Shown piece by piece: positions 1 through 64,000 of a stretch of 64,000 nucleotides of DNA. Numbering within the stretch: the stretch's first letter is position 1; each line of letters opens with the position of its first letter. Origin of the DNA: Bacteroides faecalis (GTDB lineage Bacteria > Bacteroidota > Bacteroidia > Bacteroidales > Bacteroidaceae); NCBI RefSeq assembly GCF_003865075.1, contig NZ_BHWB01000003.1, positions 124,001 to 188,000 on the forward strand, given 5' to 3'. The position numbers and the translations under genes were made by a program. The notes under the pieces are model-generated. The model had not been told where the DNA came from. It did no database searches and saw only the letters and a program-made list of their open reading frames with translations.

Positions 1-734
1 ATATTAGCCCCATCACTTTTGGCTACTGCCGGGTTTTCGTGAGTTTCAATAAATAGTCCGTCGGCGCCTACGGCAATACCTGCTTTTGCAACAGTTTCAA
101 TCAGTTGTGGCATTCCGCCTGTCACACCATTGGTCTGATTCGGTTGTTGTAATGAGTGAGTAACATCCAATATTACAGGATAACCGAATGATTGCATTTC
201 AGGAATACCACGATAATCAATTACTAAATCCTGATAACCGAAAGTCGTACCACGTTCAGTCAGCATCACATTTTTGTTTCCAGCTTCCACCACTTTATCT
301 GCTGCAAATTGCATAGCGATAGGAGAGAGGAACTGTCCTTTTTTGATATTTATAATTTTCCCGGTTTTTGCAGCTGCAATCAGAAGATCGGTTTGACGGC
401 AAAGAAATGCTGGAATCTGGAGTATGTCTACATATTCTGCGGCCATTTCTGCTTCGTCGGCTGCATGAATGTCTGTTACGGTAGGAACACCAAAAGTATC
501 ATGTACCTTTTTCAATATTTTGAGTGCTTTCTCATCACCGATACCCATAAAAGAATCCATACGTGAACGGTTTGCTTTGCGGTAAGAACCTTTGAAAACA
601 TAAGGAATCTTCAGAGATTCAGTGATTTTGACTACACGTTCTGCAATACGCATTGCCATATCTTCGCCTTCTATCACACATGGACCTGCCAGCAGAAAGA
701 AATTATTGGCAGGATTGTTTTTAAGTTCTATCAT
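1..734 (-). CDS. kdsA: 3-deoxy-8-phosphooctulonate synthase, partial (C-terminus off the left edge)
   Basis: Condenses phosphoenolpyruvate with arabinose 5-phosphate to give Kdo 8-phosphate, a precursor of the lipid A inner core, in the cytoplasm. About 244 codons are visible from the ATG at 734. The reading frame shows the AGPC motif (Cys19), the KGSYRKANRSR stretch, LQIPAFLCRQTDLL and a GGMPQLIETVAKAG segment typical of the DAHP/Kdo8P synthase barrel. A Cys in the AGPC position is the hallmark of metal-dependent Kdo8P synthases, whereas the E. coli type has Asn there. It is the last gene of a minus-strand run after the lipid kinase. The stop codon lies outside the window. Confidence 0.95.
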   Translation of the reverse strand, partial: MIELKNNPANNFFLLAGPCVIEGEDMAMRIAERVVKITESLKIPYVFKGSYRKANRSRMDSFMGIGDEKALKILKKVHDTFGVPTVTDIHAADEAEMAAEYVDILQIPAFLCRQTDLLIAAAKTGKIINIKKGQFLSPIAMQFAADKVVEAGNKNVMLTERGTTFGYQDLVIDYRGIPEMQSFGYPVILDVTHSLQQPNQTNGVTGGMPQLIETVAKAGIAVGADGLFIETHENPAVAKSDGAN

Positions 735-823
735 TTTAGTATTTACAAATTACGAGTTACAAAATTACAGTCTTTTTAATTAATAGGATTAAACAGATAG
801 GTTCATTTTACTCTATTTATCGC

Positions 824-1750
824 TTATTTAGGAATAATCAGTGTTGTCTTCTCTAAAAGCACACCTATTTCTAACGGGAAATGTTTTGGTAAAAGACGAC
901 CATCTAAATCTACGGAAGCATTTTGTGCACGTAGCACTTTAACTTTCCGTGTCCGGTAACTTTTCACCGTCTTATGATTCAAAATTCTTCCTTGAATCAA
1001 CATCCAAAGCCCGGAAATGATTTGCAGAAATTCCGGCCGATAGATGACAGATACATCCAACCAGCCGTTATAGGGTACAGCACTTGGTGTTTGTCCCCAA
1101 CCCCATGCACTACCTACACAGACAGTCATGATACGCCCGCGGATATGTTCGTCATTGATCCGAAGATGCATACGATAGAGTTTCCGTTCAAATATCAATG
1201 AAAATAGTGCAGCTAAGTATGATAAAAATTTAACTCCCCAGAAACGTTTGGTCTGATCGGTGATTTTTACGATTCGTGCACCTAGACCAATATTGACAGC
1301 ATTAAGGAAATAGCGACGTTGATGATCTTGCCCATCATAGTAAGAGCAATACCCCACGTCTATTTTTTTGAGACGATGATTGATAATACAATCTACAGCT
1401 GTTTTATATTCGGTAGTAAGTCCCCAGTATTTGGCAAAGTCATTTCCAATTCCATTCGGAATAATACCAAGAGCGATATTATCCTTATCTTCAGCATCAG
1501 AGAGCATAATCCCATTGATAGCATCATTCAGCGCACCATCACCACCTACAATAACAATTGTACGATAACCATTATTAGCAAGAATTTTGGATAGACGTTC
1601 CACTGAACCGAAACCTTCGGATTGTACATAGTCATAATCGACACCTTTGCCGTCCATATACTCCTTGATCTCTTTCCATCGTTTCTGTACCTTGCGGGTA
1701 CCGGCTTTAGGGTTGTAAATAACTCCCCATTTTCCTGGTTCTACACTCAT
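824..1750 (-). CDS. Diacylglycerol kinase-family lipid kinase (YegS/DgkB-like)
   Basis: A 308-residue cytosolic or membrane-associated lipid kinase that should transfer phosphate from ATP to diacylglycerol or a related lipid. The DAGK catalytic fold is recognised by YNPKAGTRK near residue 12, the nucleotide-binding GGDGA at 69-73 followed by LNDAING, and PNGIGNDFA at 98-106. The usual GGDGT has Ala in place of Thr, which is tolerated in some family members. It sits between miaA and kdsA with short gaps, so it is probably co-transcribed. Which lipid it uses cannot be read from sequence; sphingoid or ceramide kinases share this fold, which matters because Bacteroides make sphingolipids. Confidence 0.85.
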   Translation of the reverse strand: MSVEPGKWGVIYNPKAGTRKVQKRWKEIKEYMDGKGVDYDYVQSEGFGSVERLSKILANNGYRTIVIVGGDGALNDAINGIMLSDAEDKDNIALGIIPNGIGNDFAKYWGLTTEYKTAVDCIINHRLKKIDVGYCSYYDGQDHQRRYFLNAVNIGLGARIVKITDQTKRFWGVKFLSYLAALFSLIFERKLYRMHLRINDEHIRGRIMTVCVGSAWGWGQTPSAVPYNGWLDVSVIYRPEFLQIISGLWMLIQGRILNHKTVKSYRTRKVKVLRAQNASVDLDGRLLPKHFPLEIGVLLEKTTLIIPK

Positions 1751-1779
1751 ATAAAACTAATAAATATGCGACAAAGATA

Positions 1780-2727
1780 CTAAAACTCTTGCAGTTTATC
1801 TAATACAAATGCTAACTTTTCTTCCATAGGTAGCTCAGCACTAATCCAATGGATGGTAAATCCTCTCCGTTCCATACCACGAAACCAGGTCATCTGACGC
1901 TTGGCAAACTGATGAATAGCTGTTTCCAAACCTGTGAACATCTCTTCATAAGTTAGTTTTCCTATGACATATAATGTCAGGTATTTATATTCCAAACCGT
2001 AATAAATGAGATCGTCCGGAGTGGTCCCCTGCGCGATTAAATGCCGTACTTCATCCACCATCCCTTCATCCAATCGTTGCTTTAAACGGCGGGTAATCTT
2101 CTCGCGTCTCAGTTCCCGATCGATGTCTACACCAATAATAAGGCTGTTTAGCTTTGGAAATTCCCGTTCAGGGACTGGATGTGCCATATAATACTCTTCA
2201 ATTTCTATGGCGCGTATAGCACGTTTTACGGTATCTACATCCGTAGAGTTGTGCAGAGTCTTATATTGGCTTAACATACTGGTCAATTCTTCAAGAGAAT
2301 AATTAGCTAGGCGGGCACGTAATTCCGGGTCCTCAGGTACAGGCAGTAGCTTATAACCTTTCAGTACAGCTTCAAGATACATACCTGTTCCTCCACATAA
2401 AACGGGGAGACAGCCTTTTTGTTTGATAGAATCGTAAGAAATCAGGAAATCCCGTTGATATTCGAACACATTGTATTTATATCCGGGATCGGCAATATCG
2501 ATCAGGTGATATGGAATAGTATGTCCGTTAATCGTGTAATCGGCCAAGTCCTTTCCGGTACCAAGATCCATACCTCGATAAATCTGACGGGAGTCGGCAC
2601 TGATAATTTCTGTATTTAATTTGTGAGCCAAAGCGGTAGCAAATGGTGTCTTGCCCGAAGCGGTAGGTCCGAGTATGGCAATTAAATCATAGTCCGGCAT
2701 AGTTTCATTCTTTAAAATGTCGGGCAA
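1780..2727 (-). CDS. miaA: tRNA dimethylallyltransferase
   Basis: Adds a dimethylallyl group to N6 of A37 in tRNAs reading UNN codons. It is 315 residues, the usual family size. The P-loop GPTASGKT lies at 20-27, followed by the substrate-binding ISADSRQIYRGMDLGTGK stretch, CGGTGMYLEAVL, and a C-terminal QFAKRQMTWFRG that is conserved in MiaA. A second in-frame ATG nine codons in (MPDYDL) sits closer to the P-loop and could be the real start. It lies 29 bp upstream of the lipid kinase gene on the same strand. Confidence 0.95.
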   Translation of the reverse strand: MPDILKNETMPDYDLIAILGPTASGKTPFATALAHKLNTEIISADSRQIYRGMDLGTGKDLADYTINGHTIPYHLIDIADPGYKYNVFEYQRDFLISYDSIKQKGCLPVLCGGTGMYLEAVLKGYKLLPVPEDPELRARLANYSLEELTSMLSQYKTLHNSTDVDTVKRAIRAIEIEEYYMAHPVPEREFPKLNSLIIGVDIDRELRREKITRRLKQRLDEGMVDEVRHLIAQGTTPDDLIYYGLEYKYLTLYVIGKLTYEEMFTGLETAIHQFAKRQMTWFRGMERRGFTIHWISAELPMEEKLAFVLDKLQEF

Positions 2728-2777
2728 AAATACGAAATTATCTGATATAGAGGCGTTCCTGTATCTATGTTTTTAGG

Positions 2778-5426
2778 TTATTTATTAATCGTTTGTTGTA
2801 CACGGTAAACTTTTCCATTTTTATCCACTCCTTCAATGGTGATAGTCTGAGGAGCTTTGCTATCTGCTGTATAGTATTCTATTGTAGCTTTCCCTTCGTT
2901 ATCGAATTGTAAAGATGGATTCCAGTAAATGGTGGTTCGTAAATCTGATTTCGCGAGGTCCGCTTTTTCAGGAAAGGCGTAAGTCGGATGGTAGAATTCT
3001 ACAGTATCACAATATCCTAATGGGGTATAGGTTGCAATTCCTGGTACTGGTTTTCTAGGAATGTCTTTCGGGTCTTTTAATGTGATGACGATGGCACCTG
3101 CTGCAGCACGAGGACCCAAAATCATTGTATCTGTCTCACGAAGAAGGCTTATGCTCGATATGTTATCCGCAAAAATATCTTTTAATAAGTAATCATCATT
3201 GTCATAAATGATATCATTAATAACGATTGCCGGTTGATCGGCATTATTGCGGATATGTAATTCACTTCCATTTGAAACGGTAACTCCCGGAAGATTGATG
3301 GCAATATCGTAAGCCGTTCGTCCTGCATATTGTTTTAGTCTGTCTCCTTCAAGAGTATAGGTATTGATACCGCCTGTATAAATACTTTTGGAACTGGCTT
3401 TTTCACGCCTGGCAGTTACAAGAACTTCTTTGAGGTTATAAACGCGCATACCTCCCTCCATGTAATATTGGTCACGAGTGTTGAGCAGATAATCCTGCAT
3501 TAAAGTAGGCATTCCATTGTAGAACGGACTCTTATGATATATCTTTGGATATTGGAGTGTATCCATCTCGATTTCAACTCCGGGAAATCCTTTTTGGGTA
3601 CGTGCTTGGACAACAAACGTAGTACTGTCTTTGAATGAGGTGTTGATAACAAACTCTCCCTTTTCGTCAGTAATGGTTGTTGCAAATATGTTTTCTTTGG
3701 GTGCTAAAGCGTAAATAGGTCCCTTTTTTACATTATTGCCAAAGAAACCCCTGATTCGGCCACTAATTGTTTGTCCCTGTTCTATATAATTCTTGAAATT
3801 TAATGAAGGAGGGATAACGAGATTTTTGAGAAGATGTCTTCTCCATCCATGTGTCATCATCAAGAAGTCCAATGCACGAAGTGTTTTAAAATCTTGGTTA
3901 AGGAAATAATATCCAGGATTTTCTACATATCCTTTCAAATCAGAAGTTAGCAGGAGATTTGATAAAATATTATCGGCAAGAGAATCGGGTTGAACTTTCT
4001 GTCGGTCTGTAATGCTAATAGAGAAACTACCAGCAATAGGATTGTTATTATAGTCTTTTCCTGAAATTTGCAGAGATACTTTTTCTTTTTTGCCATAAGA
4101 AGGTTTGTCAGCAACAATCTGCCATTGACCGGATTTTCTGTCGGGAACGAATATTAACCGTTCACTAAGAGTGTTTCCCCTTCCATCGATTAATAAAAAA
4201 TGAGTAATTCCTTCCTGAAACAAACTATCATTCATTCTTCCGAAAGTATTGGGTGGATTGATCGGTTGTAAGATAGTAAGTTTTTCCCGGGTATGGGCAA
4301 CTAAAAATAGTTTTTGAGGCCATTCAGTAGTTTTTGTTTTTTGAATCTCAAAACGTATGTCATCGCGACGATGTGTCATGGAAAGAGCAATACCTTTTTC
4401 TTCTACAGTCGGGAGATTAAAACGTTTCGTGATTCCGTCACTGCTCTTGATCATGGCATAATAAGCGTCCGGAACAATCGTACTCAATGTGAAAACTCCC
4501 ATTCCATCATGCTCTGAACGGAAAGAGCTTAAGGTATCTCCTTTGGAATTAAAGAGAGTACCCTCCACTTCTTTGGAGAAACCATCTGATCCTTGTGCTT
4601 TAAAAGCTACATTTTGATGAGAAATGGCAAGCAAAGCACCCCCCTCCGGGAAGAATGTAACATCGAAATCCTTCCCAAAAACAGGTAGATAGAAAACTTT
4701 CTTATAAATGTATTCCGGATCATCAAACACTACTTCAAGACTGCGGTTAGCACTTGGTTTCAAGTCGGGAAGAGAAATCGATATCAGACCTTTTGAGTCT
4801 GTTTGTTTTTTCCCTTTATCTTTTACTTTTCCGTTTTCAATGTAACGATAACGAATATTGGTGTTAATGAAAGGTTCTTGTGTATTACTGCTGAATCTTA
4901 TTTTTGCAGTATAATGCGTTTCGTCCTCCTTTTGGTATTCTATGGTTGAAATAATTGTATTGTCGATGGAATTTCCGATTTTCAGGTTACATGAATAGAT
5001 GAAGTCAGGATCCTCATTCAACATCCAACTGCTATATCCTCGTAGATAATAATCTCCGGCTGGGAGAGTAGCGGGTAACGTAAAAGCATTATGAAATCCC
5101 AAAGAGTCACGTCGAACCTTTCTGCGTTCCAGAACAGAGTCAGAACGATTGATAAGTTCTGTAATGATGAAGTTGCTTTGAGAGTTATCTTGATGAGTAG
5201 TGGCATTTACAAGATATCCTTTAAACCATATTTTTTCTCCTGCTCCATAATAAGGTTTGTCCAAGTGTAGATATAACTTTTCATTTGGTATTTTTTCCCG
5301 AATATTGAAATTAGCGATAATCGTATCTTGCATTTCTTGTGCTGATAACGATGAGAAGCATAGCAACATTCCAAGAGCTATCTTTATACTGCTTCTTTTG
5401 GTCGAAAAGATGATTTTGCTTGTCAT
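2778..5426 (-). CDS. MG2-domain and TonB-plug-like envelope protein lacking a barrel
   Basis: An 882-residue exported protein. An N-terminal signal peptide ends near residue 30 (LSSLSAQ). A macroglobulin MG2-like segment begins around residue 50 (YLHLDKPYYGAGEKIWFKGY). The middle has carboxypeptidase-regulatory-like beta domains. The C-terminal third contains a plug-like segment (YDIAINLPGVTV, PAIVINDIIYD, GPRAAAGAIVITLKD) as in TonB-dependent receptors, but the chain ends about 100 residues later with no 22-strand barrel. Proteins of this layout are common in Bacteroides and have no firm function. It follows the ABC permease in the same direction with a 14-bp gap. A link to that transporter is inferred from position only. 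Confidence 0.7.
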   Translation of the reverse strand: MTSKIIFSTKRSSIKIALGMLLCFSSLSAQEMQDTIIANFNIREKIPNEKLYLHLDKPYYGAGEKIWFKGYLVNATTHQDNSQSNFIITELINRSDSVLERRKVRRDSLGFHNAFTLPATLPAGDYYLRGYSSWMLNEDPDFIYSCNLKIGNSIDNTIISTIEYQKEDETHYTAKIRFSSNTQEPFINTNIRYRYIENGKVKDKGKKQTDSKGLISISLPDLKPSANRSLEVVFDDPEYIYKKVFYLPVFGKDFDVTFFPEGGALLAISHQNVAFKAQGSDGFSKEVEGTLFNSKGDTLSSFRSEHDGMGVFTLSTIVPDAYYAMIKSSDGITKRFNLPTVEEKGIALSMTHRRDDIRFEIQKTKTTEWPQKLFLVAHTREKLTILQPINPPNTFGRMNDSLFQEGITHFLLIDGRGNTLSERLIFVPDRKSGQWQIVADKPSYGKKEKVSLQISGKDYNNNPIAGSFSISITDRQKVQPDSLADNILSNLLLTSDLKGYVENPGYYFLNQDFKTLRALDFLMMTHGWRRHLLKNLVIPPSLNFKNYIEQGQTISGRIRGFFGNNVKKGPIYALAPKENIFATTITDEKGEFVINTSFKDSTTFVVQARTQKGFPGVEIEMDTLQYPKIYHKSPFYNGMPTLMQDYLLNTRDQYYMEGGMRVYNLKEVLVTARREKASSKSIYTGGINTYTLEGDRLKQYAGRTAYDIAINLPGVTVSNGSELHIRNNADQPAIVINDIIYDNDDYLLKDIFADNISSISLLRETDTMILGPRAAAGAIVITLKDPKDIPRKPVPGIATYTPLGYCDTVEFYHPTYAFPEKADLAKSDLRTTIYWNPSLQFDNEGKATIEYYTADSKAPQTITIEGVDKNGKVYRVQQTINK

Positions 5427-5440
5427 AGTGTATTTGTATT

Positions 5441-6646
5441 TTAATTTTTATGCATCCAGATTGAGATAACTTTTCGTCTGACTGCTAATATATTGATAAT
5501 GGAAACAATAAGAAATAAGAAAATTCCCATGCCAATCGCTAACCATAAAGAACCGGTTTCCAATTGTGGGAAGAGTAAACGAATACTATCTATATAATAA
5601 GTACGTAACCAGGATACAATGCCGATAGATAATAAGAGTACAATGACGTTTAATCCTACTGTCAATATCTGATATGGTAAAGCAACCCTGTTAGGACTGT
5701 ATCCGATTAACAACAAACTTTCCAGTTTGGTGGTGTTTTTTTGAAGTAACAAAAAGATACTTAACATTAGAATATAGAATGACAGGACACTGATAAATAA
5801 TCCTACTCCTAATACAATACCAACGATCAGGCGAAGGAAATAAGTTGTTTTTCCAGCATCCAGTTTTCCGTCTTCTGTCTCGTAGCCTTTTTTTTGGAAA
5901 TAGCTGGCGATGGCAGAGTCGGCAGGATTATTCACTTCGATAATCAAACGTGCCGGTTGTGCTTCTGTTTCCGGTGCAAATTTTTTGTTTGCCCAGTCCA
6001 TAAATGATTGAGGTACTAAAATGGTATTTAAGCGGTTTGAAAAACCGACAATATTTCCTTTGTATTGTTCTATCTCTCCATTGCCGCGTAAGATGATGTT
6101 CATTTGGATGAGGCTCATCAATCCTTCCGAAATTTTGGGTAAGCTACGACTCTGGGCAAATCCGAAATTATATAGATTCAGATAATTGCGGGGAATAATA
6201 ATTGGGATCTCTTGTGTCTCTTTATCGAAGTGCCATTTGTCGAGATTGATGTCTACAAATTCATCGGGTACTGATTCAAAGAACATTTCAGTTGAGAGGT
6301 TGATACCTGCTTCTTGCATTCCTAAACCTGCCGAAACTTTGAATTGTGAAGGAGTGAAAGCACCTATCGTTTTAGTGAACGATTGTTTTTTCATATCGGC
6401 AATCTCTTCAGGAGAGAAAGCATTACTTTTATTGGTAAAAGTACCAAGCGTACTCACTTTCTTTGTAGCAATAATGAAATCTTTTTTCATAAAACTATCT
6501 CCTTCTGTGAATACCGGAATGACATCTTTGTAGAATTGCACGCTGAGCAATACGATCATCATACCGAACAGATTGGCTAAAAAGAAACCGGCTAATTGAC
6601 CGATACTTATATGTTGGCGGAGAAGTTTCCAGACAAGAGTGTTCAT
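5441..6646 (-). CDS. ABC transporter permease, FtsX/MacB-like topology
   Basis: A 401-residue inner-membrane protein. One hydrophobic helix lies near the N-terminus (about residues 18-40), then a periplasmic domain of about 230 residues, then three helices near 270-300, 325-355 and 370-393. This is the layout of FtsX/MacB/LolC-type permeases, which are mechanotransmitting rather than classical importers. It lies 66 bp downstream of an ATP-binding subunit gene, so the two should form one complex. No substrate can be assigned. The surrounding DUF4836 lipoprotein and MG2/plug protein suggest an envelope task. Confidence 0.7.
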   Translation of the reverse strand: MNTLVWKLLRQHISIGQLAGFFLANLFGMMIVLLSVQFYKDVIPVFTEGDSFMKKDFIIATKKVSTLGTFTNKSNAFSPEEIADMKKQSFTKTIGAFTPSQFKVSAGLGMQEAGINLSTEMFFESVPDEFVDINLDKWHFDKETQEIPIIIPRNYLNLYNFGFAQSRSLPKISEGLMSLIQMNIILRGNGEIEQYKGNIVGFSNRLNTILVPQSFMDWANKKFAPETEAQPARLIIEVNNPADSAIASYFQKKGYETEDGKLDAGKTTYFLRLIVGIVLGVGLFISVLSFYILMLSIFLLLQKNTTKLESLLLIGYSPNRVALPYQILTVGLNVIVLLLSIGIVSWLRTYYIDSIRLLFPQLETGSLWLAIGMGIFLFLIVSIINILAVRRKVISIWMHKN

Positions 6647-6712
6647 TTACAATCTTCTTATTTATGGTTTACATATACAGGGTTCATCAATCATTTTACT
6701 TTGGGAAGTGTG

Positions 6713-7357
6713 TTATAGTTGCAACACCCGATTGTAGGGCAATTCAATATGCTTTCCAATAGAGGTAACGATAACTCCGGCACTTTGCATTTCTGCTTCA
6801 GCAATGATGAGTTCGCCCATTATTCGGCTATTCTCATCATCAAGATGACTGATCGGCTCATCCAGAAAAATAAAGTCGAAAGGTTGGCAGAGTGCACGGA
6901 TAAAGGCAACTCGTTGTTGTTGCCCAAAAGAAAGTTTCCCTGCTTTCACGTGCAGTTTATCAGTAATACCCAATCTCTCAAATAGTGATAAAATCTCTTT
7001 TTTCTTTTTATATCCCGTCAGGTTATTTTTTAATTGCACATTTTCAAGAGCAGTAAGTTCAGTAAAGATGCGTAAATCCTGAAAAAGCATACTCAATGAA
7101 TGTTTTCTCAGGTGAACCCATTGATTCACAGAGTATGCTTTGATATTGGCATCATCGAAATTAATAATTCCTTGATAGTCGTTGCGATTGCCATAAATAT
7201 AGCTACACAACGAAGATTTTCCGGTACCGGAAGCGGCCTCTATCAAGTACATCTCACCTTTCAAAAAGGTGAGATCTTGATGCCATACATCCGAAGTTAC
7301 CGAATTACGGTCAGCAAACACTTGGGGCAGTGTTTGCTGGAGGTGAATACTATTCAT
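6713..7357 (-). CDS. ABC transporter ATP-binding protein
   Basis: A 214-residue ATPase subunit. The Walker A motif AASGTGKSS lies at 41-49, a Q-loop in LFQDLRIF at 91-98, the signature LSFGQQQR at 142-149, and Walker B FIFLDEP at 162-168 followed by a D-loop. The first Gly of Walker A is replaced (EAASGTGKS rather than GxSGSGKS), still compatible with binding. It is unusually short at both ends. It partners the permease immediately downstream and follows the DUF4836 gene by 16 bp, so the three are probably translated from one transcript. Confidence 0.85.
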   Translation of the reverse strand: MNSIHLQQTLPQVFADRNSVTSDVWHQDLTFLKGEMYLIEAASGTGKSSLCSYIYGNRNDYQGIINFDDANIKAYSVNQWVHLRKHSLSMLFQDLRIFTELTALENVQLKNNLTGYKKKKEILSLFERLGITDKLHVKAGKLSFGQQQRVAFIRALCQPFDFIFLDEPISHLDDENSRIMGELIIAEAEMQSAGVIVTSIGKHIELPYNRVLQL

Positions 7358-7373
7358 ACCGTTTATTTACAGA

Positions 7374-8921
7374 TTATATGCCGGCAAATTGTTTGGCAAA
7401 ATCTACTATTTGTTTAAGTGCATTAACATTTTTATCTTTCAGGCAAAGATCAACTTCGCTGACTTCACCCTCTGAGCTAGAAGACAAATAGGAAATCTGG
7501 GAAGCTAAATCAAAATATGTTTTAGCCTCTTTGCCTCCGAAGCCTGTTACCATTTTTACAATAGGCAGGTCCAGAATAGCTTCTACATTAACGGCCACAA
7601 ACATATTCTTACCTTTCATGTCGGAAGCGTACGGAGTATCTTTGATAGACTTATCTTCTGCCTTACCAATATTCTTATAGAGCAGTTCGTCATTAGTGGC
7701 ATACATAAATTTGTCTTTTACTCCGAAGAACACATTCATATTTTTCGTTTTGTAAACATACTCATTCTTACCTAATTCAATAATGTCTTCTCCCTTCTTT
7801 AATCCTAGATTCTGTTTGTTTTTATAGAGGGCTTCAAGAGCAGAACCATTTTTTACTTCTGCATAAGCTGCAAAAGTAGGCATGTTGGTCATAGTTACAT
7901 TGATCAATCCACCAGAGATATCACCATTGAAGGAACTGAATAAATCTTTTATTTCAGCAGCTTTTGCGATAGATACTTGGTCACGAAATTCTGCATTCTC
8001 GTTGATTATATTATATATTGCTTCTCCATTGATTCCTGCATTGAGAAACATTAATGTAGATGCCGGGAAGTATTTTGTAAATGAGTTATTTGATTTTTTT
8101 AAAGCTTCCTGTTGCTTTTTAATCAGAGCTTTTACCTCATCATTTTCTGTATAATTCTCGGTCTTGAGCACAATGCGTCCTTTTTCAAAGCTCAATCCAC
8201 CTAACACAATGATATCTTCCAGTTTAATATTTGGAGGAAGTGCTAAACTGACTGGTTCTCTGTATTTTTTGGGAGTAGCCATCATAGAAACGAAGAAATT
8301 GACATCGTTCTTTTGCTTCATTGCTTTCTGGAAAGCTCCGGATTTAACAATGCTGTTATCGGGAGTTTGTTTCATCAAGTTACCGATTGCTTTCTTTGCC
8401 TCTTCTGTTTGAGTATTTCCATTCACTGCAACAATCATAATTGTAGAATTATTGAAAGCAATCAGGCTGCCGTTCATGGTAGTAAACCTATAATCCTCAG
8501 TTTCTGTAATAGGTTGAATAAGTTGCTCTTTAAGCATTATATCTAAAGAAGAATTCAGGTCGTTTTCGTTATTTACTTTGGCTACCACTGTAGCATAAGG
8601 AAAAGTAGGAGAGGTAAATACATAGAATGGTGATCCCACGTCGATTCCCGATTCACTCGGAGCCTCTATCACTTTTTCCAGTTGCTGGAAAGTGGCTGCA
8701 TTCATTCCGCTTTTTAATGCGTCCAGTACCTTTTGTTTAGCTGCTTCATTTTCTTTATCATCGAATCCGGCTTTGTTGATTAACGATTTCAAATCAATAG
8801 CTGCTACAGCCGAAGCATCAGAGGGTATTACGTTTGTATATTCCGATTGTTTGGAACATGCTGTGAGAAAAACAATCAATACTGCCAGTACTGAGAGTTG
8901 TGAAATCATTTTCTTTACCAT
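7374..8921 (-). CDS. DUF4836 family lipoprotein
   Basis: About 515 residues from the ATG at 8921 (MVKKMISQLS); a longer frame reaches 8948 but would place extra polar residues before the signal peptide. The signal ends in a lipobox with Cys (FLTAC), so the mature protein should be lipidated and envelope-anchored. The body matches the Bacteroidota family DUF4836 (VIPSDASAVAAIDLKSLINKAG near the N-terminus), whose function is unknown. It lies 27 bp downstream of rsmE and 16 bp upstream of the ABC ATPase gene. Confidence 0.8.
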   Translation of the reverse strand: MVKKMISQLSVLAVLIVFLTACSKQSEYTNVIPSDASAVAAIDLKSLINKAGFDDKENEAAKQKVLDALKSGMNAATFQQLEKVIEAPSESGIDVGSPFYVFTSPTFPYATVVAKVNNENDLNSSLDIMLKEQLIQPITETEDYRFTTMNGSLIAFNNSTIMIVAVNGNTQTEEAKKAIGNLMKQTPDNSIVKSGAFQKAMKQKNDVNFFVSMMATPKKYREPVSLALPPNIKLEDIIVLGGLSFEKGRIVLKTENYTENDEVKALIKKQQEALKKSNNSFTKYFPASTLMFLNAGINGEAIYNIINENAEFRDQVSIAKAAEIKDLFSSFNGDISGGLINVTMTNMPTFAAYAEVKNGSALEALYKNKQNLGLKKGEDIIELGKNEYVYKTKNMNVFFGVKDKFMYATNDELLYKNIGKAEDKSIKDTPYASDMKGKNMFVAVNVEAILDLPIVKMVTGFGGKEAKTYFDLASQISYLSSSSEGEVSEVDLCLKDKNVNALKQIVDFAKQFAGI

Positions 8922-8948
8922 ACTATATTCTTTTAAAATGTTAAGCAA

Positions 8949-9647
8949 TTATTGATTCATCAGATTCAGTGTGTGGCAAGCTACCAGTGCGGCTGTTTCT
9001 GTTCGAAGTCGTGATTTCCCGAGACTGATTGGGGTAAAGCCATGATTAATAGCTTTCCGGACTTCTTCTTCACTAAAGTCTCCCTCCGGACCAATCAGAA
9101 CAAGAGCATCCTCTCCGGGATTCAATTTATTTTTCAAAAACGGTTTTTCTCCTTCATAACAATGGGCAATAAACTTTTGTCCTTGAAACTCCTGAGCAAT
9201 AAACTTATCAAAGTCGATCATTTCATTGAGTTTGGGCAGACGAGCTTTAAGAGATTGCTTGATGGCGGAAACCAGAATCTTTTCAATGCGCTCTGTCTTA
9301 ATCACTTTCCGTTCCGAAAACCGGCAATTAAGAAAAGTCAGTTCATCAAATCCTATTTCTGTCGCTTTTTCTACAAACCATTCGTTACGATCCATATTTT
9401 TGGTGGGTGCCATAGCAATATGTAAATGGCAGGGCCAAAGTGGTTCCTGAAAAATAGTTTCTTTTATGGTAACGAAACAACGTTTGTTCGTTGCTGCCGT
9501 GATTTCTGCTTTATAGAAAAATCCTTTTCCGTCTGTCAGAGTTATCTCATCTCCGGTATTCAGGCGCAAAACACGTGTACAGTGTTGAGCTTCCTCCTCT
9601 GGAAGTTCATTACTGGTCTGTATATTAGGAGTATAAAATACGTGCAT
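8949..9647 (-). CDS. rsmE: 16S rRNA (uracil(1498)-N(3))-methyltransferase
   Basis: A 232-residue SPOUT-class methyltransferase acting on U1498 of 16S rRNA with S-adenosylmethionine. Visible family motifs are APTKNMDRNEWFVEKATEIG in the middle, and the knot-forming LIGPEGDFSEEEV and LGKSRLRTETAALVA near the C-terminus. The N-terminal PUA-like part binds rRNA. It lies 6 bp downstream of the bifunctional nuclease gene in the same direction, in a tight operon. Confidence 0.95.
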   Translation of the reverse strand: MHVFYTPNIQTSNELPEEEAQHCTRVLRLNTGDEITLTDGKGFFYKAEITAATNKRCFVTIKETIFQEPLWPCHLHIAMAPTKNMDRNEWFVEKATEIGFDELTFLNCRFSERKVIKTERIEKILVSAIKQSLKARLPKLNEMIDFDKFIAQEFQGQKFIAHCYEGEKPFLKNKLNPGEDALVLIGPEGDFSEEEVRKAINHGFTPISLGKSRLRTETAALVACHTLNLMNQ

Positions 9648-9653
9648 AATAAT

Positions 9654-10247
9654 TTATTGATTTTGATTTCTTACATTGATCTGATCCCGTATCTTAGCTG
9701 CCAGTTCATAATTTTCGGCCTTGATTGCTTTTTCTAATTCTTCTTCAAGTGATATGGAAGTGACATTGGAAGGTGCTGGGTTTTCCTGCTCCTCTTCGTC
9801 ATTATCGGAATCTTCACTACAGGTTCTCTTTTCATCCGACATATGGAGACATTCCTGTTCAAGGATCGAGTTATATATAAGAATCGGACAGTCTGCACGC
9901 ACAGCTAAAGCAATAGCATCTGAAGTACGTGCATCAATACGTGTAATTTCGTCGTCTTTTTTAAGGTAAATATAAGAATAAAAGATGCCTTCTTTTGCTT
10001 TGTAGATTAATACTCGGAGAAGACTTGCACCCATTACAGTAAGACTCGTCATAAACAAGTCATGAGTTAGAGGGCGAGGGGTTTTGATACCTTTCAGATA
10101 CAAAGCCGTAGCTTGGGCTTCCGCGGGACCGATGATGATGGGCAACTGTCGTTCGCCGTTTACTTCACCTAGCAACATGGCAAAAGCACCTACTTGTGCC
10201 TGGCTATTTGTGATATTTATAACTTGTAATTCTATCTTTTTATCCAT
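9654..10247 (-). CDS. Bifunctional nuclease family protein (BFN/DUF151) with UVR motif
   Basis: The start is set at the ATG at 10247 (MDKKIELQVINITNSQAQVG); a longer frame would overlap the upstream transporter gene. The product is 197 residues: a BFN/DUF151 domain (LPIIIGPAEAQATALYLKG, LTHDLFMTSL, RIDARTSDAIALAVR), then an acidic linker near residues 135-160, then a C-terminal UVR-type helix pair (LEKAIKAENYELAAKIRDQI). Plant and bacterial homologues have been reported to have RNase/DNase activity, but the physiological role in Bacteroides is not known. It is encoded between a transporter and rsmE. Confidence 0.85.
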   Translation of the reverse strand: MDKKIELQVINITNSQAQVGAFAMLLGEVNGERQLPIIIGPAEAQATALYLKGIKTPRPLTHDLFMTSLTVMGASLLRVLIYKAKEGIFYSYIYLKKDDEITRIDARTSDAIALAVRADCPILIYNSILEQECLHMSDEKRTCSEDSDNDEEEQENPAPSNVTSISLEEELEKAIKAENYELAAKIRDQINVRNQNQ

Positions 10248-10258
10248 TGTTCTTTTAC

Positions 10259-11509
10259 TTAATTTTCTAGCTTTCCTCGTTGGTGCTTGTATTTGAATAC
10301 TAACGCAAATAAAATGCCTATAACTAAGGCATAAGCTGCAAAAATAAGCCATATATCAACCCATTCGCGGCTAACTAACTGACCATTAGCATATACAGAG
10401 AAAGCGTCTACTACAGCACCACTGGCATATCCTCCTATAATCGCACCTAATCCGTTGGTCATCATGAAGAATAACCCTTGTGCACTGGCACGAATGGAAG
10501 AATTTGTCTCTTGTTCAACAAACAACGAACCTGAAATGTTGAAAAAGTCAAAAGCCATGCCATAAACGATCATAGAAAGAATAAGCATCCATAAACCACT
10601 TCCCGGATCTCCGAAACCGAACAATCCAAAACGGAATACCCACGCAAACATACTGATAAGCATTACCTGCTTGATTCCGAAATGTTTCAGAAAGAAAGGT
10701 ATGGCAAGGATGAATAATGTCTCAGACATCTGTGATATAGATAACAGGATCACCGAATGTTTCACACCAAAAGAATCTGCAAATTCCGGAATGTTGGCAA
10801 AACTGCCGAGGAAGAGGTCCCCATATGTATTTGTAATCTGTAGTGCCGCTCCCAAAAGCATGGAGAATAAGAAGAAAATGGCCATTTTCTTTCTTTTAAA
10901 TAATACCAGTGCATCCAGCCCAAAAGAGGAAAGAAGTGATTTTTTCTCAGTCTTGGCAGGAGGGCAGGCTGGGAGAGTGAAAGAATACAGTCCCAACAAT
11001 AAAGCAGATGCACCACCTACATAAAGTTGGGCACTTGAATTTTTAAAACCGGTAAGGTCTACCGCCCACATGGCGCAGATAAAACCGATAGTTCCCCACA
11101 CGCGGATTGGGGGAAAATCTTTGATCAGATCGCATTTATATTGTTCCAATGCATTGTACGAAACTGTATTAGCGAGTGATAGAGTAGGCATATATACCAG
11201 TAGATTGAGTAGCATAGCCCAATACATTTGGTCGTATCCGGTAACTGTAGAAGCATAAAAAAGACATGCAGCACCTGCTATGTGGCAAAGTCCGTATAAG
11301 CGTTCGGCATTGAACCATTTATCGGCAATAATACCGATAAGGCCAGGCATGATCAGGGAAGCAATTCCCATAGTGGCGAAAATGGCTCCGATTTGTCCTC
11401 CTTCGAAATGAAGTTCTCTACCCATATACCCACCTAATGAAATTAACCATGAACCCCATACAAAGAATTGCAGGAAATTCATAATGATCAAACGAACTTT
11501 TACACTCAT
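10259..11509 (-). CDS. MFS transporter, nucleoside:H+ symporter family
   Basis: About 416 residues from the ATG at 11509 (MSVKVRLIIMNFLQFFVWG), with 12 predicted membrane helices. The N-terminal NFLQFFVWGSWLISLGGYMG and the later SFDFFNISGSLFVEQET-like segment (frame AFDFFNISGS) are characteristic of the NupG/XapB nucleoside permease group. It should import nucleosides with protons across the inner membrane, though the substrate is inferred from family only. A longer upstream start (11554) is possible but adds polar residues. A -7 box at 11552-11559 supports the shorter start. It heads the minus-strand run toward rsmE. Confidence 0.8.
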   Translation of the reverse strand: MSVKVRLIIMNFLQFFVWGSWLISLGGYMGRELHFEGGQIGAIFATMGIASLIMPGLIGIIADKWFNAERLYGLCHIAGAACLFYASTVTGYDQMYWAMLLNLLVYMPTLSLANTVSYNALEQYKCDLIKDFPPIRVWGTIGFICAMWAVDLTGFKNSSAQLYVGGASALLLGLYSFTLPACPPAKTEKKSLLSSFGLDALVLFKRKKMAIFFLFSMLLGAALQITNTYGDLFLGSFANIPEFADSFGVKHSVILLSISQMSETLFILAIPFFLKHFGIKQVMLISMFAWVFRFGLFGFGDPGSGLWMLILSMIVYGMAFDFFNISGSLFVEQETNSSIRASAQGLFFMMTNGLGAIIGGYASGAVVDAFSVYANGQLVSREWVDIWLIFAAYALVIGILFALVFKYKHQRGKLEN

Positions 11510-11551
11510 AACTTTTCTAATTTGTGTTTCTCTTTTATTGAATAATAGATG

Positions 11552-11559
11552 CAAATATA
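11552..11559 (-). promoter_or_regulatory. Bacteroides -7 box upstream of the nucleoside transporter
   Basis: TATATTTG on the minus strand matches TAnnTTTG and lies 42 bp before the chosen start codon. No TTTG is seen at the expected -33 distance. Confidence 0.5.
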
Positions 11560-11647
11560 ATATTTTCGTTGATTGAATGGTTAAGTAAATCGATAAAAAG
11601 GTAATATAATGGGATAAAAAGAAGTGGAATCGTAAAGAAAGGTATAT

Positions 11648-11678
11648 AAAAAAAGAAGGCTATCTATCCCAGACAGCC
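11648..11678 (-). terminator. Rho-independent terminator of the candidate small RNA
   Basis: On the minus strand GGCTGTCT, loop GGGAT, AGATAGCC form an 8-bp stem with one G-U pair, followed by TTC and a run of seven T. Confidence 0.75.
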
Positions 11679-11716
11679 AATCTTTATTAACCTTAAATCT
11701 AATACCATGAAAAACA
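11648..11716 (-). ncRNA. Candidate small RNA ending in an intrinsic terminator
   Basis: Between the transporter and the RlmI-type gene there is no ORF, yet the minus strand carries a complete small transcription unit. A TATATTTG -7 box at 11722-11729 predicts initiation near 11715, and a terminator stem at 11658-11678 ends about 60 nt later, giving an RNA of roughly 65-70 nt. The stretch between (rich in A and T, with no start codon plus SD) is not coding. An alternative is that the hairpin around the -7 box terminates the RlmI-type gene and that the second hairpin is a back-up terminator. Confidence 0.45.
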
Positions 11717-11754
11717 CAGTGCAAATATACTGTGTTTTATGTTATATAACATAA
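11713..11754 (-). promoter_or_regulatory. -7 box framed by inverted repeats
   Basis: TATATTTG (11722-11729, minus) lies inside a perfect 10-bp inverted repeat (AAAACACAGT at 11711-11720, ACTGTGTTTT at 11729-11738). Immediately upstream is a perfect 18-bp palindrome, 11737-11754 (TTATGTTATATAACATAA), centred about where the -33 element would be. This arrangement suggests an operator over the promoter. The 10-bp repeat followed by T residues could instead serve as the terminator of the gene ending at 11841. Confidence 0.45.
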
Positions 11755-11840
11755 TGTTTTGATGGGAATATTCTATTTGTTAACTCTAATTAACTTTGAT
11801 GGCGTTTTTATTCTGTTATAGAGTCCAAAAGTATCAAGGA

Positions 11841-13019
11841 TTACTCAACGTACAGTACCAATCCCTTTAGGTATTCACCTTCCGGATGATAAATATTAAC
11901 CGGATGATCGGCAGGTTGAGTCAGCTGGTGAAGAATACGAACGCTACGACCAGACATAGCTGCTGCTGTGAATACTGCTGTACGGAAATTATCTTTGGTA
12001 ACTACTTGCGAACAAGAGAATGTAAACAGGATACCTCCCGGTTTTATTTTTTCGAAAGCTTTTGCATTCAACTTCCGGTAGCCTTGCAGTGCATTTCTCA
12101 GTGCATCCTTGTGCTTGGCAAAAGCCGGCGGATCAAGAATGATCAAATCGTATTGATCTCCCATGCGATCGAGATATTTGAAGGCATCTTCGGCAAAAGC
12201 CTCGTGACGTGGATCACCGGGGAAATTCAATTCTACATTTTTATTCGTCAAGTCAATTGCTTTGGCGGAACTATCTACAGAATGAACGAGTTTAGCTCCT
12301 CCACGCATAGCGTAGAACGAAAAGCCACCGGTGTAGCAGAACATGTTCAGTACGGAACGGTCTTTAGCATAACGTTCCAATAATGAACGATTTTCTCTCT
12401 GGTCTACAAAAAAACCGGTTTTCTGTCCTTTCAACCAATCTACATGAAATTTCAGACCGTATTCCTGAGCTACGTTATCACTACTTCCTCCTTTCAGAAA
12501 ACCGTTTTCAGGGAAGAGATCGGCTTTGAAAGGAAGGGTTGTTTCTGATTTATAATAGATGTTTTCAATTTTATCTCCCATTACTTCGGACAATGCTTCC
12601 GCAATTACCATACGGTCTATGTGCATTCCGGCAGAGTGTGCTTGCATGACAGCGGTTTTTGCATAAATGTCAATGACTAATCCGGGTAAATTGTCACCTT
12701 CTCCATGTACCAGACGATAAGTGTTGTTCGTCGGATTGACAGAGATACCAATGCTGCGGCGCATATCATAGGCGATAGCTAGTTTACGTTTCCAGAAATC
12801 CGGATTAATAGGCTCTTGTTGGAAGGAAAGCACTCGTACAGCTATACTTCCAATCTGGAAATGACCTTCGGCTATAAACTCTTTTTTCGAGGTATATACT
12901 TCTACTACTTCACCTTCTTCGGGTTCTCCGTCGATATGGGAAATAGCTCCGGAGAAAATCCAGGGATGAAATCTTTTAAGAGATTCTTCTTTACCGGGTT
13001 TGAGATATACTTTATGCAT
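11841..13019 (-). CDS. RlmI-type class I rRNA large-subunit cytosine methyltransferase
   Basis: A 392-residue methyltransferase. The N-terminal PUA domain (LKPGKEESLKRFHPWIFSGA) is followed by an EEHD-like region and a Rossmann SAM-binding domain. Key motifs are GQKTGFFVDQRENR near 205-218, NMFCYTGGFSFYA for SAM binding, the catalytic LDPPAFAKHK, and FSCS, whose Cys is expected to be the nucleophile of m5C methyltransferases. E. coli RlmI modifies C1962 of 23S rRNA. The exact target here is inferred. It is followed by 331 bp without a long gene and probably shares a transcript with the exonuclease gene 45 bp upstream. Confidence 0.85.
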   Translation of the reverse strand: MHKVYLKPGKEESLKRFHPWIFSGAISHIDGEPEEGEVVEVYTSKKEFIAEGHFQIGSIAVRVLSFQQEPINPDFWKRKLAIAYDMRRSIGISVNPTNNTYRLVHGEGDNLPGLVIDIYAKTAVMQAHSAGMHIDRMVIAEALSEVMGDKIENIYYKSETTLPFKADLFPENGFLKGGSSDNVAQEYGLKFHVDWLKGQKTGFFVDQRENRSLLERYAKDRSVLNMFCYTGGFSFYAMRGGAKLVHSVDSSAKAIDLTNKNVELNFPGDPRHEAFAEDAFKYLDRMGDQYDLIILDPPAFAKHKDALRNALQGYRKLNAKAFEKIKPGGILFTFSCSQVVTKDNFRTAVFTAAAMSGRSVRILHQLTQPADHPVNIYHPEGEYLKGLVLYVE

Positions 13020-13064
13020 GGTCGTTTATTTTAGATAGAATAGAAATGAAATACTATTTGTCAA

Positions 13065-13724
13065 TTATTTGTTAGTTGTTGCCGGAGAATTGGTAATTGC
13101 TTCTTTCTCAGGTGAAGGAAGATTCTCAACTTCATAATCCCCTGTACGTTTAAGTTCTTGCAAGAGATTGTAAATGTTAAGACATGCCCAAGCGTCAGTG
13201 GCGGCGTATTGTTTTTGTCCGTCACTTAATACGTCAGCTTCCCAATTGGATAATCGTTGTGATTTGGAGATCTTTTCTTTAAACAAGATGCCATATATTT
13301 TCTGCAAACTCTTGTCTAGTATTCCGAATTGGCGTACATAATCCTGTAACTCGACACAATTCTTTTGATTAAAAGGGGCCCGCTTATGCAACATCATGAA
13401 ATCATCTTTCAACGAAAGTCCCACTTTGATAATATTCGGATTTTCTAATAGATCAATGAGTGGCTGTATAAGTCCCATCATGTTGAGGCGGAACAGAAAA
13501 CAGCATTCATCTGAAGAAATCTGAAGGAGAGCTACCTTGTGAGATTGGCCTTTGGTAAAAGACGGACGTGTTTCGCTGTCAATACCCAATATGGGTTGCG
13601 ATTGGAGATATTCAACCGCCTTGATTGTTTCCATTTCCGATTGGATAACATGAATCCGTCCCGGAAAAACAGTTTTCGGGAGATCTTTTATTTCGTCTTT
13701 ATTTATAGTTCTTTTTAATATCAT
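13065..13724 (-). CDS. 3'-5' exonuclease domain protein (RNase D/WRN-like)
   Basis: A 219-residue DEDDy exonuclease. Exo I is LGIDSETRPSF (Asp49, Glu51), Exo II is VGLSLKDDFMML and Exo III is YAATDAWACLNIY with the Y-x3-D pair. It lacks the HRDC domain of RNase D, so it is a stand-alone exonuclease that could act on RNA or DNA ends. The gene begins 5 bp after the DUF5063 gene on the same strand. Confidence 0.85.
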   Translation of the reverse strand: MILKRTINKDEIKDLPKTVFPGRIHVIQSEMETIKAVEYLQSQPILGIDSETRPSFTKGQSHKVALLQISSDECCFLFRLNMMGLIQPLIDLLENPNIIKVGLSLKDDFMMLHKRAPFNQKNCVELQDYVRQFGILDKSLQKIYGILFKEKISKSQRLSNWEADVLSDGQKQYAATDAWACLNIYNLLQELKRTGDYEVENLPSPEKEAITNSPATTNK

Positions 13725-13729
13725 TTTGT

Positions 13730-14410
13730 TTATTCGTCATCATGACAATGGCAGCCGTCTTCGTGGCAGTGACAATCATGATCATCGCAATGGCATTCAT
13801 CATGGTCGTGGCAATGGAAATCATCTTCTCCACAACAATAATTGTCATTGTCTGGTTCGTTATATTCTTCTTCGTTATTCTCATCTTCTTCGTCATTCTG
13901 GTTGTATTTCACATCGTGAAGTGCACGTAGTGTATTCACTAGTTTCTGTCCCCAGAGCATTCCGAAGTTTTCCTGGCAGATGGTCAATGAATCGTTCATC
14001 GTTTCATTCAATCCGAGTTGGAAGACGAAAATAAAATCTTTAATGTCCTGGTAGATATCAGCCAAATCTTCCGAAATAGATTTCTTGATGGGCTGATCGC
14101 TATAAGCCATGTCCTGTACGAATACATCCAGATAATCATCTTTTTCTCCCATTAAACCTGCTAGGTTTATACGCAGAATTTCATAAATTTCTTCAGTGAC
14201 ATACGTTTCAGGAGCCTCGTCTCCAATAGTTTCACATTTGGGAAGCATAGAAGCTTTCAGATAGAGTAGAGGCAATATTTTGAGTGACGTATCAACGAAA
14301 GTACTACGTTTCATACTCTCGGCGCGTTCGAGAAATCCACAGAACTCGGCGGCCACCGTTACAAATTCAATTACATTCTTTTCGAATATCGTTTGGCTCT
14401 CTTTTTCCAT
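13730..14410 (-). CDS. DUF5063 protein with a Cys/His/Asp-rich metal-binding-like tail
   Basis: 226 residues. The first ~165 form a helical DUF5063-type domain (FVTVAAEFCGFLERA, AYSDQPIKKSISEDLADIYQDI). This is followed by an acidic stretch (NDEEDENNEEEYNE) and then about 35 residues made mostly of Cys, His and Asp (pattern DFHCHDHDECHCDDHDCHCH). The tail should bind several transition-metal ions such as Zn, Ni or Cu; this is inference from composition. Function is unknown. It is divergent from ftsK and co-directional with the exonuclease gene. Confidence 0.7.
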   Translation of the reverse strand: MEKESQTIFEKNVIEFVTVAAEFCGFLERAESMKRSTFVDTSLKILPLLYLKASMLPKCETIGDEAPETYVTEEIYEILRINLAGLMGEKDDYLDVFVQDMAYSDQPIKKSISEDLADIYQDIKDFIFVFQLGLNETMNDSLTICQENFGMLWGQKLVNTLRALHDVKYNQNDEEDENNEEEYNEPDNDNYCCGEDDFHCHDHDECHCDDHDCHCHEDGCHCHDDE

Positions 14411-14430
14411 AATCAGCTTGATTTGAAACG

Positions 14431-14438
14431 CAAAGGTA
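14431..14438 (-). promoter_or_regulatory. -7 box for the DUF5063-exonuclease-RlmI unit
   Basis: TACCTTTG on the minus strand, 21 bp before the start codon at 14410. No clear -33 element. Confidence 0.5.
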
Positions 14439-14480
14439 AGAAAAAGGATTGAATGAGCGCAGTGCTCGTTATTTTTTTAT

Positions 14481-14488
14481 TATTTTTG
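14481..14488 (+). promoter_or_regulatory. -7 box for ftsK
   Basis: TATTTTTG matches TAnnTTTG and lies 38 bp before the ftsK start. Just upstream, AATGAGC-GCAGT-GCTCGTT (14452-14470) can form a 7-bp hairpin that sits between the two divergent promoters. Confidence 0.5.
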
Positions 14489-14525
14489 CAGCTTAGATTC
14501 AGATTCTAATTTATTAAAAGATATA

Positions 14526-17018
14526 ATGTTCATGGCAAAAAAGAAATTAGATAAGGAGGCAGATAAGACTCCATCTTCCCCTGGTAAGATTGCTGCGTAT
14601 TTTAAGAATGAGACGATCCATTTTGTGATTGGATTGATGTTAGTTATCTTTTCTGTTTATTTATTGTTGGCATTTTCCTCCTTCTTTGCTACGGGAGCGG
14701 CTGACCAGAGTATCATTGATAGTGGTAATCCCGCCGATTTGGCAGCAGTAGATAATCATGTGAAGAACTATGCCGGTTCGCGTGGAGCGCAGTTGGCAAG
14801 CTATTTAATTAATGACTGTTTCGGAGTCTCTTCTTTCTTTATCCTTGTCTTTTTGGCAGTGGCAGGATTGAAGTTGATGCAAGTACGCATTGTTCGTTTA
14901 TGGAAGTGGTTTATTGGCTGTACTCTCTTACTGGTTTGGTTCTCTGTCTTTTTCGGATTTGCTTTTATGGATCATTATCAGGATTCTTTCCTCTACTGGG
15001 GAGGTATGCATGGTTATAATGTGAGTCGTTGGCTGATATCTCAAATAGGTGTGCCTGGTGTATGGATGCTTTTGTTGGTCACAGCGATTTGTTTCTTTAT
15101 ATATATGAGTGCACGAACTGTTATTTGGCTGCGCAAATTATTTGCGTTGAATTTCTTGAAACGGAAGCAAAAAGAAGAAGGTCAGGTGCCACCGACGGGA
15201 GAAACACAAGAGTTTACTACCTCTCAGCCACAAGAAGTGGAATTTAACCTGAAGAGAACTTATAAACAAAATCCTCCTGCACCGATAAAAGATGTGCCAG
15301 TTGAAGAACCGCAGGATGATTCATTCTTATACCATTCAGAATCGGAGACTGCTTCTAAAGAAGCGAATGAAGATGAAGTAACAATGGTTTTTGAACCGGC
15401 GGCTCCCAATGCAACAGTTGTATCAACAGAAGACTCCGGCAATGGATTTGAACCGGGATTTGATGTAGAACCGGCTCCTGAAGAAGAAGAATACCAGGGT
15501 CCTGAAGTAGAACCTTATAACCCGACTAAAGATTTGGAGAATTACCGATTCCCGACTATCGACCTGATGAAGCATTTTGAGAATGATGATCCTACTATTG
15601 ATATGGATGAGCAAAATGCAAATAAGGACCGTATCATCAATACATTACGTAGTTTTGGTATTGAGATTAGTACGATTAAAGCAACGGTGGGGCCTACGGT
15701 TACTCTGTATGAGATTACTCCTGAACAAGGAGTACGAATCTCTAAAATCCGCGGTTTGGAAGATGATATTGCATTGAGTTTGTCTGCTGACGGTATTCGT
15801 ATCATTGCTCCGATACCAGGCAAAGGTACAATCGGTATTGAAGTCCCGAATAAGAATCCGAAGATGGTATCCGGTCAGAGCGTGATCGGGAGTAAGAAAT
15901 TCCAGGAATCTAAATTTGACTTGCCGATTGTACTGGGTAAAACCATTACCAACGAAGTATTTATGTTCGACCTTTGCAAGATGCCACACGTGCTGGTGGC
16001 AGGTGCGACCGGTCAGGGTAAGTCTGTTGGATTGAATGCTATCATTACCTCTTTATTATATAAGAAACATCCGGCTGAATTGAAGTTTGTATTGGTCGAT
16101 CCCAAAAAAGTTGAGTTCAGTATCTATTCGGTTATTGAAAACCACTTCCTGGCGAAGCTTCCTGACGGAGGGGAACCGATTATTACCGATGTGACAAAAG
16201 TAGTTCAGACATTGAATTCGGTTTGTGTGGAAATGGATACGCGTTACGACCTGTTGAAAATGGCTCATGTGCGTAACGTGAAAGAATATAATGATAAATT
16301 TATCAATCGTCGTCTGAACCCTGAAAAAGGGCATAAGTTTATGCCTTATATAGTGGTGGTGATCGATGAGTTTGGAGATTTGATTATGACTGCTGGTAAG
16401 GAGGTTGAACTTCCTATCGCCCGTATTGCCCAGTTGGCACGTGCAGTTGGTATTCATATGATTATTGCTACACAGAGGCCGACTACGAATATTATTACCG
16501 GTACGATTAAAGCCAACTTCCCGGCTCGTATTGCATTCCGCGTTTCTGCTATGATGGACTCTCGTACTATTCTTGACCGTCCGGGGGCCAACCGACTGAT
16601 AGGTAAAGGGGATATGCTTTTCTTGCAGGGTGCTGATCCGGTACGTGTGCAATGTGCTTTTATCGATACGCCGGAAGTAGAAGAAATTACGAAGTTTATT
16701 GCCCGTCAGCAAGGTTATCCTACTCCGTTCTTCTTGCCCGAATTTGTCAGTGAAGATAGTGGTAATGATGTGGGTGAAATAGACATGGGACGTCTTGATC
16801 CGTTGTTTGAAGATGCTGCCCGCTTGGTTGTGATTCACCAGCAGGGATCTACTTCGTTGATTCAACGTAAATTTGCAATCGGTTACAATCGTGCCGGACG
16901 TATCATGGATCAGCTTGAAAAGGCTGGAATCGTAGGACCTACCCAAGGTAGCAAAGCGCGTGACGTACTTTGTATGGATGAGAATGATCTTGAAATGCGT
17001 TTGAACAATTTGCAATAA
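14526..17018 (+). CDS. ftsK: DNA translocase FtsK/SpoIIIE
   Basis: An 830-residue septal DNA pump that moves chromosome dimers and termini through the closing septum. Four membrane helices lie in the first ~200 residues. A Pro/Glu-rich linker spans about 210-340. The RecA-like motor has Walker A GATGQGKSVG near 491-500, VDPKKVEFSIY, and the Walker B-containing VVIDEFGDLIM. The C-terminal gamma winged helix (VVIHQQGSTSLIQRKFAIGYNRAGRI) should read polarity sequences. A second ATG two codons later (14532, MAKKKLDKEA) is an equally good start. It leads a plus-strand set with lolA and trxB. Confidence 0.95.
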   Translation: MFMAKKKLDKEADKTPSSPGKIAAYFKNETIHFVIGLMLVIFSVYLLLAFSSFFATGAADQSIIDSGNPADLAAVDNHVKNYAGSRGAQLASYLINDCFGVSSFFILVFLAVAGLKLMQVRIVRLWKWFIGCTLLLVWFSVFFGFAFMDHYQDSFLYWGGMHGYNVSRWLISQIGVPGVWMLLLVTAICFFIYMSARTVIWLRKLFALNFLKRKQKEEGQVPPTGETQEFTTSQPQEVEFNLKRTYKQNPPAPIKDVPVEEPQDDSFLYHSESETASKEANEDEVTMVFEPAAPNATVVSTEDSGNGFEPGFDVEPAPEEEEYQGPEVEPYNPTKDLENYRFPTIDLMKHFENDDPTIDMDEQNANKDRIINTLRSFGIEISTIKATVGPTVTLYEITPEQGVRISKIRGLEDDIALSLSADGIRIIAPIPGKGTIGIEVPNKNPKMVSGQSVIGSKKFQESKFDLPIVLGKTITNEVFMFDLCKMPHVLVAGATGQGKSVGLNAIITSLLYKKHPAELKFVLVDPKKVEFSIYSVIENHFLAKLPDGGEPIITDVTKVVQTLNSVCVEMDTRYDLLKMAHVRNVKEYNDKFINRRLNPEKGHKFMPYIVVVIDEFGDLIMTAGKEVELPIARIAQLARAVGIHMIIATQRPTTNIITGTIKANFPARIAFRVSAMMDSRTILDRPGANRLIGKGDMLFLQGADPVRVQCAFIDTPEVEEITKFIARQQGYPTPFFLPEFVSEDSGNDVGEIDMGRLDPLFEDAARLVVIHQQGSTSLIQRKFAIGYNRAGRIMDQLEKAGIVGPTQGSKARDVLCMDENDLEMRLNNLQ

Positions 17019-17037
17019 AAGAGCGTTATATAAGTAA

Positions 17038-17679
17038 ATGATGAAATACATTTTTAGTGTTTTAATAGCTTTACTGTCATGGCCTGTGGTTGCTCAGCAA
17101 TCACAGGCTAAAACTGTTTTAGACAAGGCTGCCGAAGCTTTCCGGAAAGCGGGAGGAATACAGGCAGAGTTTAGTGTGAAATATTATAATAATGGGCAGT
17201 TTGCAGGAACTTCCAGTGGTGTGATTCGTTTGAAAGGAGAGAGGTTTCAACTGCAAACTCCTGAAGCAGCTACATGGTTTGATGGGAAAACACAGTGGAG
17301 TTATCTGGAAAATAGTGAAGAAGTGAACATCACTACTCCTACTCAAGAAGAATTGCAATCTATCAACCCATATACCTTATTGTATATGTATCAGAAGGGT
17401 TTTTCATATAAGCTGGGTTCTGTTAAGAGCTTCGGTGGAAAATCGATAACGGAAGTGATTCTGACGGCAACTAGCAAGAAACAGGACTGGGAGTCTATCA
17501 CTCTTTATGTTACTCCGGATACGTATCAGCCCGTTTTTATAATGCTTCAACAGCGTGGTGTAAAAAATCGAAGTGAAATCACGATTACCGGCTATAAAAC
17601 AGGATTGAACTATCCTGATACTGAATTTGTTTTCGACCGAAAACAATATCCGAATGTAGAAATTATAGATTTAAGATAA
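17038..17679 (+). CDS. LolA-like outer-membrane lipoprotein carrier
   Basis: 213 residues with a signal peptide ending near residue 20 (LLSWPVVAQQ). The mature part has the half-barrel lipoprotein-carrier pattern (DKAAEAFRKAGGIQAEFSVKY, GVIRLKGERFQLQTPEAATWFDGKTQW). The family shuttles lipoproteins across the periplasm. It starts 19 bp after ftsK and ends 13 bp before trxB, and ftsK-lolA adjacency is common in many bacteria. Confidence 0.85.
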   Translation: MMKYIFSVLIALLSWPVVAQQSQAKTVLDKAAEAFRKAGGIQAEFSVKYYNNGQFAGTSSGVIRLKGERFQLQTPEAATWFDGKTQWSYLENSEEVNITTPTQEELQSINPYTLLYMYQKGFSYKLGSVKSFGGKSITEVILTATSKKQDWESITLYVTPDTYQPVFIMLQQRGVKNRSEITITGYKTGLNYPDTEFVFDRKQYPNVEIIDLR

Positions 17680-17692
17680 AAGAGATCAGAAG

Positions 17693-18640
17693 ATGGAAAC
17701 AGAAAAAGTAAAATGCCTGATTATCGGGTCAGGACCTGCCGGATATACGGCAGCTATTTATGCAGGTCGCGCCAATTTGTGCCCTGTACTTTATGAAGGA
17801 TTGCAACCCGGCGGTCAGCTGACTACAACGACGGACGTAGAAAACTTCCCGGGATATCCCGAAGGAATCAGTGGTCCGCAGTTGATGGAGGATTTACGTA
17901 ACCAAGCTTCCCGCTTTGGAACAGATGTCCGCTTTGGAATAGCTACAGCAGCCGATTTAAGTAAAGCCCCATATAAAATCACGATTGACGGAGAAAAAGT
18001 AATTGAAACGGAAAGTTTGATTATTTCTACCGGAGCTACGGCTAAGTATCTGGGGCTGGATGACGAAAAGAAATATGCTGGTATGGGTGTAAGTGCTTGT
18101 GCTACTTGCGACGGCTTTTTCTATCGTAAGAAAGTTGTAGCTGTAGTTGGTGGTGGTGATACTGCCTGTGAAGAAGCTATTTATTTAGCTGGTCTGGCAT
18201 CAAAAGTATACTTGATTGTTCGTAAGCCTTATTTGCGTGCATCAAAGATTATGCAGGAACGTGTGATGAAGCATGAGAAAATTGAAGTGCTTTACGAACA
18301 CAACGCTGTGGGATTGTTTGGTGATAACGGGGTGGAAGGTGTGAATCTGGTAAAACGTTGGGGAGAACCTGATGAAGAACATTATAGTTTGCCTATTGAT
18401 GGTTTCTTCTTGGCTATCGGTCATAAACCGAACTCAGATATATTTAAGGATTACATAGATACGGATGAAGTAGGATATATTATTACTGAAGGTAATAGTC
18501 CTCGCACGAAAGTTCCGGGAGTATTTGCTGCCGGAGATGTGGCCGATCCGCATTATCGTCAGGCTATTACAGCCGCAGGAAGTGGTTGTAAGGCTGCAAT
18601 TGAGGCTGAACGTTATCTCTCGGAAAAAGGAATTATTTGA
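17693..18640 (+). CDS. trxB: Thioredoxin-disulfide reductase
   Basis: A 315-residue FAD/NADPH flavoenzyme that reduces thioredoxin. The FAD-binding GSGPAGYTAAIYAGRA is near the N-terminus, the redox pair CATC is at 136-139, the NADPH-binding VVGGGDTACEEA follows, and GDVADPHYRQAITAAGSG near the C-terminus contacts FAD. Length is typical. It is last in the ftsK-lolA-trxB set, and a strong terminator follows 150 bp downstream. Confidence 0.95.
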   Translation: METEKVKCLIIGSGPAGYTAAIYAGRANLCPVLYEGLQPGGQLTTTTDVENFPGYPEGISGPQLMEDLRNQASRFGTDVRFGIATAADLSKAPYKITIDGEKVIETESLIISTGATAKYLGLDDEKKYAGMGVSACATCDGFFYRKKVVAVVGGGDTACEEAIYLAGLASKVYLIVRKPYLRASKIMQERVMKHEKIEVLYEHNAVGLFGDNGVEGVNLVKRWGEPDEEHYSLPIDGFFLAIGHKPNSDIFKDYIDTDEVGYIITEGNSPRTKVPGVFAAGDVADPHYRQAITAAGSGCKAAIEAERYLSEKGII

Positions 18641-18792
18641 TGTTACTCAAAAAGAGTTGATCACGCAGGGAAGAGAATCAAATTCTGCTTCTCAGGGTTA
18701 TAAAAGACATGTTTTATTGTAACTTGTCTCTTTTTGAAGTTAATAGGCTAATAATCAGAGGAGAAAAGGTGATAATAGCATGGTTGTAATAG

Positions 18793-18832
18793 AGTGACAA
18801 TAGGTTTTAAAGTAAAATCTATTGTCACTTTT
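18793..18832 (+). terminator. Terminator after trxB
   Basis: Seventeen-base arms (AGTGACAATAG... and ...CTATTGTCACT, one G-U/A-C position) around a 3-nt loop, ending in TTTT. The arms read well on both strands, so it may act in both directions. Confidence 0.75.
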
Positions 18833-19031
18833 GATTCTATAATATTGGTATATTTATTTGATTATCAATGTAAAAACAACCATTTTCTTTTTTTCTCCCT
18901 CTTTCCTGATATTCTTCTTTTGGGGTAATAAATCTCTTTTTTATAGTAATGAGTATCTGGAAGTCTCTTTTGCCCTCTCATTATTTCTTTGTTTTTATTG
19001 TAATTTATTTCTTAGCTAGTTTGGTATTATA

Positions 19032-19140
19032 GTTTCTATAGCCTTGAAACCTTTAGTTTCAATAGGCTGAAACTTTTGGTTTCAAGGCATGAAACTTTTG
19101 GTTTCACAGCATGAAACTAAAGGTTTCACCCAATGAAACT
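19032..19140. repeat. Array of four short palindromic repeats (TGAAAC-N5-GTTTCA)
   Basis: Four full units at 19045-19061, 19068-19084, 19090-19106 and 19112-19128, with half units at each end (GTTTC at 19032, TGAAAC at 19134). Spacing is 22-23 bp. Each 17-bp unit is an inverted repeat TGAAAC/GTTTCA with a 5-nt centre (CTTTA, TTTTG, TTTTG, TAAAG), and the linkers of 5-6 nt differ. It sits just past the end of folB. Confidence 0.85.
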
Positions 19141-19169
19141 AAAAAAGTATTGTACGAATTGGAAGAAAG

Positions 19170-19538
19170 TTACCTACTACAATGTAATGTGATACCTGCT
19201 ACATCTATATCAGCTCCCATGGGCGGATTTCTTTTGGAAAGACTGATTTCGATCTCTTCAACGGGAGGAAATGCAATAAAAAGTCTAGATACTATTCGTC
19301 TGCACACATGTTCTAAAAGTTTGGCCGGAATGGACATTTCATTCTTAATGACTTCATATATTTCGGCATAATTGACGGTGTCCATTACCTCGTCCGTTGC
19401 AGTGGCAAGGCTAATATCTACTTTTAGTTTTATATTGATGATATATTCATTACCGATAAGATTCTCCTGTGGTGCTACACCGTGATAAGCATAGCAACGG
19501 ATGTTTTCTAAGAAGATGTAACTGCTATTTATTCTCAT
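19170..19538 (-). CDS. folB: Dihydroneopterin aldolase
   Basis: 122 residues, the normal family size. It converts 7,8-dihydroneopterin to 6-hydroxymethyl-dihydropterin in folate synthesis. The N-terminal SYIFLENIRCYAYHGVAPQE with GNEYIINIKL, the central DEVMDTVNYAEIYEVIK and the C-terminal RNPPMGADIDVAGI are typical of FolB. It is a single gene, divergent from the downstream glycosyltransferase-like gene. Confidence 0.9.
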   Translation of the reverse strand: MRINSSYIFLENIRCYAYHGVAPQENLIGNEYIINIKLKVDISLATATDEVMDTVNYAEIYEVIKNEMSIPAKLLEHVCRRIVSRLFIAFPPVEEIEISLSKRNPPMGADIDVAGITLHCSR

Positions 19539-19625
19539 ATCTTTTTATTTCTGTGGAAGTAAAGGTATAGCTTTATTTCTTTTGATAGAACATTTTCACT
19601 ATTTTTGTTCGCTAAAAATAATTAT

Positions 19626-20609
19626 ATGGGACTAAAAGACTTTATAAAATCGGATTTGAATAATCTGTTATACCGTGAATATCGATTGAATCGGAAGGTG
19701 AGAAGGCATTTATCTCCTTACTACAACGAACAAGAGCCCGTTGGAAAGAATGAGAAGAAAATAATTGTTTTTATGGCGGACGGGCGAAAAAAACATGGTG
19801 GATTGGCAGACCGTCTTCGTGGTATGATCTCAACCTTTAAATATTGTCAGGAGCATAATTTAGAGTTTCGTATTCATTTCACATGTCCTTTTGAATTAGA
19901 AGATTTGCTTGTTCCCAATCAATATGATTGGCGGATCCGTAATGATGAGATTTCTTATAATTCGTCCTTCTCACTCCCTGTATATATTGATTCCAGTCAT
20001 TATCCGGAAGCTGATAGGACCTTCCAGCGTAAAATGACGGAAAAAATGCTGAGTAAAAATTATAAGCAAATTCATGTGTATACTAATATGTATTTTGCTG
20101 ATGATGAATTCGGACCTTTGTTCAATCAGTTGTTTAAACCGACACCTGCTTTACAAGCGTGGATTGATGAGAATTTGTCAGAATTGGGGGACAATTATAT
20201 TTCTCTAAGTTTCCGTTTCCAGAATTTGTTTGGTGACTTTCCTGATGGAAGTACAGTTTATTCGCCGGAAGAACAGAAGGAACTACTTGATAAATGCATA
20301 GTAAAGATACAATCTTTGCATGAAGCACATCCCGAAGCGAATAAAGTTTTGATAACTGCCGATAGTGAATATTTCCTGAAACAAATTTCGAAATTGGATT
20401 TTGTATATGTACTGCCCGGTAAAGTGGGACATATGGACCATCGTTCGGAACAGGATATTAACGTACACATGAAAACATTTCTTGATTTCTTTGTACTGTC
20501 ACATTCCCGAAAGATCTATTTATTAGTTACTGGGAAAATGTACAAGAGTGGTTTTGCTAAAAGAGCTGCAAAATTACAGGGAGTTCCTTTTACGGAAGTC
20601 GATTTTTAG
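19626..20609 (+). CDS. Probable glycosyltransferase (fucosyltransferase-like)
   Basis: 327 residues from the ATG at 19626 (MGLKDFIKSDLNNLLYREYR); a TTG-initiated frame seven codons longer is less likely. No signal peptide or membrane helix. The segment KKHGGLADRLRGMISTF resembles the donor-site loop of O-fucosyltransferase/NodZ-like GT-B enzymes (GGLxDRLRG), and a C-terminal HSRKIYLLVTGKMYKSGFAKRAAKL could be the second donor-binding part. Identity is inferred from this motif. It is convergent with an acyltransferase gene, their 3' ends overlapping by 36 bp. Confidence 0.5.
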   Translation: MGLKDFIKSDLNNLLYREYRLNRKVRRHLSPYYNEQEPVGKNEKKIIVFMADGRKKHGGLADRLRGMISTFKYCQEHNLEFRIHFTCPFELEDLLVPNQYDWRIRNDEISYNSSFSLPVYIDSSHYPEADRTFQRKMTEKMLSKNYKQIHVYTNMYFADDEFGPLFNQLFKPTPALQAWIDENLSELGDNYISLSFRFQNLFGDFPDGSTVYSPEEQKELLDKCIVKIQSLHEAHPEANKVLITADSEYFLKQISKLDFVYVLPGKVGHMDHRSEQDINVHMKTFLDFFVLSHSRKIYLLVTGKMYKSGFAKRAAKLQGVPFTEVDF

Positions 20610-21608
20610 CAAATCTTTTTGTGCTACCAATTGCGGAATTACTTTTAAAAAAAGAGGTGTCAGCAAAAGGCAGATAGTCAGTGTCAATAATAATAACACG
20701 ATGGCTTGTAACCAACTATTATGAATATAATGGTCCGATAAAGGACTGACAAAGTGCAAGATAGGAGCATGGATACTGAGGGTAATAATTGAATATCGTC
20801 CTAAGTATGAAACAATAGCCAGCTTTTTTATTTTTTTACATAATAGCATAATTATGAATATTCCGGCAAATGCGGCAATGTACACTTGGAAAATATTTCC
20901 TGGGTAATTGTTTGTGCGCATTCCTAATGGAGTAGCAGTAAAATACATCACAACTAACGCTGAAGATATAAAGGCAGGGATAATCTTATCGAAACGATGG
21001 TGGGGAAAAAGAAAAAAGTTGTATCGGCGAATCCAGAATCCTGCAACATAGAAGGGGAGTGCTGTCATGGCAACATCTAAATATGCAGGAAGTACGATTT
21101 GCTGTTTTCCCAGGTAGAATCCGGCACTTCCTATCAACAGAGTCACTATAAACATTGCAGGTAAATGTTTGTCGCGTAGAAAGTGTACAAAATAAAATAG
21201 TATATTACAATTGAACAAAGCTATCAAAAACCAGAGTGGGGGATTGAACCTGATGAGAGCATGTCCTTCAAAAACAATCAGTAATTCCTTCCACGACACT
21301 GGAAGATGGAAAACTCCGGGAGCTATTTTCCATACAATATATTTTAGTAAAAACGAACTTATATAGAAAAAGAGAAAAGGAATAATCAGTTTATTTATCT
21401 TTCTAATAACAAAGCCAAACAATCCTTCGTAGGACTTAAAAAATATTCCTGAAATAAAAAAGTAAAGAGGCATACGGAAACATGATAACATGGAATTATA
21501 GTCGAGTTGGTCGAAAGCTCCCCCAATATGTGACATAACTACTAGAATGATACAAATTCCTTTCGTCAAATCCACAAAATCAATGCGTTCGTGCTTGTTA
21601 TCCTCCAT
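20574..21608 (-). CDS. Acyltransferase 3 family membrane protein
   Basis: 344 residues with about ten membrane helices. The N-terminus RIDFVDLTKGICIILVVMSHIG carries the conserved His after the first helix, and RMPLYFFISGIFF follows, as in OafA/WcaK-type O-acyltransferases that decorate surface sugars. Substrate unknown. The last 36 bp overlap the end of the probable glycosyltransferase on the other strand. A -7 box lies at 21637-21644. Confidence 0.85.
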   Translation of the reverse strand: MEDNKHERIDFVDLTKGICIILVVMSHIGGAFDQLDYNSMLSCFRMPLYFFISGIFFKSYEGLFGFVIRKINKLIIPFLFFYISSFLLKYIVWKIAPGVFHLPVSWKELLIVFEGHALIRFNPPLWFLIALFNCNILFYFVHFLRDKHLPAMFIVTLLIGSAGFYLGKQQIVLPAYLDVAMTALPFYVAGFWIRRYNFFLFPHHRFDKIIPAFISSALVVMYFTATPLGMRTNNYPGNIFQVYIAAFAGIFIIMLLCKKIKKLAIVSYLGRYSIITLSIHAPILHFVSPLSDHYIHNSWLQAIVLLLLTLTICLLLTPLFLKVIPQLVAQKDLLKIDFRKRNSL

Positions 21609-21908
21609 TAAGATTCTCTTTGTTTTGTTTCGGATACAAATATACTTGATTAATTGGGAATAAATAGGAATTGGAAGAAAATAAATAGATAGAATTGTCT
21701 GTATTAATTTGTATTATGTAACTGTGTTTGAACTTTCTTTTCGTTGTGAAAAACAACCGAAAATAGAATTATGTAAAGTGCAGACTTTGTAAAATAAGCA
21801 TGGCCCTTATGACACATGAATCATACAAAATCTGCACCTAAAAGGGAATTCTAAGACTAAGCAATGAGTACTTCCTATGAGCTTATTATAATATACGCTT
21901 TGTTTTCC
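21609..21908. other. 300-bp intergenic region with -7 box and long inverted repeat
   Basis: Lies between malQ (ending at 21909) and the acyltransferase start. TATATTTG on the minus strand at 21637-21644 is a likely -7 box for the acyltransferase. A long inverted repeat occupies 21778-21837. No ORF worth calling. Confidence 0.6.
21778..21837. repeat. Long inverted repeat with nested hairpin
   Basis: Fourteen-base arms GTGCAGACTTTGTA (21778-21791) and TACAAAATCTGCAC (21824-21837) pair with one exception, which is a G-U pair on the minus-strand RNA. Inside the loop, ATAAG and CTTAT form a second small stem. It lies 71 bp downstream of the malQ stop and could be its 3' end structure, though no T run follows. 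Confidence 0.7.
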
Positions 21909-24590
21909 CTACTTCTTAGGATTTCTTCCGGTGTATTTAATCAGTTCACATATTTTTTTATTAAGTTCATTGGCTTTCATCAATTGCTCCAAAGTTAGAT
22001 GCATTCGATAACGCCAATAATTTCGTGGATTGGATGGTACATTAATCCGTTCTTCTTCTACATTGGGATTTCTCCATTTTCCATCAATGGATAGCCAATC
22101 CTGTAAAGATAGAATACAGAGAATAGAGTTGCTATTCAGATGGTTACGAACCACTTCTTCGCATATTCCGGGAGGTGCAACGGTAGGAGCTGTGCCGTAA
22201 TGTCCAAGCATTAAGTTGTAATAACGTTGTGTTTGTTGATAATCTTCTTCCCACCATCCACGTAAAGTAGACATGTCATGTGTAGAAATAGTGCAAACCG
22301 AGCGGTATGGATATTCGTTCAGGTGACCGAATTCATACATTGGATTCTTTGGCATCCGCTGGATTTCAAGACTAAGAATACGGAGATCATTCATGACTGA
22401 AGCAACACAGGCGGGAATCATTCCAAGATCTTCTCCACAAACCAGCATACGAGTAGATTGTGTAAGTTGGGGTAACTTCTTCATGGCTTGTTGTTGCCAG
22501 AATTCATTATGACGATGGTAGTAATATTGGTCATATAGTTTGTTGAAGGCATTTCTTTCTTCTTCATTCAGTGAACGGAAAATAAAATCACGTTGTACGC
22601 TGATTCGTGGGTGGTATTTACCTTCTTCTTTATTGTCTGGAACAAACAAGACATCACTAATTAATGTGTAAAGTCCTTCGCGTATCCATACGCTGTCTTC
22701 GTCATTTTTTCCCATGAAGAAAGTCTCGACTTCCCTTTGTGTCCGAAATCCCGGTCTCATACAATAGATATCCGGAGTATCTGTAGGTTGGATGAATGTT
22801 TGTTTTACATATTCAGTATGTGGACCAAATAACTGTCCGAGGAATGATTCGTGGATATAAGGTACCAGATATTCTTTGCGAAAGGGGAACCCGTAACTTT
22901 CAATTTCTTCCTTACTCATAGGAAGGGAAGGAACAAATTGACCTAATAATCCATGTACAGCATGCATGGGAATTTCCCAAATGCGGAAAAAGCCGAGGAT
23001 GTGGTCAATACGGTAGGCATCAAAATACTCTGCCATCTTCTGGAATCGTTTCATCCACCAGCGATAGCCATCTTTTTCCATGACATCCCAATTGTATGTT
23101 GGAAATCCCCAATTCTGTCCGTTTATAGAGAAGTCGTCAGGAGGTGCTCCTGCCTGTCCGTTAAGATTAAAATAATGAGGTTCTGTCCATGCTTCAACGC
23201 TGTTGCGGCTAATACCGATTGGAATGTCGCCTTTTAATACAATTCCATGTTTACGGGCATATTGGGTTGCTGACTGCAATTGCAGATGAAGATGATATTG
23301 AATATAGTAATAGAGAGCAATATGTGGGTAATCAGTTGATTCAGGTTGGCATATTCTCTCTATTTCTTGTTGATTATAAACCGTATATCGGGGCCATTCG
23401 CGGAAATTTGGAGTCTTGTAAATATCTCGTAGATAACTGAATACAGCGTAAGGCTGTAACCATTCCTTGTTGGCATTGAAGAACTTTTTAAAATCGTTGG
23501 ATGCGAGAACTTTTTCTCCTTCCTGTTGGAAGATCAGGTGGAAAAAATCCCATTTTATTTGATTGACAGCCTCATAATCAATAGCCGGTAAGTTGTTCAA
23601 CTCCTTTTGACGCTTGCTAAATTCGGACATCGCCACTTTATCCTTTAGTAATCCCATTTGCGTAATGTCCACATACATCGGGTGGAAAGCATAAATGGAA
23701 ATACTATTGTAAGGATAAGAATCTGTCCATTTATGAGTCATAGTCGTATCATTGATCGGTAGAATCTGTATTACCTTTTGGTTTGTACTGACAGCCCAGT
23801 CAATCATACCTTTTAAATCACCAAAATCTCCAATACCAAAACTCTTTTCTGATTTCAGAGAAAAGATAGGGATGGCTATACCTGCCCCCTTCCATATCGG
23901 TGTGTCGAAATAGACGTACCGGTCGGAAATAACCAATGTTTCATTGGTTTTTAATTCAGGATCGGCAAGATAACGGTTGGGATTGTTTTCCCAACAATCG
24001 GATTTCTTTTCTTTTTTATTATAAAGGATAAATTTGTATTCCAGAGGAAACTTTAGTTTGCTTGCATCTAACTCTATTTGCCATTCGGGAAAGTTTGCAT
24101 CGCTCATGAGAACAGCTTGCTCTGGGTTCCAATTTCCTAATGCTTTTTGGTTACCACAGATGGCTAGGCAATAGTCATTGTTTATGTGAGGAGCATAAGC
24201 TTTAATCATCAATCCCTTTTTATAGCTGATGGGAGTTTCTGTTTTTTCAGGATGCGCTAATAATACTTTTGTAAATGCTGAACTATAAAAATAGAGCTGT
24301 TCGGGAATGTTTTTCCAACAATCATTTACTATGTATTTCTTTTTAGTTACACCCGATAAATGTAGCTGCCGGGGAAAACTATTCCACTCTTTACGGGTCA
24401 CTACTCCATTCTGTTCTATTTGGTAACTATAATTGATAGCCATACCTTCCTTGGGGACATCGAGCTCGATGTCCGCTGTCCAATATATGCCGTCCGTTGT
24501 ATGCATGGGGATAGATTCATGAAACAGATCCGCTATCTTTACTTCTTCCCCCCAATTGGTGCGGTATTCGATGTTAAACGATAGATTCAT
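21909..24590 (-). CDS. malQ: 4-alpha-glucanotransferase with two N-terminal starch-binding domains
   Basis: 893 residues, longer than the ~650-700 of simple MalQ because two CBM20-like domains occupy about 1-110 and 125-230. The GH77 catalytic part has FGIGDFGDLKGMIDWA near 251, LKGDIPIGISRNSVE near 452, the nucleophile-bearing YRIDHILGFFR (Asp529), acid/base CGEDLG (Glu720) and the third carboxylate in STHDMSTLRGWW (Asp772). It rearranges maltodextrins or glycogen in the cytoplasm. No signal peptide. It stands alone downstream of the nrdJ unit. Confidence 0.95.
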   Translation of the reverse strand: MNLSFNIEYRTNWGEEVKIADLFHESIPMHTTDGIYWTADIELDVPKEGMAINYSYQIEQNGVVTRKEWNSFPRQLHLSGVTKKKYIVNDCWKNIPEQLYFYSSAFTKVLLAHPEKTETPISYKKGLMIKAYAPHINNDYCLAICGNQKALGNWNPEQAVLMSDANFPEWQIELDASKLKFPLEYKFILYNKKEKKSDCWENNPNRYLADPELKTNETLVISDRYVYFDTPIWKGAGIAIPIFSLKSEKSFGIGDFGDLKGMIDWAVSTNQKVIQILPINDTTMTHKWTDSYPYNSISIYAFHPMYVDITQMGLLKDKVAMSEFSKRQKELNNLPAIDYEAVNQIKWDFFHLIFQQEGEKVLASNDFKKFFNANKEWLQPYAVFSYLRDIYKTPNFREWPRYTVYNQQEIERICQPESTDYPHIALYYYIQYHLHLQLQSATQYARKHGIVLKGDIPIGISRNSVEAWTEPHYFNLNGQAGAPPDDFSINGQNWGFPTYNWDVMEKDGYRWWMKRFQKMAEYFDAYRIDHILGFFRIWEIPMHAVHGLLGQFVPSLPMSKEEIESYGFPFRKEYLVPYIHESFLGQLFGPHTEYVKQTFIQPTDTPDIYCMRPGFRTQREVETFFMGKNDEDSVWIREGLYTLISDVLFVPDNKEEGKYHPRISVQRDFIFRSLNEEERNAFNKLYDQYYYHRHNEFWQQQAMKKLPQLTQSTRMLVCGEDLGMIPACVASVMNDLRILSLEIQRMPKNPMYEFGHLNEYPYRSVCTISTHDMSTLRGWWEEDYQQTQRYYNLMLGHYGTAPTVAPPGICEEVVRNHLNSNSILCILSLQDWLSIDGKWRNPNVEEERINVPSNPRNYWRYRMHLTLEQLMKANELNKKICELIKYTGRNPKK

Positions 24591-24650
24591 AAATTAGATT
24601 TTGATTAGATTTCTTTATGAAGGTGCAAGTATAAGATTTTCTTTTTGAAT

Positions 24651-24682
24651 AAAAAATTAAAGGAGTCCCGAAGGACCCCTTT
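24651..24682 (-). terminator. Terminator of the class II ribonucleotide reductase gene
   Basis: On the minus strand AAAGGGGTCC, loop TTCG, GGACTCCTTT (one G-U) followed by AA and six T. It lies 40 bp after the nrdJ stop. Confidence 0.85.
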
Positions 24683-24721
24683 AACCTTTTGTTTATATAT
24701 TAATTAACATACATCAATGGA

Positions 24722-27289
24722 TCATCCACATCTGGAAGCACCGCAAGTGGTACAAATCAGACAACCTTCCTGATAAACCAATGTTTCATTGCCACAATTC
24801 GGGCATTTTTTACCTTTGGCTTCTGTTCCATCTTGAATGTATTTTTTCAGTGCTCGTTCAACACCATTTTTCCATGTATTGATACTTTCGCTATTCAACT
24901 GCAATGAACCGACTAACTTAATCACTTGTTCAATTGGCATTCGATAGCGAAGTACACCTGAAATCAATTTTGCATAGTTCCAATATTCTTTATTGAACTT
25001 CTCTGACAGTCCTTCAATAGTTGTTTTGTAGCCACGCTTGTTCTCAAACTGGAAGTCATAACGCTTGTTTCCGTCTTCGTCCACATTTTTGATGATACGT
25101 CCCGAAGTTACGCTCTTCGGTAGTAAGATACCTTCGTCATCATCCTGTAAACCAGTGAAGATCTCATACGGATGACCATCTAATAATCCGACAAATGCTA
25201 CCCACTTTTCTTTATTGTTTTGGAAACGAACTACATCTGCTTCCAATATTCTTGGACGTACTTCTACTACTGTAGGAGGTTTACAAGGGGGGAGCTCTTT
25301 TTTCTGGTCTTTATCTGATTTTGTAGAGATTAATACTCCTGAACGGGAACCGTCACGATAAACAGTACATCCCTTGCAACCGGACTTCCAAGCTTCTACA
25401 TACAACCGGTTGACTAAATCTTCGTCTACGTCATTGGGAAGATTGATCGTTACACTAATAGAGTGATCCACCCATTTTTGGATTCTTCCTTGCATCTTCA
25501 CTTTCATCAACCAGTCTACATCATTCGAAGTAGCTTTGTAATATGGAGATTTAGCTACAAGTTCATCAATCTCTTCCTGAGTATAACGCTTGGAAGGATC
25601 ATATCCGTTAGCTTCCATCCATGTAACGAACTTATGATGGAATACAATATATTCTTCGAATGCGTCACCTGTTTCATCAACAAAATCAACGCGTACGTTT
25701 GTATCGTTTGGATTTACTTTTCTTCTACGTTTGTAAACAGGCAAAAAGACCGGTTCAATGCCCGAAGTAGTCTGTGTCATCAGACTGGTAGTACCTGTAG
25801 GAGCGATCGTCAGACATGCAATGTTTCGACGTCCATACTTTTTCATATTCTCATACAATTCCGGATCTGCTTCAGCTAGTCGTTGGATGAACGGATTGTT
25901 CTTTTCACGTTCACTGTCATAAACTTCAAAAGCACCACGCTCTTTCGCCATTTCTACTGATGAACGGTAAGCGCCGAGAGCAACAGTCTTATGTACTTTT
26001 TCAGAGAACTCTGTAGCTTCTTCCGTTCCGTATCGCAATCCTAAAGCAGCAAGCATATCACCTTCTGCAGTGATACCTACACCGGTACGGCGTCCCTGGG
26101 CGCTCTTTTCATAGATCTTTTTCCATAATATAAGCTCAGCACGTTTTACTTCTTCTGTTTCCGGATCTGTTTCTATCTTGTGCATGATACGTTCGATCTT
26201 CTCCAATTCGAGATCAATAATATCATCCATGATACGTTGAGCCACAGCAACGTGCTTTTTGAAAAGTTCGAAATCGAAGTAAGCGTCCGGCTTAAATGGA
26301 TTCACTACATAAGAATATAGGTTGATAGCCAGCAAGCGACAAGAATCGTAAGGGCATAATGGAATTTCACCACATGGATTGGTGGATACAGTTTTGTACC
26401 CTAAATCTGCATAGCAATCTGGTACTGATTCACGGATGATAGTATCCCAGAATAGCACACCTGGTTCTGCCGATTTCCAAGCATTATGCACAATCTTTTT
26501 CCATAAAGTAGAAGCGTCTATCTCTTTGGTTGTAGTTGGATTGACTGCATCAATCGGATATTGTTGCGTATAAGTTTTCCCTTCAACAGCAGCTTGCATG
26601 AAAGCGTCGTCCAGTTTTACAGAAACATTGGCACCTGTTACCTTACCTTCAGTCATTTTCGCATCAATAAATGCCTCTGAATCCGGATGCTTAATGGATA
26701 CACTTAACATTAATGCTCCACGACGTCCATCCTGAGCTACTTCACGTGTAGAATTGGAATAACGTTCCATAAAAGGAACGAGACCGGTAGAAGTCAGTGC
26801 TGAGTTTTTTACGGGAGAACCTTTCGGACGGATGTGTGACAAGTCATGTCCCACACCTCCACGTCTTTTCATCAGTTGAACCTGCTCTTCGTCAATTTTG
26901 ATAATTGCACCGTAAGAGTCGGCGGAACCATCTACACCGATTACAAAACAATTAGATAACGAAGCTACTTGATAGTCGTTACCGATACCTGTCATCGGAC
27001 TACCTTGAGGAACGATGTACTTGAAGTGATCCAGTAAATCATAAAGTTCCTGTGCACTTAAAGCATTTGGGTACTTCGCTTCGATTCGTGCTACTTCATT
27101 GGCAATTCTCCAATGCATATCTTTCGGAGATTTCTCATAAATATTTCCGAAAGAATCTTTGACTGCGTATTTATTCACCCATACCCTTGCAGCCAACTCG
27201 TCACCTTGAAAATATCGTAAAGATTCTTCAAAGGCTTCATCATAAGAATAAATTTGTTTTTCCACGATGCAATGTGTCTTAGATTTCAT
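24722..27289 (-). CDS. nrdJ: Adenosylcobalamin-dependent (class II) ribonucleoside-diphosphate reductase
   Basis: 855 residues. It reduces ribonucleotides to deoxyribonucleotides using coenzyme B12 to make the thiyl radical, so it works with or without oxygen. Visible are the specificity region GSPMTGIGNDYQVASLSNCF, the active-site loop TNPCGEIPLCPYDSCRLLAIN, APTGTTSLM and, at the C-terminus, a Cys-rich ribbon (CPNCG...CTTCGASRCG) that probably regenerates the active-site disulfide. A consensus promoter (27340-27370) and terminator (24651-24682) frame it as a single-gene unit. Confidence 0.92.
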   Translation of the reverse strand: MKSKTHCIVEKQIYSYDEAFEESLRYFQGDELAARVWVNKYAVKDSFGNIYEKSPKDMHWRIANEVARIEAKYPNALSAQELYDLLDHFKYIVPQGSPMTGIGNDYQVASLSNCFVIGVDGSADSYGAIIKIDEEQVQLMKRRGGVGHDLSHIRPKGSPVKNSALTSTGLVPFMERYSNSTREVAQDGRRGALMLSVSIKHPDSEAFIDAKMTEGKVTGANVSVKLDDAFMQAAVEGKTYTQQYPIDAVNPTTTKEIDASTLWKKIVHNAWKSAEPGVLFWDTIIRESVPDCYADLGYKTVSTNPCGEIPLCPYDSCRLLAINLYSYVVNPFKPDAYFDFELFKKHVAVAQRIMDDIIDLELEKIERIMHKIETDPETEEVKRAELILWKKIYEKSAQGRRTGVGITAEGDMLAALGLRYGTEEATEFSEKVHKTVALGAYRSSVEMAKERGAFEVYDSEREKNNPFIQRLAEADPELYENMKKYGRRNIACLTIAPTGTTSLMTQTTSGIEPVFLPVYKRRRKVNPNDTNVRVDFVDETGDAFEEYIVFHHKFVTWMEANGYDPSKRYTQEEIDELVAKSPYYKATSNDVDWLMKVKMQGRIQKWVDHSISVTINLPNDVDEDLVNRLYVEAWKSGCKGCTVYRDGSRSGVLISTKSDKDQKKELPPCKPPTVVEVRPRILEADVVRFQNNKEKWVAFVGLLDGHPYEIFTGLQDDDEGILLPKSVTSGRIIKNVDEDGNKRYDFQFENKRGYKTTIEGLSEKFNKEYWNYAKLISGVLRYRMPIEQVIKLVGSLQLNSESINTWKNGVERALKKYIQDGTEAKGKKCPNCGNETLVYQEGCLICTTCGASRCG

Positions 27290-27339
27290 TATTTAATAAG
27301 TAATGTGTAGAAGTTTACTTATCATTAACAAATGCGCTG

Positions 27340-27370
27340 CAAAGCTAAGAATGTTTTTTTATCTATCAAA
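27340..27370 (-). promoter_or_regulatory. Consensus Bacteroides promoter for nrdJ
   Basis: On the minus strand TTTG (27367-27370), 19-bp spacer, TAGCTTTG (27340-27347): an exact match to TTTG-N19-TAnnTTTG. Predicted 5' leader is only about 40 nt, too short for a cobalamin riboswitch. Confidence 0.8.
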
Positions 27371-27529
27371 ATAAAAATGAAACATTTTATTAACAGGTTG
27401 CACGTTTTCTATTTGTTTAAGTTAAGTATTTGATTAACAGTGTAATTATGGTTTTGTTCAATGGCTGAAGTTCTCCAAAAAGAAAATTATTCTTTTTTAT
27501 TGGTGTGATGAAATGATTTTTTCTTTTTA

Positions 27530-27537
27530 TATCTTTG
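27530..27537 (+). promoter_or_regulatory. -7 box for the nitroreductase gene
   Basis: TATCTTTG 12 bp upstream of the chosen ATG at 27550; predicts a leader of only a few nucleotides. No good -33. Confidence 0.45.
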
Positions 27538-27549
27538 CAAAAAAAAGAT

Positions 27550-28293
27550 ATGTTTGATACCGTAAAGAACAGAAGAACTATTCGGAAATATCTTCTTAAA
27601 GATATTGCTCCTGAGATGTTAAATGATTTGCTTGAAACCTCTTTTCGCGCTTCTACGATGGGAGGAATGCAGCTTTATAGTGTAATTGTTACTCGTAACG
27701 CAGAAATGAAAGAGAAACTTTCTCCTGCTCATTTTAATCAACCAATGGTAAAAAATGCACCGGTAGTGCTAACTTTTTGTGCTGATTTTCGGCGTTTCAG
27801 CAAGTGGTGCGAACAACGGAATGCTGTGCCGGGATATAATAATTTAATGTCTTTTATGAATGCTTCTATGGATACTTTGCTCGCGGCTCAGACTTTTTGT
27901 ACATTGGCGGAGGAAGCAGGGCTCGGTATCTGTTATTTGGGAACTACTACTTATAATCCTCAAATGATTATTGATACTCTTCAGTTGCCGGAACTGGTGT
28001 TTCCCATAACTACCATAACCGTAGGCTATCCTGACGATATTCCTTCACAGGTGGACCGTTTGCCTTTAGATGCTGTTGTGCATCAAGAGGTGTTTCACGA
28101 CTACACTTCGGAAGATATCGATCGTATCTATTCTTATAAAGAATCATTGCCGGAAAATAAACAATTTATAGAAGAAAATAAAAAGGAGACTCTGCCACAG
28201 GTGTTTACGGATGTCCGTTATACGAAGAAGGATAATGAATTTATGTCTGAGAATCTGTTGAAAGTACTTCGTAAACAAGGTTTTATAGAATAA
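27550..28293 (+). CDS. NAD(P)H-dependent nitroreductase/FMN oxidoreductase
   Basis: 247 residues from the ATG at 27550 (MFDTVKNRRTIRKYLLKDI); a TTG-initiated frame five codons longer lies within the promoter. RRTIRKY is the FMN-phosphate binding signature of the nitroreductase fold, SFRASTMGGMQLYS and AEEAGLGICYLGTT are further family segments. The C-terminal ~70-residue tail resembles the NfsA/Frp group. It reduces quinones or nitro compounds; real substrate unknown. A terminator follows at 28317. Confidence 0.85.
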   Translation: MFDTVKNRRTIRKYLLKDIAPEMLNDLLETSFRASTMGGMQLYSVIVTRNAEMKEKLSPAHFNQPMVKNAPVVLTFCADFRRFSKWCEQRNAVPGYNNLMSFMNASMDTLLAAQTFCTLAEEAGLGICYLGTTTYNPQMIIDTLQLPELVFPITTITVGYPDDIPSQVDRLPLDAVVHQEVFHDYTSEDIDRIYSYKESLPENKQFIEENKKETLPQVFTDVRYTKKDNEFMSENLLKVLRKQGFIE

Positions 28294-28316
28294 ATGTCAG
28301 CAAGAGGCATTTTAAA

Positions 28317-28367
28317 CATCAGGCGCAAATAATATAATTGCTATATCCATTTGTGCCTGATGTTTTT
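28317..28367 (+). terminator. Terminator after the nitroreductase gene
   Basis: Arms CATCAGGCGCAAAT and ATTTGTGCCTGATG (one G-U) around an 18-nt AT-rich loop, then TTTTT. It lies in the 90-bp gap between two convergent genes and may also serve dnaA on the other strand, where the T run is weaker. Confidence 0.75.
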
Positions 28368-28383
28368 ATATTGGGTTTATCAC

Positions 28384-29802
28384 TTATTCCTTATTTCTTT
28401 TCTTCAACAGTGATTCAATTTCTCCTACTTCTGCGTGGAAGTTCTTATCTACTTCCAACTGCCCTTTTACAGTTTTGCAAGCGTGGAGTACTGTTGCGTG
28501 ATCTTTGTTTCCGATGAATTTACCGATCTTTGAAGTAGAGAAATCTGTGTGATTCTTAGCCAGATACATAGCAATCTGACGAGCTTGAACCACTTCTCTT
28601 TTTCTGGATTTAGTGTGGATGGCTGATGGCTCTAGATCGAAGTGCTTGCACACTACCTTTAAGATATCATCAATTGTAATTGCCTTAGTCTCATTGTGAA
28701 CCACACTATGCACAATGTGTTGTGCCAAGTCTAAATCTATTTCCTTGTTGAAAATAGTAGAACGTGCCATAATAGCTATGACGATACCTTCCAGATCACG
28801 GACACTTTCGTTCACATTCTCTGCAATGTAATCAATAACTTCCTCAGGGAACTGCAACCCGTCACGATGAATTTTATTCCGTAAGATGTTTTTGCGAAGT
28901 TCTACAGTTGGCTTTTCAAGTTCCGCTACCATTCCCCATTTAAAACGAGTCAGCAAACGGTCCTCCATACCCTGCAATAGGATAGGGGCGCGGTCGGAAG
29001 TTAATATCAACTGCTTTCCGTTCTGATGCAAGTGATTGAAGATATGGAAAAACGTATTTTGCGTTCTCGTCATTCCGGCAAATTCCTGAATATCATCAAT
29101 GATCAATACATCAATTGTTTGGTAGAAGTTAATAAAGTCGTTGGTAGTATTGTTTCGTACCGAGTCTGTATATTGAACCTGAAACAGATGTGCTGAAACA
29201 TACAATACTCTTTTCTCGGAATATAATTCTTTAATTTTAGTTCCGATGGCGTTTGCTAAATGAGTTTTTCCCACTCCAGATGCACCATAAAGGAATAATG
29301 GATTAAAAGCTGTACCCGCAGGCTTTTGTGCTACAGCTTCTGCTACGCTTCTAGAAAGTTTATTGCTATATCCTTCAATGAAGTTCTCAAAATTATAGTT
29401 AGGGTTCAAATGGGGATCTAGTTCCTGAATAACAGGAGCTTTCAGGAAGTTAGGCGCTTTATTGGCATTAGTGATGTTTTTAGGAGTGATAGCTGTAGAA
29501 CGATTGCTTGCTTCGAGATTCACAGTCTGATTTGGAATCGAAGTTTTATCTACCATGACATTATACATCAACTTAGTACCTTCGCCAATAGCTTTATATA
29601 ATGTTTTCCGTAACAAATCCACGAATTTTTCTTCCAGTATTTCATAAAAAAACTGGCTCGGGATCTGTACGATTAATGTTTTGTCCTCATATTTTAATGG
29701 AATGATGGGGGCAAACCAAGTATTATATGTCGTTTCGGGAACATTGTCTTTTATGATATCTAAACAGCGGTTCCAAAGCATGACATGATTTGATTCAATC
29801 AT
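28384..29802 (-). CDS. dnaA: Chromosomal replication initiator protein
   Basis: 472 residues. Domain I at 1-85, variable linker to about 130, AAA+ domain with Walker [11 protein letters not shown] at 172-181 and Walker [10 protein letters not shown], and DNA-binding domain IV ending in [15 protein letters not shown], the DnaA signature. Opens the origin and binds 9-mer DnaA boxes. It stands alone, with neither dnaN nor rpmH beside it, as in other Bacteroidota, where dnaA need not mark the origin. Confidence 0.97.
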
Positions 29803-30152
29803 AGTGACTTTAATACATTTTATTAATTAAGCAAAACTTCTACGCTTGCAAAATTGGGAATCTTATTCGAAAAAAACAAATCTGTTTTTTCTTGTTTTTA
29901 ATGAACAAATAATAATGCGTTTACTTTCAATGACTTATATAACTGTTTAGTAATACCCTAAATGTAATAAGTCTTGTGTTATTATAAGTGCTTGATTACT
30001 ATGTAATTATAGACTTATTTGTATTTGCTTTATTTACTTCTCTATACATGTTCAAGAATATTATTTCGGTTTATCGATAGACATTTCAGGCTATTAGTCT
30101 TTTTTTATATAGTATTTCTTTATTTAGAGTAATTCTATATTAGGAAGATTCT
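29803..30152. other. 350-bp AT-rich region upstream of dnaA
   Basis: Contains no perfect DnaA box (TTATCCACA or its complement) that I can find, so there is no evidence for an origin here. A 9-bp inverted repeat (AATAAGTCT at 29966, AGACTTATT at 30011) with a 36-nt loop is the only clear structure. The dnaA promoter should be in this stretch, but no exact -33/-7 pair stands out. Confidence 0.55.
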
Positions 30153-31046
30153 CTACTTATCTTTTTTGCCGAATAATGAGAAATGGACATAGCGTTTAGG
30201 GTGCGCTTTCAGATCTTCCAATAAACTTGCAGCATTTTCAGAGGTTGCGTTTAAGTTATTGTATAAAGATGGATCATTGAAAAGTAAACCTAACGTATTG
30301 TCTTTGCTATTTAGTTTGTCTGTAAGTATTTTTACGTTAGCCAATGTCTCGTCTATCTGTTTGATAGTGGCAGCATAGTTTATAACCTTCAGGTTATTGC
30401 TAATAGTTATGAAATTATCTCCGATAGTATTTAGCTTCCCTGTGAGTTGTGGTATATCCTTGCTCATAAATCCTCTCATTTGTGAGCTTACTACAGCAAG
30501 ATTGGCAGTAAGAGTTTCCATTGAGTGCAGAGTTGCAGGAATACTCTTATCATTTAAAGTATTATTTAGAGAGGTAAGAATCGAATCTAATTTGGGTAAC
30601 ATCTGCTCGACTTTGGGCATGAGTTTGGCTACATTTTCCATCATACCGTTGTTCAGTGTTCCAGGTATGGTATCGCCTATAGCATATTTCTCTCTGGGAT
30701 TATTTGCTAGAAGAATATTCATGCGGACACCTCCCATCAGTTCTGATACAAGTTCTGCAGAACTTCCTTTAGGAATACGTAACTCAGTATCCAGTTCGAC
30801 TTCCACGATTACGTTTCCCGGATTGGAATAATCATAAAAAATCTCGCGTACGATACCTACGCGAACACCATCTGCAAATACAGGACTCGACTTGGTCAAT
30901 CCATTTACATTATGAAACTTAGCATAGAAATAGCTTGAAGGCTGGAACATATGGATTCCTTTTAGCCAATTGATTCCATAAACAAGCACACACAGAGCTA
31001 CAATACCTGCAATACCTATTCTGACTTCTTTTGTAATATACTTCAT
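30153..31046 (-). CDS. MlaD-type (MCE domain) membrane-anchored lipid transport protein
   Basis: About 297 residues from the ATG at 31046 (MKYITKEVRIGIAGIVALC); a longer frame overlaps the amidase gene. One N-terminal membrane helix is followed by an MCE domain (about 35-115; YFYAKFHNVNGLTKSSPVFADGVRVG), then a long helical region. MlaD proteins bind phospholipids between the inner and outer membranes. The Mla ATPase and permease are not next to it. It begins 8 bp after the amidase gene ends, so the two are probably co-translated. Confidence 0.85.
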   Translation of the reverse strand: MKYITKEVRIGIAGIVALCVLVYGINWLKGIHMFQPSSYFYAKFHNVNGLTKSSPVFADGVRVGIVREIFYDYSNPGNVIVEVELDTELRIPKGSSAELVSELMGGVRMNILLANNPREKYAIGDTIPGTLNNGMMENVAKLMPKVEQMLPKLDSILTSLNNTLNDKSIPATLHSMETLTANLAVVSSQMRGFMSKDIPQLTGKLNTIGDNFITISNNLKVINYAATIKQIDETLANVKILTDKLNSKDNTLGLLFNDPSLYNNLNATSENAASLLEDLKAHPKRYVHFSLFGKKDK

Positions 31047-31053
31047 TTTATTT

Positions 31054-32307
31054 TTATTTATTTCTTCTCTTTTTAAATTCGGCAATCGCCTCGTTGATAT
31101 TCATTTTCTCACCGTTCCGGAAAGCAATGATGAATGCGTCCTTGAATTGTGGAGTGATTGTACGTCTGGTGCGCAATACTTTGTTATAATCAGTAGAAGC
31201 ACCATAAGTATATTTATAAATCCCTTTTTCTTTGTAATAATCGACTCCTTTTAGCCCTTTCAATTGTTTGTCGTTTTTTGAGAGAGGCTTTGAAGAAGTA
31301 AGTATTTGTACTTTAAACGTTATCTCGCTGTCATTTGTTGTACTCTCTGATACAATGGGGCGTGTTATTGGTTTAGACTCAATAGTACGAGGCTTTGTTT
31401 CAGCCAAAAGTTCCTTTGTTAAAACAGCATTTTCTGAATCGTTGTCTGTTTGAGCAATAACAGGATCGTTTTCTGTTTCTTCCTGTTCAGTTGGAATGAT
31501 GGTTTTACTACTTCCGGTTAGGCGTAGCTCATGTTCTCTTTTGTAATTCAAGAAAGCATTATAAATACCTTTTGCCAGTGTGCTCGTGCCATTTTCTGAA
31601 TTCAGATAACGTTCCTCTTCCGGTGTTGAGATAAATCCTAATTCCACTAGGATGCTTGGCATTGCACTAGCTTTTAGAACAAGAAAACCAGCTTGATGTA
31701 CTCCCCGGTCTACCCGATTGCAAGTATGTCGGAATTGTTTCTGAACCAATGAGGCTAAATGTACACTCTGTTCCATATATTTGTCCTGCATGAATTCAAA
31801 GATAATGTATGATTCTGCGGAGTTCGGATTAAAGCCTGCGTAGCGGGTCTGATAATCACTTTCATAAAGGATTACAGAGTTTTCCCGTTTCGCTACCTCT
31901 AAGTTGGCGTCCGATTTAGCCAAACCTAATGTCCAAGTAGAAGCACCTTTTGCAGTACGGTTATTGGCTAAAGCATTGGTGTGGATAGAGATAAAAAGAT
32001 CCGCTTTGGCATTGTTAGCAATTTCTGCTCGACGATCCAATGGAATGAAGACATCCTTTGTACGTGTATAGACTAATTTTACATCATCACAGTTCTTCTT
32101 TATCAAATTACCTAGTTTCAGAGCGACATTCAGATTGATATTTTTCTCCTTAGATATTTTTCCTATAGCACCGGGATCGTGTCCGCCATGTCCGGCATCA
32201 ATAACTACAGTAAAACTCTGTCCCCATAGATTGCAGGTACATAGGGGAGAAATAACTAGCCAGAGGCAAGCTGATATATATAATATGTATGATCTATCTA
32301 GTCTCAT
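31054..32307 (-). CDS. N-acetylmuramoyl-L-alanine amidase with C-terminal SPOR-like region
   Basis: 417 residues, signal peptide to about residue 30. The zinc amidase_3 domain has VVIDAGHGGHDPGAIG (first His ligand), FISIHTNALANN and LVELGFISTPEEERYL with the catalytic Glu. A linker near 265-320 is followed by a SPOR-like region (KVQILTSSKPLSKNDKQLKG, YKYTYGAST) expected to bind denuded peptidoglycan at the septum. It trims peptide stems during daughter-cell separation. It is upstream of the MlaD-type gene in the same operon. A -7 box is at 32322-32329. Confidence 0.9.
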   Translation of the reverse strand: MRLDRSYILYISACLWLVISPLCTCNLWGQSFTVVIDAGHGGHDPGAIGKISKEKNINLNVALKLGNLIKKNCDDVKLVYTRTKDVFIPLDRRAEIANNAKADLFISIHTNALANNRTAKGASTWTLGLAKSDANLEVAKRENSVILYESDYQTRYAGFNPNSAESYIIFEFMQDKYMEQSVHLASLVQKQFRHTCNRVDRGVHQAGFLVLKASAMPSILVELGFISTPEEERYLNSENGTSTLAKGIYNAFLNYKREHELRLTGSSKTIIPTEQEETENDPVIAQTDNDSENAVLTKELLAETKPRTIESKPITRPIVSESTTNDSEITFKVQILTSSKPLSKNDKQLKGLKGVDYYKEKGIYKYTYGASTDYNKVLRTRRTITPQFKDAFIIAFRNGEKMNINEAIAEFKKRRNK

Positions 32308-32321
32308 ATTTTAATACGATG

Positions 32322-32329
32322 CAAATGTA
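32322..32329 (-). promoter_or_regulatory. -7 box for the amidase-mlaD unit
   Basis: TACATTTG on the minus strand, 14 bp before the amidase start at 32307. Confidence 0.5.
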
Positions 32330-32447
32330 GTAGAAATTTGCAGAAAACTTATGATTTACTATTAAGTTTTGTATTTTTTTCGGTTTAATGGTAGCTTTTT
32401 TCCTGAAAACTCCGTTACTTTGCGCCCCGAAGATAAAATATACAGCA

Positions 32448-33395
32448 ATGCTTAAGTTTTTGAAAAATTGGACATTACCTGTCGCAATGCTGGTTGGGAC
32501 AGTTGTTTATTTCCTGTTTGCCCACGTTTCGTTTCTGGCTCCGGCAAAACCGGCTGTGTGGGTAAGTGTTTCTGTCTTGACTCCTTTCTTGATTTTTGCC
32601 CAGTTGTTGCTGACATTTTGCAAGGTTGAGCCTAAAGAATTGAAACCTGTTTTGTGGCATTGGTGGTTACTGTTGTTTCAACTGATTTCTTGTTTGCTTG
32701 TAGCCGTAATTTTAGTTTATGTTCCCATGCCTGAAGTATATCGTGACGTGTTTGAAGGGGCAATGGTTTGTTTGATTTGTCCTACGGCTACGGCTGCAGC
32801 TGTGATAACTGGAAAACTAGGTGGAAATGCTGGAAGTTTAACTACTTATACATTGCTGTCTAATATTTTGGCAGCAATCATTGTTCCTTTGTTATTTCCG
32901 ATTGTTGAAGTACATTCAAATGTTAGTTTTTTGATGGCCTGTTCGCGTATTCTTATTAAAGTCTTCCCATTGTTGCTTTGTCCTTTTATAACAGCTTGCT
33001 TACTTCGTGTTTTTTTGCCAAAAGTACGGACATATTTGGCTAATTTTAGTAATTTGGCTTTTTATCTATGGGGAGTTGCTTTGGCAATTGTTTCCGGTCA
33101 GACTGTTCGCTCTTTGGTTAATAGTGATGCGTCAGGGTATGTGAAACTTTTAATTGCTTTGGCTGGTTTAATAACCTGTTGCATTCAGTTTTATTATGGA
33201 AAGCGTATTGGTGAACATTATCAGGAACGTATTAGCGGTGGACAAGCATTAGGGCAAAAAAATACAGTGCTGGCTATTTGGATGGCTTATACATATCTCA
33301 ATCCGCTATCTTCGGTTGGTCCTGGTTCTTATGTTCTATGGCAGAATATTATCAATTCTTGGCAGTTGTGGAAGAAAAGAAAGAAGGAAAATTAG
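32448..33395 (+). CDS. BASS-like (bile acid:sodium symporter fold) membrane transporter
   Basis: 315 residues from the ATG at 32448 (MLKFLKNWTLPVAMLVGTV); a longer frame exists but overlaps the promoter area. About ten membrane helices with polar breaks such as CLICPTATAAAVITGKLGG, which resemble the crossover motif of BASS-fold transporters. Family placement is by pattern and the solute is unknown. The gene is divergent from the amidase gene. Confidence 0.6.
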   Translation: MLKFLKNWTLPVAMLVGTVVYFLFAHVSFLAPAKPAVWVSVSVLTPFLIFAQLLLTFCKVEPKELKPVLWHWWLLLFQLISCLLVAVILVYVPMPEVYRDVFEGAMVCLICPTATAAAVITGKLGGNAGSLTTYTLLSNILAAIIVPLLFPIVEVHSNVSFLMACSRILIKVFPLLLCPFITACLLRVFLPKVRTYLANFSNLAFYLWGVALAIVSGQTVRSLVNSDASGYVKLLIALAGLITCCIQFYYGKRIGEHYQERISGGQALGQKNTVLAIWMAYTYLNPLSSVGPGSYVLWQNIINSWQLWKKRKKEN

Positions 33396-33730
33396 AAATT
33401 CTATTTTATATATTACTCCGAATTACCGAAATAATATCTTTTTATTTTTGAAATTACTTCAACTAATATCGAATATTGTGAGATAATAGTCTAGTGATAT
33501 AGGCTTAGCTTCTCGATAAACTCCGGCTTGTTTGCCAAACAGGAGGATTGTATTCTATCTTGATCTTTTTTTTCATGAGAACGACGTTTAATTATGTTTT
33601 ATTGTTATACTTTTGGGGGCTGTATAAAAGGGAAAATCAGATAATGATGAAGACGTTTTTTGTATTTTGTTTTAAAGATAAATCCGGGATTGAATATGGA
33701 ATTGGTTATAAACAAATAGCAATTAAGAAT
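33396..33730. other. Region upstream of the GNAT gene, no supported gene
   Basis: AT-rich. A hairpin near 33519-33546 (CTCC...GTTTG-cc-AAAC...GGAG) is the only structure. An open frame from 33548 continues into the acetyltransferase, but its first 61 codons look unlike the GNAT fold. Confidence 0.5.
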
Positions 33731-34264
33731 ATGGAAATTAAAATTAGACAAGAACAAGAGAACGATTATAAAGCTGTATATGAATTAATAGAACTTGCTT
33801 TTAGAAATATGGAAGAAAGTGATCATAGTGAACATTTTCTGGTGGAGCGCTTGCGTAAATCAGAAGCGTTTATACCAGAGCTTTCTTTAGTGGCAGAAAA
33901 GGATGGTGAAATTATTGGTCATATTCTGATGACCAAAGTGGAAATCGTGTCAGCTGTTAAAGCTACGACTACTTTAGCTTTGGCTCCGGTAGCTGTGTTA
34001 CCTAAATATCAGGGACAAGGGGTTGGTGGTACACTAATTTGTGAAGTACATAAACGTGCTACTGAATTAGGGTATGGCTCTGCTGTTTTATTGGGGCACA
34101 AAGATTATTATCCTAAGTTTGGATATAAAAAGGCCATAGATTTCGGCATTGAATTTCCATTTGAGGTTCCTTACGAATATTGTATGGTGATTGAATTGTT
34201 GCCGAATGCTCTAAAAAACGTACAGGGTGTGGTTAAATACTCAAAACCATTTATTAATGAATGA
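33731..34264 (+). CDS. GNAT family N-acetyltransferase
   Basis: 177 residues starting with MEIKIRQEQENDYKAVYELI at 33731, the position where GNAT domains normally begin. Acetyl-CoA binding is indicated by LAPVAVLPKYQGQGVGGTLI. The C-terminal half (GHKDYYPKFGYKKAIDFGI) matches the YhbS-like subgroup. Acceptor substrate unknown. The same frame stays open for 61 further codons upstream (to 33548), which look like translated leader rather than a domain. Confidence 0.8.
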   Translation: MEIKIRQEQENDYKAVYELIELAFRNMEESDHSEHFLVERLRKSEAFIPELSLVAEKDGEIIGHILMTKVEIVSAVKATTTLALAPVAVLPKYQGQGVGGTLICEVHKRATELGYGSAVLLGHKDYYPKFGYKKAIDFGIEFPFEVPYEYCMVIELLPNALKNVQGVVKYSKPFINE

Positions 34265-34507
34265 CGTTCATAGAAGATTATACTGTATTTCTTCTGGTAT
34301 GTCTCTATCTTTATGAGAACAACAAAAAGGATTAATTGTAATCACTAATCATTATATAAAAACTTTTATATTGCTTTGTATATTTATGATAACTTAGACA
34401 AGGTCTTAACTCTTTTGTGATATTACAGATCATCTGTTTTCACTCTATTTCTTCCATTTAAATGGTTAAAAAAAGAACATTTTCTCAGATTTTTGAAACA
34501 CTATCTT

Positions 34508-34515
34508 TATCTTTG
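34508..34515 (+). promoter_or_regulatory. -7 box for the metallophosphoesterase gene
   Basis: TATCTTTG 26 bp before the start codon at 34542; no correctly spaced -33 element. Confidence 0.5.
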
Positions 34516-34541
34516 TTCTTAGTTATAAAAAACTGAAAACA

Positions 34542-35897
34542 ATGAGAGTGAGCAAGAAAAAAATATTCTGGGGATTTATGTTCCTTATATTAATAGCAGG
34601 AGGTATTATTTGTAAAATACGTTGGAAAGTCTGGTTCTATAATAGACCGGAGATAAGTTATGTGCTTACTAATGAACCTCAGCGAGTGATTCTAACTTTT
34701 GGAAATGATGGTGAGCTTTCCCGTAATGTAAGTTGGGTATGCGGGGGCGTTTCTAAACAGGCAAAACTTGAATATACAAAAATAGGTTCTGGAGATACTC
34801 TTATTATTGATGGCTCTTCTAAATTCCTTAAATCGTTAGGAGGTTTTAGCTATACTAATTGGGCAAAGTTTAAGGATCTTGCTTACGGGAATTCTTATTC
34901 TTATCGAGTATGGAACGATGATCGGGCTTCTAGCTGGTATTCATTTACTATGCAACCAGATTCTACGGATCACTTTTCTTTTATTTTTGTAGGTGACGTG
35001 CAGGATACACTACATGGAAAGACACGTGATTTTATGGAAAATGTACGCTATCGTTTTCCGCAGACCGATTTCTATATGCTTGCCGGTGATTTTATTGAAC
35101 GTCCGATGGATTGTTATTGGGAAGAAGCATATCAGAGTATTGATTCCATTGCTCCCAGTAAGCCTTTATTAGTTTCTCCTGGAAATCATGAATATGTAAA
35201 AGGAATTGTAAGAACTTTGGAGCAACGTTTCAATTATTCCTTTTCATATTTGTTAGAATCCGAATATAAGAATAATAATGTGTATTCTATTGACTATAAG
35301 GATGCTACTATTATTACCCTTGACAGTAATCGTGATCCTTGGTTTTTATTTTCACAACGTGAATGGTTGGAGAAAACATTGAAGAATTCTGATAAAAAAT
35401 GGAAAATTGTAATGTTACATCATCCGGTATATTCTATTAAGGGTAAGACAAATAACATATTGGTGCGCTGGATGTTCGATCCTTTGTTTAAAGAATATGG
35501 AGTTGACTTGGTGCTTCAAGGACATGAACATAACTATGCACGTATGACAAACAAAGAAGGTGATGGCAAAATGATTACTCCAGTTTATTTGGTTAGTCAT
35601 GCTTCTCCGAAAGGATATCGATTGGAGTTCAATGATAAATACGACCGTTTCGGAACTAACAATCGTTTTTATCAGAATATTGATGTAAGGGGAGATACTC
35701 TTCGTATACAAGCATTTTTGGAGAATGATTCACTGTATGATGATATGCAGATTGTGAAAAATGCTTCGGGTATTCAGGTAATAGATTATGCACAGAACAT
35801 TCCCGAAATATTAGAAATGCCTTGGCTGACAGGTAAAAAAGCAAAGGAATTTGAACAGAATGCAGAAAAATGGCGTAAGCGTTCTTTAGTACAATAA
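34542..35897 (+). CDS. Membrane-anchored purple acid phosphatase-like metallophosphoesterase
   Basis: 451 residues. One N-terminal helix (about 8-26) acts as signal or anchor. A fibronectin-like N-terminal domain is followed by the calcineurin-like phosphatase core: VGDVQD, AGDFIERP, SPGNHEY, MLHHPVYS and GHEHNY, which together supply the two-metal site. The order and the N-terminal domain match purple acid phosphatases. Its 3' end overlaps the convergent NamZ-like gene by 12 bp. Confidence 0.85.
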   Translation: MRVSKKKIFWGFMFLILIAGGIICKIRWKVWFYNRPEISYVLTNEPQRVILTFGNDGELSRNVSWVCGGVSKQAKLEYTKIGSGDTLIIDGSSKFLKSLGGFSYTNWAKFKDLAYGNSYSYRVWNDDRASSWYSFTMQPDSTDHFSFIFVGDVQDTLHGKTRDFMENVRYRFPQTDFYMLAGDFIERPMDCYWEEAYQSIDSIAPSKPLLVSPGNHEYVKGIVRTLEQRFNYSFSYLLESEYKNNNVYSIDYKDATIITLDSNRDPWFLFSQREWLEKTLKNSDKKWKIVMLHHPVYSIKGKTNNILVRWMFDPLFKEYGVDLVLQGHEHNYARMTNKEGDGKMITPVYLVSHASPKGYRLEFNDKYDRFGTNNRFYQNIDVRGDTLRIQAFLENDSLYDDMQIVKNASGIQVIDYAQNIPEILEMPWLTGKKAKEFEQNAEKWRKRSLVQ

Positions 35898-37049
35898 ATA
35901 TTTCTTTCTCATGCTTTGATATGTTTGTAGTTCCTTTTGCCAACTGTTACGGATATCTTGTTCTGAATCACCTTTTAGGATGGCTTTGCGAACAGAATTT
36001 GTTCCCATAAGTAAATCGAACCATCGTGCACGTGAGAAAAAAGCTTCTCCTTCACCGGATAGTTGGTAGAAATCTAAGAAGTAACGAAGAGTAAATCCAT
36101 GTACATCTGCTACATTGCGTAAATCTTCTCCGTAACAAAGTATCCCTTTATGCATTGGGTTTTTGTCGAATCCGGGTAAAGACTCAGGAGTGAAAGTGAA
36201 GCCACCGTATTTTTTATCAGGTGCGCCCAATACCTGAAAAGGAAAGGTTGTTCCACGTCCTACACTTATCCGAGTTGCTTCGAAAAGGCAAAGAGAAGCA
36301 TATAACCGAATGGATTGTGCATTAGGTAAATTAGGAGATGGCTTTACGGGAAGTATGTATGGCTGCCCATGTTTCCATCCTTTCATCGAAATAACAGTAA
36401 GCGGACAAGGGAGCTTAGTTGTTGTTATCCAACCTTCTCCATTAATCATTTGTGCCAGTTCCCCTATCGTGCAACCATGAAGAATAGGGATTGGTAACAT
36501 ACCTACGAAGCTCCGATAAGCAGGTTTTAATATAGGACCTTCTACATAGTCGCATGGATTTGGACGATCGAGCACAATCAGTTCTTTTTGATTTTCGGCA
36601 CAAGCTTCCATTACATAAAACATAGTACTTATATAGGTATAAAATCGTGCTCCTACATCTTGTATGTCGAATAAAATAACATCCACATTCTTTAATTGTG
36701 CACTAGTAGGTTTTTTATTGTTTCCGTAAAGCGAAATGATTGGTATTCCGGTGCGACTGTCTTTTCCATCTTTTACCTCTTCTCCTGCATCAGCATTCCC
36801 CCGAAAACCATGTTCCGGTGCAAATACCTGAACTACTTGAATATTTAATTTCAAAAGAGTATCGAGTAAGTGAGTCTGTCTTGAACTAACAATAGATGTG
36901 TGATTTACAACCATTCCCACTCGTTTACCTTTGAGCAGTGGCAAATATCGCTCGGTACGTTCAGCGCCTGTAATCACTTTTCCAAAGATCAACGTTGGAA
37001 AGGCTGTGAATACGAGTATTGAAAGAATGAAGAAGAATCTGGTTTGCAT
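35886..37049 (-). CDS. DUF1343/GH171 (NamZ-like) exo-beta-N-acetylmuramidase
   Basis: 387 residues with a signal peptide (FPTLIFGK near residue 24). Family motifs are VGMVVNHTS, FAPEHGFRGNADAG, LFDIQDVGARFYTYISTM and VLDRPNPC. NamZ of Tannerella/Bacillus releases MurNAc from the non-reducing ends of peptidoglycan fragments, so this is probably a periplasmic recycling enzyme. The role is by family. It is convergent with the phosphoesterase gene. Confidence 0.85.
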   Translation of the reverse strand: MQTRFFFILSILVFTAFPTLIFGKVITGAERTERYLPLLKGKRVGMVVNHTSIVSSRQTHLLDTLLKLNIQVVQVFAPEHGFRGNADAGEEVKDGKDSRTGIPIISLYGNNKKPTSAQLKNVDVILFDIQDVGARFYTYISTMFYVMEACAENQKELIVLDRPNPCDYVEGPILKPAYRSFVGMLPIPILHGCTIGELAQMINGEGWITTTKLPCPLTVISMKGWKHGQPYILPVKPSPNLPNAQSIRLYASLCLFEATRISVGRGTTFPFQVLGAPDKKYGGFTFTPESLPGFDKNPMHKGILCYGEDLRNVADVHGFTLRYFLDFYQLSGEGEAFFSRARWFDLLMGTNSVRKAILKGDSEQDIRNSWQKELQTYQSMRKKYLLY

Positions 37050-37124
37050 ATCAGTAAATTTTTGTAATATTGCACAAAAATATTCATTTATCCATAGGAA
37101 AACAAGTTATAAGTAGTAAAGAAT

Positions 37125-37661
37125 ATGAATCCAAATAAAATTATTGATAAATATTATCCGCAAGATAGTGCACTGAGATCAGTTTTATTAATACATAGTT
37201 ATGCTGTAGTCCATAAGGCAATGAAAATAATAGATGCTCATCCGGAACTTTCTTTAGATCGTAATTTTGTGCGTGAAGCAGCACTCTTACATGATATAGG
37301 TATTTTTCAGACCGATGCTCCTGCTATTCATTGTTTAGGCTCCCATCCTTATATCTGCCATGGTTATTTAGGTGCTGACCTATTGCGTAGTGAAGGATTT
37401 CCGCGTCATGCATTAGTTTGTGAGCGTCATACAGGTGCCGGACTGTCCTTGCAGGAAATTATTGAACAGCAACTTCCGATTCCTCATCGTGATATGCTTC
37501 CCATCAGTTTAGAAGAGCAATTGATCTGTTTTGCTGATAAGTTCTTTTCGAAAACGCGCCTTGATGAAGAGAAATCTGTAGAAAAAGCCCGGAAGAGTAT
37601 TGCAAAGTATGGTGAAGAAGGCCTTATACGCTTTAATAGATGGTGCTCTCTCTTTTTATAG
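37125..37661 (+). CDS. HD-domain metal-dependent phosphohydrolase
   Basis: 178 residues. LIHSYAVVHKAMKI gives the first His, AALLHDIGIF the HD pair and ICFADKFFSKTR the distal Asp of the HD fold. Proteins of this size often hydrolyse nucleotides or act on unknown phosphoesters; no specific substrate is evident. It is divergent from the NamZ-like gene and 89 bp upstream of lptD. Confidence 0.8.
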   Translation: MNPNKIIDKYYPQDSALRSVLLIHSYAVVHKAMKIIDAHPELSLDRNFVREAALLHDIGIFQTDAPAIHCLGSHPYICHGYLGADLLRSEGFPRHALVCERHTGAGLSLQEIIEQQLPIPHRDMLPISLEEQLICFADKFFSKTRLDEEKSVEKARKSIAKYGEEGLIRFNRWCSLFL

Positions 37662-37716
37662 CACTAAAAAATAATTAAATAACGAAGATTCGCACGTATA
37701 ATTGATGAAGATTGTG

Positions 37717-37724
37717 TACTTTTG
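37717..37724 (+). promoter_or_regulatory. -7 box for lptD
   Basis: TACTTTTG 26 bp before the chosen lptD start at 37751. Confidence 0.5.
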
Positions 37725-37750
37725 CCACTTCAAGCGTAAACTATGAGTTA

Positions 37751-40453
37751 ATGGCGCCATTGAAAGCAAAAATAATTATATCATTCATACTGCTGATTGT
37801 CTTACTGATGCTTCCCGACGAGGCTGTGTCCCAACGTCGAAGAAGAGGGATGATTGCCTCCAACACTGCACAAAAGGACTCCTTACAGGGGAATGATTCC
37901 CTGAAAGCAGATACAGTGACGGTGCAAATTGACTCTTTGCCACCAGCACAGAAGAAACAACCGCTCGATGCGCCGGTTGTTTATGAATCTAATGACTCTA
38001 CTGTCTTTACTTTAGGAGGTGCCGCTACATTGTATGGTGGTGGAAAAGTTAATTATCAGAATATTGAGCTTGCTGCGGAAGTAATTTCCATGAATTTGGA
38101 TAGTAGTACGGTTCATGCCTATGGTATTAAAGACTCTGCCGGAGTGGTAAAGGGGAAACCTGTGTTTAAGGATGGAGATACAGCTTATGATACAGAAACG
38201 ATTCGTTATAATTTCAAGTCTAAAAAAGCTGGTATCACAGATATTGTTACTCAACAAGGAGAAGGCTATGTGACGGGTAATAAGGCAAAGAAAGGTGCTA
38301 ATGATGAAATCTTCATGCAGGATGGTCGGTATACGACTTGTGACCACCATGATCATCCGCACTTTTATATGCAGCTGACTAAAGCAAAAGTTCGCCCTAA
38401 GAAGAATGTAGTAACAGGACCGGCTTACCTTGTAGTTGAAGATGTTCCTTTGCCCTTGGCGGTACCCTTTTTCTTCTTTCCATTTTCTAGTAGTTATTCT
38501 TCAGGCTTTATTATGCCGACCTATATGGATGACTCCAGTCGTGGATTCGGTTTAGCTGAGGGAGGATATTACTTTGCAATCAGCGACATGATGGACTTGA
38601 AGTTGACGGGAGATATATTTACTAAAGGCTCATGGCGACTGTCCGGATTGACTAATTATAATCGACGTTATAAATATTCTGGTACTTTGCAGGCCGATTA
38701 TCAGGTTACTAAGACTGGAGATAAAGGAATGCCGGATTATGCGGTAGCTAAAGACTTTAAAATAGTCTGGAACCACCGTCAGGATGCTAAGGCAAGTCCT
38801 AACAGTACGTTCTCGGCGAGTGTAAACTTTTCGACTAGTAGTTATGAACGTTCCAATATCAACAATCTTTATAACTCTCAGTTGCTGACGCAGAATACTA
38901 AAACATCAAGTATCAGCTATTCACGTAGTTTCCCGGATTTAGGTTTAACGTTGTCAGGAACCAGTAATATTGCACAGACCATGCGTGACTCTTCTATTGC
39001 AGTGACTCTGCCGGATCTTAATATCTCATTAAGTCGTTTGTTTCCGTTCAAGCGGAAGAAAGTAGCGGGAGCCGAACGTTGGTATGAAAAGATTTCTGTT
39101 AGCTATACCGGACGTATGACAAATAGTATCCGTACTAAAGATGATCGTTTGTTTAAAGCCGGATTTAACGAATGGGAGCATTCGATGAATCATAACATTC
39201 CCGTTAGTGCTACTTTTACTTTATTCAAGTATTTTCAGGTTTCTCCTTCGGTGAATTATACAGAACGTTGGTATACCCGTAAGGTAGATCAGGTGTATGA
39301 TATGGAAAAACATCGGTTAGATCCGTTAATGAATGATACTATCAATGGGTTCTATCGTGTGTCCAATTATTCGGCCAGTTTGAGTTTGAGTACTAAGTTG
39401 TACGGTATGTATAAACCTCTTTTTATGAAGAAGAAGGAAATACAACTTCGTCATGTTTTTACTCCGCAGGTAAGTCTTAGTGGTGCTCCGGGTTTTAGTA
39501 AATATTGGGAAGAGTATACTGATTATAATGGGGTGACACAGTACTATTCTCCTTTTAGTGGACAACCTTATGGAGTTCCTTCACGAGAAGGTTCCGGAAC
39601 TGTAAGTTTCTCTGTGTCGAATAACTTGGAAATGAAGTATTATGATGCGAAAAAGGATACATTAAAGAAAGTGAGTTTGATTGATGAGTTTGGTATGGGC
39701 ATGTCTTACAATATGGCTGCAAAGGAAAGACCTTGGAGTGATCTGAGTATGAATATCCGTATGAAGCTGACTAAGAACTATACTTTTAATATGAACGCAT
39801 CGTTTGCTACCTATGCCTACACTTTCGATAAAAATGGTAATGTAGTCACTGGTAATCGTACGGAATGGTCTTATGGACGTTTCGGTCGTTTTCAAGGATA
39901 TGGTTCTTCTTTCAACTATACCTTAAATAATGATTCTTGGAAGAAATGGTTTGGACCGAAAGATGATGTGGAGAAGGATAAGGATACTGAAGATGATGGT
40001 GAAGAATCGGAAGATATAGAAGGAGGAAAGAAAGAAAAGAAAGTTGAAAAAGCACAAGCGGACCCAGATGGTTATCAGGTATTTAAAATGCCATGGTCTT
40101 TAAGTCTTAGCTACTCTTTTAATATTCGTGAAGATCGTACAAAACCTATTAACCGTTATTCTATGCGGTATCCGTTTACTTATACTCATAATATCAATGC
40201 GAATGGAAATGTAAAGATTTCTAACAACTGGTCACTTTCATTCAATACAGGTTATGATTTCCAGGCGAAAGAAATAACACAAACTTCATGTACAATTTCA
40301 CGTGACTTACACTGTTTTAATATACAGGCGAGTCTATCTCCATTTGGACGTTGGAAATACTATAACGTTACTATTCGTGCCAATGCAAGTATTTTGCAAG
40401 ATTTGAAATACGAACAGAGAAGCCAGACTCAAAGTAATATTCAGTGGTATTAA
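37751..40453 (+). CDS. lptD: LPS-assembly outer-membrane protein LptD-like
   Basis: 900 residues from the ATG at 37751 (MAPLKAKIIISFILLIVLLM), which begins a clear signal peptide; a longer frame would cross the promoter. After a Ser/Asp-rich segment comes an OstA-like beta-jellyroll (about 70-220, GGAATLYGGGKVNYQNIELAAE), then a large barrel beginning near SSSYSSGFIMPTYMDDSSRG. It inserts LPS in the outer membrane with LptE. An acidic Lys/Glu loop lies near 735-770. The chain is not interrupted: the insertion sequence begins 134 bp beyond its stop. Confidence 0.88.
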   Translation: MAPLKAKIIISFILLIVLLMLPDEAVSQRRRRGMIASNTAQKDSLQGNDSLKADTVTVQIDSLPPAQKKQPLDAPVVYESNDSTVFTLGGAATLYGGGKVNYQNIELAAEVISMNLDSSTVHAYGIKDSAGVVKGKPVFKDGDTAYDTETIRYNFKSKKAGITDIVTQQGEGYVTGNKAKKGANDEIFMQDGRYTTCDHHDHPHFYMQLTKAKVRPKKNVVTGPAYLVVEDVPLPLAVPFFFFPFSSSYSSGFIMPTYMDDSSRGFGLAEGGYYFAISDMMDLKLTGDIFTKGSWRLSGLTNYNRRYKYSGTLQADYQVTKTGDKGMPDYAVAKDFKIVWNHRQDAKASPNSTFSASVNFSTSSYERSNINNLYNSQLLTQNTKTSSISYSRSFPDLGLTLSGTSNIAQTMRDSSIAVTLPDLNISLSRLFPFKRKKVAGAERWYEKISVSYTGRMTNSIRTKDDRLFKAGFNEWEHSMNHNIPVSATFTLFKYFQVSPSVNYTERWYTRKVDQVYDMEKHRLDPLMNDTINGFYRVSNYSASLSLSTKLYGMYKPLFMKKKEIQLRHVFTPQVSLSGAPGFSKYWEEYTDYNGVTQYYSPFSGQPYGVPSREGSGTVSFSVSNNLEMKYYDAKKDTLKKVSLIDEFGMGMSYNMAAKERPWSDLSMNIRMKLTKNYTFNMNASFATYAYTFDKNGNVVTGNRTEWSYGRFGRFQGYGSSFNYTLNNDSWKKWFGPKDDVEKDKDTEDDGEESEDIEGGKKEKKVEKAQADPDGYQVFKMPWSLSLSYSFNIREDRTKPINRYSMRYPFTYTHNINANGNVKISNNWSLSFNTGYDFQAKEITQTSCTISRDLHCFNIQASLSPFGRWKYYNVTIRANASILQDLKYEQRSQTQSNIQWY

Positions 40454-40587
40454 GCATATTTTAGATCAGTCTTTTCTAATAAAATAGAGGAGTTACATTT
40501 TGTTTGAACCTTCGTAAGTAAATGATCATTGATGATAAAATGACAGTTAGCAATTAAAGGACTGAGAATGCTTAATTTATATAATAG

Positions 40588-40623
40588 AAAGAGGTTGTGT
40601 CAAAATGCTGGCACAACCTTTTT
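40588..40623 (+). repeat. Left terminal inverted repeat, hairpin-forming
   Basis: AAAGAGGTTGTGTCAAAA... The repeat contains an internal stem AGGTTGTG/CACAACCT followed by T residues, so it looks like a terminator for transcription entering from lptD. Confidence 0.85.
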
Positions 40624-40707
40624 TTATGCGCAAAGCCCAGACTTTCGCAAGCCCGGGCTTTGTTATTACCCAAAATTTTTGTAACTTTAGGCATAAAGTT
40701 TTTCGTT

Positions 40708-42369
40708 ATGGCAAAGTTACATTTTCGTCCTTACATTCCCAACCAAACAGTTCTTTTTCCCGGAAGAATTGATGAGAACATAGCATCGAACGATCCGGTT
40801 CGCATCGTTAATACAGTTGTTGATAATCTCAATCTTGACAATTTCAAGAAGCTTTATAAAGCAACCGGTCGTTGTCCTTATCATCCTAAAATGATGCTCA
40901 AGGTAATTATCTACGCCTACATGAACAATATCTATTCGTGCCGCAAAATAGAGAAGCTTCTCCTACGTGACATCCATTATATCTGGCTTTCCGGTAATGA
41001 ACATCCGGATTTTATTACCATCAACCGTTTTCGAAACCGTGTAAAAGAAGAAATAAATACCGTATTTACGCAGTTGGTTCTTGTCCTTGCCGACAAAGGT
41101 TTTATCAGCCTTGACGTAGAGTATATCGACGGTACCAAGATTGAGTCCATGGCCAACAAATATACTTTTGTCTGGCGCAAGACAGTCGAAAAGAACCGTA
41201 CAAAGCTGATGGATAAGATCCGCATTCTCCTGGAGCAGGTAGATGAAGCCATAGCCCAAGAGAACTCCTCCAAAGACACATCCGTAGAGTTCACTCCTGC
41301 CATGCTCTCAGATATAGTGAATGAACTTAAAGAGGTGCTGGAACACCAGCCTGTAACAAAGGACAAGGAACAAAAGAAAGTCATCCGGGAAAAGAAGAAA
41401 CAGGTCCGGGAACTTGAGGAGTACCGTGACAAGCTGATGGAATACGACAATCACCTTGAAGTCCTTGGAGAACGTAATTCCTATTCTAAGACCGATCCTG
41501 ATGCTACATTCATGCGTATGAAAGAAGACGCCATGAAGAACGGGCAGACCAAGCCCGGGTATAATTTACAAACAGGTACTGAAAACCAGTTCATCATAGA
41601 CTTCCGGCTGTTTCCCAACCCCACCGATACGCTGACCCTGATCCCTTTCTTCCACTCCTTCCAGCACCGCTATAACCGCTTACCGGGTATCGGTGTGGCA
41701 GACTCCGGTTACGGCTCGGAAGAAAATTACCGGTTCATGCAAGATAATGGGATAGAAGCCTTTGTCAAGTACAACTACTTCCATAAAGAACAGCGTCCCC
41801 GTTATACCCCCAACCCATTCCATGCGGAGAGTCTCCATTACAATGCGGGGGAGGATTACTACGTTTGTCCTATGGGGCAGCACATGAACCGTATAGGAAC
41901 CAGACGTGACAAAACAGCGAGCGGATACATCTCCGAAAGTGCCCGGTATAAAGCACAAAGATGCGAAGGCTGTCCTTTGCGTGGCAGTTGCTTTAAAGCC
42001 CGGGGGAACCGTATTATAGAAGTCAACCACCGGTTAAACCAATACAAAAGGCAGGCACGGGAAAGGTTGCTCTCAGAAGAAGGAATCAGGCATAGGGGCA
42101 GGCGGTGTATAGAACCGGAAGCCGTTTTTGGACAAATGAAATACAACATGGCATACAGAAGGTTCCGGCATATGGGAGAAGACAAGGTGACAATGGACTT
42201 TGCCTTCTTTGCCATAGCTTTTAATATCAAAAAGATGTGTGCAAAACTGAGAAAGGCAGGAAAGGAGTTCATTACACTTGCTAAATCTATATTTATTGGG
42301 CTATTTATAACTCGATACAACGGGAATATAGTAACTTGTTACCAAATGAATGAGAAAAAAGCGGCATAG
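40708..42369 (+). CDS. IS1182-family DDE transposase
   Basis: 553 residues from the ATG at 40708 (MAKLHFRPYIPNQTVLFPGR); earlier codons fall in the terminal repeat region. The N-terminal DUF772-type domain (GRCPYHPKMMLKVIIYAYMN) is followed by catalytic carboxylates in YIDGTKIES, VADSGYGSEENY and CIEPEAVFGQMKY. A Cys cluster (CPMG, CEGCPLRGSC) lies before the last motif. The frame is intact, so the element is likely active. Translation runs to 42369, 35 bp before the right repeat. Confidence 0.92.
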   Translation: MAKLHFRPYIPNQTVLFPGRIDENIASNDPVRIVNTVVDNLNLDNFKKLYKATGRCPYHPKMMLKVIIYAYMNNIYSCRKIEKLLLRDIHYIWLSGNEHPDFITINRFRNRVKEEINTVFTQLVLVLADKGFISLDVEYIDGTKIESMANKYTFVWRKTVEKNRTKLMDKIRILLEQVDEAIAQENSSKDTSVEFTPAMLSDIVNELKEVLEHQPVTKDKEQKKVIREKKKQVRELEEYRDKLMEYDNHLEVLGERNSYSKTDPDATFMRMKEDAMKNGQTKPGYNLQTGTENQFIIDFRLFPNPTDTLTLIPFFHSFQHRYNRLPGIGVADSGYGSEENYRFMQDNGIEAFVKYNYFHKEQRPRYTPNPFHAESLHYNAGEDYYVCPMGQHMNRIGTRRDKTASGYISESARYKAQRCEGCPLRGSCFKARGNRIIEVNHRLNQYKRQARERLLSEEGIRHRGRRCIEPEAVFGQMKYNMAYRRFRHMGEDKVTMDFAFFAIAFNIKKMCAKLRKAGKEFITLAKSIFIGLFITRYNGNIVTCYQMNEKKAA

Positions 42370-42403
42370 CCAAAAGAAAAGATAACAGGACTATAAATTT
42401 TAG

Positions 42404-42439
42404 AAAAAGGTTGTGCCAACGTTTTGACACAACCTCTTT
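42404..42439 (-). repeat. Right terminal inverted repeat, terminator-like
   Basis: Mirror of the left end with two differences out of 36. On the plus strand it reads as AGGTTGTG/CACAACCT stem followed by CTTTTT, which would end the transposase transcript. Confidence 0.85.
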
Positions 42440-42481
42440 TTATTATAATATCTTATAGAGTTTAAAGAAAACGAGGTGCTT

Positions 42482-43144
42482 TTACCAAACGATTTCTGTT
42501 TCTCCATGTGATTTCAAGTATTCATTTGTTCGGCTAAAGTGTTTATTTCCGAAAAAACCATTATAGGCTGAAAGGGGAGAGGGATGCGCTGAGCTAAGTA
42601 CTAAATGTTTATTACGGTCAATAAATGCACCTTTTCGTTGGGCATATGCTCCCCACAAGATAAATACGATATGCTCTCTTTCTTCTGCTAACGCGCGGAT
42701 AGCTGCATCAGTAAATGCTTCCCAGCCGCGGTTTTGATGTGAGCCGGCCTGATGGGCACGTACTGTTAAAGTTGCATTGAGCAATAATACACCTTGTTGA
42801 GCCCAACGAGTTAAATTTCCAGTAGCAGGTGTTTCAGTTCCCAGATCTGCCTTTATCTCTTTAAAAATATTAATTAGAGATGGCGGGAAAGGAACGCCAT
42901 CGTTTACAGAGAAGCAGAGCCCATGTGCTTGTCCCGGACCGTGATAAGGATCCTGACCGATAATAACTACTTTTACTTTGTCGAAGGGGCAAAGATTAAA
43001 AGCATTGAAAATGAGTTTTCCCGGAGGAAATATTTGGTATTGACTGTATTCGTTTCTAACGAATTCTGTTAATGTTCGAAAATAATCTTTTTCAAATTCG
43101 GGTTGTAGATGTGTTTTCCAACTTTCTTCTATCTGTACATTCAT
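42482..43144 (-). CDS. ung: Uracil-DNA glycosylase
   Basis: 220 residues. Removes uracil from DNA in base-excision repair. The water-activating loop GQDPYHGPGQAHGLCFSV and the Leu-intercalation loop HPSPLSAYNGFFGNKHFS, both diagnostic of family 1 UDG, are present. It lies 5 bp downstream of asnA on the same strand and just beyond the insertion sequence. Confidence 0.97.
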   Translation of the reverse strand: MNVQIEESWKTHLQPEFEKDYFRTLTEFVRNEYSQYQIFPPGKLIFNAFNLCPFDKVKVVIIGQDPYHGPGQAHGLCFSVNDGVPFPPSLINIFKEIKADLGTETPATGNLTRWAQQGVLLLNATLTVRAHQAGSHQNRGWEAFTDAAIRALAEEREHIVFILWGAYAQRKGAFIDRNKHLVLSSAHPSPLSAYNGFFGNKHFSRTNEYLKSHGETEIVW

Positions 43145-43149
43145 GATTA

Positions 43150-44187
43150 TTATATAAGGTGTATATCAAGTTCTTCACATTCTTTACGCATATCTTCGGG
43201 CCAAATGCTAGCCTGTATTTCTCCGATATGAGCTTTACGTAGGTAGAACATACACAAACGGGATTGTCCGATACCGCCACCGATAGATAAAGGAAGAGTA
43301 TCGCTCATCAATCGTTTGTGGAAATAAAGCTCTAATCGTTTTTCTTCATTTTCTTCTTTCAGCTGGCGTTGCAATGCTTCTTTATTCACACGAATCCCCA
43401 TGGAAGACAATTCGATGGAACGCTGTAGAACTTCATCCCAAAGTAAGAGATCACCATTAAGTCCGGGCAGGTCATTCAGACCAGTAGAGGTGTAGTCATC
43501 GTAATCGGGAGCACGTCCGTCATGCTTCTTTCCATCGCTTAGTTTGCAACCGATGCCGATAATAAATACGGCTCCATATTTCTGGCAAATGGCATGTTCC
43601 CGACATTTAGGTTCTAAATTCGGATAAAGCTGGCGTAACTCTTCAGAGTGTATAAAATGCAATTTTTGTGGTAAGCAAGGTTTGATTTGCGGATACATCT
43701 CATAAACCATGTATTCTGTACGAATCATAGCTGCATAGATGCGATTAACAATTTCTTTCAGGAAATCAATATTTCTATCTTCGTTGGTGATAACGCGTTC
43801 CCAATCCCATTGATCCACGTAAAGAGAGTGAAGGTTTCCTAATTCTTCGTCCGAACGAATTGCGTTCATGTCGGTATAGATACCATATCCCGCTTCGATG
43901 CGGTAGTCTGCTAAGGTGAGTCTTTTCCATTTTGCCAATGAATGTACTACTTCAGCTTGTGCATCTCCAAGGTCCTTGATTGGGAATGAAACCGGACGTT
44001 CTATTCCGTTTAGGTCATCATTGATTCCCATTCCTTTCAGTACAAAGAGGGGAGCTGTCACGCGTCTTAAGCGTAGCTCGGATGACAAGTTCAACTGGAA
44101 GAACTCTTTTATTTGTTTTATTCCTAACTCGGTCTGTTTTAGGTCGAGCAATGGTTTATAGTTCTTAGGTTTTATCAAGTAACTCAT
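43150..44187 (-). CDS. asnA: Aspartate--ammonia ligase (asparagine synthetase A)
   Basis: 345 residues from the ATG at 44187 (MSYLIKPKNYKPLLDLKQTE); a longer frame crosses the promoter. An ammonia-dependent class II synthetase-like fold: VTAPLFVLKGMGINDDLNGIERPVSF, DDYTSTGLNDLPGLNGDLL and LSIGGGIGQSRLCM match AsnA. Makes asparagine from aspartate, ATP and NH3. The ung gene follows within 5 bp. Confidence 0.95.
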   Translation of the reverse strand: MSYLIKPKNYKPLLDLKQTELGIKQIKEFFQLNLSSELRLRRVTAPLFVLKGMGINDDLNGIERPVSFPIKDLGDAQAEVVHSLAKWKRLTLADYRIEAGYGIYTDMNAIRSDEELGNLHSLYVDQWDWERVITNEDRNIDFLKEIVNRIYAAMIRTEYMVYEMYPQIKPCLPQKLHFIHSEELRQLYPNLEPKCREHAICQKYGAVFIIGIGCKLSDGKKHDGRAPDYDDYTSTGLNDLPGLNGDLLLWDEVLQRSIELSSMGIRVNKEALQRQLKEENEEKRLELYFHKRLMSDTLPLSIGGGIGQSRLCMFYLRKAHIGEIQASIWPEDMRKECEELDIHLI

Positions 44188-44212
44188 AGGTTTTTTGAAT
44201 GTTAATTGTCGG

Positions 44213-44220
44213 CAAAGATA
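44213..44220 (-). promoter_or_regulatory. -7 box for asnA-ung
   Basis: TATCTTTG on the minus strand, 25 bp before the asnA start; supports the 44187 start. Confidence 0.55.
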
Positions 44221-44502
44221 GAAATAATATTGATATATGTATTGCATATTCTCTAAAAGATTGTCAATTTGATAAAGTATTTACTATATATGTATTCAAA
44301 ATCACAATATGAAATATAAGATAAACTTGTGATAAATGTAATAAATAGCTTCTGATTATCGTTCTTTTGTTAATAGTTTGTTGGGATAGTGAGTTAATTT
44401 GTGAAGGATAGGAACATTTATAGGTTTTATTCTTATGTATTTGAGAAATAAAGGTCTGCTGATAAAATGAAGATTTTATTAGGAATATGCGAAGATTTTT
44501 TA

Positions 44503-44510
44503 TACTTTTG
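44503..44510 (+). promoter_or_regulatory. -7 box of a tRNA transcription unit
   Basis: TACTTTTG followed by CCCTCGCA, initiating near 44517, directly upstream of the decayed tRNA-like sequence and the tRNA-Arg. Confidence 0.55.
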
Positions 44511-44528
44511 CCCTCGCATTTAGGGAAT

Positions 44529-44600
44529 GATCTCATAGCTTAGTGAATAGAGTGTCAGATTCTGATGCAAGGAAATATTTAGAGTTGGGTTGTGAGAGTA
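44529..44600 (+). pseudogene. Decayed tRNA-like sequence
   Basis: A 72-nt stretch, the same length as the tRNA-Arg downstream. The acceptor arms GATCTCA/TGAGAGT pair at six of seven positions, the D-arm GCTT/GAGT pairs (with G-U), and the anticodon 5' strand TCAGA is followed by TTCTGAT, which would give anticodon CTG (Gln). The 3' anticodon strand (GCAAG) and the T-arm no longer pair and the TTC loop is missing. I read it as a tRNA pseudogene; it could be a chance resemblance. Confidence 0.45.
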
Positions 44601-44654
44601 CAATTTGTGAACTCAAAGTATGGATTGAGATAAGTTGTGTGAAAAACAATATAA

Positions 44655-44726
44655 GCACCTGTAGTTCAATGGATAGAATACAAGATTCCGGTTCTTGAGA
44701 TGAGGGTTCGATTCCCTCCGGGTGTA
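44655..44726 (+). tRNA. tRNA-Arg (anticodon CCG)
   Basis: Folds fully: acceptor GCACCTG/CGGGTGT, D-arm GTTC/GAAT, anticodon stem CAAGA/TCTTG around loop TTCCGGT (anticodon CCG, decoding CGG), T-arm GAGGG-TTCGATT-CCCTC, discriminator A. The 3' CCA is not encoded. A terminator follows at 44733. Confidence 0.93.
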
Positions 44727-44732
44727 CAATGC

Positions 44733-44767
44733 AAAAGCTGACTTGTAAAAGTTGGCTTTTGTTGTTT
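44733..44767 (+). terminator. Terminator after tRNA-Arg
   Basis: AAAAGCTGAC and GTTGGCTTTT pair with two G-U pairs around an 8-nt loop, then GTTGTTTT. Confidence 0.7.
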
Positions 44768-44957
44768 TACACGTTTGCTATATAACTTTACTTTTCTGTT
44801 GAAAGTAATTCTATTGTATTACAGAGATGATTAATAGGATGATTTGTTCTGTATCTGCAGCATCTTATCTGTTTATTAATTTATATTTGAAGATGAATGC
44901 AAGGATATCAGGTAATAATAGAATTGCGTTTCTAGAGATTTATATTACTTACAAGAA

Positions 44958-47810
44958 TTAACTTCTTGACACTTGTAACCCTTCGTCTGATAATGACATT
45001 TCTACAAAACGTGCGCGTGGGTTAGGAGCTCGTTCGGTCAGTATTCGTCGGATCCTACCGGCTGCTTCTGGATTTTTGGCTACCATATATAGGTATCCAC
45101 CACCTCCTGCACCGGGTAGTTTACAGCCTAAAGTATAATCTTGGATCTGATCGATAATAGCTTTCACTGCCGGAGGATTGGTACCACTGTCCAAAGCTTG
45201 GTTTTGTATCCAAGTTTTGTTGATTAAACGTCCGAAGTTGTTGAAGTCTCCCCGTAAAATAGCTTCACTCATATCCAGTGCATGGGCTTTCATTTCCGCA
45301 AGTAATCCAAGATGTATGCCTGAATTCAGAAACATAGAGCTGACTATCTCTGCTAGAATTCCTTTGGCTGTACGAGTGATTCCTGTGTAATAAAGTAAGT
45401 GACAGTTCCGGTAGTCGGGCTGAACGAAAAGTTGGTCGGGGAGCCAGCGTACTAATGGATTTTGTTCAAATCCTGTTTCCGATTGGAGTAATTTTACTCC
45501 CGGGAATACTCCACCGTATTGATCCTGCCATCCGCCTCCTGTGGTTAATAATTGTTCTAATACTAGCGTATAATTGCAAATGTCATTCTTGTCCCATGCC
45601 AATCCACAGAAGTCATTGATAGCTCCGAGTACGGTAGAGGCTAGAATAGAACTGGTGCCTAGACCAGATCCCGCCGGTATGGCGGCTAATAAAGTAATTT
45701 CAAGTCCTGAACCAAAAGATTTTAGTTGATCTTCTAAAGAAACATAAGATTCTGCAGAAAACATCGGTGCGAAACCGGCTAATGTAAGTGCTGCTTTCGG
45801 GATGGAAAAAGGAGAACCTACTTTCTTGTAATCCTGTAATTCTTCATAGTTTCTGATAATCTCCATAGCCCCCATATCAATGGAACGGAGAACAATATGA
45901 AAATTTTTGCATGGTTTGATATATACTTGTAACGGTGGTTGTCCGTTCAACTCAATGGCAAGATTGACCACATTTCCTCCTGAATAAAGAGAGTAGGGAG
46001 GAGTGTCTGTCCATCCACCTGCAATGTCAATTCTTACCGGGCTACGCCCCCATACAATTTGATCGGAATACACATTGAGTTTCGGTTGATTCTTTTGCTC
46101 TGCAACTGCTCCTAACAGGCTATCCCGAAGAAGATGGAAAGCAGCTTGTTCTTCTTCCTTATAATTATTGTCATTATGTAGTTTCATGATACGTGCCCGT
46201 AGCATTCGGTTATGGATGCGTATCATTGGTGCTGTTGTTTCTTTTAAAATGTCGGGAATTGGCAGATTCTGGTTCGCAAACTCTGTGGCGGCATTTTGTA
46301 AATCAAGTTGATAGAAGATACTTTTCTCATAATTGGCAGCCAGCCCTTGCCAATTATTTCGTCGGTAAGCAGTACGTTGCGCATAAAGACGCTTTAAATT
46401 TGCTTTTGCTGATATTGCGTCAGCAGATAGTTTTTCAGCTTGTAACCAAAGCCTTTTCCCCTCTTCAAGTTGAGGTTCGGAGGTCATCCAACGCACTAAT
46501 ATGCCGAGTTCTTCTATTGAATTTGTAACAGGAAAGATGGAGGCGGCCTGTAGATCATCTTTACGTCCTTTCAGGTAATCTAAAGATAATCCTCTTTCTT
46601 TCATCCATTGCGGGAAAGATTTACCGAGAAATGTAGTTGTTTCGCTGTCAAGTGATCCTTTGAAAACATCATCTAGTCCGTAAGGTCTTGCTACGAAGTC
46701 ATTCTTTTTTAATGGAACAATATCGATGCAGACTCCATCCGGTAAACTAATATTCCAATGATTCTCTGGGATACCTGTGATAATTTGACAGGAACCGATC
46801 TTCCAGCCTTCTCCTATGTGGCTGTTCTCGATCCATAAATTTGCATTATCAGCCGACAAGGATATTTGTGTAATAGAGTTTTGTATGAAGATAGCCGGAT
46901 TGGGTTTCACTTTCCGGTGCATAATCTGTCTTTGGTCGCGTACTTTATCTTGTATGGCTAGCGTCGAAGAAATTAGTTCGCGACTTGTTCCATAATGATA
47001 GAATTCTCCACCAGGGAGAGGAAGTATAGCTACTGACAGTTCATTTATCTCTTTATCTGTGATTTTAGGGTGTTCGCCTAAAGCCAGTCCATAATCCGAA
47101 TATAAATCATAATAATTGATATCTTTTGTTCCTTCTTTGAAGGAATGTTTCATTAACAATTCTATGGCTCGGTCACTCAATATCCATATACCAATATCCA
47201 TCAGGAAAAGATGTGATTTGGATAAGTTCTCTAATTCTTTCAATGAAGGTTTTTGTAACATGAAATCGAGCACTTCCGGATTTTTTCGGTCGGACACAAA
47301 TACACCATGGTGGGTTGCTAAAGAAGGATTAACCCATAGACCATAGCATACGACATCTACATCAGGAATCTTTTGCAAAAGTTGCTCCGAACGGATGTAT
47401 ACGTCTCCACTTGCAATCAGAGTATTCAGACCATTCGGTGTCTGTTGCATGATTCTCTCATATAGAGGAAGTTGTAATGAAAGCAGGTTCTGACTAAGTT
47501 TCTGACCTCGTTCCCAACTAAAAACCGGTATTGGAGTTAATATCTTTCCGGAAGGAGCATATCCGGGTAGACGACGACTTTGCCCTCCCGCATGGAGTAA
47601 TATTCTTTTCTCTTTTCCTATCCATTGGCTAAAAGATTCTTGTGGAGCAAATTCCTGATGACAGGATTGTAATAGCCAAGTAGTTCCACCGCCCGAACCT
47701 AATTTACTTCCTATCGGATCCGATGTACAAAACCAATCTGTGTGATCAACATTTTCCAGTTCATGAAAACAGTTGGTTAAATTTGGAGGTAAGGATAGTA
47801 ACTTTTGCAT
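44958..47810 (-). CDS. fkp: Bifunctional fucokinase/GDP-fucose pyrophosphorylase
   Basis: 950 residues, the size of Fkp from B. fragilis. The N-terminal half has the nucleotidyltransferase loop HAGGQSRRLPGYAPSGK at 73-89. The C-terminal half is a GHMP kinase: SPVRIDIAGGWTDTPPYSLY near 590, AAIPAGSGLGTSSILAS and KLPGAGGGGYLYM. It turns salvaged L-fucose into GDP-fucose for capsules and glycoproteins. It is a single gene with its own -7 box, 3.4 kb from the start of the capsule locus. Confidence 0.95.
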   Translation of the reverse strand: MQKLLSLPPNLTNCFHELENVDHTDWFCTSDPIGSKLGSGGGTTWLLQSCHQEFAPQESFSQWIGKEKRILLHAGGQSRRLPGYAPSGKILTPIPVFSWERGQKLSQNLLSLQLPLYERIMQQTPNGLNTLIASGDVYIRSEQLLQKIPDVDVVCYGLWVNPSLATHHGVFVSDRKNPEVLDFMLQKPSLKELENLSKSHLFLMDIGIWILSDRAIELLMKHSFKEGTKDINYYDLYSDYGLALGEHPKITDKEINELSVAILPLPGGEFYHYGTSRELISSTLAIQDKVRDQRQIMHRKVKPNPAIFIQNSITQISLSADNANLWIENSHIGEGWKIGSCQIITGIPENHWNISLPDGVCIDIVPLKKNDFVARPYGLDDVFKGSLDSETTTFLGKSFPQWMKERGLSLDYLKGRKDDLQAASIFPVTNSIEELGILVRWMTSEPQLEEGKRLWLQAEKLSADAISAKANLKRLYAQRTAYRRNNWQGLAANYEKSIFYQLDLQNAATEFANQNLPIPDILKETTAPMIRIHNRMLRARIMKLHNDNNYKEEEQAAFHLLRDSLLGAVAEQKNQPKLNVYSDQIVWGRSPVRIDIAGGWTDTPPYSLYSGGNVVNLAIELNGQPPLQVYIKPCKNFHIVLRSIDMGAMEIIRNYEELQDYKKVGSPFSIPKAALTLAGFAPMFSAESYVSLEDQLKSFGSGLEITLLAAIPAGSGLGTSSILASTVLGAINDFCGLAWDKNDICNYTLVLEQLLTTGGGWQDQYGGVFPGVKLLQSETGFEQNPLVRWLPDQLFVQPDYRNCHLLYYTGITRTAKGILAEIVSSMFLNSGIHLGLLAEMKAHALDMSEAILRGDFNNFGRLINKTWIQNQALDSGTNPPAVKAIIDQIQDYTLGCKLPGAGGGGYLYMVAKNPEAAGRIRRILTERAPNPRARFVEMSLSDEGLQVSRS

Positions 47811-47859
47811 AGTAATATCGGAATTAGTTTGAATAAAATCATTATAAATTAAACTTAGA

Positions 47860-47867
47860 CAAAAATA
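47860..47867 (-). promoter_or_regulatory. -7 box for fkp
   Basis: TATTTTTG on the minus strand, 49 bp before the fkp start. No -33 match. Confidence 0.45.
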
Positions 47868-48014
47868 GCATTAATATTTTTGCTTTCCGATTTTTATTCT
47901 GTTTTTATAGGCTAATTCATGTACTGCGAGTGTGCCCTTTACCGTCAATGAGTAGTAGATTGCAAATACACAAAGAATAGGAAAATAGTCATCAAATAGC
48001 TTTTTGAAAGCTTA

Positions 48015-48716
48015 TTATCCAATTTTGCTTATTTTTTTTAATCTTTCTTCATCTATAATCTTGATTTTCCTTCCATCGATGGTGATCAAGCGTTCCGTAG
48101 CGAATTGAGAAAGTGTACGTATAGCGTTTGATGTGGTCATATTGGATAGACTTGCAAGATCTTCGCGTGAAAGATAGATACTTAAAGTAGAACCATCCTC
48201 TTCCAAACCATAATTTTCTCTCAGGAAGAGTAAAGATTCTGCGAGTCGCCCACGAATATGTTTTTGAGTAAGATTGACCGTACGTTCATCGGCAATACCT
48301 AAATCTATAGAAAGTTGGCGGACAAAGAACATTGCCAGATCATTATTCTGAGAAATTAAAATAGTAATAGCATTCATGGGAATCAGACAAACTATCGAAG
48401 GCTCAAAAGCAGCAGCAGCAGTAACGAAATCCTCTTTGGCGAAATAAGCGCGGTAAGCAAAGTACTCTCTCGGTTTGATCATGCGAATAATCTGACTTCT
48501 ACCTCCTACACCGTTTATAAAGATTTTGACTTTACCTTTGATGAGACACATCAAGTGGGTGGGTGTTTCTCCTTCGCAATAGATGGTTTCGTTTTTTTTG
48601 TAGGTTTGTATTGTATAATTGTTCATCAGAAACTCCTTTTGCTCATTGTTCAAAGGAGCTAGCAAATCGGACAAAGGCTCCGAAATATTGATGTCTGATA
48701 TGTTTATTTTTACCAT
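48015..48716 (-). CDS. Crp/Fnr-family transcriptional regulator
   Basis: 233 residues. A cyclic-nucleotide-binding-like beta roll (IYCEGETPTHLMCLIKGKVKIF) is followed by a long helix and an HTH_Crp domain (LYLSREDLASLSNMTTSNAIRTLSQF). There is no N-terminal Cys cluster as in Fnr, so the effector is unknown. It is transcribed toward fkp but 200 bp from it. Confidence 0.85.
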   Translation of the reverse strand: MVKINISDINISEPLSDLLAPLNNEQKEFLMNNYTIQTYKKNETIYCEGETPTHLMCLIKGKVKIFINGVGGRSQIIRMIKPREYFAYRAYFAKEDFVTAAAAFEPSIVCLIPMNAITILISQNNDLAMFFVRQLSIDLGIADERTVNLTQKHIRGRLAESLLFLRENYGLEEDGSTLSIYLSREDLASLSNMTTSNAIRTLSQFATERLITIDGRKIKIIDEERLKKISKIG

Positions 48717-48783
48717 TGGTGCTACAAAACTGTGTTATACAGCACAAAAGTAGAAAGAAAAAATGAGAAAATGAACGAATCTA

Positions 48784-48828
48784 TAAAAAGATTGCACAAA
48801 AGGACCCTCTTTCGTGCAATCTTATTTT
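48784..48828 (-). terminator. Bidirectional terminator downstream of glnN
   Basis: AGATTGCAC (48789-48797) and GTGCAATCT (48814-48822) with a paired interior (AAAG/CTTT), followed by TTTTT on the minus strand and TATTTTT on the plus strand. It ends glnN and insulates it from the regulator gene. Confidence 0.85.
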
Positions 48829-48844
48829 TCTCATTCTTGTTTAC

Positions 48845-51034
48845 TTATTTAGTGAATAAGAGCTCCCTGTATTTAGGTAATGGCCATATTTCATCATCCA
48901 CTTCCATTTCCAGATGGTCAATGTGATCACGTATTTTGTCGAGATACGGGCGTACATTTTCTTCGTATTCAAATGCCTTTTCCTTGTAGTTCTCCTTATG
49001 GTTGGCAACTTTTCTTGCTTCGGTCATATCATGTACGAGCACCTTGATAGAAGTGACACGATGGGATATTTCGCGAATCAATTCTTTACGATCAGCACTT
49101 AATACCTCATATTCCTCAGGAGAGAAGATTTCTTTCAGTCCTCGTAAATTCTCAAGTAAACGATTCTGGTATGCAACAGCTGTCGGAACGATATGATTGA
49201 TAGCAAGATCACCTAAAACGCGACTTTCAATTTGCACTTTCATCGTATATTTTTCCAGTTCCACTTCCAGGCGGCAATTCAATTCCGTTTCATTGAAGAT
49301 ACGTTCACCGATAAGGACTGCTTTTGATTGATTATCGACATAGTGCATTAGAGCTTGCGGCACATGGCAAATATTGGTTAGTCCGCGACGGGCAGCTTCT
49401 TGTTTCCATTCTTCCGAATAACCATCACCTTCAAAACGGATTGGTTCGGAAGCAATAATTGTTTCTTTCAGCAGGCGGAAGATTGCTTCGTCTTTACCTA
49501 CTCCTTCTTCCATTAGTTTTTCTACCGATGCGCGGAATTCGTTTAGTTGGTTTGCCATAGCTGCGTTGATGGCGATCATGGCAGCAGCACAGTTTGAAGA
49601 AGACCCAGCAGCACGGAATTCGAAACGATTTCCGGTGAAAGCGAAAGGAGAAGTACGGTTACGGTCTGTTGTATCAAGTAGAATTTCAGGAATACGCCCG
49701 ATACCGAGTTTCAATGTTGTTTTCTCTTCCGGAGTCATTTTTTCATTTCCTACTTGGCGGACAATTTCGTTTAATGTAGCCGAAAGTTGTTTTCCCAAAA
49801 AGCAGGAAAGGATGGCAGGAGGTGCTTCGTTGGCTCCTAATCGGTAGCTATTGCTGGCACTCATGATAGAGGCACGTAGTAAATCCTGATTTTTATATAC
49901 CATCATTAATGCATTCACCAAGAAGGTAAGGAATAACATATTACCTTTCGGGTTCTTACCCGGAGCAAACAAGTTGATTCCGGTGTCGGTACAAAGTGAC
50001 CAGTTATTGTGTTTGCCGGAACCATTCACACCACTGTATGGCTTTTCGTGTAGCAGTACATTAAAATGATGTTTGCGGGCGATACGTTTCATCAGATCCA
50101 TAACGAGCTGATTATGGTCGTTTGCCAAATTACAGTTCTCGAAAATAGGAGCTAATTCAAATTGATTGGGAGCTACTTCGTTGTGTCGGGTTTTGGCAGG
50201 GATTCCCAGTTTATGGCATTCTATTTCCAGTTCCTTCATAAAAGCGGTGACGCGTGGAGGAATTGAACCAAAATAATGGTCTTCCAATTGCTGGTCTTTG
50301 GCAGATGAATGTCCCATCAATGTTCTTCCTGTCAGGCAGAGGTCAGGACGTGCATTATATAAGGAAGAGTCTACAAGAAAATATTCCTGTTCCCAACCAA
50401 GATTTGTATATACGCGTGTTACATTCTTATCAAATAACTGACAGACTTCAGTAGCAGCTTTATCTACGGCTGCAAGCGCTTTCAACAAAGGAGTTTTGTA
50501 GTCGAGTGCTTCGCCAGTATAGGAAATAAAAATTGTTGGGATGCAAAGAGTTGTATCTACGACGAATGCGGGAGACGAAACATCCCATGCAGTATATCCT
50601 CGAGCCTCGAAAGTATTACGAATACCACCGTTCGGGAAAGAAGAAGCATCCGGCTCTTGCTGTATAAGCAGCTTTCCTGAAAAACGTTCGATCACTCCTC
50701 CTTCTTCACTGAATTCAATGAAACCGTCATGTTTTTCGGCCGTACCGTCTGTCAGAGGCTGGAACCAGTGTGTGTAGTGAGTTACATTAAGTGATTTAGC
50801 CCAACTCTTCATACCATTGGCAACCAGGTCCGCTACTTCCCGACTGATGGGTGTACCTTTTTCAATGGCATCAATTACAGCCCTGTAGGCCTCTTTCGGA
50901 AGATACTCCTGCATCTTCTTGCGATCGAATACATGGCTACCATAATAATCTGAGAGTTTGTTGGAAGGGGCAGTTACTTCCAGAGCTTTCCGATTGGAAA
51001 GTTGTTGCAAAGCGAAAAATCTCAATTTGGACAT
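48845..51034 (-). CDS. glnN: Type III glutamine synthetase
   Basis: 729 residues from the ATG at 51034 (MSKLRFFALQQLSNRKALEV). GSIII is the large hexameric/dodecameric glutamine synthetase typical of Bacteroides. Seen: GLTNICHVPQALMHY, GVNGSGKHNNWSLCTDTG with the catalytic loop, NEVAPNQFELAPIFENCNLANDHNQL, and NRTSPFAFTGNRFEFRAAGSS near residue 450. It assimilates ammonium. The divergent recombinase gene shares its upstream region. Confidence 0.95.
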   Translation of the reverse strand: MSKLRFFALQQLSNRKALEVTAPSNKLSDYYGSHVFDRKKMQEYLPKEAYRAVIDAIEKGTPISREVADLVANGMKSWAKSLNVTHYTHWFQPLTDGTAEKHDGFIEFSEEGGVIERFSGKLLIQQEPDASSFPNGGIRNTFEARGYTAWDVSSPAFVVDTTLCIPTIFISYTGEALDYKTPLLKALAAVDKAATEVCQLFDKNVTRVYTNLGWEQEYFLVDSSLYNARPDLCLTGRTLMGHSSAKDQQLEDHYFGSIPPRVTAFMKELEIECHKLGIPAKTRHNEVAPNQFELAPIFENCNLANDHNQLVMDLMKRIARKHHFNVLLHEKPYSGVNGSGKHNNWSLCTDTGINLFAPGKNPKGNMLFLTFLVNALMMVYKNQDLLRASIMSASNSYRLGANEAPPAILSCFLGKQLSATLNEIVRQVGNEKMTPEEKTTLKLGIGRIPEILLDTTDRNRTSPFAFTGNRFEFRAAGSSSNCAAAMIAINAAMANQLNEFRASVEKLMEEGVGKDEAIFRLLKETIIASEPIRFEGDGYSEEWKQEAARRGLTNICHVPQALMHYVDNQSKAVLIGERIFNETELNCRLEVELEKYTMKVQIESRVLGDLAINHIVPTAVAYQNRLLENLRGLKEIFSPEEYEVLSADRKELIREISHRVTSIKVLVHDMTEARKVANHKENYKEKAFEYEENVRPYLDKIRDHIDHLEMEVDDEIWPLPKYRELLFTK

Positions 51035-51064
51035 AAATAGTCTAACTTTTATCGGTTGATGGCG

Positions 51065-51072
51065 CAAAATTA
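51065..51072 (-). promoter_or_regulatory. -7 box for glnN
   Basis: TAATTTTG on the minus strand, 30 bp before the glnN start. The -33 position is taken by a GC-rich inverted repeat (51091-51110) rather than TTTG, suggesting regulated initiation. Confidence 0.55.
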
Positions 51073-51089
51073 TATGTTTTTTCTGAAAG

Positions 51090-51221
51090 TACCCCTATTT
51101 TTTAGGGGGTAATTTGAAAAAATAGTTTGTTTTTTGAGAACTACCCCCTCCCTGATGTGAAATCAGAAACTTATTTTTTAAATTTGTCCGTTTACAGTGA
51201 AAAGTTACTCTAATATACCCC
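51090..51221. promoter_or_regulatory. Repeated TACCCC motifs in the glnN/recombinase divergent region
   Basis: TACCCC occurs at 51090, 51142 and 51216 on the plus strand and at 51103-51111 (TACCCCCTA) on the minus strand. The first and the minus-strand copies form the inverted repeat ACCCCTA-TTTTT-TAGGGGGT. In otherwise AT-rich DNA these are candidate binding sites for an unidentified regulator. Confidence 0.4.
51179..51186 (+). promoter_or_regulatory. Candidate -7 box for the tyrosine recombinase
   Basis: TAAATTTG with TGTG 19 bp upstream (3 of 4 matches to TTTG); leader would be about 57 nt. Confidence 0.45.
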
Positions 51222-51249
51222 ATGTAGTTATAAACCAATAAAGAATTAA

Positions 51250-52197
51250 ATGATGGAAAATAATAGATTTACCATTTGTGCGATTAATTATATTGCTTCT
51301 TTAAGAAAAGAAGGCCGATACTCTACAGCACACGTATACAAAAATGCAATTCGTTCTTTTACTCAGTTTTGTGGAACACCGTCCGTTGCGTTTTATCAGA
51401 TAAATCGTGAGAATCTGAAACGATATAGTAATTATCTCATTGCCCGTAAATTGAAACTTAATACAATTTCTACTTATATGCGTATGCTGCGATGTATTTA
51501 CAATCAGGGAGTTGATACAGGTCAGGCTCCTTATATATATCGTTTATTTCATGATGTCTTTACAGGAGTGGAGACTCGGCAAAAGAAAGCACTTCCTGTG
51601 CACGAACTTCGTACCTTATTATATAAGGATCCTCAATCCGAATCTCTCCGTCGTACTCAAGCTATTGCCAGCCTATTGTTTCAATTCTGTGGTATGCCTT
51701 TTAGCGATCTTGTTCATTTGGAGAAAACAAACTTGAAACAGGGCATCCTTAAATATAATCGTATGAAGACGGGTACTCCTATGTGTCTTGAGATTTTGGA
51801 TACTGCGACAGAGGCTATTACTTTGCTTCGCAATAAACATTCTACTCACCATTCTGATTATCCCGATTATCTTTTATGTGTGTTAAGTGGTAATTATAAA
51901 AGAAATGATGTAAGAGGTTATATTGAGTATCAATCTGCATTGCGTTGTTTTAATAACCAATTGAAACGTTTGGCAAAGCGGTTATGTATTTATTCCTCTG
52001 TTTCTTCGTATACCTTTCGTCATTCCTGGGCTACTACGGCCAAGTATCGGGGAGCTTCTATTGAAATGATTAGTGAGTCATTAGGTCATAAATCTATTAA
52101 AACTACACAGATCTATTTAAAAGGATTTGAATTAGAAGAAAGAACAAGAATAAATCGTATGAATTATTCTTACGTAATAAATTCTAGGGTAATGTAG
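51250..52197 (+). CDS. Tyrosine recombinase next to the invertible capsule promoter
   Basis: 315 residues. An N-terminal SAM-like core-binding domain (FTQFCGTPSVAFYQINRENLKRY...) precedes the catalytic domain: Arg in LRRTQAIASLLFQFCG, SYTFRHSWATTAKYRG (box II, with Tyr in place of the usual first His, as in many Bacteroides enzymes), and LGHKSIKTTQIYLKG with the nucleophilic Tyr. Enzymes of this kind invert nearby DNA in Bacteroides capsule loci. The identical 29-bp inverted repeats start 38 bp after its stop, so it most likely flips that segment. Confidence 0.88.
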   Translation: MMENNRFTICAINYIASLRKEGRYSTAHVYKNAIRSFTQFCGTPSVAFYQINRENLKRYSNYLIARKLKLNTISTYMRMLRCIYNQGVDTGQAPYIYRLFHDVFTGVETRQKKALPVHELRTLLYKDPQSESLRRTQAIASLLFQFCGMPFSDLVHLEKTNLKQGILKYNRMKTGTPMCLEILDTATEAITLLRNKHSTHHSDYPDYLLCVLSGNYKRNDVRGYIEYQSALRCFNNQLKRLAKRLCIYSSVSSYTFRHSWATTAKYRGASIEMISESLGHKSIKTTQIYLKGFELEERTRINRMNYSYVINSRVM

Positions 52198-52234
52198 GGA
52201 GAATGCATAAATGGTTGAATAATAATAGTATATG

Positions 52235-52263
52235 TTATCCGTTACTTCATAGGTAACGGATAA
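52235..52263 (+). repeat. Left recombination site (29-bp inverted repeat, IRL)
   Basis: Identical to the reverse complement of 52467-52495. Internally it has 11-bp arms TTATCCGTTAC/GTAACGGATAA around a 7-bp asymmetric centre TTCATAG. Confidence 0.95.
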
Positions 52264-52273
52264 GAATTCGCTG

Positions 52274-52306
52274 CAAAGATAGATAAAATAGTAAATAGAA
52301 AACAAA
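52274..52306 (-). promoter_or_regulatory. Consensus promoter inside the invertible segment
   Basis: On the minus strand TTTG (52303-52306), 21-bp spacer, TATCTTTG (52274-52281): exact TTTG-N19-21-TAnnTTTG. Start predicted near 52267, just inside the left repeat. Confidence 0.85.
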
Positions 52307-52466
52307 TAAAAAAAATCTTTTTTTCTTTTTTCTTAAAATATATAACAAGAAAATACCCCCAGACATGAAGAATACCGTTCGTGTCAAAGAATTTTCCATT
52401 GTTTGAATGTTGAGGAAATCTACTATGTATCAGCAAAGACTCTTCTGACATCTGATACTAGCCTAA

Positions 52467-52495
52467 TTATCCGTTACCTATGAAGTAACGGATAA
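52467..52495 (-). repeat. Right recombination site (29-bp inverted repeat, IRR)
   Basis: Exact inverted copy of 52235-52263; ends 17 bp before the upxY start codon, so after inversion the transcript would cross it. Confidence 0.95.
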
Positions 52496-52512
52496 ACATG
52501 GGGTAAAAATAG

Positions 52513-53106
52513 ATGATTCTTAACAAAAATGACAATTCTCAAGTTCTGCCGGCAAATGTGACTGGCAGAAGCGTAGCACACTCAAAACGTTGGTTGGTGG
52601 CTGTAGTGCGTATTTACCACGAGAAAAAGACGAGCGAACGTCTAACGAAAATGGGAATTGAAAATTTCCTTCCTATTCAACAAGAATACCATCAATGGAG
52701 TGATCGTCGTAAAGTGATCGATCGTGTTTTACTTCCGATGATGATTTTTGTCCATGTCGATCTTCAGGAGCAGAAAGAAGTCCTGACTCTGTCAGCTGTG
52801 ACCCGCTATATGGTATTACGTGGTGAAAGTGCTCCGGCAGTGATTCCCGATGAACAAATGTTACGTTTTAAGTTCATGCTCGATTATTCGGAAGAAACGA
52901 TTAGTATGAGTTCCTCACCGCTGTCACCAGGTGAAAAGATTCGTGTAATTAAAGGTCCTTTGGCTGGATTGGAAGGTGAGTTGGTGACGGTTAATGGCAA
53001 GTCTAAAGTTGCCGTCCGTTTAACGATGTTGGGATGTGCTTTTGTCGATATACCCGTAGGTTGCGTGGAATCTATTGAGATGGAAAATGAACATGGAATA
53101 AAGTAG
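52513..53106 (+). CDS. UpxY-type (NusG paralogue) capsule transcription antiterminator
   Basis: 197 residues. NusG N-terminal domain (RWLVAVVRIYHEKKTSERLTKM, FLPIQQEYHQWSDRRK, VLLPMMIFVHVD) and a C-terminal KOW domain (PGEKIRVIKGPLAGLEGELV). UpxY proteins bind the leader of their own capsule operon and let RNA polymerase read through to the end. It is the first gene after the invertible promoter, which is the standard position. Which capsule letter applies is unknown. Confidence 0.92.
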   Translation: MILNKNDNSQVLPANVTGRSVAHSKRWLVAVVRIYHEKKTSERLTKMGIENFLPIQQEYHQWSDRRKVIDRVLLPMMIFVHVDLQEQKEVLTLSAVTRYMVLRGESAPAVIPDEQMLRFKFMLDYSEETISMSSSPLSPGEKIRVIKGPLAGLEGELVTVNGKSKVAVRLTMLGCAFVDIPVGCVESIEMENEHGIK

Positions 53107-53125
53107 AGTAATAGTGATTGGGGAT

Positions 53126-53494
53126 ATGGGGAATATGCTATTACAAGAAAAAATAGACAATCTGTACAGCTTGGCAGATCGTTTTCTTCACATTGGTGAT
53201 CAGAATGGTTATGTATATGCTGATGACCTTTCTCTTCTTAATAAAAGCATTCATATTTTAATCAATGAATTATACCCTCAGCGAGGTGTGACTTTAGAGC
53301 AGGAAGCTGCTTTATGCTTAGCTTTGTTGATGGGATATAGTGTGTCGATGTATGCTAATTGGGAAGACGAATCTAAAAAGCAAGCCATATTGGCTCGTTC
53401 CTGGAAAATTCTTCCAACTCTTTCCCCTTCTCAGACTAAAGAACGTTTATCGACACTTTGTAATGAATTGAATCACTCATTTGAAATCAACTGA
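53126..53494 (+). CDS. UpxZ-like inhibitor of heterologous antitermination
   Basis: About 122 residues. Three in-frame starts are possible: GTG 53114, ATG 53126 and ATG 53135; 53126 is chosen tentatively. Soluble and helical, no motif beyond the small UpxZ-like pattern (LQEKIDNLYSLADRFLHIG, EQEAALCLALLMGYSVSMYA). In B. fragilis UpxZ proteins block antitermination by UpxY of other loci, so that one capsule dominates. Assignment rests on position after upxY and general resemblance. Confidence 0.75.
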   Translation: MGNMLLQEKIDNLYSLADRFLHIGDQNGYVYADDLSLLNKSIHILINELYPQRGVTLEQEAALCLALLMGYSVSMYANWEDESKKQAILARSWKILPTLSPSQTKERLSTLCNELNHSFEIN

Positions 53495-53512
53495 TATTTA
53501 TTTAATTAGTAA

Positions 53513-55927
53513 ATGAAAATACAAAACCTATTTCGCTTATTTCTATTAGTTCTAATGTTGGGTAGTAGCCCTTCTCTGATGGCTCAGACTATGAGTGACC
53601 AACAAGTCCTTGAATATGTCAAAGAGGGTATCAAACAAGGCAAGGAGCAGAAACAAATGGCCGCAGAATTAGCCCGTAAGGGTGTAACCAAGGAACAAGC
53701 CATTCGAGTAAAAGAATTATACGAGAAACAGAATAATGTAAACACTTCCAATGCTACCGGTACAGATATAAATGAATCTCGTCTTCGCGAAGAGATGAAG
53801 GAAAACACTTCCGACATGTTGGAAGACCATCCCAGTACTCAAGATTTATCCCGCGAAGATCAAGTATTCGGACGCAATATCTTTAATACCCGGAATTTGA
53901 CCTTTGAACCTAGCGTCAATCTCGCTACCCCTTCCAATTATCGTTTGGGCCCCGGCGATGAAGTCATTATTGATATCTGGGGCGCCAGCCAGAATACCAT
54001 CCGTCAAGCTATCTCTCCTGACGGAACGATTAATATCCAGAAGATCGGTCCTGTCTATCTGAGTGGTCTGACCGTTTCTGAAGCCAATGATTATCTGAAG
54101 AAATCGTTGAATAAAATCTATAACGGCCTTAATAACGCTACCGATCCGAGTTCCGATATTCGCCTGAGCCTGGGCAATATCCGTACCATCCAGATAAATA
54201 TCATGGGAGAAGTCGTTCAACCCGGTACCTACGCCCTTTCCGCTTTCTCCACAGTCTTCCACGCCCTCTATCGTGCAGGCGGAGTCAGTGACATCGGCAG
54301 TCTGCGTAATGTCCAACTAGTACGTAATGGCAAAAAACTTACCACCATCGACGTCTACGAATTCATCATGAAAGGCAACGCCCAAGATGACATCCGTCTT
54401 CAGGAAGGCGATGTTGTCATCGTTCCTGCCTATGACGTTCTGGTAAAGCTAAGCGGTAAAGTAAAACGCCCGATGCGTTTTGAAATGAAGCCAGACGAAC
54501 CCCTTTCCACCTTAATCAAATACGCCGGTGGCTTTGATGCCGACGCCTATACCCGTTCTTTGCGTGTTGTACGCCAGAATGGTGAGGAATACGAAGTAAA
54601 TACAGTCAAAGATATCGATTATAGCATCTATAAGATGCGTAACGGTGATGTAGTAACCGCCGAGGCCATCCTGAACCGCTTCACCAACAAGCTTGAAGTT
54701 CGCGGTGCAGTTTATCGTCCCGGTATCTACCAGCTGAGCGGTACCCTGAATACCATTCGTGAACTGGTGAATGAAGCCCAAGGTCTGACCGGTGATGCTT
54801 TCCTGAACCGTTCAGTTTTATACCGTCAGCATGATGATTTAACCACCGAAGTATTACCCATCGATATCAAGTCCATCATGGACGGCACTTCTCCTAATAT
54901 CGCCTTGCAAAAGAACGATATCCTATATATCCCCAGCATTCATGATTTGTCCGACCGAGGAAATATCACCGTTCATGGTGAAGTCGCCAACCCCGATTCC
55001 TATCCTTATGCCGATAACATGACCTTAGAGGACCTGATCATTCAAGCAGGTGGTTTACGCGAGGCCGCTTCAACCGTTCGCGTTGATGTAACCAGACGCA
55101 TCAAGAATCCCCGTAGTACGGCCGATAACGACACCATTGGCCAAATGTTCTCTTTTTCCTTGAAAGACGGTTTTGTCATCGACGGTCAGCCCGGTTTTGT
55201 TCTTCAGCCCTATGATGAAGTCTATGTCCGTCGCAGTCCGGGTTATCAGGCACAACAGAATGTGAAGATTGAGGGCGAAATCCTTTTTGGTGGTACTTAT
55301 GCCTTGACTAGCCGCGAAGAACGTCTCTCTGATTTGGTGAATAAGGCCGGTGGTGCTACAAATTACGCTTACTTACGTGGTGCAAAGCTTGCTCGTGTAG
55401 CTAATGCCGATGAGAAAAAACGTATGGGAGATGTAATTCGTCTGATGCGTCGCCAGTTAGGAGAGGAGATGATGGATTCTCTGGGAATAGATGTTGATAG
55501 TACTTTTACCGTAGGTATTGATTTGGAAAGTGCCCTTCGTAATCCTCAAAGCAGTTCCAATATTGTTTTACGAGAAGGCGATGTCATTTCCATTCCGAAG
55601 AATACCAATACAGTCACTATTAATGGTGCTGTGATGGTTCCTAATACCGTTTCTTATTTGGAAGGAAAAAATATTGATTATTATTTGAATCAAGCTGGCG
55701 GCTATTCGGATAATGCTAAGAAAAGTAAGAAATTCATTGTCTACATGAACGGAGAGGTGACCCGGGTAAAGGGTAATGCTAAGAAACAGATCGAGCCCGG
55801 CTGTGAGATCATAGTTCCGAGTAAATCGAAGAAACGTACTAATGTAGGAGAAATACTGGGTTATGCCACTTCTTTCAGTTCTCTGGGTATGATGATTGCC
55901 TCTATTGCCAACCTGATAAAGAAATGA
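53513..55927 (+). CDS. Wza-like polysaccharide export outer-membrane protein (SLBB repeats)
   Basis: 804 residues with a signal peptide (SSPSLMAQ near residue 25). After a helical EF/Arg-rich segment (about 30-110) comes a Poly_export domain (YRLGPGDEVIIDIWGASQ, ISPDGTINIQKIGPVYLSGL) and then repeated SLBB domains (INIMGEVVQPGTY, LSGKVKRPMRF, LEVRGAVYRPGIY, ITVHGEVANPDSY, VKIEGEILFGGTY, VTINGAVMVPNTV), at least six copies. It should form the capsule export channel with the Wzz-like partner. Length, about twice E. coli Wza, is normal for Bacteroides. Confidence 0.93.
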   Translation: MKIQNLFRLFLLVLMLGSSPSLMAQTMSDQQVLEYVKEGIKQGKEQKQMAAELARKGVTKEQAIRVKELYEKQNNVNTSNATGTDINESRLREEMKENTSDMLEDHPSTQDLSREDQVFGRNIFNTRNLTFEPSVNLATPSNYRLGPGDEVIIDIWGASQNTIRQAISPDGTINIQKIGPVYLSGLTVSEANDYLKKSLNKIYNGLNNATDPSSDIRLSLGNIRTIQINIMGEVVQPGTYALSAFSTVFHALYRAGGVSDIGSLRNVQLVRNGKKLTTIDVYEFIMKGNAQDDIRLQEGDVVIVPAYDVLVKLSGKVKRPMRFEMKPDEPLSTLIKYAGGFDADAYTRSLRVVRQNGEEYEVNTVKDIDYSIYKMRNGDVVTAEAILNRFTNKLEVRGAVYRPGIYQLSGTLNTIRELVNEAQGLTGDAFLNRSVLYRQHDDLTTEVLPIDIKSIMDGTSPNIALQKNDILYIPSIHDLSDRGNITVHGEVANPDSYPYADNMTLEDLIIQAGGLREAASTVRVDVTRRIKNPRSTADNDTIGQMFSFSLKDGFVIDGQPGFVLQPYDEVYVRRSPGYQAQQNVKIEGEILFGGTYALTSREERLSDLVNKAGGATNYAYLRGAKLARVANADEKKRMGDVIRLMRRQLGEEMMDSLGIDVDSTFTVGIDLESALRNPQSSSNIVLREGDVISIPKNTNTVTINGAVMVPNTVSYLEGKNIDYYLNQAGGYSDNAKKSKKFIVYMNGEVTRVKGNAKKQIEPGCEIIVPSKSKKRTNVGEILGYATSFSSLGMMIASIANLIKK

Positions 55928-55934
55928 TGAAGTG

Positions 55935-57032
55935 ATGGAAGAACAGAATAAACAAAATATGACCGATGAGTCGGAAATCGACTTGATGGAGATTTTACGT
56001 AAGATCATCAAGATTCGCAGGACGCTTTATAAGGCCGCAGGTATCGGACTGATCTTTGGCATTATTATAGCGTTAAGTGTTCCCAAGCACTATACGGTGG
56101 AAGTAACTTTGTCCCCCGAGATGGGCAGTTCCAAAGGTAACAGTGGTCTCGCCTCGATGGCTGCCTCGTTTTTGGGAGCTGGGGCGACAATGAGTGATGG
56201 GGTGGACGCCTTGAATGCCTCCCTCTCTTCAGACATCGTTTCTTCGACCCCTTTTCTGTTGGAGCTTTTGTCAATGAATGTTCCCGTTGATGGTGAAAAG
56301 ATTACTTTCGGATCTTATTTGGACACTCAGTCCACTCCTTGGTGGAGTTATATTATAGGTTTTCCGGGCATGGCAATCAGCGGGGTACGGTCATTGTTCT
56401 CGAACGAGGATGAGACTGATGGCATGAGAAACGGTGATTCCGGTGCTATTGAGCTTACTAAAGATGAGAGTAAGAAAATCATCTCTCTCAAGAAGAGTAT
56501 AACCGCCATGATGGATAAGAAGACTTCCATAACCGATGTTTCTGTTACTCTGCAGGACCCTAAGGTCGCTGCCGTCGTAGCGGATTCAGTTGTTCGTAAG
56601 TTACAAGAATACATCATCGGTTACCGCACCTCAAAGGCTAAGGAGGACTGCGCCTATTTAGAGAGATTGTTTAAGGAACGTCAGGAGGAATATTATGCTG
56701 CACAGAAAAAATATGCCGAGTATGTGGATACCCACGACAACTTGATCCTTCAGAGTGTTCGTGCTGAGCAAGAACGCCTACAGAACGACATGAGCCTTGC
56801 ATATCAGGTTTACAGCCAGGTGGCTAACCAGCTTCAGGTGGCGCGCGCCAAGGTACAAGAAGAAAAACCGGTGTTCGCTGTAGTGGAACCTGCAGTTATA
56901 CCACAGGAATCTTCAGGTACCAGCAAAAAGACCTATGTGACTCTCTTTGTCTTTTTCTTTGTGGCTGTTGTCTGTGGCTGGAAACTTTTTGCAGAAGAAT
57001 TCTGGGATAAATTAAAGCGTGAATTTGTGTAG
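55935..57032 (+). CDS. Wzz-like chain-length determinant/polysaccharide co-polymerase
   Basis: 365 residues from the ATG at 55935 (MEEQNKQNMTDESEIDLMEI). Two membrane helices, about 35-55 and 335-355, flank a periplasmic coiled-coil domain, the Wzz/PCP-1 layout. There is no kinase domain. It sets capsule chain length. The start lies 7 bp past the exporter stop, so the two are probably translationally coupled. Confidence 0.88.
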   Translation: MEEQNKQNMTDESEIDLMEILRKIIKIRRTLYKAAGIGLIFGIIIALSVPKHYTVEVTLSPEMGSSKGNSGLASMAASFLGAGATMSDGVDALNASLSSDIVSSTPFLLELLSMNVPVDGEKITFGSYLDTQSTPWWSYIIGFPGMAISGVRSLFSNEDETDGMRNGDSGAIELTKDESKKIISLKKSITAMMDKKTSITDVSVTLQDPKVAAVVADSVVRKLQEYIIGYRTSKAKEDCAYLERLFKERQEEYYAAQKKYAEYVDTHDNLILQSVRAEQERLQNDMSLAYQVYSQVANQLQVARAKVQEEKPVFAVVEPAVIPQESSGTSKKTYVTLFVFFFVAVVCGWKLFAEEFWDKLKREFV

Positions 57033-57077
57033 CGGCTGTATCGTGTAGAAGATAACAAGGGGAATATAGATACAATT

Positions 57078-59003
57078 ATGAAGAAATCATTGGAGAAATT
57101 TTTGCATTACACTAGTCGCAATTTCTTTAACTGCTGGCTTATTCTTGGCGTGGATACGTTGATTGCGGGTTTGTGCACGCTGTCGGCTTTTATCGGCATT
57201 TACTACATTGCGGGTATCGGTTGGAACGCCTTTCAGCTTTTGCAAGTTATAGCGGTCTCCCTGCTGTCCAGTATCGTCGGTGACTTGTTTTTCAACACCT
57301 ATCGCAATACGATCCGTTATTCAGAGATAAAAGACCTGTGGCGTATTACCTGCAGCGTCTTGTTCAAGACGTGCTGTCTCGCTGTTTACGTGTTTTTTCT
57401 TTTGCAGGGAGATAAGTTGTTCAGCAGCCAGAATTTGGTGTTTGTCATCGTTGACGGCATGCTTACCCTGATCGCCCTGATTGGGTTGCGTGTCGCGGTG
57501 ATCGTTACATACGAGTCTCTGATTGGCATGGTTCGTAAGACCGACATGCGTGTGTTGATCTATGGTACCGGCGACAAGAGCGTCGCACTGAAGACCCGTC
57601 TCCGTAACAGCTCGCATTACCGGATATCGGGTTTCTGCGTTTACAGTCGTGAGCGCAGCCGCAGGATCCTTGCCGATTCCCAGGTGTATTCCTTCTCGGG
57701 AAAGTCGGATTTTGAAATACTGATCAAGAAACATCAAATTCAGGGAATCTTGTTTGCGCGCTACGACTCCATTAAGGATGAGGAGAGCCGTCTTCTTGAA
57801 TATTGTAAGAGCGCGGGTGTTAAAACCCTGATCGCTCCCTCGATCAGTGAGGCCGATGTTGACGGCCTTTTTCATCAGTTCGTTCGTCCAATCCGTATCG
57901 AGGACCTTTTGGGGCGTGAGGAAATCAAGATTAACATGCGCGAAATTGCGGTCGAATATTGTAACAAGACAGTGTTAGTAACTGGTGCGGCCGGAAGTAT
58001 CGGTAGCGAGCTGTGTCGTCAGTTGGCTCAGATAGGTGTCCGTAAGCTAATTCTATTCGACTCTGCCGAGAGTCCTCTTCACAACGTCCGTTTGGAGTTC
58101 GAGAAGAAATATCCTGAGATTGACTTCGTTCCTGTGATTGGTGACGTTCGTGTGGCCCAGCGCCTCCGTATGGTCTTCGACTTGTATCATCCACAGATTG
58201 TTTTCCATGCCGCTGCTTACAAGCATGTTCCCCTGATGGAAGAGAATCCCTGCGAGGCTGTTTATGTCAACGTCATCGGTTCGCGCCAGGTTGCTGACAT
58301 GGCTGTCGAGTACGATGCTGAGAAGATGATCATGGTCTCTACGGACAAGGCGGTCAATCCCACGAATGTGATGGGAGCTTCTAAACGTCTTGCTGAGATT
58401 TATGTTCAGAGTCTGGGCACAGCAATAAAAGAAAGAAGAGTAAAAGGTAATACGAAGTTCATCACCACCCGTTTCGGTAACGTTTTGGGTAGTAACGGTT
58501 CGGTGATACCTCGCTTTAAGGAGCAGATCGAGAACGGTGGCCCTGTGACTGTCACCCATCCCGATATCATCCGTTATTTTATGACCATTCCCGAGGCTTG
58601 TCGTCTGGTCATGGAGGCTGGCATGATGGGTGAGGGGAACGAGATTTTCCTCTTTGAGATGGGTGAACCCATCAAGATTGTAGATTTGGCGACTCGAATG
58701 ATTGAGCTGGCCGGTTATCGTGCGGGAGAGGATATTAAGATTGAGTTTACAGGCTTAAGACCGGGAGAGAAATTATATGAGGAGTTATTAAGTACTGAGG
58801 AGAACACGCTTCCCACTTCAAACAGGAAGATTAAGATCGCCAAGGTCCGTCATTATGAATATGAGGACGTATTAGGAGTTTACTCCGAGTTTGAGGATCT
58901 AGCCCGTAATGTGAGGATCATGGATACGGTCGCCCTGATGAAGAGGATCGTTCCGGAGTTCATCTCCAAGAATTCGAAGTTTGAGGTGCTGGATAAAAAG
59001 TAG
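57078..59003 (+). CDS. FlaA1/CapD/WbpM-type membrane nucleotide-sugar epimerase/dehydratase
   Basis: 641 residues. Four membrane helices in the first ~150, a CoA-binding-like Rossmann region, then the SDR domain from about 295: LVTGAAGSIGSELCRQLAQIG for NAD(P), VSTDKAVNPTNVMGASKRLAE with the Met-x3-Lys pair that replaces Tyr-x3-Lys in this group, and GLRPGEKLYEEL. Homologues make UDP-2-acetamido-2,6-dideoxy-hexoses. It closes the GC-richer part of the locus and is followed by a scar. Confidence 0.9.
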   Translation: MKKSLEKFLHYTSRNFFNCWLILGVDTLIAGLCTLSAFIGIYYIAGIGWNAFQLLQVIAVSLLSSIVGDLFFNTYRNTIRYSEIKDLWRITCSVLFKTCCLAVYVFFLLQGDKLFSSQNLVFVIVDGMLTLIALIGLRVAVIVTYESLIGMVRKTDMRVLIYGTGDKSVALKTRLRNSSHYRISGFCVYSRERSRRILADSQVYSFSGKSDFEILIKKHQIQGILFARYDSIKDEESRLLEYCKSAGVKTLIAPSISEADVDGLFHQFVRPIRIEDLLGREEIKINMREIAVEYCNKTVLVTGAAGSIGSELCRQLAQIGVRKLILFDSAESPLHNVRLEFEKKYPEIDFVPVIGDVRVAQRLRMVFDLYHPQIVFHAAAYKHVPLMEENPCEAVYVNVIGSRQVADMAVEYDAEKMIMVSTDKAVNPTNVMGASKRLAEIYVQSLGTAIKERRVKGNTKFITTRFGNVLGSNGSVIPRFKEQIENGGPVTVTHPDIIRYFMTIPEACRLVMEAGMMGEGNEIFLFEMGEPIKIVDLATRMIELAGYRAGEDIKIEFTGLRPGEKLYEELLSTEENTLPTSNRKIKIAKVRHYEYEDVLGVYSEFEDLARNVRIMDTVALMKRIVPEFISKNSKFEVLDKK

Positions 59004-59020
59004 ATTAAAAACAAAGAAAC

Positions 59021-59092
59021 ATGAAAATAACGGTAGCAGGCACCTGTTATGTAGGCTTGCCCATGGTAACGTTACGTAAGCGTCCAAAATGA
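59021..59092 (+). pseudogene. 5' remnant of a UDP-glucose/UDP-ManNAc dehydrogenase gene
   Basis: Twenty-three codons reading MKITVAGTCYVGLPMVTLRK and then a stop. This is the start of the Rossmann domain of Ugd-type enzymes (usual pattern VAGTGYVGL; the Gly is Cys here). The rest of the gene is missing and the following DNA is an insertion-sequence remnant. Confidence 0.7.
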
Positions 59093-59147
59093 CGTATTGC
59101 TTCAAGCATAAATAGCCAGATCTTTACTGCTGTATCAGCTTATAAAT

Positions 59148-59582
59148 ATGTATAGTAGCAGTGATTATGAGCGTCTGTTCATCCGCTACAAGGCAGAGAC
59201 TGTTCCACAGGGAAAATCTATTCAGAATTTCTGCTTTAAGATAAAGTACCTTACAATATCTTTCACAAATGGTATAAGGATACGTGACATTTGTTGGTTC
59301 CTGTTCAGGTCGAAGACCGTACGGATTTGGAATCTGTCCTGTGGCTTCCGTTATTCAGGAAGTCCCGAAAAATACGGGACTGTGTCCTTTGAAGATAATG
59401 ATAGACATCTGTATGAGCAACGGGATGCATATACAGCAGCAGAACCTAAGCTATCAAAGTCTGAGAAGTTTGGTGTAGAAACTGGAGGGGCTATGCTGAG
59501 CATTATAGGAATGACCCGTTTCTATTACCTGAGGAACTTCCACTACCTTCGTTGCAAGAACAGTCGGGTGTTCTCCATCTAA
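59148..59582 (+). pseudogene. Broken IS66-type accessory genes (orfA-tnpB)
   Basis: Reading across frames gives orfA pieces YERLFIRYKAETVPQGKSIQ, then after a shift VPYNIFHKWYKDT (stop) HLLVPVQVEDRTDL, then IDICMSNGMHIQQQNLSYQS with a stop before KLEGLC ending at 59499. The next gene starts at 59493 (MLSIIGMTRFYYLRNFHYLR), overlapping by 7 bp as in intact elements, and stops after 29 codons at 59582. Both are dead. No IS66 transposase core remains. Confidence 0.7.
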
Positions 59583-59674
59583 AAGAATATTGGCTTATCA
59601 TTGGAACTATAAGAATATGGTATATAATAGGATAAAAAATTCCATTGTAGACAGTATATAAATCAATAAGCATT

Positions 59675-59773
59675 ATGCGTGTTTTTAAATCTTGTGCAGT
59701 TCTTTTAGGTTTGAATATGTTCTCTTGTGCTTTAATGACTTATTTAAAAAAGTTCTTTTGTTTATATGGATAA
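59675..59773 (+). CDS. Short hydrophobic open frame, doubtful
   Basis: A 32-codon frame (MRVFKSCAVLLGLNMFSCAL...) just before the epimerase gene. It could be the remnant of a membrane protein or a leader; no family recognised and no good ribosome site. Confidence 0.2.
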   Translation: MRVFKSCAVLLGLNMFSCALMTYLKKFFCLYG

Positions 59774-59780
59774 TAGTTAG

Positions 59781-60674
59781 ATGGGCATGAAGAATACGAA
59801 AACAGCAATAATCGGAGCCAATGGTTACATTGGTAAACATCTTGAGTTCTATCTAAAAAGGATGGGATTAGATCCTACGTGTTACGATATACAAGATGAT
59901 AGTCGTGAAAATTATAAGCAGGTTGATATAACAGACAAAGAGTCTGTTAAAAATATTGATATCAATGTAGATTATATCTATATGTTTGCAGGTCTTACTG
60001 GTACTTATGCTGGATTTGATAAGTATGAAACTTACGTTAGCATTAATGAGATTGGATTGCTGAATCTTCTTGATGCTATACGAAATTCGGAGAAAAAACC
60101 TAAGATAGTGTTTCCTTCAACTCGATTAATATATAAGGGAGTTGATAAACCGCTTAAGGAAGAGGATGAGAAAGAGACGAAGACTCTATATGCTATCAAT
60201 AAGTTAGCATGCGAGAGTATTCTCTATGCTTACAACAAAAGTTTTGATATTCCATACACAATTTTTCGTATCTGTATTCCATATGGCAATATGCTTTCAA
60301 CAGACTATAGTTTTGGAACAATTGGTTTCTTTATCAAACAGGCTAAAGCAGGTAAAGATATAGCTCTTTATGGAGGTGGAGATGCCAAACGTACTTTTAC
60401 TCATATGGAAGATCTTTGCTACCAAATAGTACAGGGATCAATGAGTAAAGATAGTAATGGCGAAATTTATAATATTGGTGGTCAGACTCTTTCTTTGAGA
60501 GAAGCAGCCGAATTTGTTGCCAAAAAATTTAATACCAATGTAGTTGCAGTGGAATGGCCGGAAAAAGATTTTCGTATAGAAAGCAATCATACATACTTTG
60601 ATGATACAAAAATTCGCTCATTGTTATGCATTGGTGAGTACAAACAATTACAAGAATTTTCAAAAGACTTATAA
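59781..60674 (+). CDS. NAD(P)-dependent epimerase/4-ketoreductase (extended SDR)
   Basis: 297 residues from 59781 (a second ATG lies two codons on). IIGANGYIGKHLEFYLKRMG binds NAD(P), with PSTRLIYKG and YAINKLACE giving the Ser/Tyr-x3-Lys active site. AT-rich, unlike the genes before 59 kb. With the two genes after it, it may reduce or epimerise a 4-keto-2-deoxysugar nucleotide; this role is inferred from context. Confidence 0.82.
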   Translation: MGMKNTKTAIIGANGYIGKHLEFYLKRMGLDPTCYDIQDDSRENYKQVDITDKESVKNIDINVDYIYMFAGLTGTYAGFDKYETYVSINEIGLLNLLDAIRNSEKKPKIVFPSTRLIYKGVDKPLKEEDEKETKTLYAINKLACESILYAYNKSFDIPYTIFRICIPYGNMLSTDYSFGTIGFFIKQAKAGKDIALYGGGDAKRTFTHMEDLCYQIVQGSMSKDSNGEIYNIGGQTLSLREAAEFVAKKFNTNVVAVEWPEKDFRIESNHTYFDDTKIRSLLCIGEYKQLQEFSKDL

Positions 60675-60679
60675 ACTCG

Positions 60680-62119
60680 ATGAAAACAAGAAATATAGAG
60701 GACGTGCAATTAGATTTCCTTGTTTCAGCACTTAGCCATGGCAATTTCATCAGTACTACTGATATTCTTATGTGGATGAAGCAACAGAATGAAGATGTTG
60801 TTAGTAATGTCAAGCAGATTCCAATCGAACAACTTAAAGGGTGGAACTATCGTGATGATCGTATTTGTCATGATAGCGGTAAATTCTTTAGTATTGATGG
60901 TATTCACATCATGACTAATTATCGTAATGTACCAGAATGGGATCAACCTATCATCAATCAACCTGAAATTGGATTTCTTGGCTTTATAGTAAAGAAGTTC
61001 AATGGGGTAATGCATTTTTTGATGCAGGCTAAAATTGAACCCGGAAACTTGAATATTGTTCAACTTTCCCCAACTCTTCAGGCTACAAGAAGTAATTATA
61101 CACGTGTCCATGGGGGTAAATCTCCTAATTATTTGGAGTATTTTAACGGTGAGAAAGAAGTATATGTATTGGTTGACCAATTGCAGTCAGAGCAAGGTGC
61201 TCGCTTCCTTCATAAGCGTAATAGAAATATTATTGTGGAGATTAATGAGGATGAGGAAATCTCTGTAAAGGATGGTTTCATATGGGTATCTCTTGGTCAG
61301 ATAAAAGAGTTACTACGTTATCCTAATGTTGTAAATATGGATAGCCGTACTGTTATTTCTTGCATTAAGTTTGGTAACTATTCAGAACAGTCGCTTAAAT
61401 TACTTTCTTCTGTGAAGAACATGTATGGAATTGAGAACGATAAACCTGATTTATTTCTGTATTCAGTTTTGAGTAGCGATAACCATCTTCACGAATTGCA
61501 AGATATTATCCAATGGGTGACGTCACTTAAATTTAAATACGAACTTGGTGTGAATTCTATCGGTATTTCAAAAATGAAGTATTGGATTTATGACGGAAAT
61601 GTTTTGCGTCATGAAGATAATAAGTATTTTGATGTGATTGGGGTACGGGTTGAAATTGGTAATCGTGAGGTCGTATCTTGGGATCAGCCTATGGTACGAT
61701 CTGCTCAGGAAGGACTCATGGGCTTTATCGTGAAGAAGATAAATGGTATCTATCACTTCTTGGTTCAGGCAAAATTAGAAGCAGGCAATTTTGATATAGT
61801 GGAAATGGCTCCAACGGTACAGTGTTTGACTGGAAACTACAGAAATGGTAAAAACGAATATACTATACCTTATTTGGAACAGGTACTAAATGCGCCCAAT
61901 GAGAATATTTGGTATAGCAGTTACCAGAGTGAAGAAGGTGGACGTTTCTTTCAAGAACAGAACCTGAACATAATTGTAGAGGTTGGTGACGAATTCCCTA
62001 TAGAAGTAGAGGAAAACTACTGTTGGATGACACTCAACCAGATGCTTTCATTTGTTACATATAATAATTACTTAAATATTGCAGCTCGCAGCCTCTTGTC
62101 TGCTGTCAGTTTCTATTAA
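60680..62119 (+). CDS. NDP-hexose 2,3-dehydratase-like protein
   Basis: 479 residues built of two homologous halves: EPGNLNIVQLSPTLQ near 120 and EAGNFDIVEMAPTVQ near 360, QSEQGARFLHKRNRNIIVEI near 169 and QSEEGGRFFQEQNLNIIVEV near 412, and WDQP + GF(I/M)VKK in both. This duplicated layout and the PT-Q and SEGGRF patterns are those of EvaA/TylX3 2,3-dehydratases, which remove the C2 hydroxyl of NDP-4-keto-6-deoxyglucose. It starts 5 bp after the previous gene and 10 bp before the oxidoreductase. Confidence 0.82.
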   Translation: MKTRNIEDVQLDFLVSALSHGNFISTTDILMWMKQQNEDVVSNVKQIPIEQLKGWNYRDDRICHDSGKFFSIDGIHIMTNYRNVPEWDQPIINQPEIGFLGFIVKKFNGVMHFLMQAKIEPGNLNIVQLSPTLQATRSNYTRVHGGKSPNYLEYFNGEKEVYVLVDQLQSEQGARFLHKRNRNIIVEINEDEEISVKDGFIWVSLGQIKELLRYPNVVNMDSRTVISCIKFGNYSEQSLKLLSSVKNMYGIENDKPDLFLYSVLSSDNHLHELQDIIQWVTSLKFKYELGVNSIGISKMKYWIYDGNVLRHEDNKYFDVIGVRVEIGNREVVSWDQPMVRSAQEGLMGFIVKKINGIYHFLVQAKLEAGNFDIVEMAPTVQCLTGNYRNGKNEYTIPYLEQVLNAPNENIWYSSYQSEEGGRFFQEQNLNIIVEVGDEFPIEVEENYCWMTLNQMLSFVTYNNYLNIAARSLLSAVSFY

Positions 62120-62129
62120 AGATTAATAT

Positions 62130-63158
62130 ATGATTAAAATAGGCATTATTTGCCCCTCAGAAATAGCTTTACGTAGATTTATGCCCGCTCTCCAAAAAGT
62201 GCAGGGTGTGTTGTTTTCCGCTATAGGCATTGCCTCTCCTAAAGAATGGTTTGGGGATTTGGAGAATGTCACAGCTGAACAAATTGAAGAACAACAATTT
62301 CGAGAGCTTGCTAAAGCTAGTGCTTTTGTTGATCAATATGGTGGCGAGATTATTGTGGGTTATGAAACACTGGTATCATCTGATAAGATTGATGCAATTT
62401 ATATTCCGCTCCCCCCAGCACTACACTATAAATGGGCTAAATTAGCTCTTCAGAATAGTAAACATGTGTTTGTGGAGAAGCCTTCTACTACAACTTTGGC
62501 AGATACAGATGATTTGATTTCAATAGCTTCAGAAAAAGAACTTGTTTTGCATGAGAATTATATGTTTATTTATCACTCTCAGTTAGAAGAAATTCAGTCA
62601 GTAGTGAAGAAAGGTGAGATAGGAGAAGTGCGTTTGTACCGCATTACATTTGGCTTTCCTCGACGTGCAGCTAATGATTTTCGTTATAATAAAACATTGG
62701 GAGGTGGAGCGCTATTAGATGCAGGTGGTTACTGTTTGAAGTATGCTAATTGGCTCCTTGGAGGTGATGCCCATGTGATTTCAGCTCAAACTAATTATTT
62801 AGAAGGTTTTGAGGTTGACATGTATGGTTCTGCTATTATGGCTGATTCTGATGGGCATATTGCACAACTTGCTTTCGGTATGGATAACGACTATCGTTGT
62901 GATATTGAGATTTGGGGGAGCAATGGAACCATCACCAGTGGTCGTATTTTGACTGCACCAGCGGGCTTTGTACCTACATATAGTATAAAGAAAAATCAAA
63001 ACATTGAAATTCGTCAGCTTTCTGCAGACGATACATTCTTCAAATCAATTCAGCGATTTATATCTTGTATAGAGAATGCTAGTGTTCGTATAGAAGAGTA
63101 TAATCTTTTAAAAAAGCAAGAAGAGCTAGTTGAAGAATTTAAATATTTATGTAAATAA
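62130..63158 (+). CDS. Gfo/Idh/MocA oxidoreductase, probable NDP-3-ketosugar reductase
   Basis: 342 residues. N-terminal Rossmann fold (IKIGIICPSEIALRRFMPAL), EKPSTTTLADTDDLI (EKP motif with the catalytic Lys) and C-terminal GGGALLDAGGYCLKYANWLLGG. In deoxysugar pathways an enzyme of this family (TylC1, EvaE-adjacent type) reduces the 3-keto product of the 2,3-dehydratase. Adjacency here supports that role. A strong AAGGAG-like ribosome site for the next gene lies right after it. Confidence 0.85.
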   Translation: MIKIGIICPSEIALRRFMPALQKVQGVLFSAIGIASPKEWFGDLENVTAEQIEEQQFRELAKASAFVDQYGGEIIVGYETLVSSDKIDAIYIPLPPALHYKWAKLALQNSKHVFVEKPSTTTLADTDDLISIASEKELVLHENYMFIYHSQLEEIQSVVKKGEIGEVRLYRITFGFPRRAANDFRYNKTLGGGALLDAGGYCLKYANWLLGGDAHVISAQTNYLEGFEVDMYGSAIMADSDGHIAQLAFGMDNDYRCDIEIWGSNGTITSGRILTAPAGFVPTYSIKKNQNIEIRQLSADDTFFKSIQRFISCIENASVRIEEYNLLKKQEELVEEFKYLCK

Positions 63159-63168
63159 AGGAAGGAGC

Positions 63169-64000
63169 ATGTCCGATAGCAAACAGTCTACATATAGAAG
63201 TATTTTTAAAGCTACATCTTTATTTGGCGGGTTGCAATTATATCTGATTTTTATTAGTATAATTAAGTCCAAGTTTATCGCTATTTTACTTGGTCCTTTA
63301 GGTGTTGGAATACAGGGACTTTTTCAGTCAGGTACTGAGGTCATTCGTACTTTAACTAACTTTGGATTATCTCAAAGTGCTGTCAGAGAAGTTTCTGAAG
63401 CTAATGGGAATAAAGATGAAGTACGCATAAAGCTAGTTACTTCAGTCATCAATAAACTGGTTTGGATTACTGGGCTCTTAGGCGCAATTTTAGTTTGTAT
63501 ACTGTCACCATATTTAAGCCAATCTTTATTTAGGAATTACGATTATACCGTTCCCTTTATACTCCTGTCTGTTACTTTGTTGTTAGAACAACTCTCAGCA
63601 GGTCAAAAAGTTATTCTTCAGGGGCTGAGAAAAATAAAAGAACTTGCAAAAGCATCAGCATGGGGCTCTACAGTAGGATTGCTGGTATCAATTCCAATTT
63701 ACTATTTATTTGGAGTTAAAGGTATTGTACCGACATTAATATTAAGTTCTGTTACTACGTTTTTGCTTTCTTGGTTCTATGCAAGGCATTATATAAAAGC
63801 TTGTCCTAAAGTTACAATAAACCAAACCGTTACTGAAGGTTGTTCAATGCTAACTATGGGTATAGCAATGAGTGTTAGTAATATTCTGATAACTGTTTGT
63901 GCGTTTGTATTAAGAGCTTTCATCAGTAATAACGGAGGAACAGAAATAGTAGGTTATTATACAGCTGGTTTTACTATAGTTACCACCTATTTTTCTATGA
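63169..64000 (+). CDS. Wzx-type O-antigen/capsule flippase, partial
   Basis: The first ~277 codons of a polytopic membrane protein (MSDSKQSTYRSIFKATSLFG...), with about seven helices visible, running off the right edge. LFGGLQLYLIFISIIKSKFIA followed by LLGPLGVGIQGLFQS is the start of polysaccharide flippases of the MOP superfamily. Translocates lipid-linked repeat units. The ribosome site GGAAGGAG (63159-63166) is strong for this genome. Confidence 0.85.
   Translation, partial: MSDSKQSTYRSIFKATSLFGGLQLYLIFISIIKSKFIAILLGPLGVGIQGLFQSGTEVIRTLTNFGLSQSAVREVSEANGNKDEVRIKLVTSVINKLVWITGLLGAILVCILSPYLSQSLFRNYDYTVPFILLSVTLLLEQLSAGQKVILQGLRKIKELAKASAWGSTVGLLVSIPIYYLFGVKGIVPTLILSSVTTFLLSWFYARHYIKACPKVTINQTVTEGCSMLTMGIAMSVSNILITVCAFVLRAFISNNGGTEIVGYYTAGFTIVTTYFSM

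Follow-up and report, generated by a model that had tools for sequence, protein, structure and literature searches.

The best overall explanation of the DNA analysed here, a 64,000-nucleotide stretch of the Bacteroides faecalis genome (the window), and one that we consider likely as a whole, is an invertible promoter for a capsule locus of the UpxY/UpxZ kind, lying in the OFF orientation, with its right-hand recombination site doubling as a hairpin in the leader of the capsule message. The parts of this reading carry different weights: the switch and its OFF state are close to certain, the conserved leader hairpin is very probable, and for the loading of UpxY at that hairpin the chances appear evenly balanced on the sequence evidence. 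Inversion in this strain, transcription, and the role of UpxY as the reader of the hairpin are what we infer from the arrangement described below.

Architecture of the Switch and Its Locus

The features of the locus are collected in Table 1. A preliminary description of this DNA had proposed perfect 29-bp inverted repeats around a gene-free interior of 203 bp, and both parts of that claim hold, because the two repeats are 29 nt each, 100% complementary, and 203 nt apart, and the interior contains no ORF of 80 aa or more, the cut-off used. Each repeat is also a palindrome in itself, of the form TTATCCGTTAC-TTCATAG-GTAACGGATAA, in which 11-bp arms surround an asymmetric 7-bp core (TTCATAG/CTATGAA); two arms around a short core is the usual shape of a tyrosine recombinase site. 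With up to three mismatches allowed, this palindromic pattern occurs at only two places in the 64-kb window, against 0.00 in 100 shuffles.

The preliminary description had also placed a minus-strand promoter in the interior, facing the recombinase and away from upxY, and this was borne out: the pattern TTTG-N21-TAnnTTTG has a single exact match in the window, both strands considered, and it is the one listed in Table 1. Its expectation of 0.57 per shuffled 64 kb translates into very few in 203 bp. No rightward TAnnTTTG was found between the repeats, again as previously noted, and inverted repeats flanking a promoter are the arrangement of phase-variable capsule loci. Inversion would indeed place the promoter ahead of upxY, but the distance given for it, about 45 bp, has to be corrected: in the inverted form the -7 element falls at 52449-52456, 56 bp from the upxY ATG at 52513, which gives a leader of about 50 nt.

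Profile matches agree with the genes named earlier, i.e., a recombinase, upxY, and capsule genes, and they extend to upxZ. The order, with upxY and upxZ first and polysaccharide genes following, is that of a capsule locus; the chain-length protein of the operon scores just under the Pfam cut-off, and a 144-aa ORF at 59148-59582 gave no profile match. The recombinase carries SAM-like and catalytic phage integrase domains, as in invertons.

Table 1. Features of the capsule promoter switch and of the adjoining genes (positions in the window)
Feature	Position	Strand	Remarks
Tyrosine recombinase, 315 aa, likely local invertase	51250..52197	+	PF13102 2.6e-17, PF00589 1.2e-13
Left inverted repeat (recombination site L)	52235..52263	+	11-bp arms; core TTCATAG at 52246-52252
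Invertible interior	52264..52466	.	203 bp
Bacteroides-type promoter TTTG-N21-TATCTTTG	52274..52306	-	directed away from upxY = OFF
Right inverted repeat (recombination site R)	52467..52495	+	core CTATGAA at 52478-52484; putative ON-state leader hairpin
GGGGTAAA element	52500..52507	+	7 nt past 8-bp hairpin arm; 13 nt before upxY ATG
upxY, specialised NusG-family antiterminator, 197 aa	52513..53106	+	NF033644 170 bits, cut-off 100
upxZ, antagonist of non-cognate UpxY	53114..53494	+	PF06603 128 bits
Capsule operon start	53513..63158	+	export, chain-length, Polysacc_synt_2, NDP-hexose 2,3-dehydratase, GFO/IDH/MocA-type sugar dehydrogenase
ORF in capsule operon	59781..60674		

Orientation of Homologous Switches

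The census of homologous switches beside upxY is a lower bound of at least 64, with DNA searches that scored three candidates per genome. Among 84 loci with an upxY match, 49 have a site pair and 35 do not, the latter including 16 recombinase-less loci discussed below and L159, whose leader is masked. The set of 64 is made up of these 49 and of 15 loci found with a covariance model (also discussed below), identical cores being required. Here and in the following sections, the loci and cells counted are related to one another and are not independent events.

In every one of the 49 pairs, for which one mismatch was allowed, the two cores are identical, as expected of inverton sites, and the distance from site to ATG equals 23 in 52 of the 64 switches. 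Orientation was called from T[AG]NNTTTG, a motif resembling the -7 element, at a distance of 14-18 bp from the site, and 62 of 64 switches have it; a switch was scored as both ways when a -7 match occurs in two directions. By this measure, 53 switches are OFF, seven ON, two both ways, and two neither; both orientations are found at homologous loci, and OFF only in this assembly. On contig 93 of a relative, G104, the block homologous to window positions 52235-52495 is reversed between two colinear flanks, a natural inversion with its ends within the repeats. The OFF phase-variable capsule promoter of the preliminary description is thus upheld by the census and by this inverted block. In G030, an 801-bp block around the switch is 95% identical to that of the window.

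The strong bias to OFF among assembled genomes would follow if each cell has only a few of its several capsules switched on. As for the cores, TTCTTAG occurs in 53 of 64 switches and TTCATAG in three, the window and G030 having the latter, and such one-base differences could prevent recombination between neighbouring switches. Finally, seven loci (L103, L106, L108, L113, L114, L122, and L192) have a related recombinase and repeats with a gene other than upxY downstream; their leaders contain a worn GTAAAAATAG and no G-run, as if they came from a upxY leader.

The Right-Hand Repeat as a Probable Leader Hairpin

The right repeat lies between the segment promoter and upxY, and therefore any message that runs from the segment into upxY contains it. 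This repeat folds as a hairpin, the fold of the leader having an energy of -14.5 kcal/mol, and in 62 of the 64 switches its 8-bp arm is followed by an exact GGGGTAAA, at 7 nt in 59, 8 nt in two, and 6 nt in one; the two switches without the exact element are L129 and L148.

Recombination needs like sites, so that both outer arms would be expected to be about equally constrained, yet they are not. Relative to TCCGTTAC, mismatches in the outer arm average 1.48 per locus on the recombinase side (L) and 0.30 on the upxY side (R), and the arm is changed in 54 of 64 loci at L and in 18 of 64 at R. When the loci are reduced to 28 distinct arm combinations, L is worse in 20, R in two, and six are tied (binomial p 1.2e-4, for rows that are not independent). 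The extra constraint on the upxY-side arm fits a second function, and proximity to the start codon could add to it. In 12 of 64 switches the right outer arm reads GTAACAGA, which breaks one pair in nine of them, and in the other three (L109, L191, and L193) the pair is restored by the other arm.

Three further ideas were dropped. An excess of G-U over A-C departures failed as a mark of the switch right sites (A-C in 11 cells, G-U in seven), the promoter-proximal inner arm does not pair better than the distal one (463 versus 461 Watson-Crick cells of 480), and an extra outer stem (TTCAT/ATGAA) seen in some folds is not general. The first two of these outcomes and the pairs broken by GTAACAGA count against a leader hairpin, as do three recombinase-less leaders that do not fit the common register (L116, L117, and L121).

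Leaders of Recombinase-less Loci

Sixteen related upxY loci have no recombinase match and no partner site, and keep a hairpin at the same place; recombinase-less here means that no tblastn match to the window recombinase was found in the stretch fetched, about 1.5-2 kb upstream. Before the hairpin, these loci have a promoter-like -7 element in the ON direction (that of L119 is off consensus and was placed by hand), and their leaders have a mean folding-energy z of -3.0. The best 7-bp stem near the G-run has all seven pairs in 13 of 16 leaders and six in L117 and L158, while L121 reaches seven in another register only.

Pairs were counted over 12 distinct rows, with L110 and L145, whose arms are identical, counted once, and with L116, L117, and L121 left out on account of another register or indels. 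A standard pair is formed in 95 of 96 cells, the one broken pair being in L158. Both sides are altered in five of the eight pairs, as opposed to a shuffle mean of 1.2 and to one shuffle in 500 that is as high; the covariation score of the 12 rows is reached by none of 500 shuffles, and slid versions of the arms pair in 29-62%. Seventeen cells depart from Watson-Crick pairing; written as in the message, 16 of them are G-U and the remaining one is U-C, while A-C does not occur. Departures of the G-U and not of the A-C kind favour the message strand over a DNA palindrome. Stems are full also in L141 and L143, around loops of 4 and 5 nt, respectively.

The exact GGGGTAAA is found in 10 of the 16 leaders, the other six having AGGGT, AGGCT, or GGGGACA in its place. 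The distance from arm to G-run is 6-7 nt in all 13 in-register leaders, and that from G-run to ATG, which depends on the assigned start codons, is 8-13. A conserved leader structure is therefore found before the operon, as is typical of UpxY, RfaH, and LoaP leaders. A search of Rfam with 12 loci that have these leaders returned no matching family, with only a tRNA in L142 above the gathering score.

A different type of leader, with no matching recombinase, lies upstream of upxY in L168, L170, L171, and L175. By eye, it is a long GC-rich hairpin with a T-rich end, perhaps a terminator that UpxY overrides.

Distribution and Specificity of the Leader Element

The covariance model was trained on nine recombinase-less leaders only, the right sites of switches being excluded from training. 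On the window, it matches the right site over its full length at 44.5 bits, and the left site at 20-24 bits over the hairpin part only. In 157 genomes of the genus it gave 91 matches, distributed over 23 genomes, at E values up to 0.01 with strict filters. Twenty further stretches with model matches have upxY directly downstream in 15 cases and not in five; two of these stretches, L177 and L196, cover the places of L014 and L106 a second time. Two weak matches in 195 genomes outside the genus were at about chance level and were rejected, and in these searches the element appears limited to part of the genus. A palindrome of the Parabacteroides type (PMC12118408), searched for the same dual-site design in other genera, had no matches in 198 genomes of the order, a result that weighs neither for nor against recurrence of the design.

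The strongest competitor to a reading by UpxY is that hairpin and G-run form an ordinary 5' element serving translation or message stability. A 5' hairpin can stabilise a message, the leader is short with its G-run near the ATG, and the G-run itself varies in six of the recombinase-less leaders. Against it stand the ORFs of the window: GGGGTAAA precedes only one of 32 that were checked (ATG ORFs picked from 89), and the motifs GGAG, AGGA, and GAGG are absent from the 25 nt upstream of all 32 starts. The spacing of the G-run is also steadier toward the hairpin than toward the ATG. Of the 14 switch rows that lack a full upxY, just three (L055, L013, and L014) have GGGGTAAA at the customary 7 nt, each of them ahead of a short truncated ORF; in L058 (recombinase 37% identical) its letters run out of the arm itself, and the other ten rows are without it. 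We regard an ordinary 5' element as the less probable of the two readings.

The three exceptions deserve a separate mention. In L055 (G000 contig 32, ~4736-5150), L013, and L014, upxY is seemingly cut to a very short ORF, with hairpin and GGGGTAAA intact and with the recombinase and both sites still present.

Expression State and Other Capsule Loci of the Genome

The capsule of the window is predicted to be silent in this clone. It would not be if, in the OFF form, transcripts begun inside the recombinase gene or farther upstream continued into upxY, and the layout has room for this, as recombinase and upxY are on the same strand, 315 bp apart, and a scan found no rightward terminator-like sites between them, which makes low read-through possible. 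In the B. fragilis PSA locus, however, expression of the first gene fell as more of the population was OFF (PMC10939037, from excerpts of the article), and a capsule kept on by read-through seems unlikely.

The Bacteroides faecalis genome (5.77 Mb in 53 contigs) has five UpxY loci above the family cut-off. Related recombinases adjoin same-family site pairs at C8:53469/53689 and C4:142009/142229, which have core TTCTTAG and upxY, and at C32:11478/11748, with core TTCTTAG and no full upxY; two more distant pairs, C8:189969/190254 and C2:595499/595781, carry TTCGTAG as their core. In the window switch and in those of C8:53469, C4, and C32, the promoter faces the recombinase, i.e., OFF. No pair of inverted repeats was found over the stretch scanned at another upxY locus, C3:490831 (read in L057), and this clone may therefore express that capsule. 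In L056 (G000 contig 2), two different perfect inverted-repeat pairs stand in tandem at 3047-3257 and 3415-3638, upstream of another, distant UpxY gene; they have leftward -7 matches inside, and the whole looks like a double switch.

Origin of the Recombinase-less Leaders

A further alternative concerns the recombinase-less hairpins, which might be decaying remnants of a lost recombination site with no function of their own. These loci have lost the second site, their upxY genes group as sisters with those of switches, and the stem region is interrupted by indels in L117 and L121, all of which would suit decay. Arms that differ among loci and nonetheless pair, with changes on both sides of most pairs, and full stems around loops of altered length speak against it, as does the tree of 76 UpxY rows, in which the recombinase-less state has at least two separate origins on well supported branches. 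We judge mere remnants to be quite improbable, and a conserved hairpin remains the preferred reading of these leaders.

The Recombinase

In the alignment, the recombinase keeps KT, RHSWAT, LGH, and Y, which we take to be the later catalytic motifs. The position assigned to the first catalytic arginine has Cys, and the protein accordingly lacks the full residue set of a tyrosine recombinase. The subfamily has Cys at this position, or in some members Ser or Gly, and no Arg among the 42 of 47 aligned rows listed; loss of the first arginine would thus be a subfamily trait, common to rows beside ON switches. A search of Protein Data Bank sequences with the recombinase matched only the catalytic region of XerA and IntI4. 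IntDOT of CTnDOT is also said to be without the first catalytic Arg.

This subfamily comprises the recombinases of the window, L018-L021, L053, L054, L092, L111, and L112, and switches beside them were found in both orientations. The other invertase-like recombinases of the genome (L022-L030) have Arg there, in RGM or RGL. The idea that the recombinase is dead for want of its first arginine was dropped, since relatives are without Arg too, also beside ON switches.

A dead switch, fixed OFF and no longer inverting, might be read from the missing arginine and from the presence of the OFF orientation only in this assembly and in the nearest relative found, G030, but it is very improbable with a recombinase that is open and full-length, perfect repeats, identical cores, and ON switches such as L092 and L112 beside recombinases that have lost the same arginine.

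Proposed Mechanism

We infer a dual use of the right site, as a recombination site and as a leader hairpin, with UpxY loading as the probable role of the latter. The tyrosine recombinase encoded upstream would pair the two palindromic sites by binding their four arms, as its family suggests, and strand exchange in the identical 7-bp cores would flip the segment, 261 bp in all. Once ON, the promoter would fire rightward, the message would start about 50 nt before upxY, and its first structured part would be the hairpin of the right site, formed by the time the polymerase is past the G-run. With the hairpin ending 6-7 nt ahead of the G-run, GGGGTAAA would lie within the transcription bubble of a polymerase whose pause the hairpin stabilises, a geometry that would suit loading; the paused polymerase would be held while UpxY loads, GGGGTAAA being the DNA element exposed at the pause, and after loading the long capsule operon would be read through. 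Saba et al. reportedly described in 2024 that UpxY acts at the paused polymerase with the aid of nascent RNA hairpins. In the OFF form, the promoter would face the recombinase gene and fire toward its 3' end, without giving rise to the upxY-side hairpin; that this leftward firing damps the recombinase gene is a speculation.

In more general terms, in a large group of Bacteroides switches the operon-side recombination site may also be a nascent-RNA hairpin that loads the operon's own antiterminator, so that a flip would join promoter and hairpin in one step, and recombinase-less loci would keep the hairpin for the job that remains. We lean neither for nor against this generalisation.

Comparison with Known Systems

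In B. xylanisolvens, the repeat GTTACTTCTTAGGTAACGGA flanks inverting segments of 289-290 bp before capsule operons, and more copies of it stand before other upxY genes; the repeats are noted there as containing palindromes, and the words hairpin and leader do not occur in that article (PMC12118408). The two systems are alike in having a same-family palindromic repeat, a recombinase upstream, upxY downstream, and a promoter in the segment, and they differ in the core (TTCATAG here, TTCTTAG there), in the segment, which has 261 bp here, and in that inversion is a prediction here. The capsule promoters of B. fragilis are similar in their inverted repeats around a promoter and in having upxY and upxZ first, but there one global invertase serves seven loci, whereas here a tyrosine recombinase adjoins the switch (PMC12632263, in part). 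A polysaccharide locus of P. vulgatus also has an invertible promoter before upxY, for which both orientations were seen by PCR; there the local recombinase is broken, its place probably being taken by another in trans, whereas the recombinase is open here (PMC13114119, in part).

As a sister repeat and inverting promoters are already published, the switch as such is ordinary, one more phase-variable capsule of a kind already studied in depth. A site with dual use would, if real, tie DNA inversion to UpxY antitermination, two control layers that are usually described apart, and would explain both why the upxY-side site is better conserved than its twin and why a matching hairpin is found at fixed capsule promoters. 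In the titles, abstract openings, and excerpts of the open full-text literature that were searched, none describes a recombination site of these loci that doubles as a leader hairpin.

Short leader elements, made of a hairpin and conserved bases, before an operon that is controlled by a NusG paralog are themselves familiar, as exemplified by ops for RfaH, the dfn hairpin for LoaP, and the UpxY leaders of B. fragilis. RfaH binds the paused complex through a specific sequence of the nontemplate DNA, and UpxY contacts the upstream duplex (PMC12691694, in part). The locus described here resembles all of these in the position of its element, and differs from them in that the putative leader hairpin is also a recombination site.
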